Below, piece after piece: positions 1-64,000 of a stretch of 64,000 nucleotides of DNA (within the stretch, counting starts at the first letter, position 1; every line of letters begins with the position of its first letter). The stretch is taken from contig NZ_JACETV010000005.1 of assembly GCF_013912375.1 (NCBI RefSeq), forward strand, positions 1 to 64,000, written 5' to 3'. Origin of the DNA: Emticicia sp. BO119 (GTDB lineage: Bacteria > Bacteroidota > Bacteroidia > Cytophagales > Spirosomataceae). Position numbers and translations under genes: made by a program. The notes under the pieces are model-generated. The model was given only the letters and a program-made list of their open reading frames with translations. It searched no databases and was not told the origin of the DNA.

Positions 1-3000
1 TCTCCAACCATTAAAAAAGTTGTAGCTTCATTGAGATATTTTCCATCTAAATCAATTGAAAATTTAGTTTTATCGGATATCTCTCCCCATATGATTTTCT
101 GTTTAGAAAAATCGTCCCAATAATTGGCTCCCCAACGTTGTAAGGCATACCATTCATATCTTATCCCTGTTTCATCCTTATTTCTAGCAGATAATTGCTT
201 TTTAAATGATAATAGATGCTTGTAAATCGCCGGATATTGTTTTTCAAATTCCTTTTCTGCTACCTCCGAAGCCCCCGAAATCTTAGTATTAAAGTGAAGT
301 GGAAAGTGCCAAGGGATAAATAAAAGCCATAAATCTGCGAATTCGTTTCCATATTTTTTAATATCTCTGCCGCGAAGAATGGGGCGTATAATTTCGTCAG
401 ATTTTGGGTCTAATTTTATTAACTCTTCTCGTTTTTTTCCGTCAATAATGAAAGCTTCGTTAAAGCCTGTTTTTATACCATAATTTATTTGAATATCCCA
501 GTCTTTTAGCGGTGTCCCAATTTTTTCTATTTTTGCTTTTATTCGTTGTTCTATTGGGTTAAGTATCACCCAGCTATCACTAGAATGAAACCTATTAATC
601 GTTTTATTTTGTTCAAAGAAATCATTTATATGTCCACTCTTTTTCTTCTTTATAGTGCATGTTTTTGTATTTCCAGTGTTGGGTCTTCTTAAAAAAATTA
701 AAATATTTGTTTCAACTGTTGCATTCTCAAAAATTTTCTGTCCTGCAAAATCTATTAATATAATAGGGTCTGTTTTGTGAGCAAAAAAACCTCTCAAGGA
801 TTCTCCATAGCCTGCTCTCATCCATTTATTAGAAGTAATAAAAGCAAGGCATCCATTAGGTTTTAAGATATTATAGCCAAGCTCATAAAATAAAGAATAA
901 ATATCTCCGGTACGCTCAAAAGTTTCAAATTCTTCATTTTCGAATTGTTTTGCTAAATAACCTCCGTCATTTTGCAATTGTATATATGGTGGATTTCCAA
1001 TAACAATATCAAAACCTCCTTTATCAAAAATATCTTTAAAGAACAAACGCCATAAAAAATACGGGCGTTCAGTGCGGTCTTGTAAAGTATGAAGCTGCTG
1101 GCGACTATTCTTCAGTTTTTGCAGGTCAGTTAAGAGTTTATCATAGTCCTTCCGAGTTTTAGTGTTCATATTTGCAGGTTTGCCAGCTTCGGATATCCTT
1201 CTTTCTAACTGTTTCTCTCTTAGCTCTATATTATATTCGATATGATTATGTACTGCTTCTGTAATTCTTTTACGAAGACTACGTTTCTTATCTAGATTCT
1301 CTATGTGAAAATACTCTTCTAGTAAACTTTGAATATTTTCAGTTTGGTCAGTATGAAAAATGGTTATTTGTGAATCAACAATATTTCCAAATAGGTCAAG
1401 CTGAGGTTCAAATAATTGTGCTTTTTGCTGATGTATTGTTCTTAGATCAATCCCTTCAAAACTTTCTAAAAGGCTATTTCCCTGCATAATTTTATAATCA
1501 AGGTTAGGAAGAGGGCTAGGGACATCTTCTTCTACCACAAGAGCTAACCAAAATCTAAGTCGAGCTATATCTACTGCACCTTTGTCAATATCTACTCCAT
1601 AGATGCTATTTTGTATAATATGGCGCTTTACTTCTGCTGGATCAAGTGTAAGGTCAAGTGTTAGCTTGGTTTTAAATATTTCATTGAGCATTGCTACCGG
1701 AAAAGCTCCTGAGCCAATAGCCGGGTCACAAACCTTTACATTATCAAGTAGCTCTTCTATTTTTCGAGCGTTTTTTACTATAAAGCCTTTAATATTACCT
1801 CGTTCATTATAACGTACTAATCTAGCTATTTCTTCAATAGATTCTTCCCCCAAATGGGTTTGTAAATATTGTATTAGACTTTCCTGACATAGATATTGCA
1901 CTATTGCCTTAGGAGTATAAAATGCACCTTTATCTTTGTTTTCTTCAAGTAAATTTTCAAATATATGGCCTAACATTTCTGGGTCAATACCTACATTAGC
2001 ATCATCTGGGTCATTTTCATCAATAGTAAAATTGTATTGTTCAAAGAAATCAAATAGCTCCGAGAAATAATTTTCAGGAAAATCGAAGTGATTAGTTTCT
2101 GGTTGGTCATTATCAAAGAGCCCACCATTTAGATATGGAATTTTCGTATCTGTAAGCTCAAAAATATCATCTTTCCTTTCATGATTTAAAGTCTTAAAAA
2201 ATAAATTCACTAACCCTACTGAATAAAATTTAGACTTATCCAAAAAACTTTGATGAAATTTTTTGACAAAGTTAAGATTACCATTAGCCCACCCATTTTC
2301 GGTAACAGGTACCCCCATCCAACCTTTTTTCTGCAAAAAATATAAGAAAACAATCCTCCCAAGTAGCTTTTTTGCAAAATCTCGTATAGGTTTTTCGGCC
2401 TTATCTTGAGTGCTTTGTTCAGAATCGATTAAAATGCTTCTATAATCGGGTTGTACATTTAGGAACCTGCAAAATCTTTCATAATGCTCCTTATAACCTT
2501 TAAAAAAGTCTTTATTCAGCTTTTCAACTGAAAAGGCTTCAATTAGCGCCTTTAATCCATCAGTGGCTACCTTTTCCTTTAATTCGGTTAAACGTTTTGC
2601 AGCAGTTGTACAGGACTCATTTGGCCCTAAAATAAAGGTATATCTTTTAGGAGCGGTCTCGTTGACTACAAAATCTCCATCCTCTGTAAAGTTTGATTGT
2701 CTGGCTATAAAAGAAAGACGATAGTCGGACTTATTAGAACTATGAAACGCCACTAATGCACTATTGACAATACCGTTATCAATATACTTAACTGCAATAT
2801 CCCGAAGACCTTTTCTATTCTTTATGATATTGGTATTATCTGTGACATTAACATCAAATAAAGCAATACTTTTACCATCGGACAACATGATATTTCCAAA
2901 TTGGAAACCTTCTACAACTCTACCATAGTCTTTAAAAAGTTGCTGATGTGTTTCAAAATACTTGTTACTTTGAGGAAAAATATCGTCAAGAACTTGTTTA

Positions 3001-3056
3001 AAGTTATTGAGAGAATAGGGTTGTTGTAAAAGGTTTTTTTGTTCAGGATAGGTCAT
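1..3056 (-). CDS. Eco57I-class N6-adenine DNA methyltransferase / type IIG-like protein (C-terminus cut by window edge)
   Basis: A single open frame runs leftwards from an ATG at 3056 off the left edge, giving at least 1018 residues. The AdoMet-binding motif I reads CDPAIGSGAFPV (about residue 440) and the catalytic motif IV reads IGNPPYIQL (about residue 690), the order and spacing of gamma-class N6-adenine methyltransferases of the Eco57I/type IIG group. The segment after motif IV, with the phrase ILRGRDIKKYG, resembles the TaqI-type specificity region of such enzymes. The N-terminal 400 residues could hold a nuclease or recognition part, but I see no clear PD-(D/E)XK signature. It lies 118 nt downstream of a PLD/SNF2 helicase on the same strand, so the pair probably forms one restriction-modification-like defence unit. 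Family assignment is firm; the exact system type is inference. Confidence 0.85.
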   Translation of the reverse strand, partial: MTYPEQKNLLQQPYSLNNFKQVLDDIFPQSNKYFETHQQLFKDYGRVVEGFQFGNIMLSDGKSIALFDVNVTDNTNIIKNRKGLRDIAVKYIDNGIVNSALVAFHSSNKSDYRLSFIARQSNFTEDGDFVVNETAPKRYTFILGPNESCTTAAKRLTELKEKVATDGLKALIEAFSVEKLNKDFFKGYKEHYERFCRFLNVQPDYRSILIDSEQSTQDKAEKPIRDFAKKLLGRIVFLYFLQKKGWMGVPVTENGWANGNLNFVKKFHQSFLDKSKFYSVGLVNLFFKTLNHERKDDIFELTDTKIPYLNGGLFDNDQPETNHFDFPENYFSELFDFFEQYNFTIDENDPDDANVGIDPEMLGHIFENLLEENKDKGAFYTPKAIVQYLCQESLIQYLQTHLGEESIEEIARLVRYNERGNIKGFIVKNARKIEELLDNVKVCDPAIGSGAFPVAMLNEIFKTKLTLDLTLDPAEVKRHIIQNSIYGVDIDKGAVDIARLRFWLALVVEEDVPSPLPNLDYKIMQGNSLLESFEGIDLRTIHQQKAQLFEPQLDLFGNIVDSQITIFHTDQTENIQSLLEEYFHIENLDKKRSLRKRITEAVHNHIEYNIELREKQLERRISEAGKPANMNTKTRKDYDKLLTDLQKLKNSRQQLHTLQDRTERPYFLWRLFFKDIFDKGGFDIVIGNPPYIQLQNDGGYLAKQFENEEFETFERTGDIYSLFYELGYNILKPNGCLAFITSNKWMRAGYGESLRGFFAHKTDPIILIDFAGQKIFENATVETNILIFLRRPNTGNTKTCTIKKKKSGHINDFFEQNKTINRFHSSDSWVILNPIEQRIKAKIEKIGTPLKDWDIQINYGIKTGFNEAFIIDGKKREELIKLDPKSDEIIRPILRGRDIKKYGNEFADLWLLFIPWHFPLHFNTKISGASEVAEKEFEKQYPAIYKHLLSFKKQLSARNKDETGIRYEWYALQRWGANYWDDFSKQKIIWGEISDKTKFSIDLDGKYLNEATTFLMVG

Positions 3057-3174
3057 TTTTTTAGTCTTGTTTTACTTTTAAAAAATATAAAAGGTAATTC
3101 AACAAAAGTTCAATTATCAGAGCGTTGCTTCAAAATCGTAATTAACAAACTTATAAATCTTTTCTTGATTTACT

Positions 3175-6100
3175 TTATATTATATTAAAGCTTTCTGAAA
3201 TAATGATTTCTGGTTCTTGATTTGTTGGAATGCTAATTAATTCAGTTTCTAATTGTACAGTTTCAAGTGCTTCTTGTTTAAGCGGATATGATTTTAATAT
3301 TACTATCAGTTTTTCCAGAATTATGGCAGGTTTTAATTTAATACTACTTATATTTTTTTTGAGCTTGTTAATATCACGTTGTAAATTCTGGAAGCGACCT
3401 TTAGAAATAGCCTTTTTTGCTAAATTTATTAACTCTTTTTCTTCATTACTAATAAATGGCAATGATAAAAATCCTTCAAGAAACTCAAGAGCTTTTTTTT
3501 CATTAGGCCCTGCAGTAATACTTACTTTCTTGTCTTTAGCTTTTTCTTCATTGATTTTGTGAGCAAATACAGCTACTACCTTTTCAATTTGCTCATGATG
3601 TAGGTTATGTAGAGGGATGCTTCTTTCATTTAACTCGCATTTAAAAACTTTTGCAGTTTCTAAGAATGTAAGTTCTTCAAAAGAATTATCTGATTTAATA
3701 TAATAGAAAGCGTCTCGTTTCTGAGTACGAATAAAAGTAATTGTACTTTCTTTACGTGTCTTATCTTTACGCCCTACTCTCGCACGGAGAGGCATATTTT
3801 TAATACGCTTAAAATCTTCAAGATTTTCTTCTCTAAATTTACGTAAAAACATTAAAAACACTAAAGACTCGTCTCTTTCCTCATCAGGGTCTTTATCAAA
3901 AAGACCAAAAGTTTCAATTTCTTCATCAGGGCTATAAATTTGACTATCTTCACCTAAGGCAGCATGAAAAGCCTGCAATTTCATAATAGCTTTTTTCTGC
4001 AAATCGATGTCTCTATCAACTTTAGCAGTAGGAAAGAAATTAAAAACATAAACTTTTTCAGCTCTAGAACCAATACGATTAACACGTCCTATGCGCTGCA
4101 TTAACCTTGTTGAGTTCCAAGGCGTATCATAGTTGACAATAATATTAGAGCGATGAAGATTTACCCCTTCTGCAAGAACCTCAGTTGAAATAACTATGTC
4201 AAAATCCTCTTTTCTATTAGTAAAGTTAGCATCAAAGTTAGCCCTAATGGTTGGCATTTTATCGGTTCTGGATGCACTATCCACACTCAAAATTCTGTGC
4301 TGAGTACGATTTTTTAAGTTTTCCTCTAAGTACTTGGTTGTTTCTTTACTTTCAGAGAATACTACTAATTTGTTTTCTGGATTAACTAAAGAATCAAACA
4401 AGCGATTTTGTATATAATCTAAGAATACATCCAGTTTGGGGTCTTCTTCAACTGCTTTCCAACGTTCATTTAATTCTGTAAGGATTTGAGTATCATGTTT
4501 TAGAGAATCTATGAAATTCTTTTCAAAATCATCTGGTTCACAGATTTCAATACTTGGGTCTTCTATTTGTTTCTCTAAAATTAGCTCTAAAAGTTCATCC
4601 TCTCTATCTGAGTTTATATAGTCATTAATAGGCAAGTTTGGCGCAATAAAGATCTTTCCCTTCTCAAACATTTTAATCATTGCTACATTTGCCTCAAGGA
4701 AACGCTTAATTGATTGCTTAAATGCGAAGAAACTGCTATCAATCCGCTTTACTAAAAGCGTTTTCATAATCATAGCTAACTGGCCGGAAATTATATCAGC
4801 TTTTTTATATTTAGCTTTTTTATGAGGTTTTAAGAAAGAAATGGCTCGATAGCGGCTATACGTAAGAGCGTTTGGAGAAGTCACAGTAAGAATCTTAGGA
4901 GGTGGAGGTGTTTCCATAAATGATTCACTACCATCTATTGGTTCAATTTCAAATTTTAATCCACTCAAACACGTAATTGTATAATCATATAGCTCCTCTA
5001 GCCTAGGATGAAGTTGATAAAATATCTTTTCAGGTTTTTGAATATCTGGGAATTTTATTCCTTGCTCAATAAGGTCTTTACTATATTGGTCATGAATATT
5101 TAAGTCTGTCCGAGTTCTTCTTACCATCAAGGGTTTTATAACCTTTTCACGTATTTCCTCATATAGTTGTTTAACACTCTGTTGGACTTTCTTAATATCT
5201 GTTTCTAATTTTAGCTTTCTATATTCGTCAATCTTACGGCGGAAAAAATTTTGCAGATTACTTACCTCAAGACTAGAATCTTTACTGTCCTGAAATAAAT
5301 AGACTAAATTAGCAATGTCTTCAGGTCGGTTATTAAGTGGTGTTGCAGAAACCAAAATTACTTTTTTACTCATTAAATTTCCATCGGGATTGGTCTTTCT
5401 GGTTGGTGATTTACATATTTTTTGTAAATAATTATACATTTCAGCAGCATCAGATCTAAATTTATGCGCTTCATCTACAATCACTAAGTCGTATTTTTCA
5501 AGATTAATTACTCTATGAAGACTTCCATTTGTTATTATATCGTAATTGATAAATTGAAACTTTTCAAGTGTTTCTTCCCAGTTGCTTTTTAAGGCCGGTG
5601 GAACAATGATAAGCGTACGGGATACATAGCTTGGAAATCCATTAAAATAGAAAAACTTCTTAGCAATTAGGGTAGCAACAATTGTTTTTCCTAACCCAAC
5701 GACATCAGACAAAAAGAATCCACCATGTTTCATCATTTTGTTATATCCATCATTGACTGCATCGACCTGATAAGACAATCTTTTGAAACCCTTTGGTAAG
5801 TCAGTAACAGAACTTGGGTCAAAATCTACACTTTTGCCATAATACTCTATTAAAAACTTTATATATACTTCGAATGGAGTGAATGAATTATTTAAATAGG
5901 TTTCTTTTTTTATTGTTTCTATAAACTCTTCACTTATTGCAATCCCCTCCGTCCAAAGCTTCTCAAAGGTATCAGTAGCAAAATCAATATCAGCATCTTC
6001 CCGCAATTCAACATTAAATTCAAAATTCCTCTCTAATCCCGCCTCTGTTAAATTACTAGAACCAGTTATTACTGCACCATATCCATGAGAGTGTTTTGTC

Positions 6101-6525
6101 TGTTCTCGAAAAATATAAATTTTAGCATGTATATTTTGTTTTGGATGGACTTTAATCTGTACTTTACCTGTTAGTAAGTCTTCAATTAGTTGCAACATTC
6201 CATCTTCTATTTCTTTTTTATAAGCAGCTTTTTGAATATTTTCTTTTAAGCTTTTTACAAAATCTTCTTGTGATTTTAAAACATCTACCTCAAATAAAAT
6301 ACCCTGCTTCTGTGCTTCATAAATTAGTTTATCAACGTTTATACCGACCAAGATTCTAATTTCCTTTGCTTTCTCAATAAAAGGGCGTATTCGGAAATAG
6401 CCAGTAGCTCGAAAATACCCTACCAATGCATCAAAAAAATGTATATTACGATGATTGAAAATTCCCTCAATTTTTTGGAGTAGGGTGTTTTGAGTATCGT
6501 TAGTAAAAAATTTAGTCGATTGCAT
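3175..6525 (-). CDS. PLD-domain SNF2-family helicase, probable restriction/defence component
   Basis: The protein has 1116 residues. The N-terminal third carries a phospholipase-D-like motif, IHAKIYIF, at about residue 131 followed by ITGSSNLTEAGLERN. The Asp usual in HxKxxxxD is Arg here, as in many helicase-linked PLD domains. A superfamily 2 helicase follows: Walker A GLGKTIVATL (about 278), DEAH (about 350), SATPLNN (about 392) and motif VI QRIGRVNRIGSR (about 813). The C-terminal 250 residues are lysine/glutamate-rich and unassigned. Known relatives are ATP-dependent helicase-nuclease proteins in phage defence loci. It lies just upstream of the Eco57I-class methyltransferase, which argues for DNA translocation or cleavage directed by methylation status. 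DISARM was considered, but no DUF1998 helicase (drmA/drmB) is visible in the window. Confidence 0.85.
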   Translation of the reverse strand: MQSTKFFTNDTQNTLLQKIEGIFNHRNIHFFDALVGYFRATGYFRIRPFIEKAKEIRILVGINVDKLIYEAQKQGILFEVDVLKSQEDFVKSLKENIQKAAYKKEIEDGMLQLIEDLLTGKVQIKVHPKQNIHAKIYIFREQTKHSHGYGAVITGSSNLTEAGLERNFEFNVELREDADIDFATDTFEKLWTEGIAISEEFIETIKKETYLNNSFTPFEVYIKFLIEYYGKSVDFDPSSVTDLPKGFKRLSYQVDAVNDGYNKMMKHGGFFLSDVVGLGKTIVATLIAKKFFYFNGFPSYVSRTLIIVPPALKSNWEETLEKFQFINYDIITNGSLHRVINLEKYDLVIVDEAHKFRSDAAEMYNYLQKICKSPTRKTNPDGNLMSKKVILVSATPLNNRPEDIANLVYLFQDSKDSSLEVSNLQNFFRRKIDEYRKLKLETDIKKVQQSVKQLYEEIREKVIKPLMVRRTRTDLNIHDQYSKDLIEQGIKFPDIQKPEKIFYQLHPRLEELYDYTITCLSGLKFEIEPIDGSESFMETPPPPKILTVTSPNALTYSRYRAISFLKPHKKAKYKKADIISGQLAMIMKTLLVKRIDSSFFAFKQSIKRFLEANVAMIKMFEKGKIFIAPNLPINDYINSDREDELLELILEKQIEDPSIEICEPDDFEKNFIDSLKHDTQILTELNERWKAVEEDPKLDVFLDYIQNRLFDSLVNPENKLVVFSESKETTKYLEENLKNRTQHRILSVDSASRTDKMPTIRANFDANFTNRKEDFDIVISTEVLAEGVNLHRSNIIVNYDTPWNSTRLMQRIGRVNRIGSRAEKVYVFNFFPTAKVDRDIDLQKKAIMKLQAFHAALGEDSQIYSPDEEIETFGLFDKDPDEERDESLVFLMFLRKFREENLEDFKRIKNMPLRARVGRKDKTRKESTITFIRTQKRDAFYYIKSDNSFEELTFLETAKVFKCELNERSIPLHNLHHEQIEKVVAVFAHKINEEKAKDKKVSITAGPNEKKALEFLEGFLSLPFISNEEKELINLAKKAISKGRFQNLQRDINKLKKNISSIKLKPAIILEKLIVILKSYPLKQEALETVQLETELISIPTNQEPEIIISESFNII

Positions 6526-6822
6526 AAATAGGTATGGGTCAGTTGTTCCGTGTAAATATAATGAAGAATATTAAAGCAGTAAAAATTAGGATAATATTAT
6601 AGCAAAGTAAAAAGAATAAAAAATATTCAGATATTTGATATTAGCAGATAGCGAGAGTAAATCCAAGAAGTTGAAAATAAAGAAATTCTAAATATAACCT
6701 TAACAGTAGTTATGGAAAGCTGTATCTACTATAAAATCAAATCCACTTATTGGTAAAGTGTTACTTTATAGATTAATTTAAGATAAATAAAGAGATAAAT
6801 TTAGTAGAGAATAATTTTGAAA

Positions 6823-8073
6823 ATGGAAACAAAAACAAGTAAAAGGACTGGTACGAATAGAGAAGACAACAAAGTTATTTTTGATACACTTGACCATCCA
6901 GTAGTTGTAAATTCTTTTATTGAAAATATAAAAAAAGGTATTAATGCTGGATATAGAGATTTTATCTTAGACTTTTCAAAAATCCATCCTATATTTCCAA
7001 ATGCAAGCGTCCCTATTTCTGGACTGATACAGTACTATAAAAATACAGGTGTAGTCTTTAGCTATATTGACAATAGTGATAATATAATTAGTTCTACACA
7101 ATTCTTTGACCCTATTGAACCACAAGATGGATCACAATTAAAGCTAAAGAATACGTTAAATAAAATTTGGAAATTCTCTAATCATGAATCCGTATTTTGG
7201 CTGGTAAATTCGTTTCTTGAAGAACTTAGACGCAGTGATATATTCGAAGAGGGTGTATTAGTTGGTATTGAATGGTGTGTAAATGAAATAATGGATAATG
7301 TTTTGAATCATTCAAGTCAAAGTATAGGATTCATTATGGGGCAAATTCATAAATCTAAAAAGCATATAGCTTTTACCGTTTTTGATTATGGGCAAGGTAT
7401 TTACAATTCTTTAAAGGATTCTACTTATGCCCCAAGGCACCCATTGGATGCTATAACATTGTCTGTAAAAGAAGGAGTCTCAAGAGACAAGAAAAATTTT
7501 CAGGGGAATGGAATATTTGGACTACATCAAATAGTAAAATTCAATGAGGGGAGACTATCCATAACTTCTAATTCAGCAGCTTACATTTTAAAAAAGGATA
7601 TTGCAAAGAGTTTTAAAAATGTTCCTACTATTTCTAGAGAAGTAGGCTGCACTACTATTGATTTTCAACTAGATTACGGAAACAAAATATCTATTTCTGA
7701 TGCTCTGAAGTTTGGAGAAAAAAATTATGAAATACAAAACATTCTATTGGAAAGTTTGGAAAATGAATATAACCAAATACACTACAAAATTAACGAAAGG
7801 GTAACAGGTTCTGGGACACGACCGTCAGGTTTAAGAACAAGAAACGATATTTTAAATATTATCAAAGAAACAAAAAAGGTTATAGTTCTTGATTTTGATG
7901 AAATAGTATTAATTACATCATCTTTTGCCGATGAAGTAATAGGAAAATTGCTTATTGAACTTGGGTTTTACGGATTTAATAATATAATTAGACTTAGAAA
8001 TATGAACTCAACTGTTCAAAACATTGTTCAAAGATCAGTAAGCCAACGAATGGCACAATCACTAAATAAATAA
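6823..8073 (+). CDS. STAS-like / HATPase / DUF4325 fusion protein
   Basis: The protein has 416 residues from the ATG at 6823; a TTG two codons upstream is a less likely start. The N-terminal 100 residues look like a STAS-type alpha/beta domain (FILDFSKIHPIF). The middle is a GHKL ATPase: N box EWCVNEIMDNVLNHS (about 149), G1 box FDYGQGI (about 186) and G2 box GNGIFGL (about 227). The C-terminus (about 350-415, VIVLDFDEIVLITSSFADEV) matches the STAS-like DUF4325 fold. There is no DHp/HisKA domain, so it is not an ordinary sensor kinase. Anti-sigma-like kinase/antagonist switches are known from similar parts, and here both parts sit on one chain. It is transcribed divergently from the helicase-methyltransferase pair and faces a second defence locus, so a regulatory or effector role in defence is plausible but unproven. 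Confidence 0.7.
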   Translation: METKTSKRTGTNREDNKVIFDTLDHPVVVNSFIENIKKGINAGYRDFILDFSKIHPIFPNASVPISGLIQYYKNTGVVFSYIDNSDNIISSTQFFDPIEPQDGSQLKLKNTLNKIWKFSNHESVFWLVNSFLEELRRSDIFEEGVLVGIEWCVNEIMDNVLNHSSQSIGFIMGQIHKSKKHIAFTVFDYGQGIYNSLKDSTYAPRHPLDAITLSVKEGVSRDKKNFQGNGIFGLHQIVKFNEGRLSITSNSAAYILKKDIAKSFKNVPTISREVGCTTIDFQLDYGNKISISDALKFGEKNYEIQNILLESLENEYNQIHYKINERVTGSGTRPSGLRTRNDILNIIKETKKVIVLDFDEIVLITSSFADEVIGKLLIELGFYGFNNIIRLRNMNSTVQNIVQRSVSQRMAQSLNK

Positions 8074-8090
8074 TTGTTTTTGATAAATGC

Positions 8091-8119
8091 TTGCAATAAT
8101 CAAAACGTTATTATATTTG
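8091..8119 (+). promoter_or_regulatory. Bacteroidota-type promoter (TTG-N18-TATATTTG)
   Basis: TTG at 8091-8093 and TATATTTG at 8112-8119 match the Bacteroidota -33/-7 consensus (TTTG, 17-23 nt, TAnnTTTG). It starts 17 nt after the stop of the preceding gene and points right, where no coding gene follows on the plus strand. Confidence 0.55.
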
Positions 8120-8125
8120 CATATA

Positions 8126-8197
8126 TAATAGAAATTAATTTTCTAAAAGAAAAAATTCATAAGCCCTCACTCATTGTCCGAGTGGGGCATTTTTTTG
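8126..8197 (+). ncRNA. Candidate small RNA between a promoter and an intrinsic terminator
   Basis: The interval runs from the start site expected from the TATATTTG box to the end of a strong terminator, about 70 nt with no convincing open frame. The next rightward gene is thousands of bases away and the nearest gene downstream is on the minus strand, so the promoter has no obvious coding target. This is inferred from layout only; it could also be a 3'-UTR-derived RNA of the upstream gene. Confidence 0.35.
8163..8197 (+). terminator. Intrinsic terminator
   Basis: GCCC-T-CACTC pairs with GAGTG-GGGC around a short loop (8163-8188), with one bulged T, and is followed by a run of seven T from 8190. 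It would end transcripts of the STAS-HATPase gene and of the candidate small RNA. Confidence 0.75.
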
Positions 8198-8250
8198 TAA
8201 GACTTTATAAGTTATTTTTAACTTATTGAAAAAACTTTCAATATTCAAGC

Positions 8251-8297
8251 AAGTAAAAACCTAATTAGATGGTAACTCTGTAATCAGGTTTTTACTT
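8251..8297. other. Inverted repeat in the gap 8074-8581
   Basis: Twelve bases at 8251-8262 (AAGTAAAAACCT) are exactly repeated in inverse at 8286-8297, with ATTA/TAAT extending the stem inside the loop. It lies between convergent genes and may be a second terminator. The rest of the gap to 8581 shows nothing I can name. Confidence 0.45.
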
Positions 8298-8581
8298 TTA
8301 TTATAGAATGAATTTACATTGATTCAAACCTAAAGGATGAACATTTATAGAAGTTAATATTCTGAATCTTTTAAGAATAGCAAAAGAGAGACCTAACCTA
8401 TAAAAGCCAAATCTTAAATACATAATGTATTTTGCTTAAAAAGTAATTTGAATCTTTGTTTATTAGAATTGGAAGCTAGCTAGAATAAAAGATTATAATT
8501 CAACCTTAGAGGATACATGTTTATTTATTAGTAAATTGAATATAAATTAAAATGAACCTTAATTTTATAAACATTTAGGGA

Positions 8582-9670
8582 CTATAAATTTACAGATAGT
8601 AATTTCTCATTTTTCAGATAATGTATTTCAAAATTATATTTATCAAAAATATCCTTTCCATCTACATCAAAAATGCTTCTTAAAGTAGGGTTATCATAAG
8701 TGAAATAGAAGGAATATTTTGTCCCTATATCTCTATTCTTATTAAGGATGATTCTTGCCATTGCTTCTTTGGTTGGTAAATAATGCTTGTTTTCTCCATT
8801 TACGCTCATCAAATAATTACTACATTCTATAATATCATAAAGGTCATTACTATTATTCCCTTTACTCCCATGATGCGCCACTTTTACCCAATCACATTTT
8901 AATTTATTACCAATAGAATAGCCTTGAGCCTTTAGAGATTTAATAACATCAGATGGATGGCTATCGGCTAACCATAAAATTCGTTTACCATTTAACTCTG
9001 TTAAAATTGAAATACTACTTCCATTTTCTTCTGAATCGTCTTCCTCCCAAAAAGAAAAATCAAAATCATCTAACTTGGTTGAGTAATCATAATTTTTGGC
9101 CTTCTTTGCTTCACTTATAGAATCTAATTCAGAACGTTCTAATGCCATAAATTTATGATCACTGTATTTTTTTCTAAGGCTAGTTAATTTTTCAGAAGAT
9201 GGTGATAATATTTGGATTCTCATACCAAATAAATTTTGCTCATCTGATTCGGAAGAAATATCAAGACTAGACAATTTAGATTGTGATTTAAGGTAATAAT
9301 ATAGTTTGTCTCCTTGATCTATACTCTTGGCAGAACTTACAATTTCACTAAGCATCCCTGATGAGGGATGATTGTAACTACGTGGTAGGTTATAATACCA
9401 GTTTTTTACAATATCTCTTACCTCACCACTCTTGATTGCATCTAAATATTTTATTATACCACCAATATGGTCATCGTGAATATGAGAAATGACCCATAAA
9501 TCAATATTCTCTTTCTTTCCAATTATCTTTTTTATTTCATCTACTAATATATGTCTGAAAGTTCTTTCATAACCAGCATCAATCATAATATGATGATTTA
9601 ACCCATCATTACCTTTAAAACTAATTTTTGCTGCATCACCACATTCAGCTTGATAAAATGAAATTTCCAT
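8582..9670 (-). CDS. Metallo-beta-lactamase-fold hydrolase, AVAST-like partner
   Basis: The protein has 362 residues. It carries the MBL metal motif HIHDDH (residues 63-68), a later Asp in ILWLADSH and the VAHHGSKG motif typical of ComEC/Rec2-type soluble MBL proteins. There is no signal peptide, so it should act in the cytoplasm. It begins 6 nt after the stop of the protease-STAND gene on the same strand and is surely co-transcribed with it. AVAST-type anti-phage systems include a type that combines an MBL hydrolase with a protease-STAND protein; this pair resembles that type. The substrate is unknown (nucleic acid or nucleotide are the usual guesses). Confidence 0.8.
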   Translation of the reverse strand: MEISFYQAECGDAAKISFKGNDGLNHHIMIDAGYERTFRHILVDEIKKIIGKKENIDLWVISHIHDDHIGGIIKYLDAIKSGEVRDIVKNWYYNLPRSYNHPSSGMLSEIVSSAKSIDQGDKLYYYLKSQSKLSSLDISSESDEQNLFGMRIQILSPSSEKLTSLRKKYSDHKFMALERSELDSISEAKKAKNYDYSTKLDDFDFSFWEEDDSEENGSSISILTELNGKRILWLADSHPSDVIKSLKAQGYSIGNKLKCDWVKVAHHGSKGNNSNDLYDIIECSNYLMSVNGENKHYLPTKEAMARIILNKNRDIGTKYSFYFTYDNPTLRSIFDVDGKDIFDKYNFEIHYLKNEKLLSVNL

Positions 9671-9676
9671 CTTAAC

Positions 9677-12600
9677 TTATATACGTTTAAATGTTTTTAA
9701 TTCTCCTTTAAATTCTCCTTTTTCAAAATAAAAAACTCCACATGGTTGTCTTGAATGAAATTGATCTCTATGTCCTTCATTCATTTTTTCTTTAATTATT
9801 TTTTCACCTGAGATAGTCCAAATAATATCTAAATTATTTACTTCTAAATATTGGAATAATTTATCTTGCGCTATCATTAGCCCTTTTGAAGCAGTGGCTT
9901 TAACAATTATTTCACCTGTCTCATCTTTAAAGCTTCCATCTAATGGTGCATATTGGAGTTTCAACCCTTCAAATAATATCTTAGATGGAATATTATAGTT
10001 TTGATTAGCTCCAGAGTTATCTTTTTCCATACTCCCTTTTGCATTTGTAGTTGCTATAATCAGTTTATAATCTGTCCCTGAAATTTTTTGCCACATAACC
10101 TCTTTTTCCTCATCTAAATATGCAGGTGCCCAAAATTTTTCCCTGTCTATTATTCGACTAATGTCATGGTCATTCGTAGGTATATTACTATGCCAAAGAT
10201 TCTTGTTCTGAAGATATTTTATAACTTTAACCTTATCTTTTTTTTTCACTATATATGAATTCAAAGAATAATATATTTGCTTATAAGAATTATATTTGTC
10301 TTTACCTAATGGTTTCGGTTGATGCCAAGTTTTTTGTTTCTTTAAACTTACCCAAACTCTATCTTTTTCATCGTGTTTAATAATAAAATCTTTTGGATTA
10401 GGTAAATCATTAACATTATTTACCCATTCAGAATTAGATATTTCGCCATTCCAATATGAATATTCCTGTTCAGCATACCAGTTTTTTATATTTGAAGAAG
10501 AAATTATATCATTCTCGTCGTCTTCCTGTATATTTTTTGTAATATATGCAGGATCAATATCTCTTAAAAACATTTCCCATGTACCTTTATAATAATGATA
10601 TTTATCTCTATTTCTCCAAAAATTTCTAATTTTATAATGGTCTGTCAAAAAAGCTAAAATCTCATAATAGGCTATCCATTGATATTTTTTACTAATTCTT
10701 TCTACATTGTTATTATATTCTATATTAGAAAAGTTTGAATACAAAGAATCATAATGACCATGTTCTTTCACATCATATCCCAATTCAAACACACGCTGTA
10801 CAATCCAATTTTTTATAGACGAAGAAGGAAGTACATACTCTCGTGCATGTGATATACTTAGTTTATACTCTAAAATAAAATGTGGAATTATTTCAGTTTG
10901 GATAAAATCTTTATCCTCATTGCTGAATTGCTGATTTATTTGACTTTCATAATAATCAATAATTTCATTTATACTTTCTGAGAAAAGTTCATTCAATTCT
11001 GGTTTCTTAAACGGATTATTATATTTTTGTTTTAAATTTATAAAGGTCTCTCTATTAATATATGAAGTTATGGTGTCTTTGATAATTTTTTTCTGTTTTT
11101 GTGTTAGTCTTTTTAACCAATCTTTATAAAGCCTATTAAAATCAAAGCTTATAGGAGAAAAATAATCCATAACAGGTTCAATTACCTTTTTACCAAAATC
11201 CCATTCTACTACTGAAAAATGTACATAATTATATAATCTGCCATATTTGTTTTTTTTATAAACTTCACTTTCATGATCTAAATGATATTTGTCTATGTCT
11301 TGTTTCGTTGGGAGTAAAGGGAATGTACTTTTATAAGGAGGCGTTATTAATTTTTTATTGAGATTTTTAATATCAATCTTTTTATAGATTGCATACTCTA
11401 TAATATTTCGAGCATAATCTCTTAGCAAAATATGTGTAGGAGGGTTGCCATTTTTGAATATATTATCATATGTAAATTGTGCAATTTCCTGAATTGAAGT
11501 ATCTTGTTCTGTTCTTAAAGTACAACCATATGCAACAGCATATAAACGTTCTAATATATACATATCATCAATATTTTTGAACTTATCCAGAATGCTTATT
11601 AAGGCTTTAGGATGTTGCTCTAAAAGATTAACCATTGCTTTCGTTGTTTGGTCTCTTAATACTTTATCTGTTGCTGAAAGTATCCAAGCTAAAGTCTGTC
11701 CCGTTAATCTCGCAATCTCAGATGTAGTTTGAGAAGAAATATTGAAAGACCAAGCCCAATCAATTAGCCTCTGAATTGGATATGCTTGGTTATTGTCATT
11801 ATGTCTACTAAATTGTCTTACATGTTCCAGCCAAAATCCATCTCTTTTCGGCATTGTGTATTGATTTAGTATTTTAAAAAGTCTATCACTATTGAAAGGA
11901 TGGTTCTCTATAGTTGTTAGTTCAAGAAGTTTATACAGCCAATTATCTTCATTTATTTCACAATATTTACTCCTTAACCATTTAGTAATTTTTTTGTTAT
12001 CTATACTTTGTATTGCCCTCCATTTAAGGCTATCTAATAAAGAATAATTTAAGAAGTGAGAATCCATATAAAAATGCTCAACGTCTCCCCTATTATCTTT
12101 TTTAAATATCCACTCAAATACTTCGAATATTTCTAGTTGATAATTTTCAGGTAAAATCACTGCCATTGCTTGAATGATACCATTATTTTTATAATCTATC
12201 AAAAGCTTCCCTAATTCATTGTTCTTTTGACAAGCAGCTAATATTTCGATATTTGTTTGATACCTCTTTAATAGTTCTGATGCTATATAAAAATCTCCAA
12301 ACCTTTCATAAGTAAAATATATTACTTCTTCATTTATACTGGAATTATAATTCTTTATCAATCCTTTTGTAAAGACTCCCTCTTGAATTAAATCAAGCAA
12401 TAATGAGGGAAATCCAGAAAAGTTTTCTTCAAAAAATCCTAATGCCTTTTCAATTGTTAAGTACCTTGTATTGCTCTGAAAATAGTAATTAGCTATTTTT
12501 TGTATTACAGTTCTAACTAATTCTTTTCTTAGCTTATAATCCGCTTTTGCTTGAAAAACTCTATTTAATGATTCTATGTAATAATCAAAAATTTTATTTA

Positions 12601-14470
12601 TTCCTTGAAATCCGCTTGGGAAACTTTTTTCTTTAGAATTACTAATGCCCTCACACAGTAGTTTTAAAAATAGAGGATTAGTGAATTCTGGAGCAAGTAT
12701 GGGAAATTTTGGTTGCTCTAGTTGATATACATCGCAAAATAATCGAAGTGCCTCATACTCATTACCTTTAAAACCTTCATGGGTTAAAAATGTGATATTC
12801 CCGCCATTCCTTAAATGCTCAGGAATAATATCTTCAAAGTAAGTATCTCTAATAGTTAATACTAAACCAATAAATGGAAACTTTCCAATTTGATTTATAA
12901 AACCGGCTAACTGAGCACTCCAAAATTGAGCATTATTGCTTTCATTGATTGCATCTATCAAAATTAAAAAGCGCGAACTTACTTGTTTCGCAATATTATT
13001 ACACGTAAGCAGAAATTCTTCAAATGTGCATTTTAAATCAAGAATATCAAGAATATGTTTTTCAATTGTATTTCTACCATTAAAGTATTGACCAAGTAAC
13101 AAAACAGTAGGTAAGTTGTTCTCTATTCTTTTATTAGCAATATCTCCTAATAGATGAGACTTACCACTACCCGCTTCACCTTTTATAACCATTAAAGGAC
13201 TATTAGTTAACTTTATATTAATATTTTCAAAAAAGTTACTTGTAAAATTGTTATTTCTAATTCTAATTTCTCTTAGCCTTGCAATTTCATCTTCGAAAGG
13301 GGGTCTATAAGAGTGATCTTTTTCTATATCTTTATCTTTTATCTCTTCTTCTCTTCTTTTAGAATATAAAGAATCAATTTTTTCCTCGATAATGTTTTTT
13401 AATATTTCTATTTCATCAAATAGCCATTGAAAATTAATTTCCTTATCTGGGGCAAAATCTAAATTTAATAGCCAATTTTCAACTTTACTATATAAGTCAC
13501 TTAGCTTCTTCTCAATATTACTGATTTCAACGTTTTTTTTAAATCGTTTCCAAGAATCTTCAGTTAACCATTGATCGATTATTTTAATAAGCCTTTGTCT
13601 AAAATAATCATTTCTAGCAACATCATCAAATCTCTGTGCAATTGGTAATTTGAAATTTAATTCTTCACTATACCTTGTACCTAAACCCTGAATTGATTTT
13701 TCAATATGATTTTTAAAAAAAGTTTCCGTAAACCCATACTCTCCTAAATATGAAAACTGTAATTTAGGTAGGTAATTCTTATCTAATAATTCATTTAGAC
13801 TATCTAAAAATTGACAGTATATAACACGACCCTTATCTTCTGATCTAAACCTTGTAAAAATTCCATATAAGTAGACTTCCCTATTAGCAATCAAGAATAT
13901 CCCACTCCCAGAAAACCCTTCAGTTGCCCAATCCGTATAATCGTCATTTAATTTGAGTTGGAATTTATTTACTCCCGTCATATTTTGCAGCCAAGTAGGA
14001 TTAATTGCCGCTAATTCTTTGCCAGCAGTTGCTTTTGGAAATCCTTTAACAACAAAATCAATAAAATTAAGGCGCTCTTTTGTTAATTGAATTGTCGGAA
14101 TATCTCCAATAATCTTTAAGACTTCATTCTTATTCAAAAGTATAATACCTAGATCATTGTCTTTGTCCTTAAAAAGGAGAGTTTCCTGTATATTAACTGT
14201 TATTGTTTTGTAGGACTTAGTATGAGTTTCATATATATCTACATTTATTTCTGATAAGATACTTTGAAAATTATCACCATCACTGAAGAGACAATGTGAG
14301 GCTGTAATAATATAGACATTGTCACCAAAGTTTTTTTGATAACATAGTACTCCAGTGCCTATTGTAGTAGGTTTATGGGCATCTTGTGTAATTGTAAGTC
14401 TAACTGTAAATTCAGATACTTTTTTGTCATTATTCAATGTCATATAGAGCAAATTTAAAAATCCCATCAT
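9677..14470 (-). CDS. Trypsin-like protease / STAND NTPase (AVAST-like anti-phage sensor)
   Basis: The protein has 1597 residues. Residues 1-230 form an S1-like serine protease: ITASHC (His59), DNDLGIILL (Asp106) and GFSGSGIF (Ser187) give a complete catalytic triad. A linker of about 170 residues leads to a STAND-type NTPase with Walker A KGEAGSGKSHLL (about 431) and Walker B-like RFLILIDAINES (about 500). The remaining 900 residues are long, helix-rich and probably form the repeat-type sensor arm. In Avs proteins this architecture senses phage proteins such as terminase or portal, oligomerises and activates the N-terminal effector. Here the effector would be proteolytic, with the MBL protein encoded next as partner. 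The start lies at tandem ATGs (14468-14470 and 14465-14467 on the complement). Confidence 0.85.
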   Translation of the reverse strand: MMGFLNLLYMTLNNDKKVSEFTVRLTITQDAHKPTTIGTGVLCYQKNFGDNVYIITASHCLFSDGDNFQSILSEINVDIYETHTKSYKTITVNIQETLLFKDKDNDLGIILLNKNEVLKIIGDIPTIQLTKERLNFIDFVVKGFPKATAGKELAAINPTWLQNMTGVNKFQLKLNDDYTDWATEGFSGSGIFLIANREVYLYGIFTRFRSEDKGRVIYCQFLDSLNELLDKNYLPKLQFSYLGEYGFTETFFKNHIEKSIQGLGTRYSEELNFKLPIAQRFDDVARNDYFRQRLIKIIDQWLTEDSWKRFKKNVEISNIEKKLSDLYSKVENWLLNLDFAPDKEINFQWLFDEIEILKNIIEEKIDSLYSKRREEEIKDKDIEKDHSYRPPFEDEIARLREIRIRNNNFTSNFFENINIKLTNSPLMVIKGEAGSGKSHLLGDIANKRIENNLPTVLLLGQYFNGRNTIEKHILDILDLKCTFEEFLLTCNNIAKQVSSRFLILIDAINESNNAQFWSAQLAGFINQIGKFPFIGLVLTIRDTYFEDIIPEHLRNGGNITFLTHEGFKGNEYEALRLFCDVYQLEQPKFPILAPEFTNPLFLKLLCEGISNSKEKSFPSGFQGINKIFDYYIESLNRVFQAKADYKLRKELVRTVIQKIANYYFQSNTRYLTIEKALGFFEENFSGFPSLLLDLIQEGVFTKGLIKNYNSSINEEVIYFTYERFGDFYIASELLKRYQTNIEILAACQKNNELGKLLIDYKNNGIIQAMAVILPENYQLEIFEVFEWIFKKDNRGDVEHFYMDSHFLNYSLLDSLKWRAIQSIDNKKITKWLRSKYCEINEDNWLYKLLELTTIENHPFNSDRLFKILNQYTMPKRDGFWLEHVRQFSRHNDNNQAYPIQRLIDWAWSFNISSQTTSEIARLTGQTLAWILSATDKVLRDQTTKAMVNLLEQHPKALISILDKFKNIDDMYILERLYAVAYGCTLRTEQDTSIQEIAQFTYDNIFKNGNPPTHILLRDYARNIIEYAIYKKIDIKNLNKKLITPPYKSTFPLLPTKQDIDKYHLDHESEVYKKNKYGRLYNYVHFSVVEWDFGKKVIEPVMDYFSPISFDFNRLYKDWLKRLTQKQKKIIKDTITSYINRETFINLKQKYNNPFKKPELNELFSESINEIIDYYESQINQQFSNEDKDFIQTEIIPHFILEYKLSISHAREYVLPSSSIKNWIVQRVFELGYDVKEHGHYDSLYSNFSNIEYNNNVERISKKYQWIAYYEILAFLTDHYKIRNFWRNRDKYHYYKGTWEMFLRDIDPAYITKNIQEDDENDIISSSNIKNWYAEQEYSYWNGEISNSEWVNNVNDLPNPKDFIIKHDEKDRVWVSLKKQKTWHQPKPLGKDKYNSYKQIYYSLNSYIVKKKDKVKVIKYLQNKNLWHSNIPTNDHDISRIIDREKFWAPAYLDEEKEVMWQKISGTDYKLIIATTNAKGSMEKDNSGANQNYNIPSKILFEGLKLQYAPLDGSFKDETGEIIVKATASKGLMIAQDKLFQYLEVNNLDIIWTISGEKIIKEKMNEGHRDQFHSRQPCGVFYFEKGEFKGELKTFKRI

Positions 14471-14801
14471 TCATTCCGTAAAGTAAAAAACAAAAATGTT
14501 AATTAGTTCTAAAAATGAAAATTACTTTATTAAGAATTTAATAAACTTCTCTTGAGATAATTTAAAAATGTTCCGTGCAGCGTCAAAGGAAAAAACCACC
14601 TTGTTTTAGATTTGCAGAAATTAATACACTGAAAAGAAAGATTTGTATCTCATTTGTACCTTAAATATATAATTCATTGATAATTAATACACATTACTTT
14701 TTGTATTGGAAAGTAATTTACAACACCATACCCAAAAGAAACATATTTTGTCTGTCTCTTTTGGGTTAGAATAACAATTCAAATTTCCAAGTAATGATGT
14801 A
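14471..14801. other. Gene-free gap between defence island and sugar cluster
   Basis: The 331-nt gap holds no open frame I trust. Its only clear structure is the hairpin at 14730-14766. Confidence 0.4.
14730..14766 (-). terminator. Hairpin after the first DUF1080 gene
   Basis: ACCCAAAAGA (14730-14739) and TCTTTTGGGT (14757-14766) form a perfect 10-bp stem just downstream of the minus-strand DUF1080 gene. There is no strong T-run, so its strength as a terminator is uncertain. Confidence 0.5.
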
Positions 14802-15491
14802 CTATATCCGCCTCACCCTCACATTCTTAAAATAAACTCGTTGCCCATGATGCTGCAACATAATATGCCCTTCCTTATAAGCCTGAAAACGTGGGTTCTT
14901 GCTGTATTTACTTCTGATAATAAGTTCTTTTACCGCCTGACTACCGATTTCAAAATCTAATACTTTAGCTCCATTCAACCAATGTTCTACATGGCCATCT
15001 TTTTGTATCAATCGGGCTTTATTGAATTGTCCGATGGGCATGAGTTTTTTGTTCATAGGTCTGATTAAATCATACAATGAACCTGCCGAACGTACAGCGG
15101 CCGTATCATTGAAATATTTATCATCCAATATCTGAATCTCAAAATTATCCAACCAGTTGGGGCTATTGCCGTTATTGGACACCATCGCCTTATCTTCCTG
15201 CAAATGAAAAAATATACCCGAATTAGCAGCAGTATCAACTGCCCATTCATACTCCAATTCAAAATTGCCAAACTGTTCTTTGGTTACTAAATCCACATTT
15301 TTGGTCTTTGGAATAGTTTGCAGACTACCGTCTTTAATAACCCAGATGCCATCAGGGAATTTATCCATCTTGTAGCCTCTCAAACCATCGGCACTCTTGC
15401 CATCAAACAGAGTAATCCATTTACCGGGTGTTTGTGCTGAGGATGCTATGGCATAGCAGGTTGTCAATAGTATAAGTAAGATTTTTTTCAT
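14802..15491 (-). CDS. Secreted DUF1080 (3-keto-disaccharide hydrolase family) protein
   Basis: The protein has 229 residues from the ATG at 15491. I preferred this to an upstream in-frame ATG at 15578 because it gives a clean signal peptide (KKILLILLTTCYAIASSAQ), and because the extra segment overlaps a repeat element. The mature part is one DUF1080/LamG-like jelly roll (WITLFDGKSADGLRGYK, NSGIFFHLQ, VEHWLNGAKVLDFE). Members of this family are glycoside-active proteins, some shown to cleave 3-keto-glucosides after sugar oxidation. It is the last gene of a same-strand secreted cluster that includes two dehydrogenase-like propellers, which fits oxidation followed by cleavage. Confidence 0.85.
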   Translation of the reverse strand: MKKILLILLTTCYAIASSAQTPGKWITLFDGKSADGLRGYKMDKFPDGIWVIKDGSLQTIPKTKNVDLVTKEQFGNFELEYEWAVDTAANSGIFFHLQEDKAMVSNNGNSPNWLDNFEIQILDDKYFNDTAAVRSAGSLYDLIRPMNKKLMPIGQFNKARLIQKDGHVEHWLNGAKVLDFEIGSQAVKELIIRSKYSKNPRFQAYKEGHIMLQHHGQRVYFKNVRVRRI

Positions 15492-15518
15492 TTTGGTATT
15501 AATATAGTGATTAGGTGA

Positions 15519-15679
15519 TAGTCTTGAACTATGATTTACCTGATTAATATGATTGAGCTGAATAATACTCATTATCAATGGATTACTATGATCTACTGAT
15601 TGAATAGTATTGAAAAATCAAATAGCGTAATTACAATCAGGGTAATCAATTCAATCAGGTAAATCATAGTTCAAGACTA
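15519..15679. repeat. REP-like element with 27-bp perfect inverted arms
   Basis: The arm at 15519-15545 is the exact reverse complement of 15653-15679, with a 107-nt centre. The right half contains two near-identical submotifs, AATCAGGGTAATCA and AATCAGGTAAATCA. It fills the space between two minus-strand genes and ends three bases from a stop codon. The wording of the arms resembles REP-type palindromic repeats I know from Bacteroidota intergenic regions. No target-site duplication is visible. Confidence 0.75.
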
Positions 15680-15681
15680 AA

Positions 15682-16848
15682 TTATTTCTTAAGGTTCTCA
15701 AACAAAAACACCCCGTTCTTATTTGCTATCACAATATCAACTTTTTTGTCTTTGTTGATGTCTTGGGCTACGATGTTCAAACCTGCTCCTGAATCGTTGT
15801 CTATTACGTGTTCTGTATAGTAAGGTGTTTTACCGGGTGTAAACTCAAAATATAGAAGATAGGCTGCATCCGCATCGCCCGGGTCACGGCCGTGGTGGGC
15901 TAAGAATCTTTTTCCGGTAATGTATTCTTTCTTGCCGTCACCATTCAAATCAGCCATGATTGAAGAGTGAGTCTGTGCTGTAGTCTTGCTCATGGTATGC
16001 GTTACGAAATCTATTTTGCCATCTTTTTCTATTTGTTCATGAAACCAGATACCCAATGCATGTGCTGAAGCACTCACCACATCATTTTTGCCATCGCCAT
16101 TCACATCTAATATCTGCATGTGCGAGCAAGGTTCGCCTAAATTTGCCGGATGAAACTCCCAATTCCCTGCACTCTTATCCTTTGTTCCCTTATACCAACC
16201 TTCACGCACTACCACATCTTTGATACCATCTTTATCAATATCTCCAAAGCCTATGCCATGCGAAAATATCTCTGTACCAGCCACATTTTCTTTCGTAAGG
16301 TTATGGCGTTTCCATGCAGTTTCTCCCTTTTTGGTCGGTGCTTGCAGCCATACAATCTGTTTTTTGTTTTTATCACCGCAAAGAATGTCCAGACGGCCAT
16401 CGCCATCTATATCAATAAAACCCGGTGACTCGTTGGATATTCCTACTGAGTCATCAATAATATGCTTAGCCCACTGGCCTGGTTTATTCTTAGGGTTTTC
16501 AAACCAGAAACCCACTTTGCCCGGAAAATCAATAATCACTACATCGTCCCAGCCGTCTAAATTTACATCCATACCCAGATTCAGAAACGATTCGCTGTAT
16601 TCTTTACGAGGTTCAAAGGTACGAGAGGGAGCCATTTCATGGCGTGTCCAGTTAGGAGCTTCAAACCAGTAATAGCCTGCCACAATATCCATCCTGCCGT
16701 CTTTGTTCAGATCAGCTACTGCTACGCCTTCAGAAATAAAATCTCTGGTAATAGTAGTTTTCTTCCAGCCGGGAGAGGTTTGTGCCAAAGCAGATTCGAG
16801 GCAAAGACAACTTAATAATATAGTTGCTAATTTTATATTTGTTTTCAT
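15682..16848 (-). CDS. Secreted FG-GAP / VCBS-repeat beta-propeller protein
   Basis: The protein has 388 residues. A signal peptide (KLATILLSCLCLESALAQ) precedes about seven FG-GAP repeats, each with a calcium-binding-like loop: DLNKDGRMD, DVNLDGWDD, DIDGDGRLD, DIDKDGIKD, DVNGDGKND, DLNGDGKKE, DINKDKKVD. This predicts a seven-bladed extracellular or periplasmic propeller. FG-GAP proteins are common beside DUF1080 and sorbosone-dehydrogenase-like genes in Bacteroidota and Planctomycetes; the function is binding or unknown catalysis. It lies 20 nt after the next gene upstream, so the two are probably one operon. Confidence 0.85.
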   Translation of the reverse strand: MKTNIKLATILLSCLCLESALAQTSPGWKKTTITRDFISEGVAVADLNKDGRMDIVAGYYWFEAPNWTRHEMAPSRTFEPRKEYSESFLNLGMDVNLDGWDDVVIIDFPGKVGFWFENPKNKPGQWAKHIIDDSVGISNESPGFIDIDGDGRLDILCGDKNKKQIVWLQAPTKKGETAWKRHNLTKENVAGTEIFSHGIGFGDIDKDGIKDVVVREGWYKGTKDKSAGNWEFHPANLGEPCSHMQILDVNGDGKNDVVSASAHALGIWFHEQIEKDGKIDFVTHTMSKTTAQTHSSIMADLNGDGKKEYITGKRFLAHHGRDPGDADAAYLLYFEFTPGKTPYYTEHVIDNDSGAGLNIVAQDINKDKKVDIVIANKNGVFLFENLKK

Positions 16849-16868
16849 ATGAATTCGATTTTTTCGAT

Positions 16869-19748
16869 TTAATGGCTTCCGTGTCCGGCATGTGCATCTT
16901 GTACTGGTGCAGGAGGGGCTAATATTTTAGCAATGAGTGCCTGATTATCCTGATTCTCTTTGGTTGGAACTTTGCCTAAGCGTACGTCTAAATCCTTTAA
17001 AATCCCTTTAGCTTCAGAAGTGTTTAATGCGCCTGTTCGCTGAATGGCATATGACAGGAATTTAGGCAATCTGGCTTTTTCTGCTATCTGTACAAAACGC
17101 TTCGCATCAAGCGTAGCTAATGGTTCAGCCGCATACCATACCATCTGAGGCAGGTTATGGTCAGCTTTGTCTGCTACTTTCTGCGATAAGGCCTCTACTA
17201 CTTCCCATCGCTGGCTCGGTTCTATGCGTTGCATGGCCGACGACAAGTATAATCTTACCAATGCCGAAGCATCTGTTTTTGCCATTGTACCGAAGCGTTT
17301 AAGCGTTTCAGTTGAAACACTTTTATCTTCTGCTAATAACTGAATCGCCCAGCTTCTGATATACTCACTTGGATTTGCCAACAAAGCTACCAGATCTTTC
17401 TCGGTTAGTCCTTTCGTCACGTGCAATGTCCACAAAGCTCTCAGCTTGCGTGTTACATCGGGATTTTTAGTCAGGATTTCTTTCAAAGCCTCATGTACCT
17501 GCTGACTTGCGCCACGCTCCTGCAAAATAGCTCTTGCCTGACGGACATACCATTCATTTTTATGCAGCTGGTAGTTCACTAGTTCCATGTCTGTAGCTTT
17601 CGATAAATCAACCTGTACCCATTTGTCGTTTTCGTGGGTAATTTTAAAGATACGGCCCATGGTTTTGTTATGAACATCAGGATTAGGGCTATGGCATTGG
17701 TTTTTATCGTACCAGTCAATGACAAATACCGAACCACTTGGATCATATTTGAAATTCAGCCATTGCGACCAGGAATCGTTCATAATCACAAAATCTTTAT
17801 TATGCGATGCCACGTAACCTGAACCTGCCCTTGTCAACTGATCCACGTTCATTCTGGCACCATTGATATTGTTCATGAAAATTTTATTCCGGTATTCCTG
17901 TGGCCAGCTACCCCCCAGGTATAACATTGCTCCGGCATGGGCGTGTCCGCCGCCTGCCGCACCAGACCTGAAATTACCTGCATGAGGGCCTCTCTCGCCT
18001 AACCAGTGGCGATGGTCGGCAATGGTGGTAATATCATCATAAATATAAGGATTAAAGTGCTTGCCTGCCTGACGGAAGAAACGTCCACCCTGAACCATGT
18101 GATACATATGCGGAATCACACAAGCCGTAATGAATGGGTGTCCGTAATCATTAAAATCCAATCCCCATGGATTACTCGAACCTTCGGCAAATACCTCAAA
18201 CTCTCTTGTAACAGGATGGTATCTCCAAACTCCGGCATTGAGTTTCACTCTCTGGTCGTCAGGTGTACCCGGCTTACCTACTTTTGAATGGGTAAATACA
18301 CCATGTGTACCATATAGCCAGCCATCGGGTCCCCAACGGAAACTGTTCAGCACCTCATGCGTATCGTGTGTCCCCCAACCATCTAACAATATCTGCGGAG
18401 GACCAGCAGGCTTGTCGTTGGCAGCATCAAGCGGTACATACATAAAATAAGGGGCTGCACCTAACCACACGCCACCCATACCCAACTCTATCCCACTCAC
18501 CAGATTCAGGTTTTCCATAAAAACCTTTCTGCTGTCAAGCGTTCCATCACCATTGGTATCCTCAAAAATCAGAATACGGTCTCTCCCTTGTCCTTCGGGC
18601 GCAGGTACAGGGTACGTATGCCCTTCTACAACCCATAATCTACCTTTCCAGTCGATAGTAAAACAGATAGGGCGCACAATTTCGGGTTCAGATGCTGCCA
18701 GATTAATTTTGAAGCCTTTCTGCAAGGTCATTGCCTTCGCAGCTTCGGTACCTGAAAGTCCTGCATTAATCACAGGGTCAAGCGGGGGAAGAATGATAAT
18801 ATCTTTTTGTTTTAATTCGTTCGGAAAATCCGGTCGTGATGGATAAAACAGGAAATTATCGAAGTTTATATGTGCCCATTTATCGTTCGGAATATATGGT
18901 ATCTGAGAGATTCCGGTTTCGTTATCAATGATGCGAATAAAAATATTCTTGTTCAGATGCGCTCTCAGGTCAACCACTACGGGTTGCAGCGTAGCCCGCC
19001 CCTGACCTGTTGAATGGAAAATCACTTTTTTGGTATCTGCCCGGACAATTTCTACACGGGTATCCTGCAAGGCTCCACCAGATACACTGAAAGCCGCATA
19101 AGGTTGCGTTACTTTAAACGGTACTGAGGTAAGTGTACCTATCTGCTGGAAATTGGCTGTACCGCCACTGCTTAAAAAGTGTTTGCCTTCAAAGCCAATA
19201 CTCATTTCTTTTTCGTGTACAGGAGATGGGTCTGTGCTGTAAAGTGGATTGTTAAAAGCCGTACCGGTGGCTGTCCAGTCTTTGAGGGTTCCTGTTTCAA
19301 AGTTCAGATTAAGCGGTTGACCATCTTTTGTTGGTAGTTTTCCGGCCACTACGGCTTCGGTAATCGGGCCGTCTACTACCTCAAACTTTCCTACCATCCC
19401 TGCTGCCCTGTGGCCAGGAACAGTACAATAATAAGTATCGCTTTTTTCGGCTTTAAAAGTAATGCTGGCAGATTGCCCTTTTTCGTTAACCGCTTTACTT
19501 TTAATACCCATTTTTTCTAAGGCCACATCATGCGTCATTAGTTCAGTATTCACAATTGTGATGCGCACTGTACTGCCTTTTGACGCCTTGAGGGTAGGGT
19601 TGCGAGCTCCGTTTTTGGCAAAGTAGCCCAGCATACTTGCGTCTAATCGGTAATCAAAATCTACTTTTTCGGCATCCTGCTGGGCAAATACCTGTGGTAT
19701 AGCCAATAGTAATACCAGTAAGGGTAAGAGCAAATGGGATTTTTTCAT
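16869..19748 (-). CDS. Azurin-like copper domain fused to a dehydrogenase-type beta-propeller with C-terminal helical repeats
   Basis: The protein has 959 residues and a signal peptide (HLLLPLLVLLLAIPQVFAQ). Residues about 25-125 form a type-1 copper cupredoxin: His in MTHDVAL and the Cys-His-Met cluster YYCTVPGHRAAGM. A carbohydrate-binding-like beta segment follows (about 150-310). A PVC-type membrane-bound dehydrogenase propeller follows (about 340-720: DWKGRLWVVEGHTYP, ILIFEDTNGDG, SNPWGLDFND), then HEAT-like repeats (about 730-930). The C-terminus is His-rich (HAGHGSH). Related proteins usually end in a haem c domain, but I find no CxxCH, so electrons may pass to copper instead. It probably oxidises sugars in the periplasm together with the neighbouring genes. 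Confidence 0.8.
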   Translation of the reverse strand: MKKSHLLLPLLVLLLAIPQVFAQQDAEKVDFDYRLDASMLGYFAKNGARNPTLKASKGSTVRITIVNTELMTHDVALEKMGIKSKAVNEKGQSASITFKAEKSDTYYCTVPGHRAAGMVGKFEVVDGPITEAVVAGKLPTKDGQPLNLNFETGTLKDWTATGTAFNNPLYSTDPSPVHEKEMSIGFEGKHFLSSGGTANFQQIGTLTSVPFKVTQPYAAFSVSGGALQDTRVEIVRADTKKVIFHSTGQGRATLQPVVVDLRAHLNKNIFIRIIDNETGISQIPYIPNDKWAHINFDNFLFYPSRPDFPNELKQKDIIILPPLDPVINAGLSGTEAAKAMTLQKGFKINLAASEPEIVRPICFTIDWKGRLWVVEGHTYPVPAPEGQGRDRILIFEDTNGDGTLDSRKVFMENLNLVSGIELGMGGVWLGAAPYFMYVPLDAANDKPAGPPQILLDGWGTHDTHEVLNSFRWGPDGWLYGTHGVFTHSKVGKPGTPDDQRVKLNAGVWRYHPVTREFEVFAEGSSNPWGLDFNDYGHPFITACVIPHMYHMVQGGRFFRQAGKHFNPYIYDDITTIADHRHWLGERGPHAGNFRSGAAGGGHAHAGAMLYLGGSWPQEYRNKIFMNNINGARMNVDQLTRAGSGYVASHNKDFVIMNDSWSQWLNFKYDPSGSVFVIDWYDKNQCHSPNPDVHNKTMGRIFKITHENDKWVQVDLSKATDMELVNYQLHKNEWYVRQARAILQERGASQQVHEALKEILTKNPDVTRKLRALWTLHVTKGLTEKDLVALLANPSEYIRSWAIQLLAEDKSVSTETLKRFGTMAKTDASALVRLYLSSAMQRIEPSQRWEVVEALSQKVADKADHNLPQMVWYAAEPLATLDAKRFVQIAEKARLPKFLSYAIQRTGALNTSEAKGILKDLDVRLGKVPTKENQDNQALIAKILAPPAPVQDAHAGHGSH

Positions 19749-20216
19749 AGTTAAAGGTAAAATAGTTAAATATAGGTTTATTATAGAGTTGAATAAATTT
19801 AGAATGAAAAATAGTGAATTAGTTAGAAACTGTTTGAGTTAAATTTTGAAAATAAAAAAGGATGACTTTTGTGCCAGGACAAGGTGTAAAAACCAGAGTT
19901 TAGCAGAGCTAAATGAGGATTTTTTCACCGCAGGATTGGTCAAAAAGCAACTTTTTTAGTTCAACAAGATTCACTCAAACAGTTTCTTAATATTAAAAGC
20001 ACTTTTCCGCCGTTCACCGAATGAGTATCTTTCAAAAAAATAAGCGTTTATTGAACTTAATAAATTTCTTATCAAATCGTCTCCAAAGGTGTGCAGAGTA
20101 CAGATATGGCGGTGCCTTGTCTGTACCAGACCCGACATTTCTAAAGAACAGTATTTATGAAGCTTAATCATCTGGTGACCCTCACGTTCTAAATATTCTT
20201 TAATTTGCCATTAAAA
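19749..20216. other. Gene-poor gap with inverted-repeat element
   Basis: The 468-nt gap contains the inverted-repeat element at 19825-19987. A 66-codon minus frame (19971-20171) runs into the right arm, but its sequence has no recognisable domain and I do not call it a gene. Confidence 0.4.
19825..19987. repeat. Possible MITE or IS remnant with 15-bp inverted ends
   Basis: AGAAACTGTTTGAGT at 19825-19839 is exactly inverted at 19973-19987, enclosing 133 nt without coding capacity. Perfect short terminal repeats around a small non-coding core suggest a MITE or a deleted insertion sequence. No duplication of flanking bases is evident. Confidence 0.5.
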
Positions 20217-20858
20217 TCAATCTGGCAGTTCATCCAGAAACACCTCTTTTATAGCTACCTGTGCTGCGCCACCTCCATGAATCTGAAAGCCTATCAAGCC
20301 CGATTGAGGAATACTCATATCCGGTTCTGTATAATCTACGGTCTGTTTGCCGTTTATCCACAAGCGGATACGTCTGCCTTCTGCCAGTATCTCGTAATCA
20401 TTCCAGTCGTTGATTTTTATCCATTTTAACACCTGAGCCGAGTCTGGTTTTATCAAAGTTTTGTTTCTGCGCGATTCATCGTATAGCCCACCCCAGAAAC
20501 CCTCTCCGAAATCGGCCTGATAACCCTCCATTTCATGTGCAGGGTTTTTCAGACGCTTACTACGGAACTGAATACCCGAATTGATAAAGCCTTGCGTACC
20601 TGTCAGTTTGATTTTCAGTTTCATATTAAAATTGGCATAAGGACGGGTAGTAACGATAAAGTCGTTATGAGGCACGGTTTTTTCGGTTGAGCCGCCAATG
20701 AGCATACCATTTTCGATACGCCAGGTATTAATAGTGTCTCCCTCCCAGCCTTTAAAAGTCTTGCCATCAAAAAGCCTGACTGGTTTTACAGAAACAGGAG
20801 GTATAAAACTCATCAGACAAATGCTGATAATGGTTGAATAGAAAAATAAAGATTTCAT
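20217..20858 (-). CDS. Secreted DUF1080 (3-keto-disaccharide hydrolase family) protein, second copy
   Basis: The protein has 213 residues with an N-terminal signal or anchor segment (FFYSTIISICLMSFIPP). The DUF1080 signature is clear: VRLFDGKTFKGWEGD, GFINSGIQFRS, NPAHEMEGYQADFG, RIRLWINGKQTVDY and IGFQIHGGGAAQV. It is only distantly similar to the copy at 14802 and is the shorter form of the family. Gaps on either side (about 95 nt to the dehydrogenase gene upstream) leave open whether it has its own promoter. It probably acts on oxidised glycosides made by the adjacent dehydrogenases. Confidence 0.85.
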   Translation of the reverse strand: MKSLFFYSTIISICLMSFIPPVSVKPVRLFDGKTFKGWEGDTINTWRIENGMLIGGSTEKTVPHNDFIVTTRPYANFNMKLKIKLTGTQGFINSGIQFRSKRLKNPAHEMEGYQADFGEGFWGGLYDESRRNKTLIKPDSAQVLKWIKINDWNDYEILAEGRRIRLWINGKQTVDYTEPDMSIPQSGLIGFQIHGGGAAQVAIKEVFLDELPD

Positions 20859-20953
20859 GCAGATCTTGTTTAGGAGGCTGAATGAATCGCCTCATTTATA
20901 AGATTTTCGTTTTCAACTATAAATGACAGTAAATTCATTCTATAAACCTTATA

Positions 20954-22051
20954 TCAGTTCTTAGGTACCAGTTTCAACAATAACCCGGGGCTTTCAGTAA
21001 GTACATAGATGAACCCATCAGGGCTTTGGGCTACATGGCGTACACGGCCTACATCCTGCAATAATTTCTCTTCAGTAACGTACTTTGTTCCGTCTAATTG
21101 CACACGCGCTACATGGCGAAAAGCCAATGCCCCTACTAAAAGATTCCCTTTCCAATCAGGATATTTATTGCTGGTTACAATTGCCATTCCACATGGACCG
21201 ATTGATGGTACCCAATAGCGTACCGGGTTTTCAACACCTTCCATTTCTTTAAACTCTGTCAGAATCGAGCCATCATAATTGATTCCATAAGAAGTTTTAG
21301 GCCAGCCATAATTTTTGCCTTTCTCAATCAGATTCAGTTCATCCCCTCCTTTTGGGCCATGTTCTACCGCCCAGATTCTGTCGTTAGCGGCATCATATAT
21401 CATTCCTTGCGGATTGCGGTGTCCAAGTGTCCAGATAGAAGCATTTGCTCCTGCCTGACCTGCAAAGGGGTTATCTGACGGGATTCGGCCATCAGGGTAA
21501 ATCCTGTGGATTTTTCCGTGATCGTTGTCTAATTGTTGTACTTTAGGCTGTGTGCCCCTCTCCCCAACACTTACATACAGATATCCGGCCTTATCAAATA
21601 CAATACGGCTGCCAAAATGGAAGTCGGCTTTTAAAGCCGGTTTAGCAACAAATATATCTTTTTTCTCAATTAGGTGGTTGCCTTTTAGCTTAAAACGTGT
21701 CACAGCAGTAGAAGCACCATCCTCCATCGGTTTTGAATACGAAATGTAAATCCATCCGTTAGACTTGAAATCCGGGTCTAACTGAATATCTAACAAGCCC
21801 CCCTGCCCACGATTCGCCACTGCTGGTACACCCGATAGCTTTTCTCCTGTAAACTTATCGTTTTTAAATACTAATATTTCTCCGGCTCTTTCGGTTACTA
21901 AAAGCCTACCGTCAGGCAGCCAGGTCATACCCCAGGGATTGTTAAAGCCCTCGTGCAGTTTTTCAGAAGTAAAAGTAGTATTGGTCTGCCCAGATACGAA
22001 GACTGTCACGCACAGAAAAAAGGTAAAAAGTAAAAGCGTCTTTTTGTTCAT
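20954..22051 (-). CDS. Secreted PQQ-dependent sugar dehydrogenase (sGDH / aldose dehydrogenase family)
   Basis: The protein has 365 residues; a signal peptide (LLLFTFFLCVTVFVSGQ) precedes a six-bladed sGDH-type propeller. Family hallmarks are NPWGMTWLPDGRLLVTERAG, RGQGGLLDIQLDP, the active-site His in HFGSRIVFD, LGHRNPQGMIYD and EHGPKGGDELNLI-KGKNYGWP. These enzymes oxidise aldoses at C1 in the periplasm and need externally supplied or synthesised PQQ; no PQQ genes are in the window. It starts the minus-strand sugar cluster, and a TAACTTTG -7-like box lies about 110 nt upstream. Confidence 0.88.
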   Translation of the reverse strand: MNKKTLLLFTFFLCVTVFVSGQTNTTFTSEKLHEGFNNPWGMTWLPDGRLLVTERAGEILVFKNDKFTGEKLSGVPAVANRGQGGLLDIQLDPDFKSNGWIYISYSKPMEDGASTAVTRFKLKGNHLIEKKDIFVAKPALKADFHFGSRIVFDKAGYLYVSVGERGTQPKVQQLDNDHGKIHRIYPDGRIPSDNPFAGQAGANASIWTLGHRNPQGMIYDAANDRIWAVEHGPKGGDELNLIEKGKNYGWPKTSYGINYDGSILTEFKEMEGVENPVRYWVPSIGPCGMAIVTSNKYPDWKGNLLVGALAFRHVARVQLDGTKYVTEEKLLQDVGRVRHVAQSPDGFIYVLTESPGLLLKLVPKN

Positions 22052-22374
22052 TATTAGTTAAGGATAGGGTTGATTTATGACTATAACCCGACGTGCTGCC
22101 TAAAATTTACAGGAGTTTCTAAAGAAAAGTACGCTTGGAAGTTTTATACATACGCCGTTTCTCAAAGTTATTAATTATCGAAGGAATTTTTAGTAGAAAT
22201 GACTGTTTTTTATCAGTTGGTGTTTTACATAAAGATTTTTTAAATCTTCTGCCGGATTAAATGAAAAAACTTTCTGTTTTCAATTGCGTTGGTATGTCTT
22301 CAGTAAAAAAATCTTCTTTCCTGTGATTTTTTATTCTCCTCCACGAATAATTGAGTAAATAATTATTTATTAAT
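22052..22374. other. Divergent promoter region
   Basis: The 323-nt gap lies between divergent transcription units. A minus-strand TAACTTTG (complement of 22163-22170) could be the -7 box of the dehydrogenase gene, but I see no matching -33. No gene is supported here. Confidence 0.35.
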
Positions 22375-22551
22375 ATGACCTACAAAAAATTACGAATACT
22401 TGCCTGGGCACTACTACTGATCACAATTCTGTCAATCAGGTGTCATATAAGTATTACCAAAAATTATTATTATAGCGGTACTTCGCAAAAACTGACACAA
22501 ACAGAAACTATCATTTACGTGCATGATGATAAAATCGATAGTGAATTATGA
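22375..22551 (+). CDS. Small membrane or secreted protein upstream of the ECF sigma factor
   Basis: The frame encodes 58 residues from the ATG at 22375 to the TGA at 22549-22551. Its N-terminus is a hydrophobic segment (ILAWALLLITILSIRC) suited to a signal or membrane anchor, followed by a polar tail. The ATGA overlap with the sigma-factor start at 22548 indicates translational coupling, which is the main reason to believe it is a gene. The Cys is not in a good lipobox. Function unknown. Confidence 0.5.
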   Translation: MTYKKLRILAWALLLITILSIRCHISITKNYYYSGTSQKLTQTETIIYVHDDKIDSEL

Positions 22552-23057
22552 TGCCTGACCTGAAATCAGAGAAATTCCTGACTGTGCTACAAGCACACAA
22601 AGGTATTATCTACAAAGTAGCCCATGCTTACTGCAAAGATGCAGAAGACCGGAATGACCTTGTGCAGGAAATCATGATTCAGTTGTGGAAGTCTTTCGAA
22701 AACTACAATGAACAATTCAGATACTCAACCTGGATTTACCAGATTGCGCTCAATGTGGCTATCTCGTTTTATCGTAAAGAAAGCCGTCGGCAGCACATTG
22801 CCAATCCTATTTGTGAGGGTATTCTCAACTATGCAGATAATACTGCTACTGAAGAAACAGAAGAAAGCATCAGCATTCTGCACCGATTCATTGCTGAACT
22901 CAAAGAATTAGATAAGGCACTGATGCTGCTTTATCTGGAAGAAAAAAGCTATAAAGAAATAGCCGGAATCATCGGGATTTCGGAAACCAATGTAGCCACC
23001 AAAATCGGGCGCATCAAATTTATTCTCAAACAAAAATTTTTAAATGTCAAACAGTAA
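22548..23057 (+). CDS. ECF-type RNA polymerase sigma factor
   Basis: The protein has 169 residues. Region 2 is seen in HKGIIYKVAHAYCKDAEDRNDLVQEIMIQLWKSF (paraphrased positions about 15-50) and STWIYQIALNVAISFYRKE. Region 4 is seen in ELDKALMLLYLEEKSYKEIAGIIGISETNVATKIGRIK. The linker between them is short, as in ECF sigmas of Bacteroidota. It is translationally coupled to a small upstream gene and overlaps or abuts a downstream membrane protein that is probably its regulator. Targets are unknown. Confidence 0.9.
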   Translation: MMPDLKSEKFLTVLQAHKGIIYKVAHAYCKDAEDRNDLVQEIMIQLWKSFENYNEQFRYSTWIYQIALNVAISFYRKESRRQHIANPICEGILNYADNTATEETEESISILHRFIAELKELDKALMLLYLEEKSYKEIAGIIGISETNVATKIGRIKFILKQKFLNVKQ

Positions 23058-23061
23058 AATA

Positions 23062-23727
23062 ATGGAAGATAAAGAACTCATCAATCTCTGGAAAGCTTAT
23101 GATAAGAAGCTGGAGGAGACCCTTTCAATTAATAAAAAGAACGCCGAAGAGATTACCAAACTTAAGGTACAGTCGTTTTTATCATCTATGAAACCTATCA
23201 AAGTATTTACGATTATTATCGGTATTCTTTGGATATTGTTTGTTGATGGGGTGATTTTTATTGCCTATCAGGCAGGAGGAATATTCCTGCTAATCTCCGC
23301 ACTTATTCAGGTAATATTAACCAAATTGGCTATAGGTATCTATATTTATCAGTTAGTGCTGATTAATGCTGTTAATATTAATGATTCGATATTAGCCACA
23401 CAGGAAAAAATCGCAAGACTGAAATCCTCTACTATCTGGATAGCCAGACTCCTGTTTCTGCAAATTCCGGTCTGGAATACTTTCTACTGGACGGAGCGTA
23501 TGTGGACCAATGGCAATATCTGGGTATATATGATACATATTCCATTAACAGCTGCCTTTATTTATCTGGCTTTCTGGTTGTTTTTTAATATCAACTATGA
23601 AAACCGGGATAAAAAATGGTTTCAGCTAATCTTTAACGGTAAAGAATGGACACCCATGATGAAATCAATGGAAGTGTTAGCGCAGATAGAGGAATATAAG
23701 GTAGAAGAGGAAATTATAGCAGGATAG
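23062..23727 (+). CDS. Membrane protein, probable anti-sigma or sigma-operon partner
   Basis: The protein has 221 residues from the ATG at 23062, which gives the usual MEDKELINLWKAYDKKLEE opening of this family; an ATG at 23044 overlapping the sigma stop is also possible. The first 45 residues are charged and cytoplasmic. Hydrophobic segments follow at about 50-70, 75-105 and 150-175 (IIIGILWILFVDGVIFIAY, FLLISALIQVILTKLAIGI, IPLTAAFIYLAFWLFF). Such proteins follow ECF sigma genes in many Cytophagales and are thought to hold the sigma factor at the membrane. I see no zinc-binding anti-sigma motif. Confidence 0.65.
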   Translation: MEDKELINLWKAYDKKLEETLSINKKNAEEITKLKVQSFLSSMKPIKVFTIIIGILWILFVDGVIFIAYQAGGIFLLISALIQVILTKLAIGIYIYQLVLINAVNINDSILATQEKIARLKSSTIWIARLLFLQIPVWNTFYWTERMWTNGNIWVYMIHIPLTAAFIYLAFWLFFNINYENRDKKWFQLIFNGKEWTPMMKSMEVLAQIEEYKVEEEIIAG

Positions 23728-23737
23728 TATTAAATAA

Positions 23738-23780
23738 ATACTGTCTCCTCCTTATAAGTATAATTCGAAAGAGACAGTAT
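23738..23780. terminator. Bidirectional hairpin between convergent genes
   Basis: ATACTGTCTC (23738-23747) pairs perfectly with GAGACAGTAT (23771-23780). It sits between the stop codons of two convergent genes, the typical place of a shared terminator. Confidence 0.6.
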
Positions 23781-23804
23781 GCTCAATAGGGCTACTACCC
23801 TATC

Positions 23805-25340
23805 TCAGCCTTTAACTGTATATTCAATAAATTTTTTATCTATAACAACATTATCCTTAAATGCTTTCCAGTCTTTATCGCTGATAATATTATCGGGTTT
23901 GTTTTTGAGTTTTTCTTCAGGGTCATAGTCAACATCAGCCGAAAATATGACCCGCTCTTTTGCTTTTTCTCTTAGCCTTTCTACGAGTTTATCATAAGGT
24001 ATTCCCGGATACGCCCCTTTCTTTTCCGGTATAAATACCACCAATTCTTCATTATTCATTAATTCAAGCCCCTCTTTTTTGAGTGTTGCATTATGGCTGG
24101 CATGGTGTCCGGCTTTATAGAAAACAGTCTGATTGAGCAGGTCGGTAGCCGTAACCGATTTAGTGCCCAAAATGGTATCTTTCAATTTCCATGTATAATC
24201 ATGCCAGCTTAGCCAGTTGCCTACCTGCGCGTCGCCCGGAAACAACAACACTTTACCAGAACTGATAAACTCAAAAGCCAATACCACACTTGTATTATTG
24301 GTGTCGCTATCCATTTGCAATGCCAGTGCTCCGGCAGCATCTAACCAATCATTTTTGACTGTTCGCCAGGGTTCACTCTTATATTTTTCCTGCATCACCT
24401 TCACGCATTCGTTTGCTTCAATCTCCTGAATACCCTGAAGTTTTTCTATACCTGAAAAAGGCTCACCGTTATCAAGCACTGTAGGTTTACCGGCCTGTTC
24501 CATATTCAACATGCCTTTAATAAAGCCGTCCATCTGAGCATTGGCAAGACTCATATATACTTCTTTTTTTTCGCCTTTCGATGGCGCATCTTTATTAATC
24601 TGCTTGTTTTTGGGAGGCCCGAGCACATATATTCTCACACCAGTCAGTTGTTCAATATTATCAATTATCTCGCCCGGGTTCAGGTATTTTCTGACCGATT
24701 TCTTAGCTAAATTCTGAATGACATTCTCCAAAGCCCTTTGGGTATCAATACTGATTTTCAAATCCTTATTAATACTAATGCCGCTTTCTGTTTTCTTGGC
24801 AGCAGAAAACTCTCCGTTGAAATTGACAATATCGGCAAGAATACGGTTATAGTCTTCCTTTACTGCTTTTAATACATCACCCATATACATAGATGTTGTA
24901 TCTGCTTCTGCGGTTTCTTCTTTTAACTTTTCTACGGCAAAGTTCAAAGCTATTGCCCCCTCTGCAAGCCTTTTATTAATTTGCTTAGCTACCTCATCTT
25001 TTGGGTCCTCTGTCCATCCCAGCCATAAGTTATCTATCTGAAACCCTTCAAAGAGTTTATCTTCAGGTTTAAAGCCTGACACATGATCCCAGTGTTCGTG
25101 GGTAATTACCAGCGCATCTAAATGAGGTATTTTCTTGTTATTTTTTACAATAAAAGTATCTTCTTTAATTTGTTCTACTATATCGCTCATAGATACCCCT
25201 TCTACTTTATCATGCAGTTTTAAACCACAATCAATAAGAATTTTGTATTTCAGTTTTGTCTGATGATAGAACCGCAACAGAAAACAATCGCCAAAACCAT
25301 GACGGAACATTTTTATTTTTATTGAATTGATAGTTTCCAT
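23805..25340 (-). CDS. Large MBL-fold hydrolase (ComEC/Rec2-like), paired with a metalloprotease
   Basis: The protein has 511 residues from the ATG at 25340 (an in-frame ATG nine bases further upstream is possible). Metal-binding motifs are VITHEHWDHVSGF near residue 90, LLFPGDAQVGNW and FYKAGHHASHNAT. The fold is split by a charged insertion of about 200 residues, so it is longer than common MBL proteins. No signal peptide is present. It follows the gluzincin protease gene by 12 nt and is surely in the same operon. A cytoplasmic MBL with an adjacent peptidase recalls the MBL/protease pair of the AVAST-like locus at 8.6-14.5 kb, but the sequences are not closely related. Confidence 0.75.
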   Translation of the reverse strand: METINSIKIKMFRHGFGDCFLLRFYHQTKLKYKILIDCGLKLHDKVEGVSMSDIVEQIKEDTFIVKNNKKIPHLDALVITHEHWDHVSGFKPEDKLFEGFQIDNLWLGWTEDPKDEVAKQINKRLAEGAIALNFAVEKLKEETAEADTTSMYMGDVLKAVKEDYNRILADIVNFNGEFSAAKKTESGISINKDLKISIDTQRALENVIQNLAKKSVRKYLNPGEIIDNIEQLTGVRIYVLGPPKNKQINKDAPSKGEKKEVYMSLANAQMDGFIKGMLNMEQAGKPTVLDNGEPFSGIEKLQGIQEIEANECVKVMQEKYKSEPWRTVKNDWLDAAGALALQMDSDTNNTSVVLAFEFISSGKVLLFPGDAQVGNWLSWHDYTWKLKDTILGTKSVTATDLLNQTVFYKAGHHASHNATLKKEGLELMNNEELVVFIPEKKGAYPGIPYDKLVERLREKAKERVIFSADVDYDPEEKLKNKPDNIISDKDWKAFKDNVVIDKKFIEYTVKG

Positions 25341-25352
25341 AATGAGCATTTA

Positions 25353-27368
25353 TTAATGTGAGTGCATAAAAGCAAAAGGCCCTGAAAGATTTATAAGCAT
25401 ATGATCGTCAAAATAAGTAGAGCCTGCATCAGGGTTGAAATAACCTGACCTATACCTGAACTGCGCCTCCATCCTTGATTCATCATTGATATTTTTACAG
25501 ATAGCATATTTCAGTTTTTCTGTGTCTAAATCGAATATCAACGTACAACCCCCTCTGAAAATAAATTCATTATGAGACTGGTTAAAATTTTCCTCTGATT
25601 TAGGAACAAAATATGAATCTATTCTGAATACATCATCTTCAATACTCGCCTTAATACCACGTTTCTGAACCAACGCCACAATCACATGATTGTTAATTCT
25701 TCCGTCAGGTGTAATCCGGTTGGCTAATAACAAACTCTCAACCGAATACGAGGCTGTGCTTGACCATGAGGAAAATTTAAATCCTTTTTCTTCACAATCA
25801 GGCTTATTCTGTTCAAAATTCAGGCCTGTAAGTTCTTTAAATCGTTCACCACCTGGCGACTGAATAAATTTACTGTTGATCCTTCCATGAATGCCCTGTT
25901 TTGTAGCACCACTTCCTGCGATAAATGCTTTTGTAATGTTATGAATATTTTCACGGTTGGTTTCATATCCAATCGCATTTTTAAACTCTTTCAAAAAATC
26001 ATTAAATACTTTGGCATTGGTATCGCCCAGGTTAAGCTCAGGACAATTTTCATAAACAAGGCTCTCTGCTGCCATAGCCTTTATGCCTTTCGGGAATATC
26101 CCTCTTCTCTGAAAAGCCTCAATAAAGGCAATCCTGATATTTTCTGTATCGTTGGGCACAGCATCCATATCTGAAGTGATAATGGCCCGCAGATAATCGC
26201 CAAACGTAATGTCAATAGGTGGGCAATAATCAATAGCTCTTATACAAATTCTCAGCACGGTTAACGCCGTGGAGGAGGCGTCTTTGGCAAGTATATCCAC
26301 AAGATCAGGGTGCAGTTCTCCCTCGGGCAATACTCCTGTACCATTGGTAGCTAATCTCAGGTATTTCCGGATTTTACTTTTATAGATATTCAGGAATACC
26401 TCAAATACCGCCGCTACCAGAATTGACCCTCTTTCATGAAACTCCAGTTTGGTTGCATAATCACTCGTGTTCGGAATATGCGGTGTCCATTTACCTGTGT
26501 TAGGATCAGTATGGCCAATGGCATCTCTCAGGCTGCCATGCCCACCCATGGCTTTGCCAAACTCCTCGGCTAATTGCCCTAACAGATTCTGAGAATTAAG
26601 GTCGCCTCTCGTTTTTGCAATCTGATGCTTTAATACCTCCGGGAAGGTAAAATGCTGGAAAAGTGCTACAATATCGGCAAAGGCTTCATGAAAGGCTCTG
26701 GTATCGGGGTGCGTATCATCAATATATCTTCGTTTGAGCCCGTCTAATATGGCATGGGTTGTTTCGTGCGCAATGATGTCATGGCTCAGGCAGGTAAAAA
26801 TCGTTCCCCCCGGAATATGCAGGTCTGGTCTGGCAGGCTGAGCCGGAAAATACCCGAACAACATCGATTTCTTAAAAGGATTATAATAGGCATTTGCCTG
26901 ACGAAGCGCATGTGGAAAAACCCTGATTCTCCGGACAAACTTATATTCAGGCATCAGCGGATCATCTTTTTTTGGAACCGTTCTTTCAGCCCATTGAATT
27001 TTTCTACCTAAAGCATACTCGAAATTTTTGATGGTAGTCATAATCACAGCATATACCATCTGCTGGTGAAACTGCGGATTACTGACACTCGGTTCAAGAC
27101 CATCCTGCGCCAATAAATACTTGTTGTTTAAATCTACCGGAGGATACCACATTTCGCCGGAAGCAGGGTCAATATCAAATATTTCAATGTATTCACCAAT
27201 AGGCAGGCTCTGGTTAAAATGCTTTGAATCAGGGTCGTCTGATACACGTTCCAGATCCTCCCATTCTATTGTGTATATCACCCTGTTTACCTGTGCAGTA
27301 TCTAAACGTATTGACAGAGAGGGGTCAAAGGCGTAGCCCTTTAATTTCCGTATGGCTGGTTTAACCAT
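25353..27368 (-). CDS. Gluzincin (thermolysin-like fold) metalloprotease, cytoplasmic
   Basis: The protein has 671 residues. The zinc site is SHDIIAHETTHAILDGL (HExxH at about 199-203), with a third ligand in RAFHEAFADIVALF (Glu about 227), the arrangement of M4/M36-like gluzincins. There is no signal peptide or propeptide, unlike secreted M4 enzymes, so it is probably intracellular. The C-terminal 250 residues are unassigned. It is the first gene of a two-gene operon with an MBL-fold protein. I infer a two-component enzyme system of unknown purpose. Confidence 0.7.
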   Translation of the reverse strand: MVKPAIRKLKGYAFDPSLSIRLDTAQVNRVIYTIEWEDLERVSDDPDSKHFNQSLPIGEYIEIFDIDPASGEMWYPPVDLNNKYLLAQDGLEPSVSNPQFHQQMVYAVIMTTIKNFEYALGRKIQWAERTVPKKDDPLMPEYKFVRRIRVFPHALRQANAYYNPFKKSMLFGYFPAQPARPDLHIPGGTIFTCLSHDIIAHETTHAILDGLKRRYIDDTHPDTRAFHEAFADIVALFQHFTFPEVLKHQIAKTRGDLNSQNLLGQLAEEFGKAMGGHGSLRDAIGHTDPNTGKWTPHIPNTSDYATKLEFHERGSILVAAVFEVFLNIYKSKIRKYLRLATNGTGVLPEGELHPDLVDILAKDASSTALTVLRICIRAIDYCPPIDITFGDYLRAIITSDMDAVPNDTENIRIAFIEAFQRRGIFPKGIKAMAAESLVYENCPELNLGDTNAKVFNDFLKEFKNAIGYETNRENIHNITKAFIAGSGATKQGIHGRINSKFIQSPGGERFKELTGLNFEQNKPDCEEKGFKFSSWSSTASYSVESLLLANRITPDGRINNHVIVALVQKRGIKASIEDDVFRIDSYFVPKSEENFNQSHNEFIFRGGCTLIFDLDTEKLKYAICKNINDESRMEAQFRYRSGYFNPDAGSTYFDDHMLINLSGPFAFMHSH

Positions 27369-27550
27369 TGAAATAAAAATTTAGATGATAGATTAGGCAT
27401 TCTTGTCTAAATGTAATGACAATAATCTGGCTAAAAAACTATTCTACATCATTTTTATTTAAAGGTATCCTTAAGTACTTTACAATAAATTAACCGTAAA
27501 ACAAACTGAAGATAAAAGCAGCTGACAACAGATAGTGATTGGGAGTTTAT

Positions 27551-27586
27551 AAAAAAGTGGGTAACTATCAGTTCATAGTTACCCAC
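27551..27586 (-). terminator. Intrinsic terminator (minus strand)
   Basis: GTGGGTAACTAT (27557-27568) pairs perfectly with ATAGTTACCCAC (27575-27586), and on the minus strand the stem is followed by six T. It ends the small two-gene unit 28120-27631. The rest of the gap 27369-27630 shows nothing else. Confidence 0.85.
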
Positions 27587-27630
27587 GCTCATACCCTCAA
27601 AAGGTATAAGACCATATCAATCTGAATGAT

Positions 27631-27810
27631 TTAATTCAAATAGTACCAAACTGACAACAGAAACAGGAACAAAAGTGTTATCCATAGTACATTCCGGTTT
27701 TTCAAGGGCTTTAGCAAAGCCTTAACAAAATCCTCACCTTTATTTTTGTGATAAATCGACAATTGATTGTCTGTAGGTTTATCTGATAAGGGGCGTAATT
27801 CTGTTAGCAT
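27631..27810 (-). CDS. Small single-span membrane protein
   Basis: The frame encodes 59 residues: a polar N-terminus (LTELRPLSDKPTDNQ), a basic stretch, and a C-terminal membrane segment (NVLWITLLFLFLLSVWYYL). It starts 4 nt after the stop of the charged-protein gene and ends before a strong terminator, so it is the second gene of a short operon. Function unknown. Confidence 0.6.
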   Translation of the reverse strand: MLTELRPLSDKPTDNQLSIYHKNKGEDFVKALLKPLKNRNVLWITLLFLFLLSVWYYLN

Positions 27811-27814
27811 GATT

Positions 27815-28120
27815 TTACTTGGTTGAAGTATCCGGGGTATCCTGTATAGCTAAAGCTTTTAACTTCTGTTGTTTCAGCATTTCTCTTTTCAATCTGCGTT
27901 GTTCTTTTCTCTTAGGCCAACGGGCAGCTTCATAGGCAGCTAATTTTTCTTTGTTCAGTTGACGATACTCTTTGGATTTCTCTCTTAATTCTTCACGATG
28001 GTTAATCGCATAGTCTCTCGATCTTTGATTCAGGAGGTCGCGGTGTTTCTCACGGTACTTTTTGTGATATTCTCTCTGATACTCGCGACTTTTTTTGGCC
28101 TTTTCTTCTTCTGTACTCAT
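27815..28120 (-). CDS. Short, highly charged helical protein
   Basis: The protein has 101 residues from the ATG at 28120 (MSTEEEKAKKSREYQREYH). An upstream in-frame start would add a segment that looks non-coding. The sequence is almost entirely Lys/Arg/Glu/Tyr in a repeated pattern of about 12 residues (YREKHRDLLNQRSRDY, INHREELREKSKEY), predicting a long coiled coil that could bind nucleic acid. It is followed closely by a small membrane protein. No family recognised. Confidence 0.6.
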   Translation of the reverse strand: MSTEEEKAKKSREYQREYHKKYREKHRDLLNQRSRDYAINHREELREKSKEYRQLNKEKLAAYEAARWPKRKEQRRLKREMLKQQKLKALAIQDTPDTSTK

Positions 28121-28772
28121 GATGCTAAACAAGTTGGTTGACAAAAAAATTAAAATGTATTCTCTTTTAGTCAAAAAACACATTCTCTGTATAGGACATC
28201 GAAAGGACAGCGCAAGAAGTTTTGGTAAGAAAAATTTGCCTGCTCAAATAGCGGAAAAATTTTATTGTTATAGAGAAGATAGAACTCGAGCTTATATCTT
28301 TTGGCTATCAGCCGAAGTCTACCATACTTTCCATAGACAAATAACTGCAAATACTGGCAAATAACCAAGAAATATAATTTATTTTATTGGTCATTTACCA
28401 GTATTTGCCCCCCTACAGCAAATCTCTTTGTGAGAGGTGGTTGCTTGCTTTCAGTATTAACTCTTAAGGAAAATTAAATATCAATTGATTTTACTTCATC
28501 CAGTGGCTTACATCAATATCGCCTTCGTCTTCGCAGGAAAGAATGGATGAGCCTATTCGCTCAACACTTCTGAAATCTCAGGTAAAGTCGCTCCGTTAAT
28601 CTTTCTATAGAGCAATATTCCTTTGCTTGAAAATTTATTGAAACATTTGAATGGCAGAAAAATGCATCAGGATTCGGTACGCTTGTTATATTTTACCATG
28701 CAAATATATCAGCCATAAAACCAATAGTTCTTTTCTTACAATTTATAAACAAATTGCAAGAAAATTGTTATC
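28121..28772. other. Long intergenic region
   Basis: The 652-nt region has no gene I can defend. It holds one copy of a dispersed repeat (28298-28361) and, at its right end, a 12-bp stem with one mismatch (28733-28744 with 28751-28762) that may end the response-regulator transcript. A 24-codon minus-strand stretch near 28555-28630 reads like a protein fragment but is too short to assign. Confidence 0.4.
28298..28361 (+). repeat. Dispersed repeat, copy A
   Basis: This segment of about 64 nt resembles 31009-31074. It shares CTTTTGGC, the 16-mer TCTACCATACTTTCCA and TGCAAATACT-GCAAA in the same order and spacing. Confidence 0.5.
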
Positions 28773-29225
28773 TCAATTCATACCAGACACATATAAATAG
28801 TAGTTGTGAATAATACTTAGTAAGTTTTCTTTTGTTAATGGTTTATTCAAGAACATTTTTATATCCTCTATTTCATCTGCTTTGTTTTTATCACTTGGGT
28901 CAATAGAAGAAGTGAGCATGACAATAAAAAACTTCGACCTCGTTATTTTGTCAAATTTTTTATACTCATCCAAAAAATCCCACCCGTTCATTACCGGCAT
29001 ATTAATATCCAGTAGGATAATACCCGATTGAGGGAAATTTTTGTTGCTTGTATATGCCCCTTTACAAGTCAGAAAATCAATAGCCTGCACACCGGAAGTT
29101 ACTACTTCGACATGGCTTTGTACATGGCAGATTTTAAGTAATTTTGTGTGAAGTAAATTAGTAATCTTATCATCGTCTACTAATAAAAAGCAGTTTATCT
29201 CTTTTAAAAAGTCATTTTGATTCAT
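28773..29225 (-). CDS. Single-domain response regulator (CheY-like receiver)
   Basis: The protein has 150 residues, a complete receiver domain with no output domain. Acidic residues are in FLLVDDDKITN, the phospho-acceptor Asp in ILLDINMPVMNGW, the Thr/Ser in VMLTSSIDPSDK and the Lys in FLNKPLTK. This type (rcp/RRR family) commonly pairs with a GAF/PAS sensor, and such a gene lies 106 nt upstream on the same strand. It probably relays phosphate to a separate partner. Confidence 0.85.
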   Translation of the reverse strand: MNQNDFLKEINCFLLVDDDKITNLLHTKLLKICHVQSHVEVVTSGVQAIDFLTCKGAYTSNKNFPQSGIILLDINMPVMNGWDFLDEYKKFDKITRSKFFIVMLTSSIDPSDKNKADEIEDIKMFLNKPLTKENLLSIIHNYYLYVSGMN

Positions 29226-29331
29226 CTACATCTTTTTGTTTCACATTAATTGAAAAACAACTAATTAACAAAATTGGTTATTTTCTTTTCATAAAACTAC
29301 TGATACAAGTCTTAACAATTCTATCTGATTA

Positions 29332-30489
29332 TCAGGCGCTTAGCTTTTTAACCTGGTCTTCAAGGTATGCAATATAGGCCATGTTAACCTCTTCTCTCTC
29401 TTTCTTTTCACTTAAATCTCTGGTCACTTTTGTAAACCCTATTACTTCGCCTTCTTGGTTATGAATAGCAGTAATAAGTATGCTACCCCAAAATCTTGAA
29501 CCATCTTTTTTAACTCGCCAACCCTCATCTTTGGCAAAACCTTTTTCAGTAGCAAGATTAATTAATTTTTGTGGGCGTTGTATTTCTAAGTCTTCGCTTG
29601 TATAAAATACTGAAAAATTTTTACCTATAATCTCAATAGGTTTATAGCCTTTTATTTTTTCTGCTCCCTTATTCCAATTTTCAATATTTCCTTCTTTATC
29701 TAAAAGAATAATCGCGTAGTCTTCAATCTCTTCTACCATTTTATAAAACCTGTTTGTCCGGATATCCTTATTCTCAATAGTTTCATTTACAATAGACAAA
29801 ATTTTATTATCCAGATTATTTGTTGCTTCTACAATCATTTGTATCCATTCTTCATCGACTTCCTGATAGTTATATCTAACAAGATTTACCAACCCCATAA
29901 TAGTTGTTAAAGGATGACGAATTTCATGTGATTGTATAAAGGCAATTTTTTGTAAAGACTTATTTCTTTCTTCTATTTCTTCTACTTTTAACTTAAGAAG
30001 TTTATGACTAAGATCAAGTTCCATCAGGTTCGTAATTTGACTTGATAAAACAGCCAGCGTTTTTTGTTGAAGAGGTGTAAGAGTATTGGGTTTTAAATCG
30101 AATAAGCACAATGAACCAATAGTTATACCGCTACTCAATAAAAGAGGGGCTCCGGCATAAAAACGGACTTTGGGTTCGGTATAAACTAACGGATTATCAT
30201 CAAATCTACTATCCTTCGTTACATCGTCAATAACCATCAAAGATTCTGATTGAACAACATATTGGCAAAAGGAAGTTTCTTTTGGCATAATTTGAATACT
30301 TACTCCTGAGCGTACTTTCAGCCAATTTACGTCCTTATCTAACAGGGATAATAAAGCGACAGGTTTTTCACAAAGTTCAGCGGCAAGATCTACTATTTCC
30401 TGATATTCTTTAGATTTATCAAAATCTATTTGAAGAAATTGATGAACTGCTTCTATTCTCCTTTTTTCAGCTAATTTAAAATCCTTCAT
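29332..30489 (-). CDS. GAF-HisKA-PAS sensor protein lacking an ATPase domain
   Basis: The protein has 385 residues. A GAF domain (about 5-160, KPVALLSLLDKDVNWLKVR, FYAGAPLLLSSG) is followed by a coiled linker, a dimerisation/phosphoacceptor helix with the H box FIQSHEIRHPLTTIMGLV (about 185), and a PAS domain with PAC motif (about 245-370, WNKGAEKIKGY, IGKNFSVFY, GFTKVTRDLSEKKERE). No HATPase_c domain follows; the frame ends 17 residues after PAS. Either phosphate comes from another kinase or the protein is a non-catalytic scaffold. It precedes a receiver-only response regulator, so a split phosphorelay is likely. Confidence 0.8.
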   Translation of the reverse strand: MKDFKLAEKRRIEAVHQFLQIDFDKSKEYQEIVDLAAELCEKPVALLSLLDKDVNWLKVRSGVSIQIMPKETSFCQYVVQSESLMVIDDVTKDSRFDDNPLVYTEPKVRFYAGAPLLLSSGITIGSLCLFDLKPNTLTPLQQKTLAVLSSQITNLMELDLSHKLLKLKVEEIEERNKSLQKIAFIQSHEIRHPLTTIMGLVNLVRYNYQEVDEEWIQMIVEATNNLDNKILSIVNETIENKDIRTNRFYKMVEEIEDYAIILLDKEGNIENWNKGAEKIKGYKPIEIIGKNFSVFYTSEDLEIQRPQKLINLATEKGFAKDEGWRVKKDGSRFWGSILITAIHNQEGEVIGFTKVTRDLSEKKEREEVNMAYIAYLEDQVKKLSA

Positions 30490-30579
30490 TTTAACTCAAA
30501 AATGAAATTTTTAGAATTTTATGATACTTGAATTATTAATTAAGGCGTCGCAGAAGTTGATGATTTTTGAATTACAAAT

Positions 30580-30618
30580 TTCGTAAAAAAATTAAAAAGT
30601 TATTAATTTTTTTACGAA
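30580..30618. other. 15-bp perfect inverted repeat upstream of the GAF-PAS gene
   Basis: TTCGTAAAAAAATTA (30580-30594) is exactly inverted at 30604-30618 with a 9-nt loop. It lies upstream of the minus-strand sensor gene and could be an operator or a structured leader. Confidence 0.45.
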
Positions 30619-30934
30619 AAATAAACCATCAAAAATTGCACCAGATTAATAATATTAATAAGTACAAAACCAATTATATATTAAATTGTTTTTAGAGATT
30701 GATGTGATTATATTCAAAGTTATATTATCTCTATTTGAACCTAATTTTTGTTCAGAAAAGTTTATAGAAATTACCCATATATAAATAATTAATACCCTTT
30801 TACGTTGCCTTAGTGGTCTCTTGGTTTCAATGGTTTTCCTTAATGAATAACCATTTTCATAATATATCTACTACTTCTTCCTGCAATCATTTGTTTACAG
30901 AGTTTATTTCCTTCAATTGGCTGAATCAATATTC

Positions 30935-30973
30935 AAAAAAAAACGCAACCACCTGACAATAAGGTGCTTGCGT
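30935..30973 (-). terminator. Intrinsic terminator of the S74 fibre gene
   Basis: On the minus strand ACGCAAGCACCT pairs with AGGTGGTTGCGT (one mismatch) and is followed by eight T. It lies about 180 nt after the stop of the minus-strand S74 gene. Confidence 0.85.
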
Positions 30974-31008
30974 CTGTTTACAGATAAAATAAGAGTCCAA
31001 TTCACATC

Positions 31009-31074
31009 CTTTTGGCATATTAGCCTGCGGTCTACCATACTTTCCAGTTGCATATAAATGCAAATACTTGCAAA
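31009..31074 (+). repeat. Dispersed repeat, copy B
   Basis: This is the partner of 28298-28361 in the same orientation. It lies in the 3' untranslated part of the S74 gene. Confidence 0.5.
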
Positions 31075-31155
31075 ACAAATTAAGGCTTAGTTTATTTAAT
31101 TAGTCAACTACAAGTTTTCTGGTAATAAACCGCTTTCTTTTTAGGATAGAATTAA

Positions 31156-32475
31156 TTATTTACTTTCTGTTCCATTATTGACAGCACTTCTCAGCCTCAC
31201 CAGCTCAGCCTTTATTTCTTCAATTGAAGCAGATAGCAATTCGTTTTTCTTTGTCAGTTTATCTATCTGATTTTGTTGATTTTTGTTGATGGTATTGAGT
31301 TCTTGTACAGCATTCACCAAAGGCATTACAAAATCAGAATAGGCCAGAGAATACATACCATTATCCGATTTTTTCAGGCCACTGAAAGGTATATTCAACT
31401 CTTTCATCACTTTCTCAACGTCCTGTGCAATGAAGCCATCATAACGAGTCTTATTACCATCAGCAATATAATTATAAGAAACAGTCTGCAAACGGGTAAT
31501 AAAATCTAAGTCCAAGCGGTTGGTGTAAAGAATATTTTCTTTTAGACGTCGGTCGGATGGGTTACTCCAGGGCACTTGTCCTTCAATGACTGAAACGGCA
31601 GAATTACCTATTCGGACTTTGTTGGAGGCATCGACTGTAGTGGCATAGCCGATAGCTGTTGCGTTTATATAATCGGAACCAGAAGGTACATCTGCATTAT
31701 GGCCTATAAAGGTATTGAATCCGCCGACACTATTCGCACCAGCCTGATTACCTATGGCGGTGTTGTAATTGCCTGATATATTATTGTACAAAGCACCACG
31801 GCCTATGACAACATTGTAGCTCCCGGTTTTATTTTTATACATTGATTCGTAGCCTCCTGAAAAATTCATTTCCCCTGTGTAGTTATCATATAAAGCTACA
31901 CTACCTATACTGGTGTTTCCTGAGCCGCTTTTATTGCTAATAGACGACCAATACCCTACTGCAACATTATTATTGCCGGTAGTGTTACCTGCCAGTGCCG
32001 AACTGCCAAGAGCAGAATTATTTGAACCAGACACATTCGTATTAAGTGCGTTCCCACCCACTACCACATTATATTTTCCTGACTCATTAAAATATAAGGA
32101 AAAGCTCCCGATACCGATGTTTTCGTATGACTGATTGCGTTTTGATGCAAATGCACCGATAGCGATATTATTAAAGCCTGTTGTACTGTTTTGCATAGAT
32201 GCTTTACCTATGGCAATATTGCCGCCTCCTGGTGTATCAATGTCTTGCAGGGAGTGATTTCCGATAGCTATATTGTTATAATCAGCCATTTTTTTATTAA
32301 GCGCATAACTCCCAAAAGCAATGTCACTATTTATTTCAAAGGTATAAGGTGGCTTATTGTTATTTGTTAAAAATCCCTGGGGAGTTAAAGTAATTGAGCC
32401 TTCATAGATACTGGTAACTCTTATTTGTCCGAACGACGCATTCATTATAAAAAAGAAGAAGAGTAGTTTTTTCAT
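31156..32475 (-). CDS. Secreted head-repeat fibre with C-terminal S74 (endosialidase-type) chaperone domain
   Basis: The protein has 439 residues from the ATG at 32475; a GTG at 32520 is in frame but the ATG gives the signal peptide (KKLLFFFFIMNASFGQ). Residues 40-290 are 14-residue YadA-like head repeats (NNIAIGNHSL, NNIAIGAFAS, NNSALGSSAL), forming a trimeric beta-prism. The C-terminus is an intramolecular S74 chaperone with the Ser-Lys dyad in SDRRLKENI, followed by a coiled coil. These self-cleave after trimer folding. It lies just outside the prophage and has a close paralogue inside it (35472-36764). Confidence 0.85.
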   Translation of the reverse strand: MKKLLFFFFIMNASFGQIRVTSIYEGSITLTPQGFLTNNNKPPYTFEINSDIAFGSYALNKKMADYNNIAIGNHSLQDIDTPGGGNIAIGKASMQNSTTGFNNIAIGAFASKRNQSYENIGIGSFSLYFNESGKYNVVVGGNALNTNVSGSNNSALGSSALAGNTTGNNNVAVGYWSSISNKSGSGNTSIGSVALYDNYTGEMNFSGGYESMYKNKTGSYNVVIGRGALYNNISGNYNTAIGNQAGANSVGGFNTFIGHNADVPSGSDYINATAIGYATTVDASNKVRIGNSAVSVIEGQVPWSNPSDRRLKENILYTNRLDLDFITRLQTVSYNYIADGNKTRYDGFIAQDVEKVMKELNIPFSGLKKSDNGMYSLAYSDFVMPLVNAVQELNTINKNQQNQIDKLTKKNELLSASIEEIKAELVRLRSAVNNGTESK

Positions 32476-32866
32476 TGCAGAATTAGTCAAAGAATGAATT
32501 TTAACTGCATGACTGCTCACGCAAACGAAAGGTTGGAATTTGTATTATTTCAGTAAACAGGTCTGAAAAGTTGCCTACAAAACAAAGACCCTGATTAATT
32601 TACTTTGTTCCAATCTCTAATTAGCATAAAAACAAAAAGTGCCTATAGTCATAAAACCATAAGCACTTCAATTTTGTGGAGAAGATGGGACTCGAACCCA
32701 CGACCTCTTGACTGCCAGTCACCAACCTTTCTTTATATTGCTTTATATTTCGTAATGTTTTATAATAGAAATAGGCTTTTTTAGCTTAAAATACGACTCT
32801 TTTTACTCATGTCTTTATAGTAAATTATACTGACGCATGAATTATTTATTGCAACTTTTATTGCAA
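32476..32866. other. Host-phage junction region
   Basis: The 391-nt region holds the tRNA-derived attachment site (32677-32721). Between it and the integrase is an AT-rich segment with a direct repeat, CTTTATATTGCTTTATATT, that may be an integrase arm site. Confidence 0.6.
32677..32721 (-). other. Prophage attachment site: 3' end of tRNA-Ala(GGC)
   Basis: On the minus strand these 45 nt give the GGC anticodon in the loop CTGGCAG, a variable loop AGGTC, the T-arm GTGGG-TTCGAGT-CCCAT, the acceptor strand CTTCTCC and discriminator A. The 5' half (acceptor, D-arm, 5' anticodon stem CTTGA) is missing: the bases beyond 32721 do not pair. This is the signature of integration into a tRNA 3' end, and the integrase gene lies 146 nt away. 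The complete tRNA should lie at the far end of the prophage, beyond the window, on the same strand. Confidence 0.85.
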
Positions 32867-34240
32867 CTATAAAAGCGCTTTGAGGTACTCTTTTACCTGG
32901 TCATCTTCAAATGAACCTAAATAGTTTTGTGTAGTGGAAAGATTACCGTGCCCTAAGGATTGGGAGATAAATGGCAATGGTGCCCCACTTCTCAAAAGTA
33001 TAGTTGCAAATGAATGTCGAGCAGTATAGGTATCCATTTCAGCATCAATTTCTAGCTTTTCAGAGATTAACCGCATATGTTTATTGGTAACTTTGATAAT
33101 CTGTTTTATGACAGCTATTTTTCTTAACTCTGTATCTGCTCCATCGAGAAAAGGGAAAAACAATTCACTATCTTCATTGTTGTTTTTTAACTTTTCGAGT
33201 AATGGTATAAGTTGAGGAAACAACATAGCTACTACCGCTTTTTCTTTCGATTTAGTAGCTGATTTTGTTTTATTTCGGATAAATCTAATAACCTGGTTCT
33301 TATAATCAACGTCCGCCCTTCTTAGCCGGCATATATCAGAAAAATTCATTCCATTAGCCAGGTAACTAAAAACCCACAATATCCAGCTTCGTTCTTCGAA
33401 AGAGTTGTCAGTCGGGATATAATTCAATATCTTTTCTATATCAGCTTTAGATAGTGCTTTTTTGATATTCTGCACGGATGGAATAACAAAGGCCTTTGGA
33501 CCAAACGGATAGTTTTCGTTTGAAATAACTTTATCGGCAATAGCAGTATTATATACAGCTCTGACATAACGCAGATATATACCTGTAGTGGTGGGGGATG
33601 CTGGAGATGGTTTGCCCTCTTTTGATTGTGGAGATTTACCATATTTGAGCATCCATTTTTCGTATTTTCTCAGAAAAGAGATGGTAATAACTTTGAAAGG
33701 CAAGCCATCAGCCTGTAAAGATAGCCCTAGCACACTTCTTTCATCTTTAGAAAGAGAGTCTAAGAACCTGTTCAATGATTTTGCAGCCATTTCATAGCCT
33801 GTAGCTGTACTTATTCGCTCTTCCTGAAATAAATCCTGAGATACTTTTTGCAAGGCGATGATTACATCTGTGATTTTGTTGCTTTCTGGATGATTGACAG
33901 ATATTTGAGGATTTTCAAAGTAATGTTTGAAAGTTTCAAACTCAAAATTATCACCCAAAACTTTTATTATTTCTTTAGCCCGATTTAAGTCAGAATCCTG
34001 TTTTTCGTAAAGCTCCTGGTACATAGATATTACATACTCATTTTTTACCTTACCTGACAGGCCGTTTTCATCGATAGACCTTTGCAGGATTTTAAATTCT
34101 TTTTCAGGCGCTTTATTTCCGGTTGTGAAGAGTCGGTTTTTGTAATTGTAGTAAACATTCACTTTTATCATACCAACCCCTTTAGGCAAGAATTTAGACC
34201 TGGTATCGAGAAATAAGCTTACAGTTACTACTTTATTCAT
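32867..34240 (-). CDS. int: Tyrosine recombinase (phage integrase, Bacteroidota type)
   Basis: The protein has 457 residues: an N-terminal Arm-DNA-binding domain (VTVSLFLDTRSKFLPKG), a SAM-like core-binding domain and a catalytic domain with TARHSFATILLRSGAPL (about 408), SLGHGNLSTTQNYLGSF and nucleophile Tyr (about 438). The position of catalytic Arg I reads NGMNFSDICRL, with Asn where GLR is usual, a variant I know from other Bacteroidota integrases. It lies next to the tRNA-derived site that it presumably uses and forms an operon with an HTH gene 5 nt upstream. Confidence 0.92.
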   Translation of the reverse strand: MNKVVTVSLFLDTRSKFLPKGVGMIKVNVYYNYKNRLFTTGNKAPEKEFKILQRSIDENGLSGKVKNEYVISMYQELYEKQDSDLNRAKEIIKVLGDNFEFETFKHYFENPQISVNHPESNKITDVIIALQKVSQDLFQEERISTATGYEMAAKSLNRFLDSLSKDERSVLGLSLQADGLPFKVITISFLRKYEKWMLKYGKSPQSKEGKPSPASPTTTGIYLRYVRAVYNTAIADKVISNENYPFGPKAFVIPSVQNIKKALSKADIEKILNYIPTDNSFEERSWILWVFSYLANGMNFSDICRLRRADVDYKNQVIRFIRNKTKSATKSKEKAVVAMLFPQLIPLLEKLKNNNEDSELFFPFLDGADTELRKIAVIKQIIKVTNKHMRLISEKLEIDAEMDTYTARHSFATILLRSGAPLPFISQSLGHGNLSTTQNYLGSFEDDQVKEYLKALL

Positions 34241-34245
34241 GTGAT

Positions 34246-34677
34246 TTAGTCAGTTTGCAGCGGAGATTGTATTAAAGCGTGTTTTCTTTTTTTAGAGGCT
34301 GCTCTATCAAAATTTGAAAGGATCAGTTTAAATTCATTGATAACCTCTTTTAATTGTTGATTTTCTGCCTCCAGCTCATCAATCCTTTTCTCCATTCCTA
34401 TATGTTTAGGTGATTTCTCACGGCCTTTTTTATACTCAAAATGTGGGCCTTCTCCTGTTAAAAGGTAATGAGCAGATGCTCGATAGGTCTCAACCAAATC
34501 AATGAGCCATGCCATTTTTAGCATATTTCTTGAGTGATTTTTTTTAAGTTGAGTGATATTACCAATATTGATTTTATGTTTTTTGTAGAAATCATTCACA
34601 TATGACAGTTTCTTATCCCGGACGAGCTCATCCAGAATTTCAAAAAATCTTTTAACTACTGCTTCATGACTATTCAT
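34246..34677 (-). CDS. CI-like helix-turn-helix protein with C-terminal coiled coil
   Basis: The protein has 143 residues. The N-terminal 75 residues resemble phage CI/XRE DNA-binding domains, ending in the characteristic AHYLLTGEGPHF. The rest is a coiled coil (EKRIDELEAENQQLKEVINEF) without a peptidase or other effector domain. It is encoded 5 nt upstream of the integrase and probably controls it or excision. Exact target unknown. Confidence 0.7.
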   Translation of the reverse strand: MNSHEAVVKRFFEILDELVRDKKLSYVNDFYKKHKINIGNITQLKKNHSRNMLKMAWLIDLVETYRASAHYLLTGEGPHFEYKKGREKSPKHIGMEKRIDELEAENQQLKEVINEFKLILSNFDRAASKKRKHALIQSPLQTD

Positions 34678-34701
34678 ATATTATCTGTCGTTTACTCTAT
34701 G

Positions 34702-34917
34702 TTAGGTGTACTTTTGAGTTAAGGCATAATCCTGTTTAGAATGACCTCCTTTTGGAGTTCTCGACATTATGTCGAGAACCTGATAATCTAAACCGGGACG
34801 AAATGATTCCAATAGATTTGATTTAATCCATCTGGCATATTTAGATTGAGCCAATTCAAGCTTTTCATAAAGCTCAGTCATTCTATAAGGGTATTCTCCT
34901 CCGTGATTGGTCAGCAT
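34702..34917 (-). CDS. Short AntA/AntB-like antirepressor N-terminal domain
   Basis: The protein has 71 residues. WIKSNLLESFRPGLDYQV followed by PKGGHSKQDYALT matches the AntA/AntB antirepressor domain (WIK..., GG..K-DY-LT). Full antirepressors have an added C-terminal domain, which is missing here, so this is a stand-alone or truncated form. It lies among lysogeny regulators. Confidence 0.65.
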   Translation of the reverse strand: MLTNHGGEYPYRMTELYEKLELAQSKYARWIKSNLLESFRPGLDYQVLDIMSRTPKGGHSKQDYALTQKYT

Positions 34918-34957
34918 ATTATAGTTGTATATGGGTTACTTATTTTTACTTTGGTTC

Positions 34958-35440
34958 TCAATCATTCACTGGCAAAGGTGCTGACACCATTTTATAAGCC
35001 TTCCAAATATGATTTATATCGCTTTTCTTCAATGTGATTGAGCCTTCACCACTGGTATCAGGATTTGCGTAGAGTGTTAAGGTGGATTTTTCAATCAAAT
35101 CATTTTCTCTAATCCTTTTGATGGTTATTTGATTTGTATTGAAATTCACTGCATAAACACCGCTGGCAATAGTATCCCAAACCTCAATTTCAACTTTTTT
35201 GACAAGAAGTTTCGTCTGTGGTGCATATAACATACTATAATCATCTAACTCTACATCAAAAACCAAACAGCCTTCAACGTCTTGAGGTAAATCGCAAAGA
35301 ACTTCATAGGTTGGCAAGTGAATAAAGGTATTTCTGGATAATGATTCCAGAAAATACATTTTGAATTTTCTGTTTACCAGCGGAACTTCAATAAACAAAG
35401 GGTCTTCAATAATCCGGGCATTCGATTCTAAAATGATCAT
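34958..35440 (-). CDS. Hypothetical protein, possibly S24-like fold without catalytic residues
   Basis: The protein has 160 residues. The C-terminal half (GVYAVNFNTNQITIKRIREND, ANPDTSGEGSITLKKSDI, IWKAYKMVSAPLP) reads like the beta-rich C-terminal part of LexA/S24 repressors, but the SGDSM and Lys motifs are absent. It could be a decoy partner of the true repressor at 37552. Low certainty on function. Confidence 0.5.
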   Translation of the reverse strand: MIILESNARIIEDPLFIEVPLVNRKFKMYFLESLSRNTFIHLPTYEVLCDLPQDVEGCLVFDVELDDYSMLYAPQTKLLVKKVEIEVWDTIASGVYAVNFNTNQITIKRIRENDLIEKSTLTLYANPDTSGEGSITLKKSDINHIWKAYKMVSAPLPVND

Positions 35441-35471
35441 TTTGTTGTGTGTGTTTTATGTTTTGTTTTTA

Positions 35472-36764
35472 TCATTTAGATGCTTCTGACTTGCTACTTA
35501 CTTTCATTCTTTCCAATTCAGCCTTTATCTCATCAATCTCCGATAATCTGGCTGAGAGCAATTGATACTGTTTTTTTAGCTCCTCTATTTGCGCCTGTTG
35601 CTCTTTGATTGCATTGGCCAATGGCATGACAAAATCAGAATAAGCCAGAGAATAAGTGCCGGTTGAGGATTTTTTTAGGCCGCTAAAAGGTACACCAAGC
35701 TCCTGCATGACCTTTTCAACATCCTGAGCGATAAAGCCATCATGCCGGGTTTTGTTATCGTCTGCGATGTAATTGTAAGAGACTGTTTGTAGTCTGGTGA
35801 TGAAATCTAAACCTAACCGGTTGGTGTAAAGTATGTTTTCTTTTAAGCGGCGGTCGGATGGATTGGACCATGGTACTTGTCCTTCAATTACTGATACAGC
35901 TGAATTGCCTATCCGTACTTTGTTGGAGGCGTCTACTGTTGCTCCATATCCTAATGCGGTGGCGTTTATCCAATCTCCTGCGGAAATATCTGCATTGTGA
36001 CCAACGAATGTATTGAAACTTCCAGTGTTATTGCTACCTGCCTGATAACCTATAGCAGTACTATAATTGCCAGACAAATTATTGTATAAAGTACCTCTAC
36101 CTAATGCTACATTATAACTTCCTGAGATGTTTTTATAAAGCGATTCGTGACCAGCACCAAAATTCAATTCTCCTTGATTATAATAAAGTACAGAATTGCC
36201 TAATGCAATGTTATCTGAACCCGTTGAACTCTGAACCATTGCCCGAACACCAATAGCAGTATTAAAACTTCCATTTGTATTGGTGCCCAGGGCTCCTGTG
36301 CCTAAAGAGATATTATTAGAACCAGTTGTATTTCCACCTGAAGCACTGGCTCCAATCGCAATATTATATGTGCCAGAGGTATTATTTGCTAAAGCATTAT
36401 TGCCCAAACCTAAATTATTCCATCCTGACGTATTGCTTAAGGCTCTCATTCCAATTGCAATATTAAGCTCGGTTCTTGGACTATATTTCATCGCCTCTTG
36501 TCCTATCGCAATATTTGCCAGGCCATCAAACATGTTTTCCATGACATGATTTCCAATTCCTATATTATAGAGACCGGATTGGTTTTTATTAAGTGCCAGT
36601 GAGCCAATAGCAATATCTCCTGATAGTTGATATTGAGGAGCTTGTAAATAATAATTGCGGTGAAAACCATTGGGAGATATTGTAACTGAGCCTCCGATAC
36701 CTCCGGTTTCAATCTGGCTATAAGAGCAATAAGAAATAAATAAGAATAGTAATAGTTTTTTCAT
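35472..36764 (-). CDS. Secreted head-repeat fibre with S74 chaperone domain, prophage copy
   Basis: The protein has 430 residues from the ATG at 36764 (signal peptide KKLLLFLFISYCSYSQ). Architecture equals that of the host gene at 31156: head repeats (YNIGIGNHVM, LNIAIGMRAL, NNISLGTGAL), then SDRRLKENI and a coiled coil. The S74 region is nearly the same as in the host copy. It is carried on the minus strand among lysogeny genes with a small membrane gene and a lipoprotein gene, a lysogenic-conversion cassette by position, not a virion tail gene. Confidence 0.82.
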   Translation of the reverse strand: MKKLLLFLFISYCSYSQIETGGIGGSVTISPNGFHRNYYLQAPQYQLSGDIAIGSLALNKNQSGLYNIGIGNHVMENMFDGLANIAIGQEAMKYSPRTELNIAIGMRALSNTSGWNNLGLGNNALANNTSGTYNIAIGASASGGNTTGSNNISLGTGALGTNTNGSFNTAIGVRAMVQSSTGSDNIALGNSVLYYNQGELNFGAGHESLYKNISGSYNVALGRGTLYNNLSGNYSTAIGYQAGSNNTGSFNTFVGHNADISAGDWINATALGYGATVDASNKVRIGNSAVSVIEGQVPWSNPSDRRLKENILYTNRLGLDFITRLQTVSYNYIADDNKTRHDGFIAQDVEKVMQELGVPFSGLKKSSTGTYSLAYSDFVMPLANAIKEQQAQIEELKKQYQLLSARLSEIDEIKAELERMKVSSKSEASK

Positions 36765-36769
36765 CACGC

Positions 36770-36967
36770 TTAGTTGTTAGTATCGGTATATAATGAGTCA
36801 GGCAAATAATGTTTCAATAATAAATCCTCTTCTTGTTTTTGATATTCTTCTATTTTCTTTGAATAATAATCGTCAGGCATGTCTTTTGAACCGAAATAAA
36901 TAAATGCTCCTATTATCAATAGTATGATTACTAATAATAAACCATTTGAAATGGTGAGTTTTTTCAT
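36770..36967 (-). CDS. Small single-span membrane protein
   Basis: The protein has 65 residues: one N-terminal membrane segment (LLLVIILLIIGAFIYFG) and a charged Tyr/Glu-rich tail. It starts 25 nt after the lipoprotein gene stop and ends 5 nt before the S74 gene, so the three are probably one operon. Function unknown. Confidence 0.65.
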   Translation of the reverse strand: MKKLTISNGLLLVIILLIIGAFIYFGSKDMPDDYYSKKIEEYQKQEEDLLLKHYLPDSLYTDTNN

Positions 36968-36992
36968 TTCGATTTGTTGTTTTTGAAAAATA

Positions 36993-37529
36993 CTAATGCA
37001 ATAGAATATTTTCCCGTTTCTTTTGAATACCAGTTATTTCATATTTGAAATGATAGTCAATTGTTTGGTTGTTATAAACAAGTGGGAAATGAATAATAAT
37101 GTTTTTTCCTATACTTTTTTTCCCTTCAAAAAAACATGTTGATGTCCATGAGCCAATTCTACTGATGTATTCAAGATTTCTACCTGATACCAATACACTG
37201 TTGATAAATGCATTTGCCGGTATATGCATACTTAATTGCTCTTTGTTTGAATCAATACCTCTCATCTCGCCATCATAAACCCTAAAGGCTTCTCCATCTA
37301 TGATTACAGAGGCTCTGTTCCAGTTGATAAACAGACTCTTATCTGTTAAGTTTTTAACTTTATATATTAGTCTTGAGCAAGTTGGCATTTCCTTAATTTC
37401 AAACTCTATCAATTTATCGGATATTATTCCTGATCTTGGTTCAGTCATTTTTGTATTGTAGTAAATTGTAGACATACACGAAGAAGATACGTATGCCATA
37501 ATAAGAACTACACTTATGTATCTTGTCAT
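36993..37529 (-). CDS. Putative lipoprotein
   Basis: The protein has 178 residues. The N-terminus MTRYISVVLIMAYVSSSC fits a lipoprotein signal, with a weak lipobox SSSC at residue 18. The remainder is beta-rich with no family I recognise. It is encoded with a surface fibre and a membrane protein in the prophage lysogeny region and may alter the host surface. Confidence 0.6.
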   Translation of the reverse strand: MTRYISVVLIMAYVSSSCMSTIYYNTKMTEPRSGIISDKLIEFEIKEMPTCSRLIYKVKNLTDKSLFINWNRASVIIDGEAFRVYDGEMRGIDSNKEQLSMHIPANAFINSVLVSGRNLEYISRIGSWTSTCFFEGKKSIGKNIIIHFPLVYNNQTIDYHFKYEITGIQKKRENILLH

Positions 37530-37551
37530 AGTAATGTTTGTTGATTAATAA

Positions 37552-38268
37552 TTAAAAAAATCTTTTTATTACTTTAAATATCTGATAAACTTCATTTAAA
37601 GAAAGCTCAAAATCTGAGTATTCCGGAGAGGGGTTGCGTGAGTGGCATTTTATTGTTCCTAATGAGATGTCAATCCCTATAATATCTTTAAACAGGATAT
37701 TTTTATGAGTCAAAATCACCCATCCATACTGACTTTCTTTTAATCCCCCATCAAGCCAAGAAATAACTGGTATTTCAAAACCCAATACAACGGATTTATT
37801 TGGTGAATCATCGATTAAACCTCCATTCATACTATCACCAGATACTTTAAATGCTAAATAATTTCCCTTTTCAATTTTCTCAATAATAAATACGATGGAT
37901 TTAAAATCTTTTATTATATGTGCATCATTAAATACATCAAGGTATTTTGCGTATGCTTCAAATGGAATAAGTGGGACTTGAATTTCGTAGCCACCATCAG
38001 ACAATTCTCTATATAAATATTTATTATTTCCATTGACCAATAAATCCGTTTTACTTAAAAATGTATCTAAATCCTCAATTTCAAACTTTTCACAAAAAAG
38101 TTGCAAAAAATTTTTTGTGACATGAGTTTTATTATTTAGATATGCACTAATACTTCCTTTATTTCGACCAGTCTTTAATGAAATTTCGGTTACTGGCCTT
38201 TCTAATTTCAATATTTCAACCGCTCTATTAAACTTAATGTTGTTAATACTATCCTTAAAATCAGTCAT
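37552..38268 (-). CDS. Phage repressor, HTH plus S24 (LexA-like) peptidase
   Basis: The protein has 238 residues. N-terminal HTH: RAVEILKLERPVTEISLKTGRNKGSISAYLNNK. C-terminal S24 domain: VSGDSMNGG with the nucleophile Ser at about 145, and a conserved Lys region in WVILTHKNILFKDI. This is the form that self-cleaves on SOS induction. It is divergent from the early operon and faces an operator-rich region (38269-38394), so it is the likely main lysogeny repressor. Confidence 0.85.
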   Translation of the reverse strand: MTDFKDSINNIKFNRAVEILKLERPVTEISLKTGRNKGSISAYLNNKTHVTKNFLQLFCEKFEIEDLDTFLSKTDLLVNGNNKYLYRELSDGGYEIQVPLIPFEAYAKYLDVFNDAHIIKDFKSIVFIIEKIEKGNYLAFKVSGDSMNGGLIDDSPNKSVVLGFEIPVISWLDGGLKESQYGWVILTHKNILFKDIIGIDISLGTIKCHSRNPSPEYSDFELSLNEVYQIFKVIKRFF

Positions 38269-38291
38269 AAAGAATTAATCTTCCAAAAAAT

Positions 38292-38376
38292 GTTTGAAAA
38301 AAGTTGGAATATATTTTGAATGTTGGAAAAAAGTTGTAATTTTGAAACGTCAAACAAAAAGGTTGACAATGTCAAC
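38292..38376 (+). promoter_or_regulatory. Early promoter with candidate operators
   Basis: TTTG at 38315-38318 and TAATTTTG at 38337-38344, spaced 18 nt, form a good Bacteroidota promoter for the rightward early genes. Two 18-bp direct repeats overlap it, GTTTGAAAAAAGTTGGAA (38292) and GTTGGAAAAAAGTTGTAA (38322), offset by 30 bp. A perfect palindrome, GTTGAC-AAT-GTCAAC (38362-38376), lies just after the expected start site. Both are fit to bind the S24 repressor. Confidence 0.7.
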
Positions 38377-38394
38377 ACAAAATAGACAACAAAA

Positions 38395-38646
38395 ATGGAA
38401 TTAACAAAAGATATTGTCGAAAATCACGTAGAAACCCCTAATGAAAAGAGGGAAATTCCGCTTAACCGTTTACAACTTTTGATAGAGAAGTATCCTGCGT
38501 TGGTCAATACTTTCAAAAAAGACTTTATGATTAAGGGTTTCGGGGAATGGGTTTTCAGAGGTTTAACTAAAAGAGGCTCAGGTATAAAGCCATGGCATGA
38601 TGTGGTCATTGATGAAATCGTTTCAAAACACAAATTAACTGAATAA
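38395..38646 (+). CDS. Hypothetical phage early protein
   Basis: The protein has 83 residues, the first rightward gene after the early promoter. Visible features are a polar N-terminus and a conserved-looking GFGEWVFRGLTKRGSG segment. By position it could be an antirepressor or early regulator. No family recognised. Confidence 0.6.
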   Translation: MELTKDIVENHVETPNEKREIPLNRLQLLIEKYPALVNTFKKDFMIKGFGEWVFRGLTKRGSGIKPWHDVVIDEIVSKHKLTE

Positions 38647-38648
38647 CC

Positions 38649-39020
38649 ATGAACACCCTGACAGAAACCGAAAACCCAGCAGCTTTACAGCTAAAAATCC
38701 TGCATTACACGGAGCTATCGCTTTATGTATTAGAAGGTATCTATCAGATACCGAAAGGCTTTACAGTAGTTACTACAGCCGAGGGAGTGATGGTGTCGTT
38801 CATCAGAGATATAAATACAGAAGGCGAAGCGATTCTGGAAGAAAAAGAATTTATAGCTGAACCGGCAAAGCTTGTGAATGTATATAGGTTTTTGTGGGAA
38901 TGTATTGAAGAGGCCCGGGTTTATGAGCGGCAGTTGTCTGAGAAGAGTATCGCGTTTAGTAACATAGACTTAAACCCTCCTGCGCTTGTAGGAGGTGCTT
39001 TTTCTGAACGTCAAAGATAA
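38649..39020 (+). CDS. Hypothetical phage early protein
   Basis: The protein has 123 residues and starts two bases after the previous stop. It is acidic and predicted alpha/beta. No family recognised. A terminator-like stem follows. Confidence 0.6.
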   Translation: MNTLTETENPAALQLKILHYTELSLYVLEGIYQIPKGFTVVTTAEGVMVSFIRDINTEGEAILEEKEFIAEPAKLVNVYRFLWECIEEARVYERQLSEKSIAFSNIDLNPPALVGGAFSERQR

Positions 39021-39053
39021 ATGATTTAGGGTTAGATAAAAGGAGGATAGATA

Positions 39054-39076
39054 CCCCTCTTTCAATGAGGGAGGGG
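39054..39076 (+). terminator. Possible terminator
   Basis: CCCCTC (39054-39059) pairs with GAGGGG (39071-39076), followed by ATATTTT. Weak but placed between early genes. Confidence 0.4.
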
Positions 39077-39104
39077 ATATTTTAAAAACACTGTAAAAAC
39101 AAAC

Positions 39105-39139
39105 GCCCTGTAAGGCGACTGGCATCGACGATACAGGGC
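39105..39139 (+). other. Leader hairpin
   Basis: GCCCTGTA (39105-39112) pairs with TACAGGGC (39132-39139), 20 nt before the next start codon. It may shape translation of that gene. Confidence 0.4.
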
Positions 39140-39159
39140 ATTCATAAATATCAATAAAC

Positions 39160-39474
39160 ATGACAATGACAAATTTAGCAACATTTAATCAAAAAGCAAG
39201 CGCAGCATGGGAGTATGCGCGCATGATATACAAAAAAATGCAACAGAAAGGCTGTAGAGGCCGAAATGCATGGGGAGAAGCCATGCGGCAGGCATGGAAG
39301 CTGGTAAAGGCTTTGGTAACAGGAGAAGTGACGTTCTGGAAACTAAAGACATCTGAAAAAACGACTCGCCAGATTGAGGTGGTTGGTGAAATATGGGTAA
39401 AGGATGATTTGGTTCGGGTGTGGGATTTAGGTGCAAACAAATGGTTATGTTTTCATACTTTTCAAATCTGGTAA
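39160..39474 (+). CDS. Hypothetical phage early protein
   Basis: The protein has 104 residues with two possible starts (39160 and 39166). It combines a helical N-terminus (AWEYARMIYKKMQQKG) with a beta-rich C-terminus ending in a Trp-rich segment (DLGANKWLCFHTFQIW). No family recognised. A membrane-protein gene follows after two bases. Confidence 0.6.
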   Translation: MTMTNLATFNQKASAAWEYARMIYKKMQQKGCRGRNAWGEAMRQAWKLVKALVTGEVTFWKLKTSEKTTRQIEVVGEIWVKDDLVRVWDLGANKWLCFHTFQIW

Positions 39475-39476
39475 CT

Positions 39477-39710
39477 ATGAAAGGTCCTGTCAATTTAACA
39501 AACCCCTCTGTAGGAATAGCCGTGCTATTCCTGGTAAGTATATTAGCTTTGGTGCTTATGCTCACAATCAGATTAGGTGATGCGCCCAACCTGAAACCGA
39601 AAGGTTATCATAGTGAAGGTTTTGATTTTGGTTCATTCAAACGAGATATGTTTATACTGATTGCGATAGCGATTCCTTTTATCGTTATCTTCTTTTTGAA
39701 ATGCTTATGA
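39477..39710 (+). CDS. Small two-span membrane protein
   Basis: The protein has 77 residues from the ATG at 39477. I rejected an earlier in-frame start because it would overlap the previous gene. Membrane segments are at about 9-30 (VGIAVLFLVSILALVLMLTI) and 56-76 (FILIAIAIPFIVIFFLKCL). Function unknown. Confidence 0.6.
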   Translation: MKGPVNLTNPSVGIAVLFLVSILALVLMLTIRLGDAPNLKPKGYHSEGFDFGSFKRDMFILIAIAIPFIVIFFLKCL

Positions 39711-39805
39711 AAACGCTCAATAAAATCTGGCATATCCTCGACTGGGTATTTCCAATTATAGGGGGCTTGTTTGTACTGTATTTTGTTTTAAGAACCTTTA
39801 TTTAA
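39707..39805 (+). CDS. Tiny membrane protein
   Basis: The frame encodes 32 residues and starts with an ATGA overlap on the previous stop. The sequence is one membrane span (VFPIIGGLFVLYFVL) between short polar ends. Coupling to the gene before it makes it credible despite the size. Confidence 0.45.
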   Translation: MKTLNKIWHILDWVFPIIGGLFVLYFVLRTFI

Positions 39806-39837
39806 AGTTCAATTAATCAATCAACTTATTTACTGAC

Positions 39838-40542
39838 ATGACACAGAATAATACAACGATTTTAAAGAAGCTCTGGCAGATTCAGAAAGCTATCAGAACC
39901 TTAGAACATGATAAAAAAAGGGATGTAGGGGGTGTTAGCTACACCTACACGAGTGATGATAAATTATTTAGCGTCGTTCGTCCTTTGATGGATGAAGTAG
40001 GCGTTTTGCTTCACCATGAAATTATTGGCATAGAAAATACTCGCCAAGACTACAATACTAATGCAGGCAAAGCAAAGTCTGAGATTCTGTCAACAGTACA
40101 CATGAAATTTACATGGATTTGCTGTGAAACAGGAGAGTTTCTTGAGGGCCATTTTTCTGCCAATGGCATGAATGATTGGGATAAGGGTGTTGGTTCTGCG
40201 CTTGCCTATGGGGAAAGGTATTATGTAGAACAATTTTTTCATATTAAAAAAGGTAAGGATAGCTATGATAAATCAATCAATAATCCTGCTCCTGAAACGC
40301 CTTCTCCTGCCACTAACCAACAAAAAACGATTAAACCCAATAACCCATCAAGCACCCTCACACAACCATCTGTCAAAATACCTCAATTGCCTGAACTGAC
40401 TATGTCAGAAATAAATGAATGGAATAGAGCAGTTGATTTTTTAGTGAATGGAGGGAAAATTGAAAAAATCAGAGAGAAGTATGTAGTTACTAAGCCGAAC
40501 GAAGAACTTTTAAAAAAGAAAGCTTTAGAGCGTGTGGCATAG
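39838..40542 (+). CDS. erf: ERF-family single-strand annealing recombinase
   Basis: The protein has 234 residues. It shows the ERF signature: VGGVSYTYTSDDKLFSVVRPLMDE near the N-terminus, a central beta region and KGVGSALAYGERYYVEQFF, where ERF proteins have GSA-tY-rRY. A proline/asparagine-rich linker (about 150-185) leads to a C-terminal segment. ERF proteins anneal single-stranded DNA in phage recombination and genome circularisation. It opens the recombination/replication block. Confidence 0.85.
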   Translation: MTQNNTTILKKLWQIQKAIRTLEHDKKRDVGGVSYTYTSDDKLFSVVRPLMDEVGVLLHHEIIGIENTRQDYNTNAGKAKSEILSTVHMKFTWICCETGEFLEGHFSANGMNDWDKGVGSALAYGERYYVEQFFHIKKGKDSYDKSINNPAPETPSPATNQQKTIKPNNPSSTLTQPSVKIPQLPELTMSEINEWNRAVDFLVNGGKIEKIREKYVVTKPNEELLKKKALERVA

Positions 40543-40619
40543 GTCGTAAATAAAGTTGTGAATTATACACCGCTACTGCTTTGCGGTGGCGGTTTGTATT
40601 AAATTAAAACAATGGTGAC

Positions 40620-40919
40620 ATGGAAGTAACACATAACAATTTACCGGAAGCCGTAGCCCTATTGTTAACTCAAATAGGGGAGCTTAAACAGGAGGTGAAA
40701 CGGCTTTCGGAGCCTAAAGAAAGAGATGAAGTTTATTTGACATTGGAAAGTGCGGCCGAATATCTGGGCACTACTAAGACAGCTCTCCGACAAAATAAAA
40801 ATGTGCCTTCTATTCTAAGGATGAGAAAGCTTTACTTTAAAAAATCGGATCTGCAAGCCTGGCTGGAAGCTGGGAAAGTTAAACCTAAACCAAATAAGGT
40901 TTTTGTTGCCAGTTCATAA
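40620..40919 (+). CDS. MerR/excisionase-like helix-turn-helix protein
   Basis: The protein has 99 residues. The core YLTLESAAEYLGTTKTALRQ plus LYFKKSDLQAWLEAGK is the HTH_17/excisionase-like winged helix, with an N-terminal coiled segment. It may be the excisionase for the integrase or an early regulator. Confidence 0.75.
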   Translation: MEVTHNNLPEAVALLLTQIGELKQEVKRLSEPKERDEVYLTLESAAEYLGTTKTALRQNKNVPSILRMRKLYFKKSDLQAWLEAGKVKPKPNKVFVASS

Positions 40920-40971
40920 AAAATAAGTTTTGCGTATATAAGTAAACGGTAGTAATAAACCAACAAGCATT

Positions 40972-41487
40972 ATGGAAATAATCTTACAAAAAATAAAACT
41001 CAATGATGATAATCTGGTAGAAGCCAAGTATTCAGAGGAATACGATAATGATACCAGATTTGTCAATAAGTCCAGGGTTTTTGTACATACACCTCAAGCG
41101 GCATTTTATACAGCTCTGGAGGGGTTTGAAAGCCACGTTTTTGAAGTAGTGGACAAATTGAGAAAGGATACTAAAATATATATCCGAGGGGTTGAAATTA
41201 AGAGTAAAGATAATTGTGCTTTAGGGATTGTACTTACTTTTGAAATCAATACAAGTGTTGGTACCGTGGAAATTAAAACGCCTTTGATTGCCTATGATTT
41301 TTATGAGAAGCATGAGCAATTGAAAACATGTGTCAAAGAGCTGGAATATCAGTTTGAGCGGTTTTGTCTGGACAGAAAACCATCTATTCAATTTGATCTT
41401 TTCTCTAATCAGGACGATAAAGTAACTGGTTTAAAAGCTTTGGCTAAAATGTCTGGAGATAAAATAACGATTCTCCAGGGTGATTAG
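40972..41487 (+). CDS. Hypothetical phage protein
   Basis: The protein has 171 residues, predicted alpha/beta, with a C-terminal segment RPSIQFDLFSNQDD-like (positions about 140-155) that could be a short interaction motif for the replication clamp (QxDLF pattern). That reading is a guess. No family recognised. Confidence 0.6.
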   Translation: MEIILQKIKLNDDNLVEAKYSEEYDNDTRFVNKSRVFVHTPQAAFYTALEGFESHVFEVVDKLRKDTKIYIRGVEIKSKDNCALGIVLTFEINTSVGTVEIKTPLIAYDFYEKHEQLKTCVKELEYQFERFCLDRKPSIQFDLFSNQDDKVTGLKALAKMSGDKITILQGD

Positions 41488-41527
41488 GTATTGAAGGAGA
41501 TAACTCCTGAATAAAATAACTGCAATT

Positions 41528-41773
41528 ATGAAAGAAACTATCACCGAAAGCTTTCGAAAATATATCGGTAAAAAAGTAAAGGCATCTTGTAAAACAGGTG
41601 CTCCAGTAGTAGGAAAAGTGCTTGATGTGATTGATTCAGACAAAGGTTTAGCAAGAATCGATATTGAGCAAACGCATTACCGAAAGATTCGTGTAGGAAA
41701 TATTACAAGAGAGCCTAAGTTAGCTATTGCTAGCGTGTATTTGAAAAATATTATAACTGTTGAACTGTTATGA
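41528..41773 (+). CDS. Small beta-rich hypothetical protein
   Basis: The protein has 81 residues. The pattern KKVKASCKTGAPVVGKVLDV suggests a small barrel of SH3/Sm type. Its stop overlaps the start of the helicase-methyltransferase gene (ATGA), so the two are coupled. Confidence 0.6.
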   Translation: MKETITESFRKYIGKKVKASCKTGAPVVGKVLDVIDSDKGLARIDIEQTHYRKIRVGNITREPKLAIASVYLKNIITVELL

Positions 41774-44259
41774 GTGCTTATCAGGATTTCTTAAACGATA
41801 AAATAAAGCTTGCCGAAAAAACAGGCTTTGAAATAGCTTATACAGATATACATCCTGTTTTGATGCCACATCAAAAGGATTTAGTTAAGTGGGCTATAGC
41901 CGGAGGCAAAAGAGCGATTTTCGCCTCTTTTGGATTAGGCAAAACACTGATTCAATTAGAAATTCATCGCCAGATAGATGAGTGTGAAGGGGGTAATCAC
42001 TTAATCGTTTGTCCACTTGGAGTTAAACTAGAGTTCATGCGTGATGCCAAGAAAATTGGTATTGAAGAAATCAGATATATCACAAACTCAAATCAGGTAA
42101 CAGGTGATTGTAAGTATTATATCACTAACTATGAGCGTATAAGAAAAGGTGATATAAATCCCCGGGTGTTTATCTCATTGACATTGGATGAGTCATCTAT
42201 TTTAAGAGGTTTGTCAACGGAAACAACAGATGTAATCATGAAGGAATTCTCGTCAATTTCTTTCATATTTGCCTGTACAGCTACGCCATCACCGAACAGA
42301 TATTTGGAGCTTATCAACTACGCTGAATTTCTGGGCATCATGGATAGAGGTCAGGCACTTACAAGGTTCTTTCAACGTGATAGTACTACTGCAGGGAATC
42401 TTACTTTATACGAAAAACGCATCAAAGAATTCTGGTTCTGGATGAGTAGCTGGGCCTGTTTTATTACCAAGCCATCGGATTTAGGTTATGACAATACAGG
42501 CTATGACCTTCCTCCTATCAAAATACATAGACATCTGGTAAAGTTTGACAGAGAAGCCAGATTTGATAAGAAAACAGGACAAGGCACTATTATTGCCAAT
42601 AGTTCCAAGTCTTTGCCCGATGCAGCAGTAGAAAAGCGCAAATCAATCCCTTATAGGCTTGAAAAAATGAAAGAGATTCTTTCAGAAAACCCGGACGATA
42701 ATTTTCTATTATGGCATCATTTAGAAGATGAGAGAAAAGAGATTCAGCGGGAATTAGGGACTGATTGCAAAAGTGTTTGGGGGTCACAGGATCTGGACCA
42801 GAGGGAAGATTATCTCATCGGGTTTTCTGAGGGTAAATATAAATACCTTTCAACTAAGCCGGAAATAGCAGGCTCAGGTTGTAATTTTCAATACTATTGC
42901 AACAAAGCCATATTTGTAGGGATTGATTATAAGTTCAATGACTTCATTCAGGCGGTGCATCGTATCTACCGATTCATGCAGGAAAAACAGGTTGAAGTGC
43001 ATATTATCTACACTGACGCAGAAGAAGATATATTAAAGGCCCTTGAAGAGAAATGGCAGAACCATATCACGCTTCAAACTGAAATGACTGAAATTATTCA
43101 GGAATACGGTCTTAATTCGGATTTATATAAATCTGAATTGAAAAGAGAAATGTTTGTTGGACGTCGGGAAGTGAAAGGAAATAATTTCAGAGTAATCAAT
43201 AATGATTGTGTAGAGGAAACCAGAAATATGCCAGATAATTCAGTTGGGCTGATAGTTACTTCTATCCCATTTGGCAATCATTATGAGTATTCGGAAAATT
43301 ACAATTGTTTCGGACATAATGAGACAAACGAAGCCTTTTTTAGGCAAATGGATTTTCTAGTGCCAGAGCTTTATCGAGTGCTACAACCAGGTAGAATTGC
43401 AGCTATACATGTAAAGGACCGCATCAGGTATTCTTATATGAATGGAACAGGATTCACGTCAATTGACCCGTTTTCAGATGAGACTGTGACTTCATTCCGC
43501 AAACATGGCTTTCATTTGCTTTCACGCATTACTATCACAACTGATGTAGTGCAGGAAAATAATCAAACCTACCGTTTAGGCTGGTCGGAGAAATGCAAAG
43601 ACGGTACAAAGATGGGGAACGGTCTTCCTGAATATGTTCTGATATTCCGAAAAGCTCCCACGGATTCATCCAATGCTTATGCAGATATACCAGTTGTGCA
43701 TTCAAAACAGGAGTACACAAGAGCCAAATGGCAATTAGATGCACATGCATTCTGGAAAAGCTCAGGAGAACGATTATTTGATACTGATACTTTGAAAAAG
43801 CTTGATTTATCAGATGTTTTAACAATCTGGAAAGAACTGGAATTTGCAGAAGGATATAATTATGACAAACATGTGGAAATCTGTGAGAAATTAGATTCAA
43901 TTGGCAAGTTACCAAGTTCTTTTATGTCAGTACCTCCGCAGTCACATCACCCTGATGTATGGGATGATATTACCCGTATGAAAACGCTGAATTCAGATCA
44001 GGCTAAGAAGAATCTTAATAAGCATATCTGCCCGCTACAACTGGATATAACTGAAAGAGTAATTGAAAGATACTCCAATAAAGGTGAATGGGTATTAGAT
44101 CCTTTTGGTGGGATAATGTCAGTGCCTTATGTAGCCCTTCTAATGGATAGAAAAGGTTTAGGGATAGAATTAAACGCATCTTATTTCGATGATGGAGTAA
44201 AGCACTGCCGAAATGCAGAGCTAAAGAAAAATAGTGTGTTGGAACTTTTCAATTTATAA
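41770..44259 (+). CDS. Fused SF2 helicase and beta-class DNA methyltransferase
   Basis: The protein has 829 residues. Residues 1-450 form an SF2 helicase: Walker A FGLGKTLIQLE (about 53), DESS in place of DEAD (about 138), ACTATPSPNRYLE (about 170) and QAVHRIYRFMQ (about 395). Residues 450-825 form a methyltransferase in beta-class order: catalytic motif IV first, VTSIPFGNHYEY (about 495) in place of (D/S)PP(Y/F), then AdoMet motif I VLDPFGGIMS (about 774). The odd motif IV suggests a modified or specialised base target. Such fusions occur in Bacteroidota phages and may protect phage DNA. It is encoded directly before the DGR. Confidence 0.82.
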   Translation: MSAYQDFLNDKIKLAEKTGFEIAYTDIHPVLMPHQKDLVKWAIAGGKRAIFASFGLGKTLIQLEIHRQIDECEGGNHLIVCPLGVKLEFMRDAKKIGIEEIRYITNSNQVTGDCKYYITNYERIRKGDINPRVFISLTLDESSILRGLSTETTDVIMKEFSSISFIFACTATPSPNRYLELINYAEFLGIMDRGQALTRFFQRDSTTAGNLTLYEKRIKEFWFWMSSWACFITKPSDLGYDNTGYDLPPIKIHRHLVKFDREARFDKKTGQGTIIANSSKSLPDAAVEKRKSIPYRLEKMKEILSENPDDNFLLWHHLEDERKEIQRELGTDCKSVWGSQDLDQREDYLIGFSEGKYKYLSTKPEIAGSGCNFQYYCNKAIFVGIDYKFNDFIQAVHRIYRFMQEKQVEVHIIYTDAEEDILKALEEKWQNHITLQTEMTEIIQEYGLNSDLYKSELKREMFVGRREVKGNNFRVINNDCVEETRNMPDNSVGLIVTSIPFGNHYEYSENYNCFGHNETNEAFFRQMDFLVPELYRVLQPGRIAAIHVKDRIRYSYMNGTGFTSIDPFSDETVTSFRKHGFHLLSRITITTDVVQENNQTYRLGWSEKCKDGTKMGNGLPEYVLIFRKAPTDSSNAYADIPVVHSKQEYTRAKWQLDAHAFWKSSGERLFDTDTLKKLDLSDVLTIWKELEFAEGYNYDKHVEICEKLDSIGKLPSSFMSVPPQSHHPDVWDDITRMKTLNSDQAKKNLNKHICPLQLDITERVIERYSNKGEWVLDPFGGIMSVPYVALLMDRKGLGIELNASYFDDGVKHCRNAELKKNSVLELFNL

Positions 44260-44263
44260 AATA

Positions 44264-44704
44264 ATGAAAGCAATAGCAGAACACAACGGAAAGAAGGTAG
44301 AAATTCTTTTAACGCCTGATCAGGAGGCGGAGGTAAGAAGACAAACCTTTGATTACAAAACAATCACAACTGTAGAAGATGCTTTTAGCTTTTTAGATAT
44401 CAATTATACTGAATGGCTTGAAAAGCACAAAGAATTACCTTCTGATGTATTAGCTTATATGCAACTGACTCATATAACTAAAGCCATCAATGGTGGCGAG
44501 TGGATGACTTATGAGAGCACAAATGAATATAAGTATTATCCTTGGTTTTATGCGAAAGGTTCGCCCTCGGGTTTCTCGTATTGCGGCTACGTTAGCGTCA
44601 ACGATTACTCGCGCGTCGGCTCCCGCCTCACTTTCAAAAGCAGAGAAATAGCCATCTATGCAGGTAAACAATTTATTGAAATCTATAATCAGTATATCAA
44701 CTAA
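44264..44704 (+). CDS. DGR target protein 1 (variable repeat near C-terminus)
   Basis: The protein has 146 residues from the ATG at 44264. The first 75 residues are specific to this gene. Residues about 88-146 form a shared module: YKYYPWFYAK, then the variable segment GSPSGFSYCGYVSVNDYSRV (residues 99-118), then GSRLTFKSREIAIYAGKQF. The variable segment is encoded by VR1 (44558-44624). Relatives with the GSRLxFK-RE-A-YAGKQF ending occur as hypothetical proteins in Bacteroidota phages. There is no signal peptide, so the displayed surface is probably intracellular or on the virion. Its stop overlaps the start of target 2. Confidence 0.8.
   Translation: MKAIAEHNGKKVEILLTPDQEAEVRRQTFDYKTITTVEDAFSFLDINYTEWLEKHKELPSDVLAYMQLTHITKAINGGEWMTYESTNEYKYYPWFYAKGSPSGFSYCGYVSVNDYSRVGSRLTFKSREIAIYAGKQFIEIYNQYIN
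44558..44624 (+). repeat. DGR variable repeat VR1
   Basis: The 67 nt match the template repeat 45113-45183 from GGTTCGCCCTCGGG to GGCTCCC. In the 45-nt core (44580-44624) there are 10 differences, all at template adenines (to T four times, G five times, C once). It continues into GCCTC, shared with VR2 but not with the template, which marks the initiation of mutagenic homology side. Confidence 0.93.
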
Positions 44705-45084
44705 TGGAACATTTAAAAACATTCGAAGCAGCTGCCATCAGTTTAGGTAAAGACCCAAATATATTACCACAAGTAGAAGGTATTGATGAAGGCCATGCAA
44801 AGGCACTCACAGCAGTATATAAGCTTTTTATTATAAGCGAAGCAGCCTGGAAAGCTGAGGATAAAAAGATTGACTGGAATGACTTTGGCCAGTACAAATA
44901 CTATCCTTGGTTTGATATGGAGAATTCGTCGGGTTCGCCCTCGGGTTTCTCGTTTAACGTCTTCGGTTACGACTTCGCTTACTCGAGCGTCGGCTCCCGC
45001 CTCGTTTTTCCATCAAGGGAGATTGCCAGATATGTTGGGCAAACGCACCTTGAGCTTTACAAAGATTTGATGGTCATTCAATAA
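44704..45084 (+). CDS. DGR target protein 2 (variable repeat near C-terminus)
   Basis: The protein has 126 residues. Its N-terminal 65 residues differ from target 1, but the C-terminal module is paralogous: YKYYPWFDME, variable GSPSGFSFNVFGYDFAYSSV (about residues 76-95), GSRLVFPSREIARYVGQTHLELY. The variable segment is encoded by VR2 (44928-44998). TAATG overlap with target 1 indicates coupled translation. The two targets share one template, so the DGR diversifies both. Confidence 0.8.
   Translation: MEHLKTFEAAAISLGKDPNILPQVEGIDEGHAKALTAVYKLFIISEAAWKAEDKKIDWNDFGQYKYYPWFDMENSSGSPSGFSFNVFGYDFAYSSVGSRLVFPSREIARYVGQTHLELYKDLMVIQ
44928..44998 (+). repeat. DGR variable repeat VR2
   Basis: The 71 nt match the template from GTCGGGTTCGCC to GGCTCCC. 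In the 45-nt core (44954-44998) there are 11 differences, all at template adenines (to T seven times, G three times, C once). It is followed by GCCTC as in VR1. Confidence 0.93.
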
Positions 45085-45112
45085 AATATTGGGTGGTACG
45101 CTGCGCTGCGTG

Positions 45113-45183
45113 GTCGGGTTCGCCCTCGGGTTTCTCGTATAACGACTACGATAACGACAACGATAACTCGAACGTCAGCTCCC
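45113..45183 (+). repeat. DGR template repeat (TR)
   Basis: These 71 nt lie between target 2 and the reverse transcriptase. The core 45139-45183 has 17 adenines in 45 bases, largely in AAC, GAC, TAC and GAT triplets, the usual template design for maximal amino-acid change. Of the 17, 16 differ in at least one variable repeat. The 3' edge reads AGCTCCCATATC against GGCTCCCGCCTC in the VRs, so template and target differ in the initiation region as expected. The TR-bearing transcript probably runs on through 45289 to the RT start. An open frame over the TR (45093-45293) is probably not translated. Confidence 0.93.
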
Positions 45184-45289
45184 ATATCTGTAAAATCTTT
45201 GCAGCGTACACCTTGCTAACAATGCAAAAAATAAAAGTTCTAACGGGCATGAGTACTAAAAAGGAAAATGACCTACTAAAACAGAGGCA

Positions 45290-46255
45290 ATGAAAAGAAT
45301 AGGCAATTTATACACGAGCATATACGACATCAATAACTTGTATAGAGCTGATCGCCTTGCACAGCAAGGAAAAGCTAAACAATATGGTGTGATAGTTCAT
45401 AATCGCAATCAGGATGAGAACCTACATACGCTTCATCAGATGCTGATAAACAAAACCTACAATACCTCTGCCTATGCAGTTTTTAAAGTATTTGAGCCTA
45501 AAGAGAGAGATGTTTATAGGTTGCCTTATTTCCCAGATAGAATATTACATTATGCTATTTTGAATATTCTGGAGCCAGTTTTTATGTCAGTATTTACGGC
45601 AGATTCATATAGCTGTATCAAAGGGAAGGGCATACATAATACATTAAGAAACCTTAAAAAGGCGCTCAAAGACGTCGAAGGTACTATGTATTGTTTGAAG
45701 TTTGATATAACTAAATTTTATCCATCAGTAAACCATGACATTCTTAAAGATTTATTGCGAAAAAAAATCAAAGACAATGATCTGCTTTGGTTACTGGATG
45801 AAATCATTGATAGTGCGCCAGGTCTGCCTATAGGCAATTATCTTAGTCAATATCTGGCTAACTTCTATTTGACCTACTTCGATCATTGGCTCAAAGAAGT
45901 CAAAAAAGTGAAGTATTATTTTCGTTATGCGGATGATATTGTAATACTGTCAGATAGTAAAGTGCATTTACATACACTTCTGGCCGAATGTAGAGCATAT
46001 CTACTAAACAACTTAAAGCTGATTATAAAACCTAATTATCAGGTGTTTCCGGTTGATGCAAGAGGAATAGACTTTGTAGGGTATGTGTGTTTTCATACGC
46101 ATACAAAACTTAGGAAATCCATCAAACAACGATTTGCCAGAGCAGTGAAAGCAGGTAAAGGACCTGCGAGCATTGCCTCTTACAAAGGCTGGGCAAAGCA
46201 TGGTAACTGCCGGAATCTGATAAAGAAATTGCTATCAAATGAAGAAATTCAGTGA
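45290..46255 (+). CDS. DGR reverse transcriptase
   Basis: The protein has 321 residues, compact and lacking maturase or endonuclease domains. RT motifs are: LPYFPDRILHYAIL, LKFDITKFYPSVNHDIL (catalytic Asp), GLPIGNYLSQYLANFYL (about 178-195) and FRYADDIVILSD (YADD about 213). The GxxxSQ motif instead of QGxxxSP is the recognised mark of DGR reverse transcriptases. It would copy the template RNA with errors at adenines and replace VR1 and VR2. It starts 107 nt after the template. No Avd accessory gene is seen near it. Confidence 0.93.
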   Translation: MKRIGNLYTSIYDINNLYRADRLAQQGKAKQYGVIVHNRNQDENLHTLHQMLINKTYNTSAYAVFKVFEPKERDVYRLPYFPDRILHYAILNILEPVFMSVFTADSYSCIKGKGIHNTLRNLKKALKDVEGTMYCLKFDITKFYPSVNHDILKDLLRKKIKDNDLLWLLDEIIDSAPGLPIGNYLSQYLANFYLTYFDHWLKEVKKVKYYFRYADDIVILSDSKVHLHTLLAECRAYLLNNLKLIIKPNYQVFPVDARGIDFVGYVCFHTHTKLRKSIKQRFARAVKAGKGPASIASYKGWAKHGNCRNLIKKLLSNEEIQ

Positions 46256-46532
46256 CTTTGAAATTAAAAATGAACAAAAAACTTTTGTAGGTGACAAAAT
46301 CAAAATTAGTAAAATCCTCAACAAGGAGATAGTCGTGTTAGGTTTTGAAATTAAAGATTCAACGGTTTTCAAAGGTAAATGTCTCTATCTGCAAATTGAA
46401 GTCGGCGATAAAAAACATCTGGTTTTCACTGGCTCTAAAATGTTGATAGAATCTATTCAAAAGGTACCAAAAGACGGATTTCCATTTGAAACGACGATTG
46501 TAGAAGAGAACGAGATGTATCAGTTTACGTAA
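46239..46532 (+). CDS. Small protein coupled to the DGR reverse transcriptase
   Basis: The protein has 97 residues and its start overlaps the RT stop by 17 nt. It is beta-rich (KIKISKILNKEIVVLGFEI, GKCLYLQIEVGDKKHLVFT), not the helical bundle expected of Avd. It may be an unrelated phage replication accessory protein; similar short proteins occur in Bacteroidota phages. A role with the RT is only suggested by coupling. Confidence 0.6.
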   Translation: MKKFSDFEIKNEQKTFVGDKIKISKILNKEIVVLGFEIKDSTVFKGKCLYLQIEVGDKKHLVFTGSKMLIESIQKVPKDGFPFETTIVEENEMYQFT

Positions 46533-46547
46533 AAGTGTGGGCAGGCA

Positions 46548-47480
46548 ATGAACTATATAGAATTGATTAATAATTTTTGGAAATTAGACGACGGTGCTCA
46601 ATTTACGGGCTGGGAAACCAAGCTTTATTTTTACCTCGTAAAAACGGCAAATGGTTTAGGCTGGGTGAATGATTTCTGGCATTCAGATGCAAAGACATCT
46701 GTCAACGTCGGAATGAGTATTAATACGATGAAGACTTCTCGTAACCGTCTCAAACAAGTAGGATTAATTGATTTTTTTATAGGTGGTAAAGGACATGGCG
46801 ATAAAACAAGGTATCAAATTTTGACACCTAAACTACAACCTAAAGTAGAATCTATTACAGATGAAAATGTGGATAACTCAATTAGGTATCAAAATTTGAC
46901 ACCTAACCTACAACCTAACCCATACCCTAACCTACAACCTAATGTAGAACCTAACCTATACCCATTAATTAAACTAAACGAAACTAAACTAAATGAAATA
47001 ACTACCCCTACAGAAAAAAGCGTTTTTGAAAAAAAAATTGAAAGCGAAAAACCTTCTTTCGTTCAGGTGCATACGGATGCCGCCAAAGAGATTGCAAGAA
47101 ATCAGGTAACGCCTGAGAAGCTGACAGAAGAATTACTCAACAACGAAACCTGTAAGATAGCGGTCAAAAATGCTGTAATACCGAAAGAAAATTATTCTCA
47201 GGTTGTTGAGAGGTTTGTTTCAGAGAAATTTGGACTGAAAGAAAATCTGAAATGGGTGGATATATCAGACGCCTTGAGTCATTTTATAAGATGGGTGAAG
47301 TTTTTACCACAAATTCTAAGACAAGAGCAAAATGGAAGATCAGGGAGCGTACAGCGTACCAAAAAGACCGGCCGCGTCATCGTCGAACAACCCGGGACAG
47401 ACGATTCAAGAATCGAAACTGATGAAAACGGGTTCAAATGGCGAATTTCAGCAGCTGGAGTTAAAACCTTTGCAGGATAG
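46548..47480 (+). CDS. Phage replication initiator (replisome organiser-like)
   Basis: The protein has 310 residues. The N-terminal 100 residues form a winged-helix replication domain (NFWKLDDGAQFTGWETKLYFYL, MSINTMKTSRNRLKQVGLI). The middle is a low-complexity region of LTPKLQP/NLQPNP-type repeats (about 95-145). The C-terminal part would contact the helicase loader. Position before a DnaC-like ATPase and the DNA repeats inside the gene parallel the lambda O/P arrangement. Its 3' end overlaps the loader gene by 149 nt. Confidence 0.75.
   Translation: MNYIELINNFWKLDDGAQFTGWETKLYFYLVKTANGLGWVNDFWHSDAKTSVNVGMSINTMKTSRNRLKQVGLIDFFIGGKGHGDKTRYQILTPKLQPKVESITDENVDNSIRYQNLTPNLQPNPYPNLQPNVEPNLYPLIKLNETKLNEITTPTEKSVFEKKIESEKPSFVQVHTDAAKEIARNQVTPEKLTEELLNNETCKIAVKNAVIPKENYSQVVERFVSEKFGLKENLKWVDISDALSHFIRWVKFLPQILRQEQNGRSGSVQRTKKTGRVIVEQPGTDDSRIETDENGFKWRISAAGVKTFAG
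46809..46965 (+). repeat. Iteron-like repeats, candidate phage origin
   Basis: A segment of about 35 nt beginning AGGTATCAAA-TTTGACACC occurs at 46809 and again at 46884. Between and after them are several 12-nt units of the form CCTAACCTACAA (also CCTAAACTACAA, CCTAACCTATAC). They lie inside the initiator gene, the usual place of lambdoid-type origins. Coding low complexity is the alternative explanation. Confidence 0.55.
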
Positions 47481-48366
47481 CATTTATAGTGCTGTGTTTG
47501 AAATTTTGTCAACTCATAGCCATATTACGGCTATTGGTGAAGATTTGAAAAAGGATTTCATCAGAGAGTTAGCCGGTAAAATGGCCAGTGATTTTTTTGG
47601 TAAGTCATACGACTATCTGAAAAAACAACAAAGACTGGAGGCCGAAAGAATAGCGCAAGAATCAGCAGAATTCAGAATTAAGCATTTGCAAGCCATGCGA
47701 AGTATTTCTGATGCTGATTTAAAGGCCAAGGTTCTTCAAAACCTGGATGCGCTGGTAGGCGAAAGAAACGCTGGCAAAAAGTATTTGATGGATGAATACG
47801 TAAAAAGTAGTTTCGAAATTCTATTGAGATACTTTCATCCGGGTAGTTTCTTGCCTCAACCGTTTGACAGGAATAAAGGTATTTGTTTGTTAGGGCCTGT
47901 AGGTACCGGAAAATCTACACTTCTGGCAGCTTTCAAAGACAATCCGATGGCATCATTCAGGATATACAAAGCTCAGGATATTGTAGATAGCTATGTGAAG
48001 GATCCTGAAAGAACGATGAATAAGATTCTGACAGAAGCACCGATTTCTGAAGAACAGAACGAATTCGGATTTACACAATATGAAATCCTGATTGAAGAGG
48101 TAGGCCGTGAGCAGTTAAGTGTCATTCCGAAAGGGGCAGGTTATCAGAGTACGCCGGTCAATGTAATGGAAAGGGTTATCATGGAGCTTTATGACAAGCC
48201 TAACGTTCGGATTCATATGATTTCAAACGCTGAAATCAAAGGGAATGAAGTGTATGAGGATAAGTTATCAGCACTTTACGGAGAAGCAGCCGCAAGCCGG
48301 ATTTATGATATGTTTAATGTGATTACACAGGATAGTAAAGCACCTAACCGGAGAGGGAATTTTTAA
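47332..48366 (+). CDS. DnaC-like helicase-loader ATPase
   Basis: The protein has 344 residues from the ATG at 47332; an ATG at 47422 would shorten it by 30. Walker A is LLGPVGTGKSTLLAAF (about 185) and Walker B-like ILIEEVGRE follows (about 255). The C-terminal arginine-containing end (AASRIYDMFN) fits AAA+ DnaC/IstB-like loaders. It overlaps the initiator gene by up to 149 nt in another frame. It would load the replicative helicase at the phage origin. Confidence 0.78.
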   Translation: MEDQGAYSVPKRPAASSSNNPGQTIQESKLMKTGSNGEFQQLELKPLQDSIYSAVFEILSTHSHITAIGEDLKKDFIRELAGKMASDFFGKSYDYLKKQQRLEAERIAQESAEFRIKHLQAMRSISDADLKAKVLQNLDALVGERNAGKKYLMDEYVKSSFEILLRYFHPGSFLPQPFDRNKGICLLGPVGTGKSTLLAAFKDNPMASFRIYKAQDIVDSYVKDPERTMNKILTEAPISEEQNEFGFTQYEILIEEVGREQLSVIPKGAGYQSTPVNVMERVIMELYDKPNVRIHMISNAEIKGNEVYEDKLSALYGEAAASRIYDMFNVITQDSKAPNRRGNF

Positions 48367-48368
48367 GG

Positions 48369-50423
48369 ATGAATCAAGCACCGAAATTTATAATTGTTGA
48401 TCTCTTTTGTGGAGCTGGTGGAACTACATTAGGCTTTGAAATGGCTAAAAATGGAATAGCTAAAGTGATTGCCTGTGTGAACCATGACCCAAAGGCTATT
48501 AAAAGCCACTGGGCTAATCATCCTGAAGTGGTTCATTTTGAAGAAGACATTTTAACACTTGATTTGACTGAACTTATTTCTTTGACAAATCACTATAGAA
48601 AGCTTTATCCAGAAGCGAAAGTGATTTTATGGGCGAGTTTAGAATGTACAAACTTTTCAAAAGCCAAAGGCGGACAGCCGCGCGACGCTGACAGTAGAAC
48701 ATTAGCTTGGGGGTTGCCTCGATATGTTGATGCGCTTAAGCCCGATTACATTCAAATTGAGAATGTGGTAGAATTTATGAGCTGGGGGCCGTTGACAGCA
48801 AAGGTAGTTAAATCAGAGGATGGATACCCTTGTTGTAATTTTGAATATGCGCTTCAATGGGAACATGCTTACGAAAATTTGGATATAAACACTAATCGTA
48901 AACCAAAAAATAAAGATTTATTGTCAGGAAAATGGAAGCCAATCTGGAATGCTCAGCCTGAATCAAGGAAGAACGGTATTGACTGGATTAAGTGGCGTGA
49001 GTTCATTTGTCAGGAGTTTGGATATAGAGATGAATGGAAGGAACTCAATAGCGCAGACTTTGGCGCTTACACAAGCCGAAACAGGCTGTTTGGAATTTTC
49101 GCCAAAGATATCTTACCAATTGTATTTCCTAAACCTACCCATGCGAAAGTTCCTGCCAAAAATCCTTTGTTCGGTAATCTGCATAAGTGGATGCCTGTTA
49201 AAGAAGTACTTGATTTTTCAGACGAAGGAAGTAGTATATTCAATAGAAATACTCCTTTAGTTGATGCCTCATTGGAGCGTATTTATGCAGGCTTAGTTAG
49301 GTTCGTGGCAGGTGGAAAAGAAAACTTTCTGATTAAGTATAATTCGATGAACAGATCAGGAGGCTATCAGGCACCATCTACGGATGAACCATGTCCGACA
49401 ATCGCTTGTCAGAATAGATTGGGAGTAGTTAATGCAGCTTTTCTACAAAAGAATTTCAGCGGACATCCGGATAGTAAAGTTCAATCAATAAATAACCCAG
49501 CAGGAACTATAACCACAGTTGACCATCATTCATTAGTGCAATCTTCTTTTTTGTGCAAATACCATAAAACAGGCGAAAACGTTTTGAGCGTTGAAAATCC
49601 TGCAAGCACTATTACCACCAAAGACAGAATTGCTAAAGTCGAGTGTTTTTTGACTAAGTACAATTCTGGCCGCCCGGATAACAAAATTCAGTCGGTTGAG
49701 GTACCATCAGCAACGTTGACTACTTCGGATAGAATGTGTAAGGTCAATTGCAGTTTCATTGAAACACAGTATGGATCAGGGCAAAAGGTTACTTCTATTG
49801 ATAGTCCAAGCGGAACACTTTTGAATACACCTAAACAACGATTGGTAAATATTGTCAAAAATCAGAATTGGAATGACAAACAGTATTCAGGAACATTAAA
49901 CCATCAATCTATTGAGCAACCTGCAGGTGCTATTCTATCCAATGACAAACACTGTCTAATGAGTTGCCAACCTTTCATTGTCAATACAAACTATGCTAAT
50001 CAAGGCTCATCTATTGACAATCCATCACCAACAATAGTATCAAGTAGACGCCATATGTATTTATTATACCCCTCGCATGGCGGGCATACACAATCAATCG
50101 AAAATCCTTGTCCGGTGATTGTTGCAAGACAGGACAAATCTCCGCTTTATTTGATGAATGCTGTTGAAGGCTCTTATCAAATACCTGTTTATGAAACTGA
50201 TTCGGAGGTGATGGTAAAAATCAAAGAGTTTATGGCTCTTTATGGCATTGTCGATATAAAGATGCGTATGCTCAAAGTACCTGAATTATTGAAAATACAG
50301 GGTTTTCCATCTGATTATAAGTTAGTCGGAAATCAGTCAGACCAAAAGAAGTTTATCGGTAATAGTGTAGTGCCTTTGGTGGTGAAGTACTGGATAGAGG
50401 CATTAGCAAATCTTAATATCTGA
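48369..50423 (+). CDS. C5-cytosine DNA methyltransferase with repeat-rich target domain
   Basis: The protein has 684 residues. Motif I is DLFCGAGGTTLGFE (about 11), motif IV ASLECTNFSKAKGG (catalytic Cys about 93, LEC in place of PPC), motif VI IQIENVVEF (about 130), motif VIII ADFGAYTSRNRLF, motif X GNSVVPLVVKYW near the end. Between VIII and IX lie about eight units of 30-38 residues built on SI-NP--TITT-DR-LV---FL-KY (about 315-600), far longer than a common target-recognition domain. It starts 2 nt after the DnaC-like gene. It probably methylates phage DNA against host restriction. Confidence 0.9.
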   Translation: MNQAPKFIIVDLFCGAGGTTLGFEMAKNGIAKVIACVNHDPKAIKSHWANHPEVVHFEEDILTLDLTELISLTNHYRKLYPEAKVILWASLECTNFSKAKGGQPRDADSRTLAWGLPRYVDALKPDYIQIENVVEFMSWGPLTAKVVKSEDGYPCCNFEYALQWEHAYENLDINTNRKPKNKDLLSGKWKPIWNAQPESRKNGIDWIKWREFICQEFGYRDEWKELNSADFGAYTSRNRLFGIFAKDILPIVFPKPTHAKVPAKNPLFGNLHKWMPVKEVLDFSDEGSSIFNRNTPLVDASLERIYAGLVRFVAGGKENFLIKYNSMNRSGGYQAPSTDEPCPTIACQNRLGVVNAAFLQKNFSGHPDSKVQSINNPAGTITTVDHHSLVQSSFLCKYHKTGENVLSVENPASTITTKDRIAKVECFLTKYNSGRPDNKIQSVEVPSATLTTSDRMCKVNCSFIETQYGSGQKVTSIDSPSGTLLNTPKQRLVNIVKNQNWNDKQYSGTLNHQSIEQPAGAILSNDKHCLMSCQPFIVNTNYANQGSSIDNPSPTIVSSRRHMYLLYPSHGGHTQSIENPCPVIVARQDKSPLYLMNAVEGSYQIPVYETDSEVMVKIKEFMALYGIVDIKMRMLKVPELLKIQGFPSDYKLVGNQSDQKKFIGNSVVPLVVKYWIEALANLNI

Positions 50424-50432
50424 TTTTTTTCA

Positions 50433-50924
50433 ATGGAGAAAGGATATAAATTTTCAGAAGCGGCTATTCAATCTCGAAGGAGAAAACTAAGGGCGAAGCG
50501 TTTATGGAAAAAATCTCCAATCTTCGCTTATGAAACTCTTTCAAAGGAAATAGAAGGATATTCTTTATTAGACTTTGATAAAGACATCAAGTCGAAAACC
50601 AAGCCCAAAACTAATAAAAAGAAAACAACACTTGAAAGATATGGAAGGTATTGGGAATACAGAAGGGTATTAGCATTATATAATGACACGAAAAACTCTG
50701 ATTATTACTTTGCTGCTAAAAGACTCAGGGACAATATGACCAAACCGTATCGGTTTCAAGTAACTTTTAAAGGAGAGAAGAAAGAATATAGCTTTGAAGC
50801 TACTACAAAATATCAAACTGTTGTTGAACTCCAGAAGTTGGTTAAGACCTGCGAGTCTATTCAAGAGTTTGATCAGAAATTAGAAGCTTATATTTCTTCA
50901 TTAAACCGCTATTCTGGGCAATGA
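50433..50924 (+). CDS. Hypothetical basic phage protein
   Basis: The protein has 163 residues, very rich in Lys/Arg (SRRRKLRAKRLWKKS, KSKTKPKTNKKK), likely a nucleic-acid-binding protein. It starts 9 nt after the methyltransferase. No family recognised. Confidence 0.6.
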   Translation: MEKGYKFSEAAIQSRRRKLRAKRLWKKSPIFAYETLSKEIEGYSLLDFDKDIKSKTKPKTNKKKTTLERYGRYWEYRRVLALYNDTKNSDYYFAAKRLRDNMTKPYRFQVTFKGEKKEYSFEATTKYQTVVELQKLVKTCESIQEFDQKLEAYISSLNRYSGQ

Positions 50925-50934
50925 CAATAAAATT

Positions 50935-51216
50935 ATGACAACTAACCCAACCCGAATACAACGCAAAAGAACCAAAGGGTTCAAACTACCAGCAAACACC
51001 GTCTGCGTAACCAGAGGTACTCGCTGGGGCAATCCTTTCAAAATCGGTGAAACGATGACAAGAGAGGAAAGTATTGAGAAGTTCAAACAACTCATTTCGA
51101 ATGAGGAGACTTTGAAACTGATTAAACAGCAATTAAAAGGCAAGAATTTAGCCTGTTATTGCCCGGTAGGTGTTGCCTGCCATGGGGATTTATTGTTAGA
51201 AATTGCTAATAGTTAA
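50935..51216 (+). CDS. DUF4326 family protein
   Basis: The protein has 93 residues. TVCVTRGTRWGNPFKIG followed by LKGKNLACYCPVGVACHGDLLLEIA is the DUF4326 signature, with conserved WGNPF and CYC...CHGD. The Cys/His cluster could bind metal or a nucleotide ligand. Common in phages; function unknown. Confidence 0.85.
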   Translation: MTTNPTRIQRKRTKGFKLPANTVCVTRGTRWGNPFKIGETMTREESIEKFKQLISNEETLKLIKQQLKGKNLACYCPVGVACHGDLLLEIANS

Positions 51217-51219
51217 ATC

Positions 51220-51609
51220 ATGAAACCACTAACCAGTGACGAAGCCATGTTAGTGCTGAATTTCTATATTCAGCATATCATCATTTTTATTGAAGAGTAT
51301 AACCTCTGGTATCATAAGGGCTTTAAACAACTGCCTAAAAATTTCATACGAAATTTTTGTAATGCCCTGGAATCACAGATAAATGATTTCTGTAATCCAT
51401 TAAACAAGCCTAAAGATACTTTGAGTATTGAAGAGCTTGAGCAACTCCACGCTGGCACTATTGAGATAGGGCAGTATTTCGAAATGCATTTTAATCTGGC
51501 GCAAAAGCCGGAGGCGGTTCAGGATAGTTTTGTAGAGGAATACAATGCACTGTTGAAAAAGTATCAATTAACTAAATCACTTGAAGAGGTGATGATAAGC
51601 AAAAAGTAA
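51220..51609 (+). CDS. Hypothetical helical phage protein
   Basis: The protein has 129 residues, predicted all-helical and hydrophilic (IEEYNLWYHKGFKQLPKNF). It starts 3 nt after the DUF4326 gene. No family recognised. Confidence 0.55.
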   Translation: MKPLTSDEAMLVLNFYIQHIIIFIEEYNLWYHKGFKQLPKNFIRNFCNALESQINDFCNPLNKPKDTLSIEELEQLHAGTIEIGQYFEMHFNLAQKPEAVQDSFVEEYNALLKKYQLTKSLEEVMISKK

Positions 51610-51638
51610 ATTTGTTATAGGAGTTAAATATCAATACA

Positions 51639-52154
51639 ATGAAAAGAACAAAAATAGATTTCAGCAAACATGAATTGACGATAACGCAAATCAATGAAAA
51701 GGCAACAACTCATTTGCTTAAAAAACCTGACACTTATATCCATAGTGTTAAGTTTACAAATATCGATGGTGTATTGTTAGTGACAGGTGATTTTGGGAAT
51801 TGGGTATTTTGCAGGAGTTTTTACCCAAGCAAAGATGAAAAGGTAAGTGATGGGTATTGGTGCGAAAAAGCTGTCATTAGTTCAACTCAAATTACTCATG
51901 AATACGATTCTGAAAAAACAGAAAAATCGATCAAAGAACTATTGCAGGAAGATTGGAATGAGGAAGAAAAAGAATATTTGAATGAGTTACTTGATCATAC
52001 TTATGATGGGCGAGAATATAAGGATTATGCCTATAATCATAGGCCATCAGGATTTGAGTATGAAAGTATCCCTTATGGGGAATCGGTTAAGCCGTGGCTC
52101 AAAGCCGTTTTTGACGCTTTTGATGAAATCTGTGACCGAGTAAAACAGAGTTAA
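51639..52154 (+). CDS. Hypothetical phage protein
   Basis: The protein has 171 residues with an acidic C-terminal half. Aromatic, conserved-looking segments are GDFGNWVFCRSFYPS and YDGREYKDYAYNHRPSGFE. No family recognised; part of the small-gene early block. Confidence 0.55.
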   Translation: MKRTKIDFSKHELTITQINEKATTHLLKKPDTYIHSVKFTNIDGVLLVTGDFGNWVFCRSFYPSKDEKVSDGYWCEKAVISSTQITHEYDSEKTEKSIKELLQEDWNEEEKEYLNELLDHTYDGREYKDYAYNHRPSGFEYESIPYGESVKPWLKAVFDAFDEICDRVKQS

Positions 52155-52199
52155 AAAAAAGTAATAAAAACCAAAAGCAAAATTCAATAAAACACTCAC

Positions 52200-52424
52200 A
52201 TGATAACAACTGAAACAATATACGTTGCAACCTGCGATGACTGCGGGGAGCCATGGTTGGATGATAATGATTGTGCTGGTCACTTTGATAAAAGTGATAC
52301 AGAAAACGGATTAATGGAGTCCGAATGGCACGTAGCTAATGATGGGAAAACTTATTGTCCTAAATGTTGGAAATTAGATGAGGATGATAACGTTGTCGTC
52401 AACGATATAATTGACAAACAATGA
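52200..52424 (+). CDS. Small zinc-ribbon-like protein
   Basis: The protein has 74 residues with CDDCGEPW near the start and CPKCW near the end, a likely zinc ribbon, in an acidic background. Its stop overlaps the next start. Probable nucleic-acid or protein binder. Confidence 0.6.
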   Translation: MITTETIYVATCDDCGEPWLDDNDCAGHFDKSDTENGLMESEWHVANDGKTYCPKCWKLDEDDNVVVNDIIDKQ

Positions 52425-52894
52425 CCTCAAAAGAAATAGCCTCTGTGGTTCAAAAATATTATTACCATAAAGGCAAAACCTTACAGATTTGCGGATTTTC
52501 GGGAGGCTGGAAAATATTCAATCCTGATATTCTGATAATGTCAAAGAAAAAACTATTGACAGACATCGAAATCAAAATAAGCCGTTCTGACTTTAATCGA
52601 GATTTCGCAAAAACAAAGCATCAGTACTTTTCGCAGGGCATAGAAACAGGAGTCAATTATTTTTATTTCGCTTGTCCTGAAAACCTGATAAAGAAACATG
52701 AAGTGCCGTCCTACGCAGGTTTGATTTACGTCAATGAAAAGTATGTAACAGTAATCAAGAAAGCTCCCAGGTTACATCAAAATAAAGCACCTGAATCATT
52801 GATTGTTTCAATTGCTAATAGCTTATCTGCTAAATGTATCTGGGGGCAGTCGTATCTGACAGAGAAAAATAAGGAATTAAGCCAAGCCTATTAA
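52421..52894 (+). CDS. PD-(D/E)XK nuclease-like (MmcB-like) protein
   Basis: The protein has 157 residues. NPDILIMSKKKLLTDIEIKISRSDFNRDF shows D...(D/E)xK spacing of the PD-(D/E)XK fold, and the frame resembles MmcB-type DNA-repair proteins. It may act in phage recombination or host DNA breakdown. Coupled to the zinc-ribbon gene. Confidence 0.65.
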   Translation: MTSKEIASVVQKYYYHKGKTLQICGFSGGWKIFNPDILIMSKKKLLTDIEIKISRSDFNRDFAKTKHQYFSQGIETGVNYFYFACPENLIKKHEVPSYAGLIYVNEKYVTVIKKAPRLHQNKAPESLIVSIANSLSAKCIWGQSYLTEKNKELSQAY

Positions 52895-52898
52895 AAAC

Positions 52899-53213
52899 AT
52901 GGAAAGAATAATCAAGTTTAAAGATATTGAAGCAGGGAGCACGTTAGAGTTTTCAGAGTCTCACTCTAATCAGGTTGGACAGTTTACGGGACTTGTAGAC
53001 CGGAATGGTAAGGAAATTTATCATAAGGACGTTGTAATGTTAAATAGTGGTATGGGTTATAGTGTAGTTTATCAACGCGGTGCTTTTGGCTATTTAGTGC
53101 ATGACAATTCAGAGCCTCATGGCAATGGAAGATTCATAAGTTTCGCTGAAAACTTTGCTAACTTGAAAGGAAAAGGCAATCAGTTGAATGCGGTTGAGGT
53201 GGTGAATAGTTAA
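52899..53213 (+). CDS. YopX family protein
   Basis: The protein has 104 residues. VGQFTGLVDRNGKEIYHKDVV is the YopX signature (QFTGL-D-NG-EIYEGD). YopX proteins are widespread in phages of Gram-positives and Bacteroidota; their role is unknown. Confidence 0.8.
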   Translation: MERIIKFKDIEAGSTLEFSESHSNQVGQFTGLVDRNGKEIYHKDVVMLNSGMGYSVVYQRGAFGYLVHDNSEPHGNGRFISFAENFANLKGKGNQLNAVEVVNS

Positions 53214-53364
53214 TTGCTATCGGGCAAACATTTCTACCGTCAGGACTATCGAAATTTTTATAAGCCAATATAAGGATGGTTCGTATTTAGATAGAAAATC
53301 AAAAAATATGTATGTAGTTTTTAGAGGTTCTTTAATAGTCACTTTTATCTGATATATTTTCGAA

Positions 53365-53637
53365 ATGGTATATATAGATGATTTCAATGCTAAATTTGGC
53401 AAAATGACTATGTGTCATATGATTGCCGACACTAGAGCTGAATTGCTTGATATGGCAAGAAAAATAGGTGTAAATACCAAGTGGATTCAAGAGTATGACA
53501 CCGCACGCGAACACTTTGATATTTGCCTCTCAAAAAAAGCAAAAGCATTGAATTTAGGGGCAAAAGAAGTGAGGTTTAGAGAATTGAATAAAATAATTAG
53601 AGAACGAACCTATGAAGGGAAAGTGTCGGAATATTAG
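53365..53637 (+). CDS. DUF4031 family protein
   Basis: The protein has 90 residues. The sequence MVYIDDFNAKFGKMTMCHM with AREHFDICLSKKAKALNLGA matches DUF4031 (short phage proteins with Y-D-YDL-...A---GA). Function unknown. It ends the early block just before the terminase genes. Confidence 0.78.
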   Translation: MVYIDDFNAKFGKMTMCHMIADTRAELLDMARKIGVNTKWIQEYDTAREHFDICLSKKAKALNLGAKEVRFRELNKIIRERTYEGKVSEY

Positions 53638-53645
53638 TATATTTG
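53638..53645 (+). promoter_or_regulatory. Possible -7 box before terminase
   Basis: TATATTTG fits TAnnTTTG and lies 20 nt before the terminase small-subunit start. No clear -33 TTTG is seen. Confidence 0.4.
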
Positions 53646-53665
53646 AATAGATAAATAGGTAAATT

Positions 53666-54214
53666 ATGCCAGCGGAAAAAGGAAATAAGTATGCCAAGGG
53701 AATTAAAAGAACTACCTACCAACCTGAATATGATAAGCAGGCTTATAACTACTGTCTTTTAGGAGCAACTGATGAGGACCTGGCTAAATTCTTTGAGGTA
53801 GCTGAATCTACTATTAACAATTGGAAAAAAAACAATCCAAGTTTCTTGGAGTCCATAAAAAAGGCAAAGGAGTTTGCCGATGTTGAGGTTGTCAAGAGCC
53901 TCTATAAAAGAGCCACTGGATATAATTACAAAGAGGTGACCTCTATAAAGTTTGATAAAAAGGGAGGAAGTATAGAAGATGTTGACGAAGAAATACTCGA
54001 CGAAGATTTTCTCCCGGACGAGGGAAATGGCTTTACAAAAACAAAAGTTGTTACTAAAGAAGTAATTCCAGATACCACAGCGCAAATCTTCTGGCTTAAA
54101 AACCGCCAGCCAAAATACTGGAGAGATAAACAGGAAGTTGACCATACCTCAGCAGGCGAAAAACTCCCACCAGTAACCATTTTTAGACTACCAGATGACG
54201 GCAGGAACGGTTGA
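53666..54214 (+). CDS. terS: Terminase small subunit
   Basis: The protein has 182 residues with an N-terminal HTH (GATDEDLAKFFEVAESTINNWKK), the classic terminase-small DNA-recognition domain. The tail includes a TTAQIFWLKNRQPKYWRDKQE segment typical of this family. Its stop overlaps the large-subunit start by 20 nt. Confidence 0.88.
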   Translation: MPAEKGNKYAKGIKRTTYQPEYDKQAYNYCLLGATDEDLAKFFEVAESTINNWKKNNPSFLESIKKAKEFADVEVVKSLYKRATGYNYKEVTSIKFDKKGGSIEDVDEEILDEDFLPDEGNGFTKTKVVTKEVIPDTTAQIFWLKNRQPKYWRDKQEVDHTSAGEKLPPVTIFRLPDDGRNG

Positions 54215-55733
54215 GTATATAGAACCCCAAATAGGCTATCAGATGATGGCCTTATCTTCTGGCGCTGATATAGTGATAGGTGGCGCAGCAGCAGGTGTTG
54301 GTAAAACTTTCTGCCTATTGTTAGATCCTCTCAAACACATCACTAAAACCCCTGGATTTGGTGGTGTAGTATTCAGACGTACAACTACACAGGTGAAGAA
54401 TGAAGGTGGTTTGTGGGACACTTCCATGAGCCTATATTCAAAACTACCAAAGGCTCGACCTCGTGAATCTAATCTGGAATGGTTGTTTGAGTTGGAGAAT
54501 GGCAGGAATAATAAGCTAAAGTTTGCACATATTGAGCATGAAAAGAATGTGCTGGACTGGCAAGGCTCTCAAATACCTTTCATCGCCTTTGATGAGCTCA
54601 CGCATTTTTCGGAAAAAATGTTTTTTTACCTGCTATCACGTAACAGGTCGGTGTGTGGCATCAAGCCTTATGTAAGAGCTACCTGCAATCCAGACCCCGA
54701 AAGCTGGGTGTATAACCTGATTGAATGGTGGATTGGTGAAGATGGGTTTCCAATAGCTGAAAGAAACGGTAAATTAAGATACTTTGTCAAAAGTGGTGCT
54801 AATTATATCTGGGGGAATTCGATTGATGAGGTATATGAAAAGGCTGCATATTTTTTAGATGATATTATAGGTGAATCAGGATTAAGGAAAGAGGATTTTA
54901 TAAAGTCTATCACCTTTATATCAGGATCTATCTACGAAAACAAGAAACTCTTAGAAGTTGACCCAGCATATCTGGGGAACCTACTCGCACAGGATGAACA
55001 AACTCAGTTGCAATTGTTCAAGGGCAATTGGAAGTTTGTTCCATCCGATTTAGACATTTATAAGTATCAGGATTTTTTAGGGGTGTTTAATAATCTATAT
55101 CAGGTCAATACTTCTGAAAGGTTTATTACGGCTGACATAGCATTAGAAGGCTCTAATAAGTTTATTGTGGGTTATTGGGAAGGTAAATCATTAGAGGATA
55201 TAGCTATTATTGATAAATCTAAAGGGCCAGAGGTAGTGAAGGAAATTGCAGACATGGCCAAAGCTCATCATGTACAAAATAAGAATATTATTTATGATGC
55301 AGATGGCGTTGGAGGTTTTATTGATGGCTATATTACAGGGGCTATCCCTTTTAGAGGGAATGGAAAGGTAGTAGATGTAAAAGACCCTGTTAGCGGTAAA
55401 ACTATACAAGAAAACTATTTTAACCTCAAAACACAACTCTATTATCGTTCCGGCTATGCAGTATCCGATGGAGAATATCACATATCTGATGAAGTAGCTA
55501 ACCTGATGTATGATCAGAAAATGACAGTCAGGCAGCGTTTTCTTCATGAGAGAAAGGCTATCAAAAAAGATAAGGTTGATACAGATGGCAAGAAGCGTAT
55601 TATTTCAAAAGAAGAAATGAAAACAATCCTTAATAATGAATCTCCTGACTTATTGGATATGTTTATGTTACGGGAATGGTTTGATTTGAAACAGTTTAAA
55701 ATAAAAAAGAATCTGGGATCTTTATTTAGGTGA
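54195..55733 (+). CDS. terL: Terminase large subunit
   Basis: The protein has 512 residues. ATPase part: Walker A GGAAAGVGKTFCLLL (Lys37) and Walker B FIAFDELTHF (about 131). Nuclease part: RNase-H-like acidic residues in ITADIALEGS (about 313) and DADGVGGFIDGY (about 368). It packages DNA into the prohead. The Avs-type systems known from other bacteria detect this class of protein, which is notable given the AVAST-like locus in the host part of the window. Confidence 0.92.
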   Translation: MTAGTVEYIEPQIGYQMMALSSGADIVIGGAAAGVGKTFCLLLDPLKHITKTPGFGGVVFRRTTTQVKNEGGLWDTSMSLYSKLPKARPRESNLEWLFELENGRNNKLKFAHIEHEKNVLDWQGSQIPFIAFDELTHFSEKMFFYLLSRNRSVCGIKPYVRATCNPDPESWVYNLIEWWIGEDGFPIAERNGKLRYFVKSGANYIWGNSIDEVYEKAAYFLDDIIGESGLRKEDFIKSITFISGSIYENKKLLEVDPAYLGNLLAQDEQTQLQLFKGNWKFVPSDLDIYKYQDFLGVFNNLYQVNTSERFITADIALEGSNKFIVGYWEGKSLEDIAIIDKSKGPEVVKEIADMAKAHHVQNKNIIYDADGVGGFIDGYITGAIPFRGNGKVVDVKDPVSGKTIQENYFNLKTQLYYRSGYAVSDGEYHISDEVANLMYDQKMTVRQRFLHERKAIKKDKVDTDGKKRIISKEEMKTILNNESPDLLDMFMLREWFDLKQFKIKKNLGSLFR

Positions 55734-55752
55734 AAGTTCATTCTTGAAAATT

Positions 55753-55795
55753 TTTTATATGTATATTGTACATATAAAAATATCATATATATTTA
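55753..55795 (+). promoter_or_regulatory. Palindrome P1 with downstream TATATTTA box
   Basis: TATATGTA-TATTG-TACATATA (55756-55776), inside 11-bp arms, lies 11 nt before TATATTTA (55788-55795). The layout equals that at 56459 and 63485, suggesting a promoter controlled by a dedicated phage regulator. Confidence 0.6.
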
Positions 55796-55838
55796 CTCCT
55801 CAAATCGGGACTATTCCCACAAACTCAAATCAAGTATC

Positions 55839-56210
55839 ATGAAAAAACTCATTGCATCTCTGCTTTTATTCTGCTTTTCAGCAGTAGCATTGGCTGCACC
55901 ACAAAATCATGATTCAGATCTTCAAAAACAGGTTGCCAAAATCGAAGCAGTGACACCCTCACTCGATTTAGGTTTCCAGGTAGCAGTTTATTTGCCTTTG
56001 GATGTATATGCACCTGTAGGCCAATCAATTGACTATTCATTTGAAAAGACAGAATCAGGATTTACAGCACTGCAAGAAAAACCTCCATTAAAAACACAAG
56101 AATTCACTAATAAACCCCATAAAAAGTGGATTTGGTGCAGTGAATTAGTTGTGCAAGGAAGCAATCATATAAAGGAAATACCGGAACGACTATCTTTGTT
56201 ATCCGTCTAA
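55839..56210 (+). CDS. Secreted hypothetical protein between terminase and portal
   Basis: The protein has 123 residues with a clean signal peptide (KKLIASLLLFCFSAVALAAP). The mature part has no family I recognise. It sits alone between terminase and portal, with its own P1-type promoter in front and hairpins plus a strong terminator behind, the hallmarks of a moron gene expressed independently. Confidence 0.65.
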   Translation: MKKLIASLLLFCFSAVALAAPQNHDSDLQKQVAKIEAVTPSLDLGFQVAVYLPLDVYAPVGQSIDYSFEKTESGFTALQEKPPLKTQEFTNKPHKKWIWCSELVVQGSNHIKEIPERLSLLSV

Positions 56211-56227
56211 TCCGGCCAGGTTATTAC

Positions 56228-56259
56228 CAGGTTCAGCTATGTAAAAGTATCTGAACCTG
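56228..56259 (+). terminator. Hairpin after the secreted moron-like gene
   Basis: CAGGTTCAG (56228-56236) pairs perfectly with CTGAACCTG (56251-56259), followed by only three T. A partial terminator is likely. Confidence 0.5.
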
Positions 56260-56420
56260 TTTGAATAGAATACAAGGTGTTTTATTGAGGTTCGAGTCCT
56301 CTTCCATTCGCACAGAACAAAAGATGAATATAGTTCCTTTATTGAAGTAGGCGCAGGTGCTACGGCAAGCGGTAGAATTTCTGAGTAGTTTTTTTCTTAG
56401 TTTAGGTTAGGGTTTACTAA

Positions 56421-56449
56421 AGGGGGGATTGAATCAATCCTCCTTTTTT
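56421..56449 (+). terminator. Intrinsic terminator
   Basis: GGGGGATTG pairs with CAATCCTCC (one G-T pair, AAT loop) and is followed by six T. It isolates the portal-led transcript from what lies upstream. Confidence 0.85.
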
Positions 56450-56458
56450 ATTTTAATT

Positions 56459-56496
56459 TATATGTATGTTATACATATAATAATTAATTATATTTG
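56459..56496 (+). promoter_or_regulatory. Palindrome P2 with TATATTTG promoter box
   Basis: TATATGTA-TGTTA-TACATATA (56459-56479) lies 9 nt before TATATTTG (56489-56496), which is 15 nt before the portal start. The palindrome covers the -33 position, where no TTTG is present, so an activator may replace it. Confidence 0.65.
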
Positions 56497-56511
56497 ATAA
56501 AAAAATGATAG

Positions 56512-57915
56512 ATGAAAGTATTTGACATCTCCGAAGTTGACGATATAGAAAAGACCATCAAGTTTTTCAAGGATCATGCCGAGCAGCCAAAAATTAATGA
56601 GTTAAAAAAGCAGTATGAAGTAACTGAGCATCCTGTTTTTGATCCTGTCAATAGGCCTGATCGAAACATCATGAAAGAAGATGGCCAGTCTCTTGACCGG
56701 ATAGAAAAGGTTAACCGGTTAGGACTGCCTTTTCAAAAAAAGATTGTCAATGCTTCTGTCAGTTTCATTTTCGGTAATCCTGTTAAAGTTGTTTGTCAGA
56801 CTCAGAGCAAGCAGGAAGTTTCGCTACTGGAGGCTATCAAGAAAATCCTCTACAGCAACAAAGTAGATAGTTTTAATAGAAAGATTGCCCGAGACCTATA
56901 CAGAGCCACTCAGGTAGCCGAAATCTGGTTTGCTCATGGTGAGAAAACTGATCCTACTCATAAAGATTATGGTTTTGATACGCCTTATAGAATTAAAGTT
57001 TTAAAGCTTAGCCCTTGGGAAGGTGATGAGCTCTATCCCTATTTTGACAAGTATGGGGATATGACAGCTTTTTGCCGGGCTTACAGTAGAAAGGTAGAAG
57101 GCAAAGAAATATCGTATTTTGAAGTATATACGGATGAAGAATACAAGCTTTTTGAGAAAGGCGATAAATGGGAGGAAGTAGAGGCCTATGATAACCCAAT
57201 CAAAAAAATACCTATTGTTTTTGCCCAGGAAGCGCAGTCTGATTGGGCTGATGTACAAACAGCGATTGAAAGATTAGAGAATCTTTTGAGTAATCATGCT
57301 GAAATCAATGATTATCATGCAAATCCAAAAATATTTGTTCAAGGAGAAATTGGAGAGTGGGCAGGTAAAGGAGAACCTGGGGCGGTAATTCAAGGTGAAT
57401 TAGGTTCTAAGGCTGAATATTTGAGTTGGGACCATGCACCTGAATCTATCAAGCTTGAAATAGACAACTTATTCAAGGTTATATATTCATTCACTCAAAC
57501 GCCTGACATTTCATTTGACACGCTAAAAGACCTCAAGCAAGGTATCTCAGGCGTTGCGCTTGAAATGTTGTTTATGGATGCTCATTTGAAGGTGCAGGAG
57601 AAACGAGAGATTTTCGATGAGTATTTGCAGAGAAGAATCAGCGTGATAAAAGCTTTTATTGCGTGGATGAATCCGGGTTCTAAGGCTTTATTGGATAAGC
57701 TTGATATTCGTTCAGAGATTACTCCTTTCATGATCAATGATATGGGTTCTGTTATTAAAAACCTGATTGAGGCCAATGGTGGTAAGCCGATTCTATCACA
57801 AAGAACTTCTGTTGCCAAGTCTGGTTTGGTGGATGATGTGGATGGAGAGCTTGAGTTGATTCAGCAGGAAGAAGAGGCGGCCAGGTTGATTGAGGATTCA
57901 AATCCAACTATTTAG
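56512..57915 (+). CDS. Portal protein (SPP1 gp6-like)
   Basis: The protein has 467 residues. IVNASVSFIFGNPVKVVC, a central tunnel-wall region and DTLKDLKQGISGVALEMLFMDAHLKV are typical of SPP1-type portal proteins. A glutamate-rich C-terminus follows. The position after terminase and before a MuF protein supports the call. It is driven by a P2-type promoter. Confidence 0.85.
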   Translation: MKVFDISEVDDIEKTIKFFKDHAEQPKINELKKQYEVTEHPVFDPVNRPDRNIMKEDGQSLDRIEKVNRLGLPFQKKIVNASVSFIFGNPVKVVCQTQSKQEVSLLEAIKKILYSNKVDSFNRKIARDLYRATQVAEIWFAHGEKTDPTHKDYGFDTPYRIKVLKLSPWEGDELYPYFDKYGDMTAFCRAYSRKVEGKEISYFEVYTDEEYKLFEKGDKWEEVEAYDNPIKKIPIVFAQEAQSDWADVQTAIERLENLLSNHAEINDYHANPKIFVQGEIGEWAGKGEPGAVIQGELGSKAEYLSWDHAPESIKLEIDNLFKVIYSFTQTPDISFDTLKDLKQGISGVALEMLFMDAHLKVQEKREIFDEYLQRRISVIKAFIAWMNPGSKALLDKLDIRSEITPFMINDMGSVIKNLIEANGGKPILSQRTSVAKSGLVDDVDGELELIQQEEEAARLIEDSNPTI

Positions 57916-57973
57916 AAATACAATAATCGCGTATTATTATATACAAAATTCTTATGAAATTATATATCTCCAG

Positions 57974-58174
57974 ATGACAATCACTACCAAATACGATTTT
58001 CAAGAGTTAGTTTTTCTTAAACATGACCCAGCGCAAGAAATGTGGATGATTACCGCTTTTGAGGCTCGAGCTGATGGCGGTTTAGTGTATAAGCTTTTGC
58101 AAGGGGCAAAAGAATCATGGCATTTGGAATGTGAGATTTCGAGGGAGAAAGATGAATTGAAGGCAGTACTTTAA
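57974..58174 (+). CDS. Small hypothetical phage protein
   Basis: The protein has 66 residues from the ATG at 57974; an earlier in-frame start inside the portal gene adds an AT-rich, non-coding-looking segment. Beta-rich; no family recognised. Confidence 0.5.
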   Translation: MTITTKYDFQELVFLKHDPAQEMWMITAFEARADGGLVYKLLQGAKESWHLECEISREKDELKAVL

Positions 58175-58257
58175 AATATTCACTCAATAGCAATTGTCAA
58201 TTTAAGGAAGGTGCTGCCTACCGATAAATTTTCAAATGCGTAATTAAACCCAAAAAT

Positions 58258-58512
58258 ATGGATAAGTTTAGAACCATTCCAGCAACACTTGAAGCTGTTC
58301 AATTTTTAGGCATATACACTTACGATGAAATGATAGAACTATGGGGAGATTCATTTCAAGAAAATTGCAAATTCAATTCCCGGGCAAATGTGATTATCAT
58401 TAATGATAATAAATTCGCCAGCGTTGGCGATTGGGTAACAAAACATGAAGATGGGAATTATGGTGTGTGCAACACCGATTATTTAAAAAAATGTTGTGAG
58501 TTAATTTCTTAA
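58258..58512 (+). CDS. PGDYG-like phage protein
   Basis: The protein has 84 residues. Its C-terminal phrase VGDWVTKHEDGNYGVCNTDYLKK resembles the PGDYG-type domain of phage proteins (GD-v-------Y-V-----F---Y). Function unknown. Confidence 0.6.
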   Translation: MDKFRTIPATLEAVQFLGIYTYDEMIELWGDSFQENCKFNSRANVIIINDNKFASVGDWVTKHEDGNYGVCNTDYLKKCCELIS

Positions 58513-58536
58513 TAATTTCAATCAAACCCAAAATTC

Positions 58537-58995
58537 ATGAAACCAATCCACTTTCTAGGGCAAAACACAGTCTACGCCAAAAACCAACCAGAATATCAAC
58601 CTCTACCGGGATTCAAAGCCGATTCACCACAAGGCGAATTTATCTCGTGTTGGAAGTTGTCGTTTAAAGAACGCTTGATGATTCTGTTTACTGGTAAGTT
58701 GTGGGTATCGCTTATGACTTTCAATAAACCTTTAACACCCAGCTTTTTTAGTGTTAAAAAGTCAGATGTTTTGTTAGTAATAAAACTGCCTATCCAATTG
58801 AAAATCAAATTCTTCTTTGAATGGTATGGTAGAAAGTACTTTGGAGGTTTTAAAACATATCTGGAGGATCGCGTAGGTGCCTATGTGCTTCAAACTACAC
58901 CTATCGAAGAAATATGGGTAGGCTATAAAGAAGAAATTCTTTTGAAAGCTATGAATGGTAATGGAATAAAAGTTGAGAGTCCAGAACTATATTAA
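58537..58995 (+). CDS. Hypothetical phage protein
   Basis: The protein has 152 residues. The opening MKPIHFLGQNTVYAKNQPEY with a later CWKLSFKERLMILFTGKLW is a pattern I know from short phage proteins of Bacteroidota. The C-terminal part differs and may be lineage specific. It precedes the MuF gene by 5 nt. Confidence 0.6.
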   Translation: MKPIHFLGQNTVYAKNQPEYQPLPGFKADSPQGEFISCWKLSFKERLMILFTGKLWVSLMTFNKPLTPSFFSVKKSDVLLVIKLPIQLKIKFFFEWYGRKYFGGFKTYLEDRVGAYVLQTTPIEEIWVGYKEEILLKAMNGNGIKVESPELY

Positions 58996-59000
58996 AACTT

Positions 59001-60773
59001 ATGTCAAAGGACCCGAAAGACGAAATTGCACACAGAAACAGAATCAATAGATTTGAACTAAAAGTACGTCAGCTCTACGAATCTGCCTTGCAAGAGTTTT
59101 CGGGTCTTTCTGCTAATTTATCCATCGATCCTAAAAAGATATTCTCTTTCTCAGATTACCCGGCTACTCAAAAACGCCTCAAAGAAATCCTGAAAAGCTA
59201 TGCAGGAGGCTTGCAATCAACTATCAATAAAGGTACCTCAGAAGCCTGGTATGCTGCATTAGACAAGAAAGATACTAAACTATACCTAAACACACCTAAC
59301 AGCCTTAGAAGCAAAGAAGCTTTACAGGCTTTTCAGCAACGTGTATCAGGAGGTTTAAAGTTATCAGACAGAGTTTGGCGGATAACTGAACAGTTTCAAC
59401 AGGAATTTGAATTAGTTATGTCAACGGGGCTGATAGAGGGTAAGTCAGCCGCTGAAATGGCGAGAGCTACCAAGCATCTATTAAAAGAGCCTGATAAAGT
59501 TTTTAGAAGGGTTAGGGATAAACATGGCATTCTACAATTATCCAAAAAAGCCAAAGCCTATAATCCGGGGCAGGGTGTGTATCGTTCCTCATACAAAAAC
59601 GCTGTTCGTCTCAATGCCAATGAAATCAATATCGCTTATCGCACAGCTGATCACCTGCGCTGGAAATCTGACCCTACTGTAGTAGGATTTGAGGTTAAAT
59701 TATCTAATCGGCATAAAGTGAGGGATATGTGTGATGATTTGAAAGGCAAATATCCTAAAGACTTCAAGTTTGTTGGCTGGCATACTTCATGCTTGTGTTT
59801 TAAAGTACCTATTCTGGTGAATGACGATGATTTTGACTTAATTCAACAAGCGACGCTCAACGGGGAAGAATTGCCAAAAGGTTTTAAACCGGCTAATCAG
59901 GTGAATGATTTACCAGATGGCTTCAAGGATTGGGTTAAAAACAATACTGAACGTTCCAAGAACTGGAAATCACAGCCTTATTTTATACAGGATAATTTTA
60001 AGGGTGGGAAACTGGACGGAGGATTTAAAATAGCTTTACCAAATATAGCTAAAGAAAAACCCGTTTTATTTGAACTTACACAGGATATTATTGACGAGCT
60101 AAAAGACAGTAGAAATATTAGATTCTGGGGTAATGGTACTATTGATGAGTACAATAAAATTCTATCTGGTTTTAATTTGAGGGATTTTGATAAAGAGGTA
60201 ACTGAATTGTTTGGCGGGTATGGAATTGAAATAAAAGATAAATCAATAGAAATGAGAGCAGGTAAGGTCACTATTACTTATGAATCTCCTGCACAAAAAG
60301 GACAAGAAAGAGGTTTTGCGCTTCAAAGAACATTTTATTTTGGTAAAGGGCTAAAAACAGTAGACCATAACTATTTTGAACTTCCAGATCATGTGCAAGG
60401 AGGTGGTATATCAAAGAAACTTTTCAATATTCTTTATAGAGAATATAATAATACAAATGTTGAAATACTAAAAGTTCATGCAAATATTGACATTGGAGGT
60501 TATACTTGGGGAAAATATGGATTTGCTGCAACTGACAAATGGAACCTTAGAGATGTGGTCAATAAAGCAAAAACCTCTTTGTCAGATGCAGACTTAAAAG
60601 ACTTCGAAAAATGGTATGAGAATTGTGAGCAAAATAATTTTTTTCCTATGAATGAAATTGCTAATCGGTCTTATGGAAAGAATCTATTGCTAGGTACTGA
60701 CTGGTATGGTTCTATTGATTTGAGGGATAAAACAAGAAGAAGTATATTTGAATCTTATTTGTTTTCTAAATAG
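59001..60773 (+). CDS. MuF-type minor head protein with C-terminal effector-like domain
   Basis: The protein has 590 residues. The N-terminal 310 residues match phage Mu gpF/SPP1 gp7-like head morphogenesis proteins: KSAAEMARATKHLLKEPDKVFRRVRD, NANEINIAYRTADHLRW, CDDLKGKYP with a Cys-containing metal-like site (TSCLCFKVP). The C-terminal 230 residues are an added domain. Its core, GGGISKKLFNILYREY with VHANIDIGGYTWGKYGF, reads like a GNAT acetyltransferase fold or a MuF-linked toxin domain. Such C-terminal effectors are carried inside virions and injected with DNA. The catalytic nature is unproven. Confidence 0.75.
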   Translation: MSKDPKDEIAHRNRINRFELKVRQLYESALQEFSGLSANLSIDPKKIFSFSDYPATQKRLKEILKSYAGGLQSTINKGTSEAWYAALDKKDTKLYLNTPNSLRSKEALQAFQQRVSGGLKLSDRVWRITEQFQQEFELVMSTGLIEGKSAAEMARATKHLLKEPDKVFRRVRDKHGILQLSKKAKAYNPGQGVYRSSYKNAVRLNANEINIAYRTADHLRWKSDPTVVGFEVKLSNRHKVRDMCDDLKGKYPKDFKFVGWHTSCLCFKVPILVNDDDFDLIQQATLNGEELPKGFKPANQVNDLPDGFKDWVKNNTERSKNWKSQPYFIQDNFKGGKLDGGFKIALPNIAKEKPVLFELTQDIIDELKDSRNIRFWGNGTIDEYNKILSGFNLRDFDKEVTELFGGYGIEIKDKSIEMRAGKVTITYESPAQKGQERGFALQRTFYFGKGLKTVDHNYFELPDHVQGGGISKKLFNILYREYNNTNVEILKVHANIDIGGYTWGKYGFAATDKWNLRDVVNKAKTSLSDADLKDFEKWYENCEQNNFFPMNEIANRSYGKNLLLGTDWYGSIDLRDKTRRSIFESYLFSK

Positions 60774-60949
60774 CTGTTCTGATGTTTTTCAATTTGCTCC
60801 ATTGACAGGCCATAAACCCCAATTAGTTCTTTAGGCAACATATTTCTTCTATCGCATTCAGATAATAAGGTCCATACGCGGTTTCTTTCATCAATTTCTT
60901 TCGAAACAGTGAATTCAGAGTGTATTTTAGTTGTAAGTTCTTCTTTCAT
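60755..60949 (-). CDS. Small hypothetical protein opposite the MuF gene end
   Basis: The protein has 64 residues, helical and charged. It overlaps the 3' end of the MuF gene by 19 nt tail-to-tail. Immunity to the MuF C-terminal domain is conceivable because of position only. No family recognised. Confidence 0.5.
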   Translation of the reverse strand: MKEELTTKIHSEFTVSKEIDERNRVWTLLSECDRRNMLPKELIGVYGLSMEQIEKHQNSYLENK

Positions 60950-60953
60950 ATTT

Positions 60954-61154
60954 TTATTGATTCTCTAAAATCTCCTTCAACATCAGTAATCTATTCAAAT
61001 AAGGTTGTTTTATTTTCATATCCTTGTTATTGAGTATCTGGAATTGCGTATTGACAAAGATTTTTGTATTGATTATTTTCTCACCATTATTCAGTTGTAT
61101 GTTGTTTGGTAATTCTCGGTCTTTGAAAAAGGCTTCTAATTCGGCAATTGTCAT
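60954..61154 (-). CDS. Small hypothetical phage protein
   Basis: The protein has 66 residues from the ATG at 61154 (MTIAELEAFFKDRELPNNI), preferred to an earlier start that lacks conservation-like features. It ends 5 nt before the next minus gene. No family recognised. Confidence 0.5.
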   Translation of the reverse strand: MTIAELEAFFKDRELPNNIQLNNGEKIINTKIFVNTQFQILNNKDMKIKQPYLNRLLMLKEILENQ

Positions 61155-61207
61155 AATATTAGTTTTAATCATTTGCAAGTTACCTGATTAGAAGCATTTT
61201 TTCTTAA

Positions 61208-61522
61208 TTAATTAATCGTCGGTTTAATCCCTCCACCTTTCAAAGGTACGCCAATAAAGTTCTTTTGGCTTATAAGGCCTTTCAAATAATCGAATGTCAG
61301 CGAGGCAATGGCCCGGGCTTGAATTGTTTTCAGCTCTGATATATCGCTTTCTTTCTTTTTGCCGTCTAAAATATCAAGCACAAACTCAAAACCAAATTTC
61401 ACTGATTCGTTCTCTTTTCTATCGATTAAAGGATGATCCAGCTTTTCGACGATTAGGTCGTAGGTTTCGTCAATTTCTTCCTGTGCCGGTGGGATTGGTT
61501 GTTTTCTTTGTTCTTCGCTCAT
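61208..61522 (-). CDS. Small hypothetical phage protein
   Basis: The protein has 104 residues, acidic then mixed (EEIDETYDLIVEKLDHPLID). It overlaps the stop of the upstream gene (ATGA), so coupled. No family recognised. Confidence 0.5.
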   Translation of the reverse strand: MSEEQRKQPIPPAQEEIDETYDLIVEKLDHPLIDRKENESVKFGFEFVLDILDGKKKESDISELKTIQARAIASLTFDYLKGLISQKNFIGVPLKGGGIKPTIN

Positions 61523-61761
61523 AGTTCATTTTGTAAATTAACTGCCCTTTGAAGTAAATATGCTTTGATAGGATAAAGATTATTTTGTAGAGAATACATA
61601 AAATCTGCTCCATTGTGGCAAATTTTGCCTTCTGTATTTACACATACTATTGGAAATCTATTACCATAAGGCTTAAATTTATTTGAGGCATTATTTATCC
61701 AATCAAAATAACTTTTAAACTCAAAAACAACCTCTGCATTTAAAGTTAATGTCTCGTTCAT
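61519..61761 (-). CDS. Small hypothetical phage protein
   Basis: The protein has 80 residues from the ATG at 61761; the longer frame needs a TTG. A pattern VVFEFKSYFDWINNASNKF then NRFPIVCVNTEGKI is seen. No family recognised; part of the coupled minus block. Confidence 0.5.
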   Translation of the reverse strand: MNETLTLNAEVVFEFKSYFDWINNASNKFKPYGNRFPIVCVNTEGKICHNGADFMYSLQNNLYPIKAYLLQRAVNLQNEL

Positions 61762-61766
61762 GTTTG

Positions 61767-62036
61767 TCAAGTATCCTTTATAGACTTACGAACTTTGTCA
61801 ATTTTATCAAAGTGAGGTGGCAATTCTTTTTTGATAGTATTAAAAAGACTCCTTAAACCGTCCTCATGTGGTTTCAAATAGTGTTTACCAAGATTACTGT
61901 AAAACCACTTCACAAACGGATCAGCACCGTAAACTGTCATGTTATACAATGCCCTTGCTTCTTCTTCTGTAAGTTTGAATATTACATTCATTTCTACAGA
62001 GGAGAAAGAAGCTGCTGTTTTCTTTTCTTCTGCCAT
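61767..62036 (-). CDS. Small hypothetical phage protein
   Basis: The protein has 89 residues from the ATG at 62036 (MAEEKKTAASFSSVEMNV), one base after the stop of the ASCH gene. Helical C-terminus. No family recognised. Confidence 0.55.
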   Translation of the reverse strand: MAEEKKTAASFSSVEMNVIFKLTEEEARALYNMTVYGADPFVKWFYSNLGKHYLKPHEDGLRSLFNTIKKELPPHFDKIDKVRKSIKDT

Positions 62037-62037
62037 A

Positions 62038-62532
62038 TTACAACAATTCAATCATTGCTTTTTGTTCATCTGTTAAAATCCTCCAACCTTGCGCGCCTTT
62101 GATTTTGAAAGGCTTAATTGGGCGAACGTTTTCGTAGATGTGACACCAAAGGCCTTCGCGGTATTGAACGTAGGTGTTTGACTCATCTTCATATTGCATT
62201 GGTCGGCAGTCTACCAGGTCTCCTATGGCGATGGCATGGCCATTTAAACTACCATCAGGATTTACAGCATCAAACAAACTTGGAACAAGTAATCCACTTA
62301 TTTCATCTACTTGTTTAACTGAATAAGGCTTTGCCGAGGCACAAATTAAAACCTTACCTCTCACGTTTGTACACCACGTTCGTGTTTCTACTTTTCCGAT
62401 GAGCATGGCATTAGCATAAGGTTGTTTCCACCAAAGAGCCCGAACCACTTCTTTTGATAAAACGAGTTTATCTTTTTTGTTTGCTATCTCATCTGATTCT
62501 GATTGCATCTTTTTGGGTTTTAGTTGGTTCAT
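62038..62532 (-). CDS. ASCH-domain protein
   Basis: The protein has 164 residues. ALWWKQPYANAMLIGKVETRTW with RGKVLICASAKP matches the ASCH fold (W-QPwa-li--G-K--E-R), which binds RNA or modified nucleotides. It is the largest gene of the minus-strand block. It might act on RNA or nucleobase modification during lysogeny or infection. Confidence 0.75.
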   Translation of the reverse strand: MNQLKPKKMQSESDEIANKKDKLVLSKEVVRALWWKQPYANAMLIGKVETRTWCTNVRGKVLICASAKPYSVKQVDEISGLLVPSLFDAVNPDGSLNGHAIAIGDLVDCRPMQYEDESNTYVQYREGLWCHIYENVRPIKPFKIKGAQGWRILTDEQKAMIELL

Positions 62533-62541
62533 ATTAATAAA

Positions 62542-62787
62542 CTATGTAAAATAAACTGTTAAAAATAAAGCACGAAGTAGATTTGCTTCAGTCAGCTCAA
62601 AGTATTTTATATTCCCCATTTTTATACAAATACTGTTTTCTATTTTGAAAAATCCCAAGACAACTACTTTAGTTGATTCTCTACAAGTAATTTTGTAGCG
62701 TTCCACTCCATTCAATATAGATAAGAATTCAAGATTGAATTCAGCACCCAAAGCTTTCAATAATACATCATTGATTTCTTTTTTCAT
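62542..62787 (-). CDS. Small hypothetical phage protein
   Basis: The protein has 81 residues, beta-rich (ICIKMGNIKYFELTEANL). It is the first gene after a terminator-like hairpin on the minus strand, so it may have its own promoter. No family recognised. Confidence 0.5.
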   Translation of the reverse strand: MKKEINDVLLKALGAEFNLEFLSILNGVERYKITCRESTKVVVLGFFKIENSICIKMGNIKYFELTEANLLRALFLTVYFT

Positions 62788-62805
62788 TATTTGAAAAAAT
62801 TTGTA

Positions 62806-62837
62806 AAACAGCCCAATGAATGGCTATCAGGCTGTTT
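62806..62837 (-). terminator. Terminator-like hairpin on the minus strand
   Basis: AAACAGCC (62806-62813) pairs with GGCTGTTT (62830-62837); on the minus strand it is followed by TTTTACAAATTTTTTC. It separates the two parts of the minus block. The gap 62838-62998 shows nothing else. Confidence 0.6.
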
Positions 62838-62998
62838 AGTGTTATTCTCTTCTCTATTCATCTTGCCACTCAGTTGCTCGGCATCAGGATGTGTAGGTTA
62901 TCCTGTTTTCAGTATGCCTTTCCTTATATAGCCGTTTTAAATGTCTTTACCGACGTAGCTGCAATCAAAAACCTAGCAAAAACGGATAGCTATTTATG

Positions 62999-63220
62999 TT
63001 ATTCATCTAAAAAATACTGCATGCTATTTGCCAAAAAAGCAACCTGTTTCCTCGTTAAATACAAAAATATTTCTCCTTTGCCATCGTTGATAGGAATTAC
63101 AAATGAGTATTTCGATTTTTCATCTACTTCACTCTCCTCAACTTTGAAATCTAATCTATCTACACTCAATTCTTTAGAATTGAGGTTTCCTGAACTGTCA
63201 GGATAAATTGTAACTTCCAT
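62999..63220 (-). CDS. Small hypothetical phage protein
   Basis: The protein has 73 residues from the ATG at 63220 (MEVTIYPDSSGNLNSKEL); the longer frame needs a TTG inside the preceding gene. Beta-rich; starts 4 nt after that gene. No family recognised. Confidence 0.55.
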   Translation of the reverse strand: MEVTIYPDSSGNLNSKELSVDRLDFKVEESEVDEKSKYSFVIPINDGKGEIFLYLTRKQVAFLANSMQYFLDE

Positions 63221-63224
63221 GCTT

Positions 63225-63434
63225 TCACTTTTTAAGTTCAATTAAACGGATCCTTACTTTCTTATTCTGATAAGGATTTGACGGGCTGATGTGGCAATCA
63301 TACAAATGCCCTAAACAGCAACCTATATCCATGCGCGTATGATGGTTGTAGATGCTTTTGAGTTTGTTGTAATACTCTGGATTATCTCCATTTAAAAACT
63401 CCACTAAATAGATATTTGTAGGACTGTAACGCAT
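63225..63434 (-). CDS. Small hypothetical phage protein
   Basis: The protein has 69 residues from the ATG at 63434 (MRYSPTNIYLVEFLNGDNP). A TTG at 63497 would extend it over palindrome P3 and is less likely. It contains GCCLGHLYDCH, possibly metal binding. It is divergent from the scaffold gene. Confidence 0.55.
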   Translation of the reverse strand: MRYSPTNIYLVEFLNGDNPEYYNKLKSIYNHHTRMDIGCCLGHLYDCHISPSNPYQNKKVRIRLIELKK

Positions 63435-63484
63435 TAGATAAACCCGTGTTAAAAGACTGTTCAACAAAGCTAAATAATTATTTT

Positions 63485-63526
63485 TATATTCACACAATAC
63501 ATATAATTTAAAATTTTTTATATTTA
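63485..63526 (+). promoter_or_regulatory. Palindrome P3 (imperfect) with TATATTTA box
   Basis: TATATTCA-CACAA-TACATATA (63485-63505) matches P1/P2 in all of one half and six of eight bases of the other, with the same 5-nt spacer. TATATTTA (63519-63526) follows 13 nt later and the scaffold gene starts 46 nt after that. Confidence 0.5.
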
Positions 63527-63571
63527 TCTGATAAATACATTTTCATTTAATTTTTCATCTAAAATTACACC

Positions 63572-64000
63572 ATGTCGTTAAAGGCGAAGATTATTCAAGC
63601 ATTAAAAGCCAAACACAAAAACAAAGGGTTTGGAGAAAAGGCATTCGATGCTGTTGCTACCTTTCTTGATGCAACCGTAACCGAAGAAACTGAAATTGAT
63701 ACCGCCATTGAAGGGGTAGAAGGTCTTTTAACAGGTTTTCAAGGCGATGCAGATGCACGCATCAATACTGCAATTGCAAAAGCCAAAACCGAAAAAGACA
63801 AAGAGGAAAAAGGTAAAGGTGGGGATGATACTGAGAAGGTAAAAACACCGCCAAATGAAGATGTACCAGAATGGGCGAAGGGGATGATTGAACTAAATAA
63901 AACTTTACTTTCAAAGGTAGAGGCTTTAGAAAAGGGCAAAACCACTGACACCCGAAAAACAGAACTTGAGGCTATTTTGAAAGACACGCCTGAATCATTC
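63572..64000 (+). CDS. Probable capsid scaffold/assembly protein (cut by window edge)
   Basis: At least 143 residues are visible. It is Lys/Glu-rich with helical, coiled-coil character after a globular start (KAKIIQALKAKHKNKGFGEKAF). A stretch of KAKTEKDKEEKGKGG lies in the middle, and the low-complexity, acidic/basic make-up fits phage scaffold proteins. The position after portal and MuF is where scaffold normally lies, before the major capsid gene that should follow to the right. Confidence 0.6.
   Translation, partial: MSLKAKIIQALKAKHKNKGFGEKAFDAVATFLDATVTEETEIDTAIEGVEGLLTGFQGDADARINTAIAKAKTEKDKEEKGKGGDDTEKVKTPPNEDVPEWAKGMIELNKTLLSKVEALEKGKTTDTRKTELEAILKDTPESF

Follow-up and report, generated by a model that had tools for sequence, protein, structure and literature searches.

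We found, in a 64,000-nucleotide stretch of the Emticicia sp. BO119 genome (the window), what is probably a complete, Avd-less diversity-generating retroelement (DGR) of a temperate Bacteroidota phage, for which an RNA frame and the product of a linked gene, ORF97, are proposed as partner. Judged by its sequence, the element is a DGR of the Avd-less kind that is already known, and as a DGR it is ordinary. New here are the helix that closes the template repeat (TR) together with the folded spacer, the linked ORF97 and the small helical targets, the DGR class itself being known; through its RNA frame, its linked gene and its early-type helical targets, the branch is a variant.

Locus, sequence differences and class

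An earlier note on this DNA had described a complete DGR between 44264 and 46255, in the order target 1, target 2, TR and reverse transcriptase (RT), the latter with GxxxSQ and YADD motifs. Order and motifs (GxxxSQ as GNYLSQ) are as described, and the DGR is borne out; its end, however, was placed too early, as the partner gene runs to 46532 (Table 1). A provirus record in IMG/VR (L009) is identical to the window over the RT, and its coordinates suggest a provirus that spans window position 31156 to past the window end. A helicase/N6-methylase gene lies upstream of the DGR, and replication-initiation and helicase-loader genes together with a C5 methylase lie downstream; by this sequence context, the DGR is seated among early-type genes of a predicted prophage. 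The ORF at 41770-44259 has both a helicase-like and an N6/N4 DNA methylase part, and the replication-initiation-like gene contains short direct repeats of the CCTAACCTACAACC type (46809-46953), which are possibly an origin iteron array. At the left prophage end, distant from the DGR, the two fibre-like ORFs are similar to each other, with an S74-chaperone-like end by eye.

Table 1. Positions of the DGR parts and of the surrounding prophage genes in the window.
Feature	Position	Strand	Basis or remark
Fibre-like ORFs	31156-32520 and 35472-36767	minus	named by reading the sequence, not by search
Integrase-like ORF	32867-34240		named by reading the sequence, not by search
Repressor-like ORF	37552-38268		named by reading the sequence, not by search
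Whole DGR: target 1, target 2, TR, spacer, RT, ORF97	44264-46532	+	
Target gene 1, 146 aa, phrog_11581	44264-44704	+	profile match, AlphaFold2 model
VR1	44558-44624	+	10 differences from TR, all at A
Target gene 2, 126 aa, phrog_11581	44704-45084	+	ATG overlaps target 1 stop
VR2	44932-44998	+	11 differences from TR, all at A
H1 5' arm (TR-closing helix), bulged G at 45096	45092-45104	+	covariation, 53 loci; retested in loci outside the defining set
TR, 67-nt block, 17 A	45117-45183	+	
Spacer RNA, full extent of the match to covariance model R1	45177-45292	+	91.1 bits
H1 3' arm	45201-45212	+	covariation
Spacer hairpin H2, then A run	45214-45226	+	alignment, covariation
Spacer hairpin H3-H5, inner loop AGUA/GAA in the window	45245-45273	+	alignment, covariation
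DGR reverse transcriptase, 321 aa, GNYLSQ, YADD	45290-46255	+	
ORF97, 97 aa, phrog_19665, candidate partner gene	46239-46532	+	overlaps RT by 17 nt
Terminase- and portal-like ORFs	from 53666		named by reading the sequence, not by search

A shared 22-mer occurs in both VRs and in the TR, at 44558, 44932 and 45117 on the plus strand of the window and nowhere on its minus strand. Comparison of the three repeats by program over 67 nt reproduced the counts that had been obtained by hand, 10 differences in VR1 and 11 in VR2, all 21 at a template A (A to T in 11 cases, A to G in 8, A to C in 2); 16 of the 17 template adenines are altered in at least one VR, the sole unaltered one being A45166. With positions taken as independent, the hypergeometric chance that all differences fall on A is 7.8e-8 for VR1 and 9.6e-9 for VR2 in the 67-nt block, and 6.1e-6 and 1.2e-6 in the 45-nt core. 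The restriction to A holds inside this block; just 3' of it, where the TR reads CATATC and the VR CGCCTC, there is a T-to-C difference, and the statement 'A only' therefore hinges on the chosen 3' boundary. Two of the 21 differences, likewise at a template A (A45177, which is G in VR1 and VR2), probably reflect a fixed IMH/IMH* difference, because relatives (52 distinct TRs) have G opposite the corresponding A in 95 of 109 VRs. IMH and IMH* are recognised here by sequence, as a conserved 3' block with this A/G difference at the VR and TR 3' ends; a stem-loop just after IMH, a feature of BPP-1, was not found in the targets (four stretches, z -0.24 to -0.95). Searched against the 6.57-Mb genome, the TR block returns TR, VR1, VR2 and five short weak places. 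The sixteen variable adenines sit in AAY, GAY and TAY codons, which allow about 3e9 proteins and make a stop codon impossible.

The RT matches Pfam RVT_1 and PHROG 1423 (398 bits). Its closest match in the PDB is 8ub7 (133 bits), which we take to be the BPP-1 bRT, and the next is a group II RT (59.6 bits). A placement among retrons or group II introns, which by the earlier note would refute its reading, was not found, the respective models staying far below their cut-offs (TIGR04416 for group II, 109.1 bits versus 300; NF038233 of NCBIfam for retrons, 57 bits versus 235). In a 40-row tree that covers DGR and group II RTs and no retron RT, 38 DGR-type RTs stand apart from two group II intron RTs (support 100/99); the BPP-1 bRT forms a long branch, and many forks of the Bacteroidota part are open. 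The nearest RT that was found in a named genome is that of Pedobacter arcticus (72%).

An RT-seeded viral set, the best 80 of 324 relatives, contains a TR/VR pair in 74 of its 80 loci (one VR in 11 loci, two in 47, three in 15 and four in one), and in all six others the RT begins at most 268 nt from the locus end. Some relatives carry further VRs several kb off the cassette (L022 at 2469, L041 at 708, L059 at 1931, L072 at 116 and L027 at 15491), so that one TR serves distant targets. The pooled count of mismatches at A in relatives (2037 of 2072) was set aside as evidence, since the scoring favours A and thereby inflates it; a control with C, G or T as free base and a comparison of sister sequences were therefore used instead. 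Among 62 loci with enough upstream sequence, the best TR/VR pair attained a score of at least 45 in 60 with A free and in none with C, G or T free. Seven groups of relatives with the same TR were compared for VR differences, of which four show none, while in L066/L067 one member's VR was not read. In the two remaining groups the TR is constant and 56 of 58 VR differences fall on a template A, so that non-A changes are far from being as frequent as A changes, in what is a comparison of relatives and not of sisters of the window locus; L014 and L016 differ outside the VR too, and the L030 group shows no differences in the margins shown. This variation in relatives supports A-directed mutagenesis, for which the basis at the window locus is its own sequence differences only.

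The TR-closing helix and the folded spacer

Alignment of related loci supports a helix that closes off the TR, H1, which covaries and has an invariant bulged G, and a folded spacer behind it. RNAalifold, applied to 59 loci from the target 2 end to the RT start, recovered H1 and H2 unprompted. For alignment A2, the 74 loci with a TR were reduced to 59 by removal of duplicates, long spacers and short flanks, and then to 53 rows, leaving out L013, L063, L075, L084, L085 and L086; by inspection, five of these six have arms that fit H1 and L085 has none. The structure counted in A2 comprises 23 pairs in five helices. Its cells are paired in 96.0% of cases versus 77.0% after shuffling and 34-46% after sliding, 20 of the 23 pairs have changes on both sides (13.7 shuffled), 246 cells carry a two-sided change (62.7 shuffled) and the score is 0.598 (0.218 shuffled); none of 500 shuffles attained any of the five measures, in a count that took identical rows once and in which related rows remain. 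The two arms of H1 pair with each other and enclose the TR, with G as the bulged base in all 53 rows, and the H3-H5 inner loop, AGUA/GAA in the window, is mostly GGUA/GAA in relatives.

The window RNA folded alone also yields H1. Its folding energy is ordinary compared with shuffled sequences (z -0.29), and the RNA case therefore rests on covariation. Since most single loci scored inside the shuffled-control range in the first arm scan, it was only the alignment that made the helix clear.

A covariance model of the spacer alone, R1, which excludes H1, scores highly in the window (Table 1), with L009, a record of the same prophage, among its training rows. At E<=1, R1 matched 66 of the 80 genome loci, with low scores among Firmicutes (22.6-43.4 bits), and had no match in L165-L178, the last of which is BPP-1. 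Four crAss-like phage DGRs reach 28-42 bits with R1 and have complementary arms by inspection. H1 was then retested in 65 of the 66 R1 hits, L164 being omitted as it shares a contig with L163, and seven loci that duplicate training rows were excluded; this filter took out exact duplicates only and thus leaves close kin in, and loci were grouped by record title. Behind a GGYNG motif, 40 of the 47 non-duplicate loci outside the group of Firmicutes and other relatives form 7 or 8 of the 8 pairs, whereas 200 permutations gave 4.7 such loci on average and never more than 10, a comparison biased in favour of the helix, as the observed arm is the best of several positions and the null uses only that position. 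The loci with the helix hold 32 distinct arm pairs. H1 was not found in the other seven of these 47 loci, nor in the 11 Firmicutes and other relatives except for one Ignavibacteriales locus. H1 also persists in the genome's second DGR, as GGTGGTATGCTGT/ACAGTATACACC, where both of its sides have changed.

In the window, all Rfam families stay below their cut-offs; RT-14 is listed at 23.1 bits (cut-off 48.1), and RT-17 (RF03020, cut-off 40.4) has no match at E<=10. The window spacer nevertheless looks like a divergent relative of RT-17, because this family passes its cut-off at the same place in some relatives (L118, L138, L152 and L154) and is matched below it in others. Three RT-17 matches at E<=0.001, one of them over the cut-off, were obtained in 395 genomes, and each lies, by coordinates, just upstream of a DGR RT and ORF97; in the loci where it is matched, RT-17 is by sequence and place the DGR spacer. 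The likeness consists in a CCUUGCC-GGCAAAA hairpin, a UGGUA/GAA loop and the place before a DGR RT, and the difference in a family model that begins at 'gaCC' and contains neither the TR nor the H1 5' arm. A search of titles and abstracts in the open literature found none that deals with H1, with ORF97 or with RT-17 as the spacer of a DGR.

Linked gene, target proteins and alternative readings

Avd (PF22296) was detected in none of 49 records (48 virus records, of which many are fragments, plus the genome of the window) and was detected in BPP-1; PF05635, an Avd-related family, has one match, on another contig of the same genome. Wu 2018 is said to have described 'conserved hypothetical' DGR accessories. 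A review (PMC10053308) lists HRDC and MSL as other accessories and cites from Wu 2018 one more protein associated with DGRs, which has neither a Pfam nor a CDD assignment. ORF97 could be this protein. About a quarter of DGRs have no accessory-gene homolog, according to PMC7290462.

In the viral set (best 80 of 324 relatives), an ORF97 homolog lies at most 270 nt from the RT end in 74 of the 79 loci with enough sequence, a count that includes our own record and several near-identical loci. In 32 of 77 genome loci its distance from the RT end is between -80 and +400 nt, and in about a dozen more it is near +410 to +447; a second-round profile found the gene somewhere in 52 of 80 genome loci. ORF97 was not found in the Firmicutes loci, BPP-1, the crAss loci or, except for L167, the Proteobacteria loci of this set; the crAss loci include four DGRs with a matching spacer, in which it was not found as such. 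A divergent ORF97 in crAss RT C-termini was considered and rejected, the match being weak, with E 0.0092 in a set of 11 sequences and, by hhalign, E 0.0082 (probability 4.8%) and 0.095 (0.6%). Two crAss-like phages, L194 and L196, have in-frame stops in the RT and neighbour genes under table 11, which suggests a recoded stop codon. In L121, the RT is preceded rather than followed by a weak ORF97-like ORF (2564-2791). ORF97 itself gave scattered weak matches and none that convinced against Pfam and PDB sequences, and an OB fold, seen by eye, was dropped, as the Pfam and PDB scans gave no support.

Both targets match phrog_11581, a family matched in 2 of 98 genomes (our own and G054), and a tblastn search with target 2 in 50,697 phage records returned nothing. 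Their AlphaFold2 models (pLDDT 87.3 for target 1 and 86.4 for target 2) are mostly helical, with the VR at low confidence. Neither model has a Foldseek match in the PDB at E<=0.001 (best 4.2 and 3.6), none of 28 chains reached Z 2 against target 2 in VIA-align, and hhalign found no match of the targets to Mtd (probability 0.2%); in BFVD, searched with target 2 only, four matches at E<=0.001 are all uncharacterized. C-type lectin targets are not supported by the two models, Foldseek, VIA-align or hhalign, a test of the fold that is limited because the VR is modelled with low confidence. PMC8144416 assigns C-type lectin folds to annotated VR regions and presumes the uncharacterized VR domains to be novel variants of this fold. 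As to the neighbourhood, 20 chosen proteins, mostly larger ORFs, were surveyed in 10 related loci. Eleven match primase, SbcC-like, RecT-like, helicase, HNH, Mu-like transposition or methylase families; the rest are one hydrolase, one polynucleotide kinase, one head protein about 6 kb off and six without known function.

The element could be a decayed DGR that carries old A-specific differences only, which we consider very unlikely: both target ORFs, the RT and ORF97 are open in the window, and relatives with identical TRs differ in their VRs. What speaks for decay is the second two-target DGR of the same genome (G000:C1:840210-842186; L093, L180 and L226), in which VR2 is one base short at a template AA, with a frameshift in the second target. 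Very unlikely, too, is that ORF97 has no part in the DGR and is simply a conserved gene next to it, such as one for a general nucleic-acid protein of phages. Early phage operons are conserved, and a virus search seeded with two ORF97 queries, in which all 18 loci have a DGR RT 2-14 nt upstream and 14 contigs are absent from the RT-seeded set, reaches only close relatives of these queries. Yet in 395 genomes all six ORF97 matches have a DGR RT 2-337 nt upstream, the protein forms the C-terminal domain of the RT in L127, L135, L154 and L155 (the last two near-identical), it precedes the RT in L167, and it is found alongside an integrase-like gene in a prophage and alongside Mu-like genes in further loci. 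Gene position and RT fusions thus mark ORF97 as a candidate dedicated accessory of this DGR type.

The role of the targets is more evenly balanced. They may be virion adhesins for host receptors, like Mtd or the crAss-like tail proteins, in an ordinary tropism DGR, a reading to which we give somewhat less than an even chance. Viral targets in three of six DGR clades are mostly annotated as tail proteins according to PMC8144416, and two-target phage DGRs with C-type lectins exist, as the nd4/nd12 account reports (PMC10743442). The targets described here, however, have only 126 and 146 aa and no tail-attachment domain that we found, they lie between helicase/methylase and replication genes, they lack a PDB fold match and a match to Mtd, and no tail protein is among the 20 chosen neighbours in the 10 relatives. 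Alternatively, they may act inside the cell, for instance as a binder library against host or rival-phage factors during early infection or in the lysogen, which has about an even chance of being right. This would fit the early-type position in the window and in relatives, the small size of the proteins and the two to four VRs in 63 of the 74 loci (best 80 of 324 relatives), although position alone is weak evidence. From their gene context, the target proteins are probably made with the early genes, and an intracellular role appears slightly likelier than that of a tail adhesin.

Proposed mechanism and comparison with known systems

We propose that one transcript would run through target 1, target 2, TR, spacer, RT and ORF97. 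The RNA just after target 2 would pair with the start of the spacer to form H1, for which the covariation argues, and this pairing would therefore set the TR in a loop beside the spacer hairpins H2-H5. This RNA frame would be bound by the RT, most likely together with ORF97, which would occupy the position of Avd in BPP-1. By analogy with BPP-1, the RT may start cDNA in or next to the spacer and misread template adenines, and synthesis may be stopped at the H1 5' arm. In either target, the mutated cDNA would then take the place of the VR as far as the conserved IMH block.

As a broader and rather doubtful extension, a whole branch of Bacteroidota DGRs may use a ribonucleoprotein other than that of BPP-1, in which a bulged-G helix loops the TR, the spacer is RT-17-like and ORF97, sometimes fused to the RT, stands in for Avd, and which in phages like this one diversifies small early proteins that are not C-type lectins. 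For Avd-less DGRs, the closing helix and the RT-linked gene would be two testable parts for the class; the findings would furthermore link Rfam RT-17 with the spacer in DGR template RNA, and they point to DGR targets outside the tail.

With the BPP-1 DGR, the element shares the A-specific TR/VR differences, an RT of the type that is the best PDB match of the window RT and, according to PMC12875486 and PMC8867640, a structured spacer or trailing RNA. BPP-1 differs in that it has Avd, a spacer without R1 match and an mtd target beside tail genes; an H1-like pairing sought in its flanks gave a complement score of 21, judged without a null of its own, and we do not claim such a pairing. The phage DGRs nd4/nd12 likewise serve two targets from one TR, but, according to PMC10743442, they have Avd, and their targets are C-type lectins of 234 and 294 aa and tentaclins. 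The DGR of crAssphage LMMB has, according to PMC7290462, a single large tail-collar target, which its authors class with the C-type lectins and which lies by a cluster of structural genes, and ORF97 was not found in it as such. In the other direction, its spacer matches R1 (28.3 bits) and, weakly, RT-17 (30.5 versus a cut-off of 40.4), and by inspection its arms are capable of forming H1. It also has the order target, TR, RT without avd, and this order and the lack of avd are the traits in which our element resembles the 'lineage 3' DGRs treated in PMC7290462, the lineage being that of Wu 2018.
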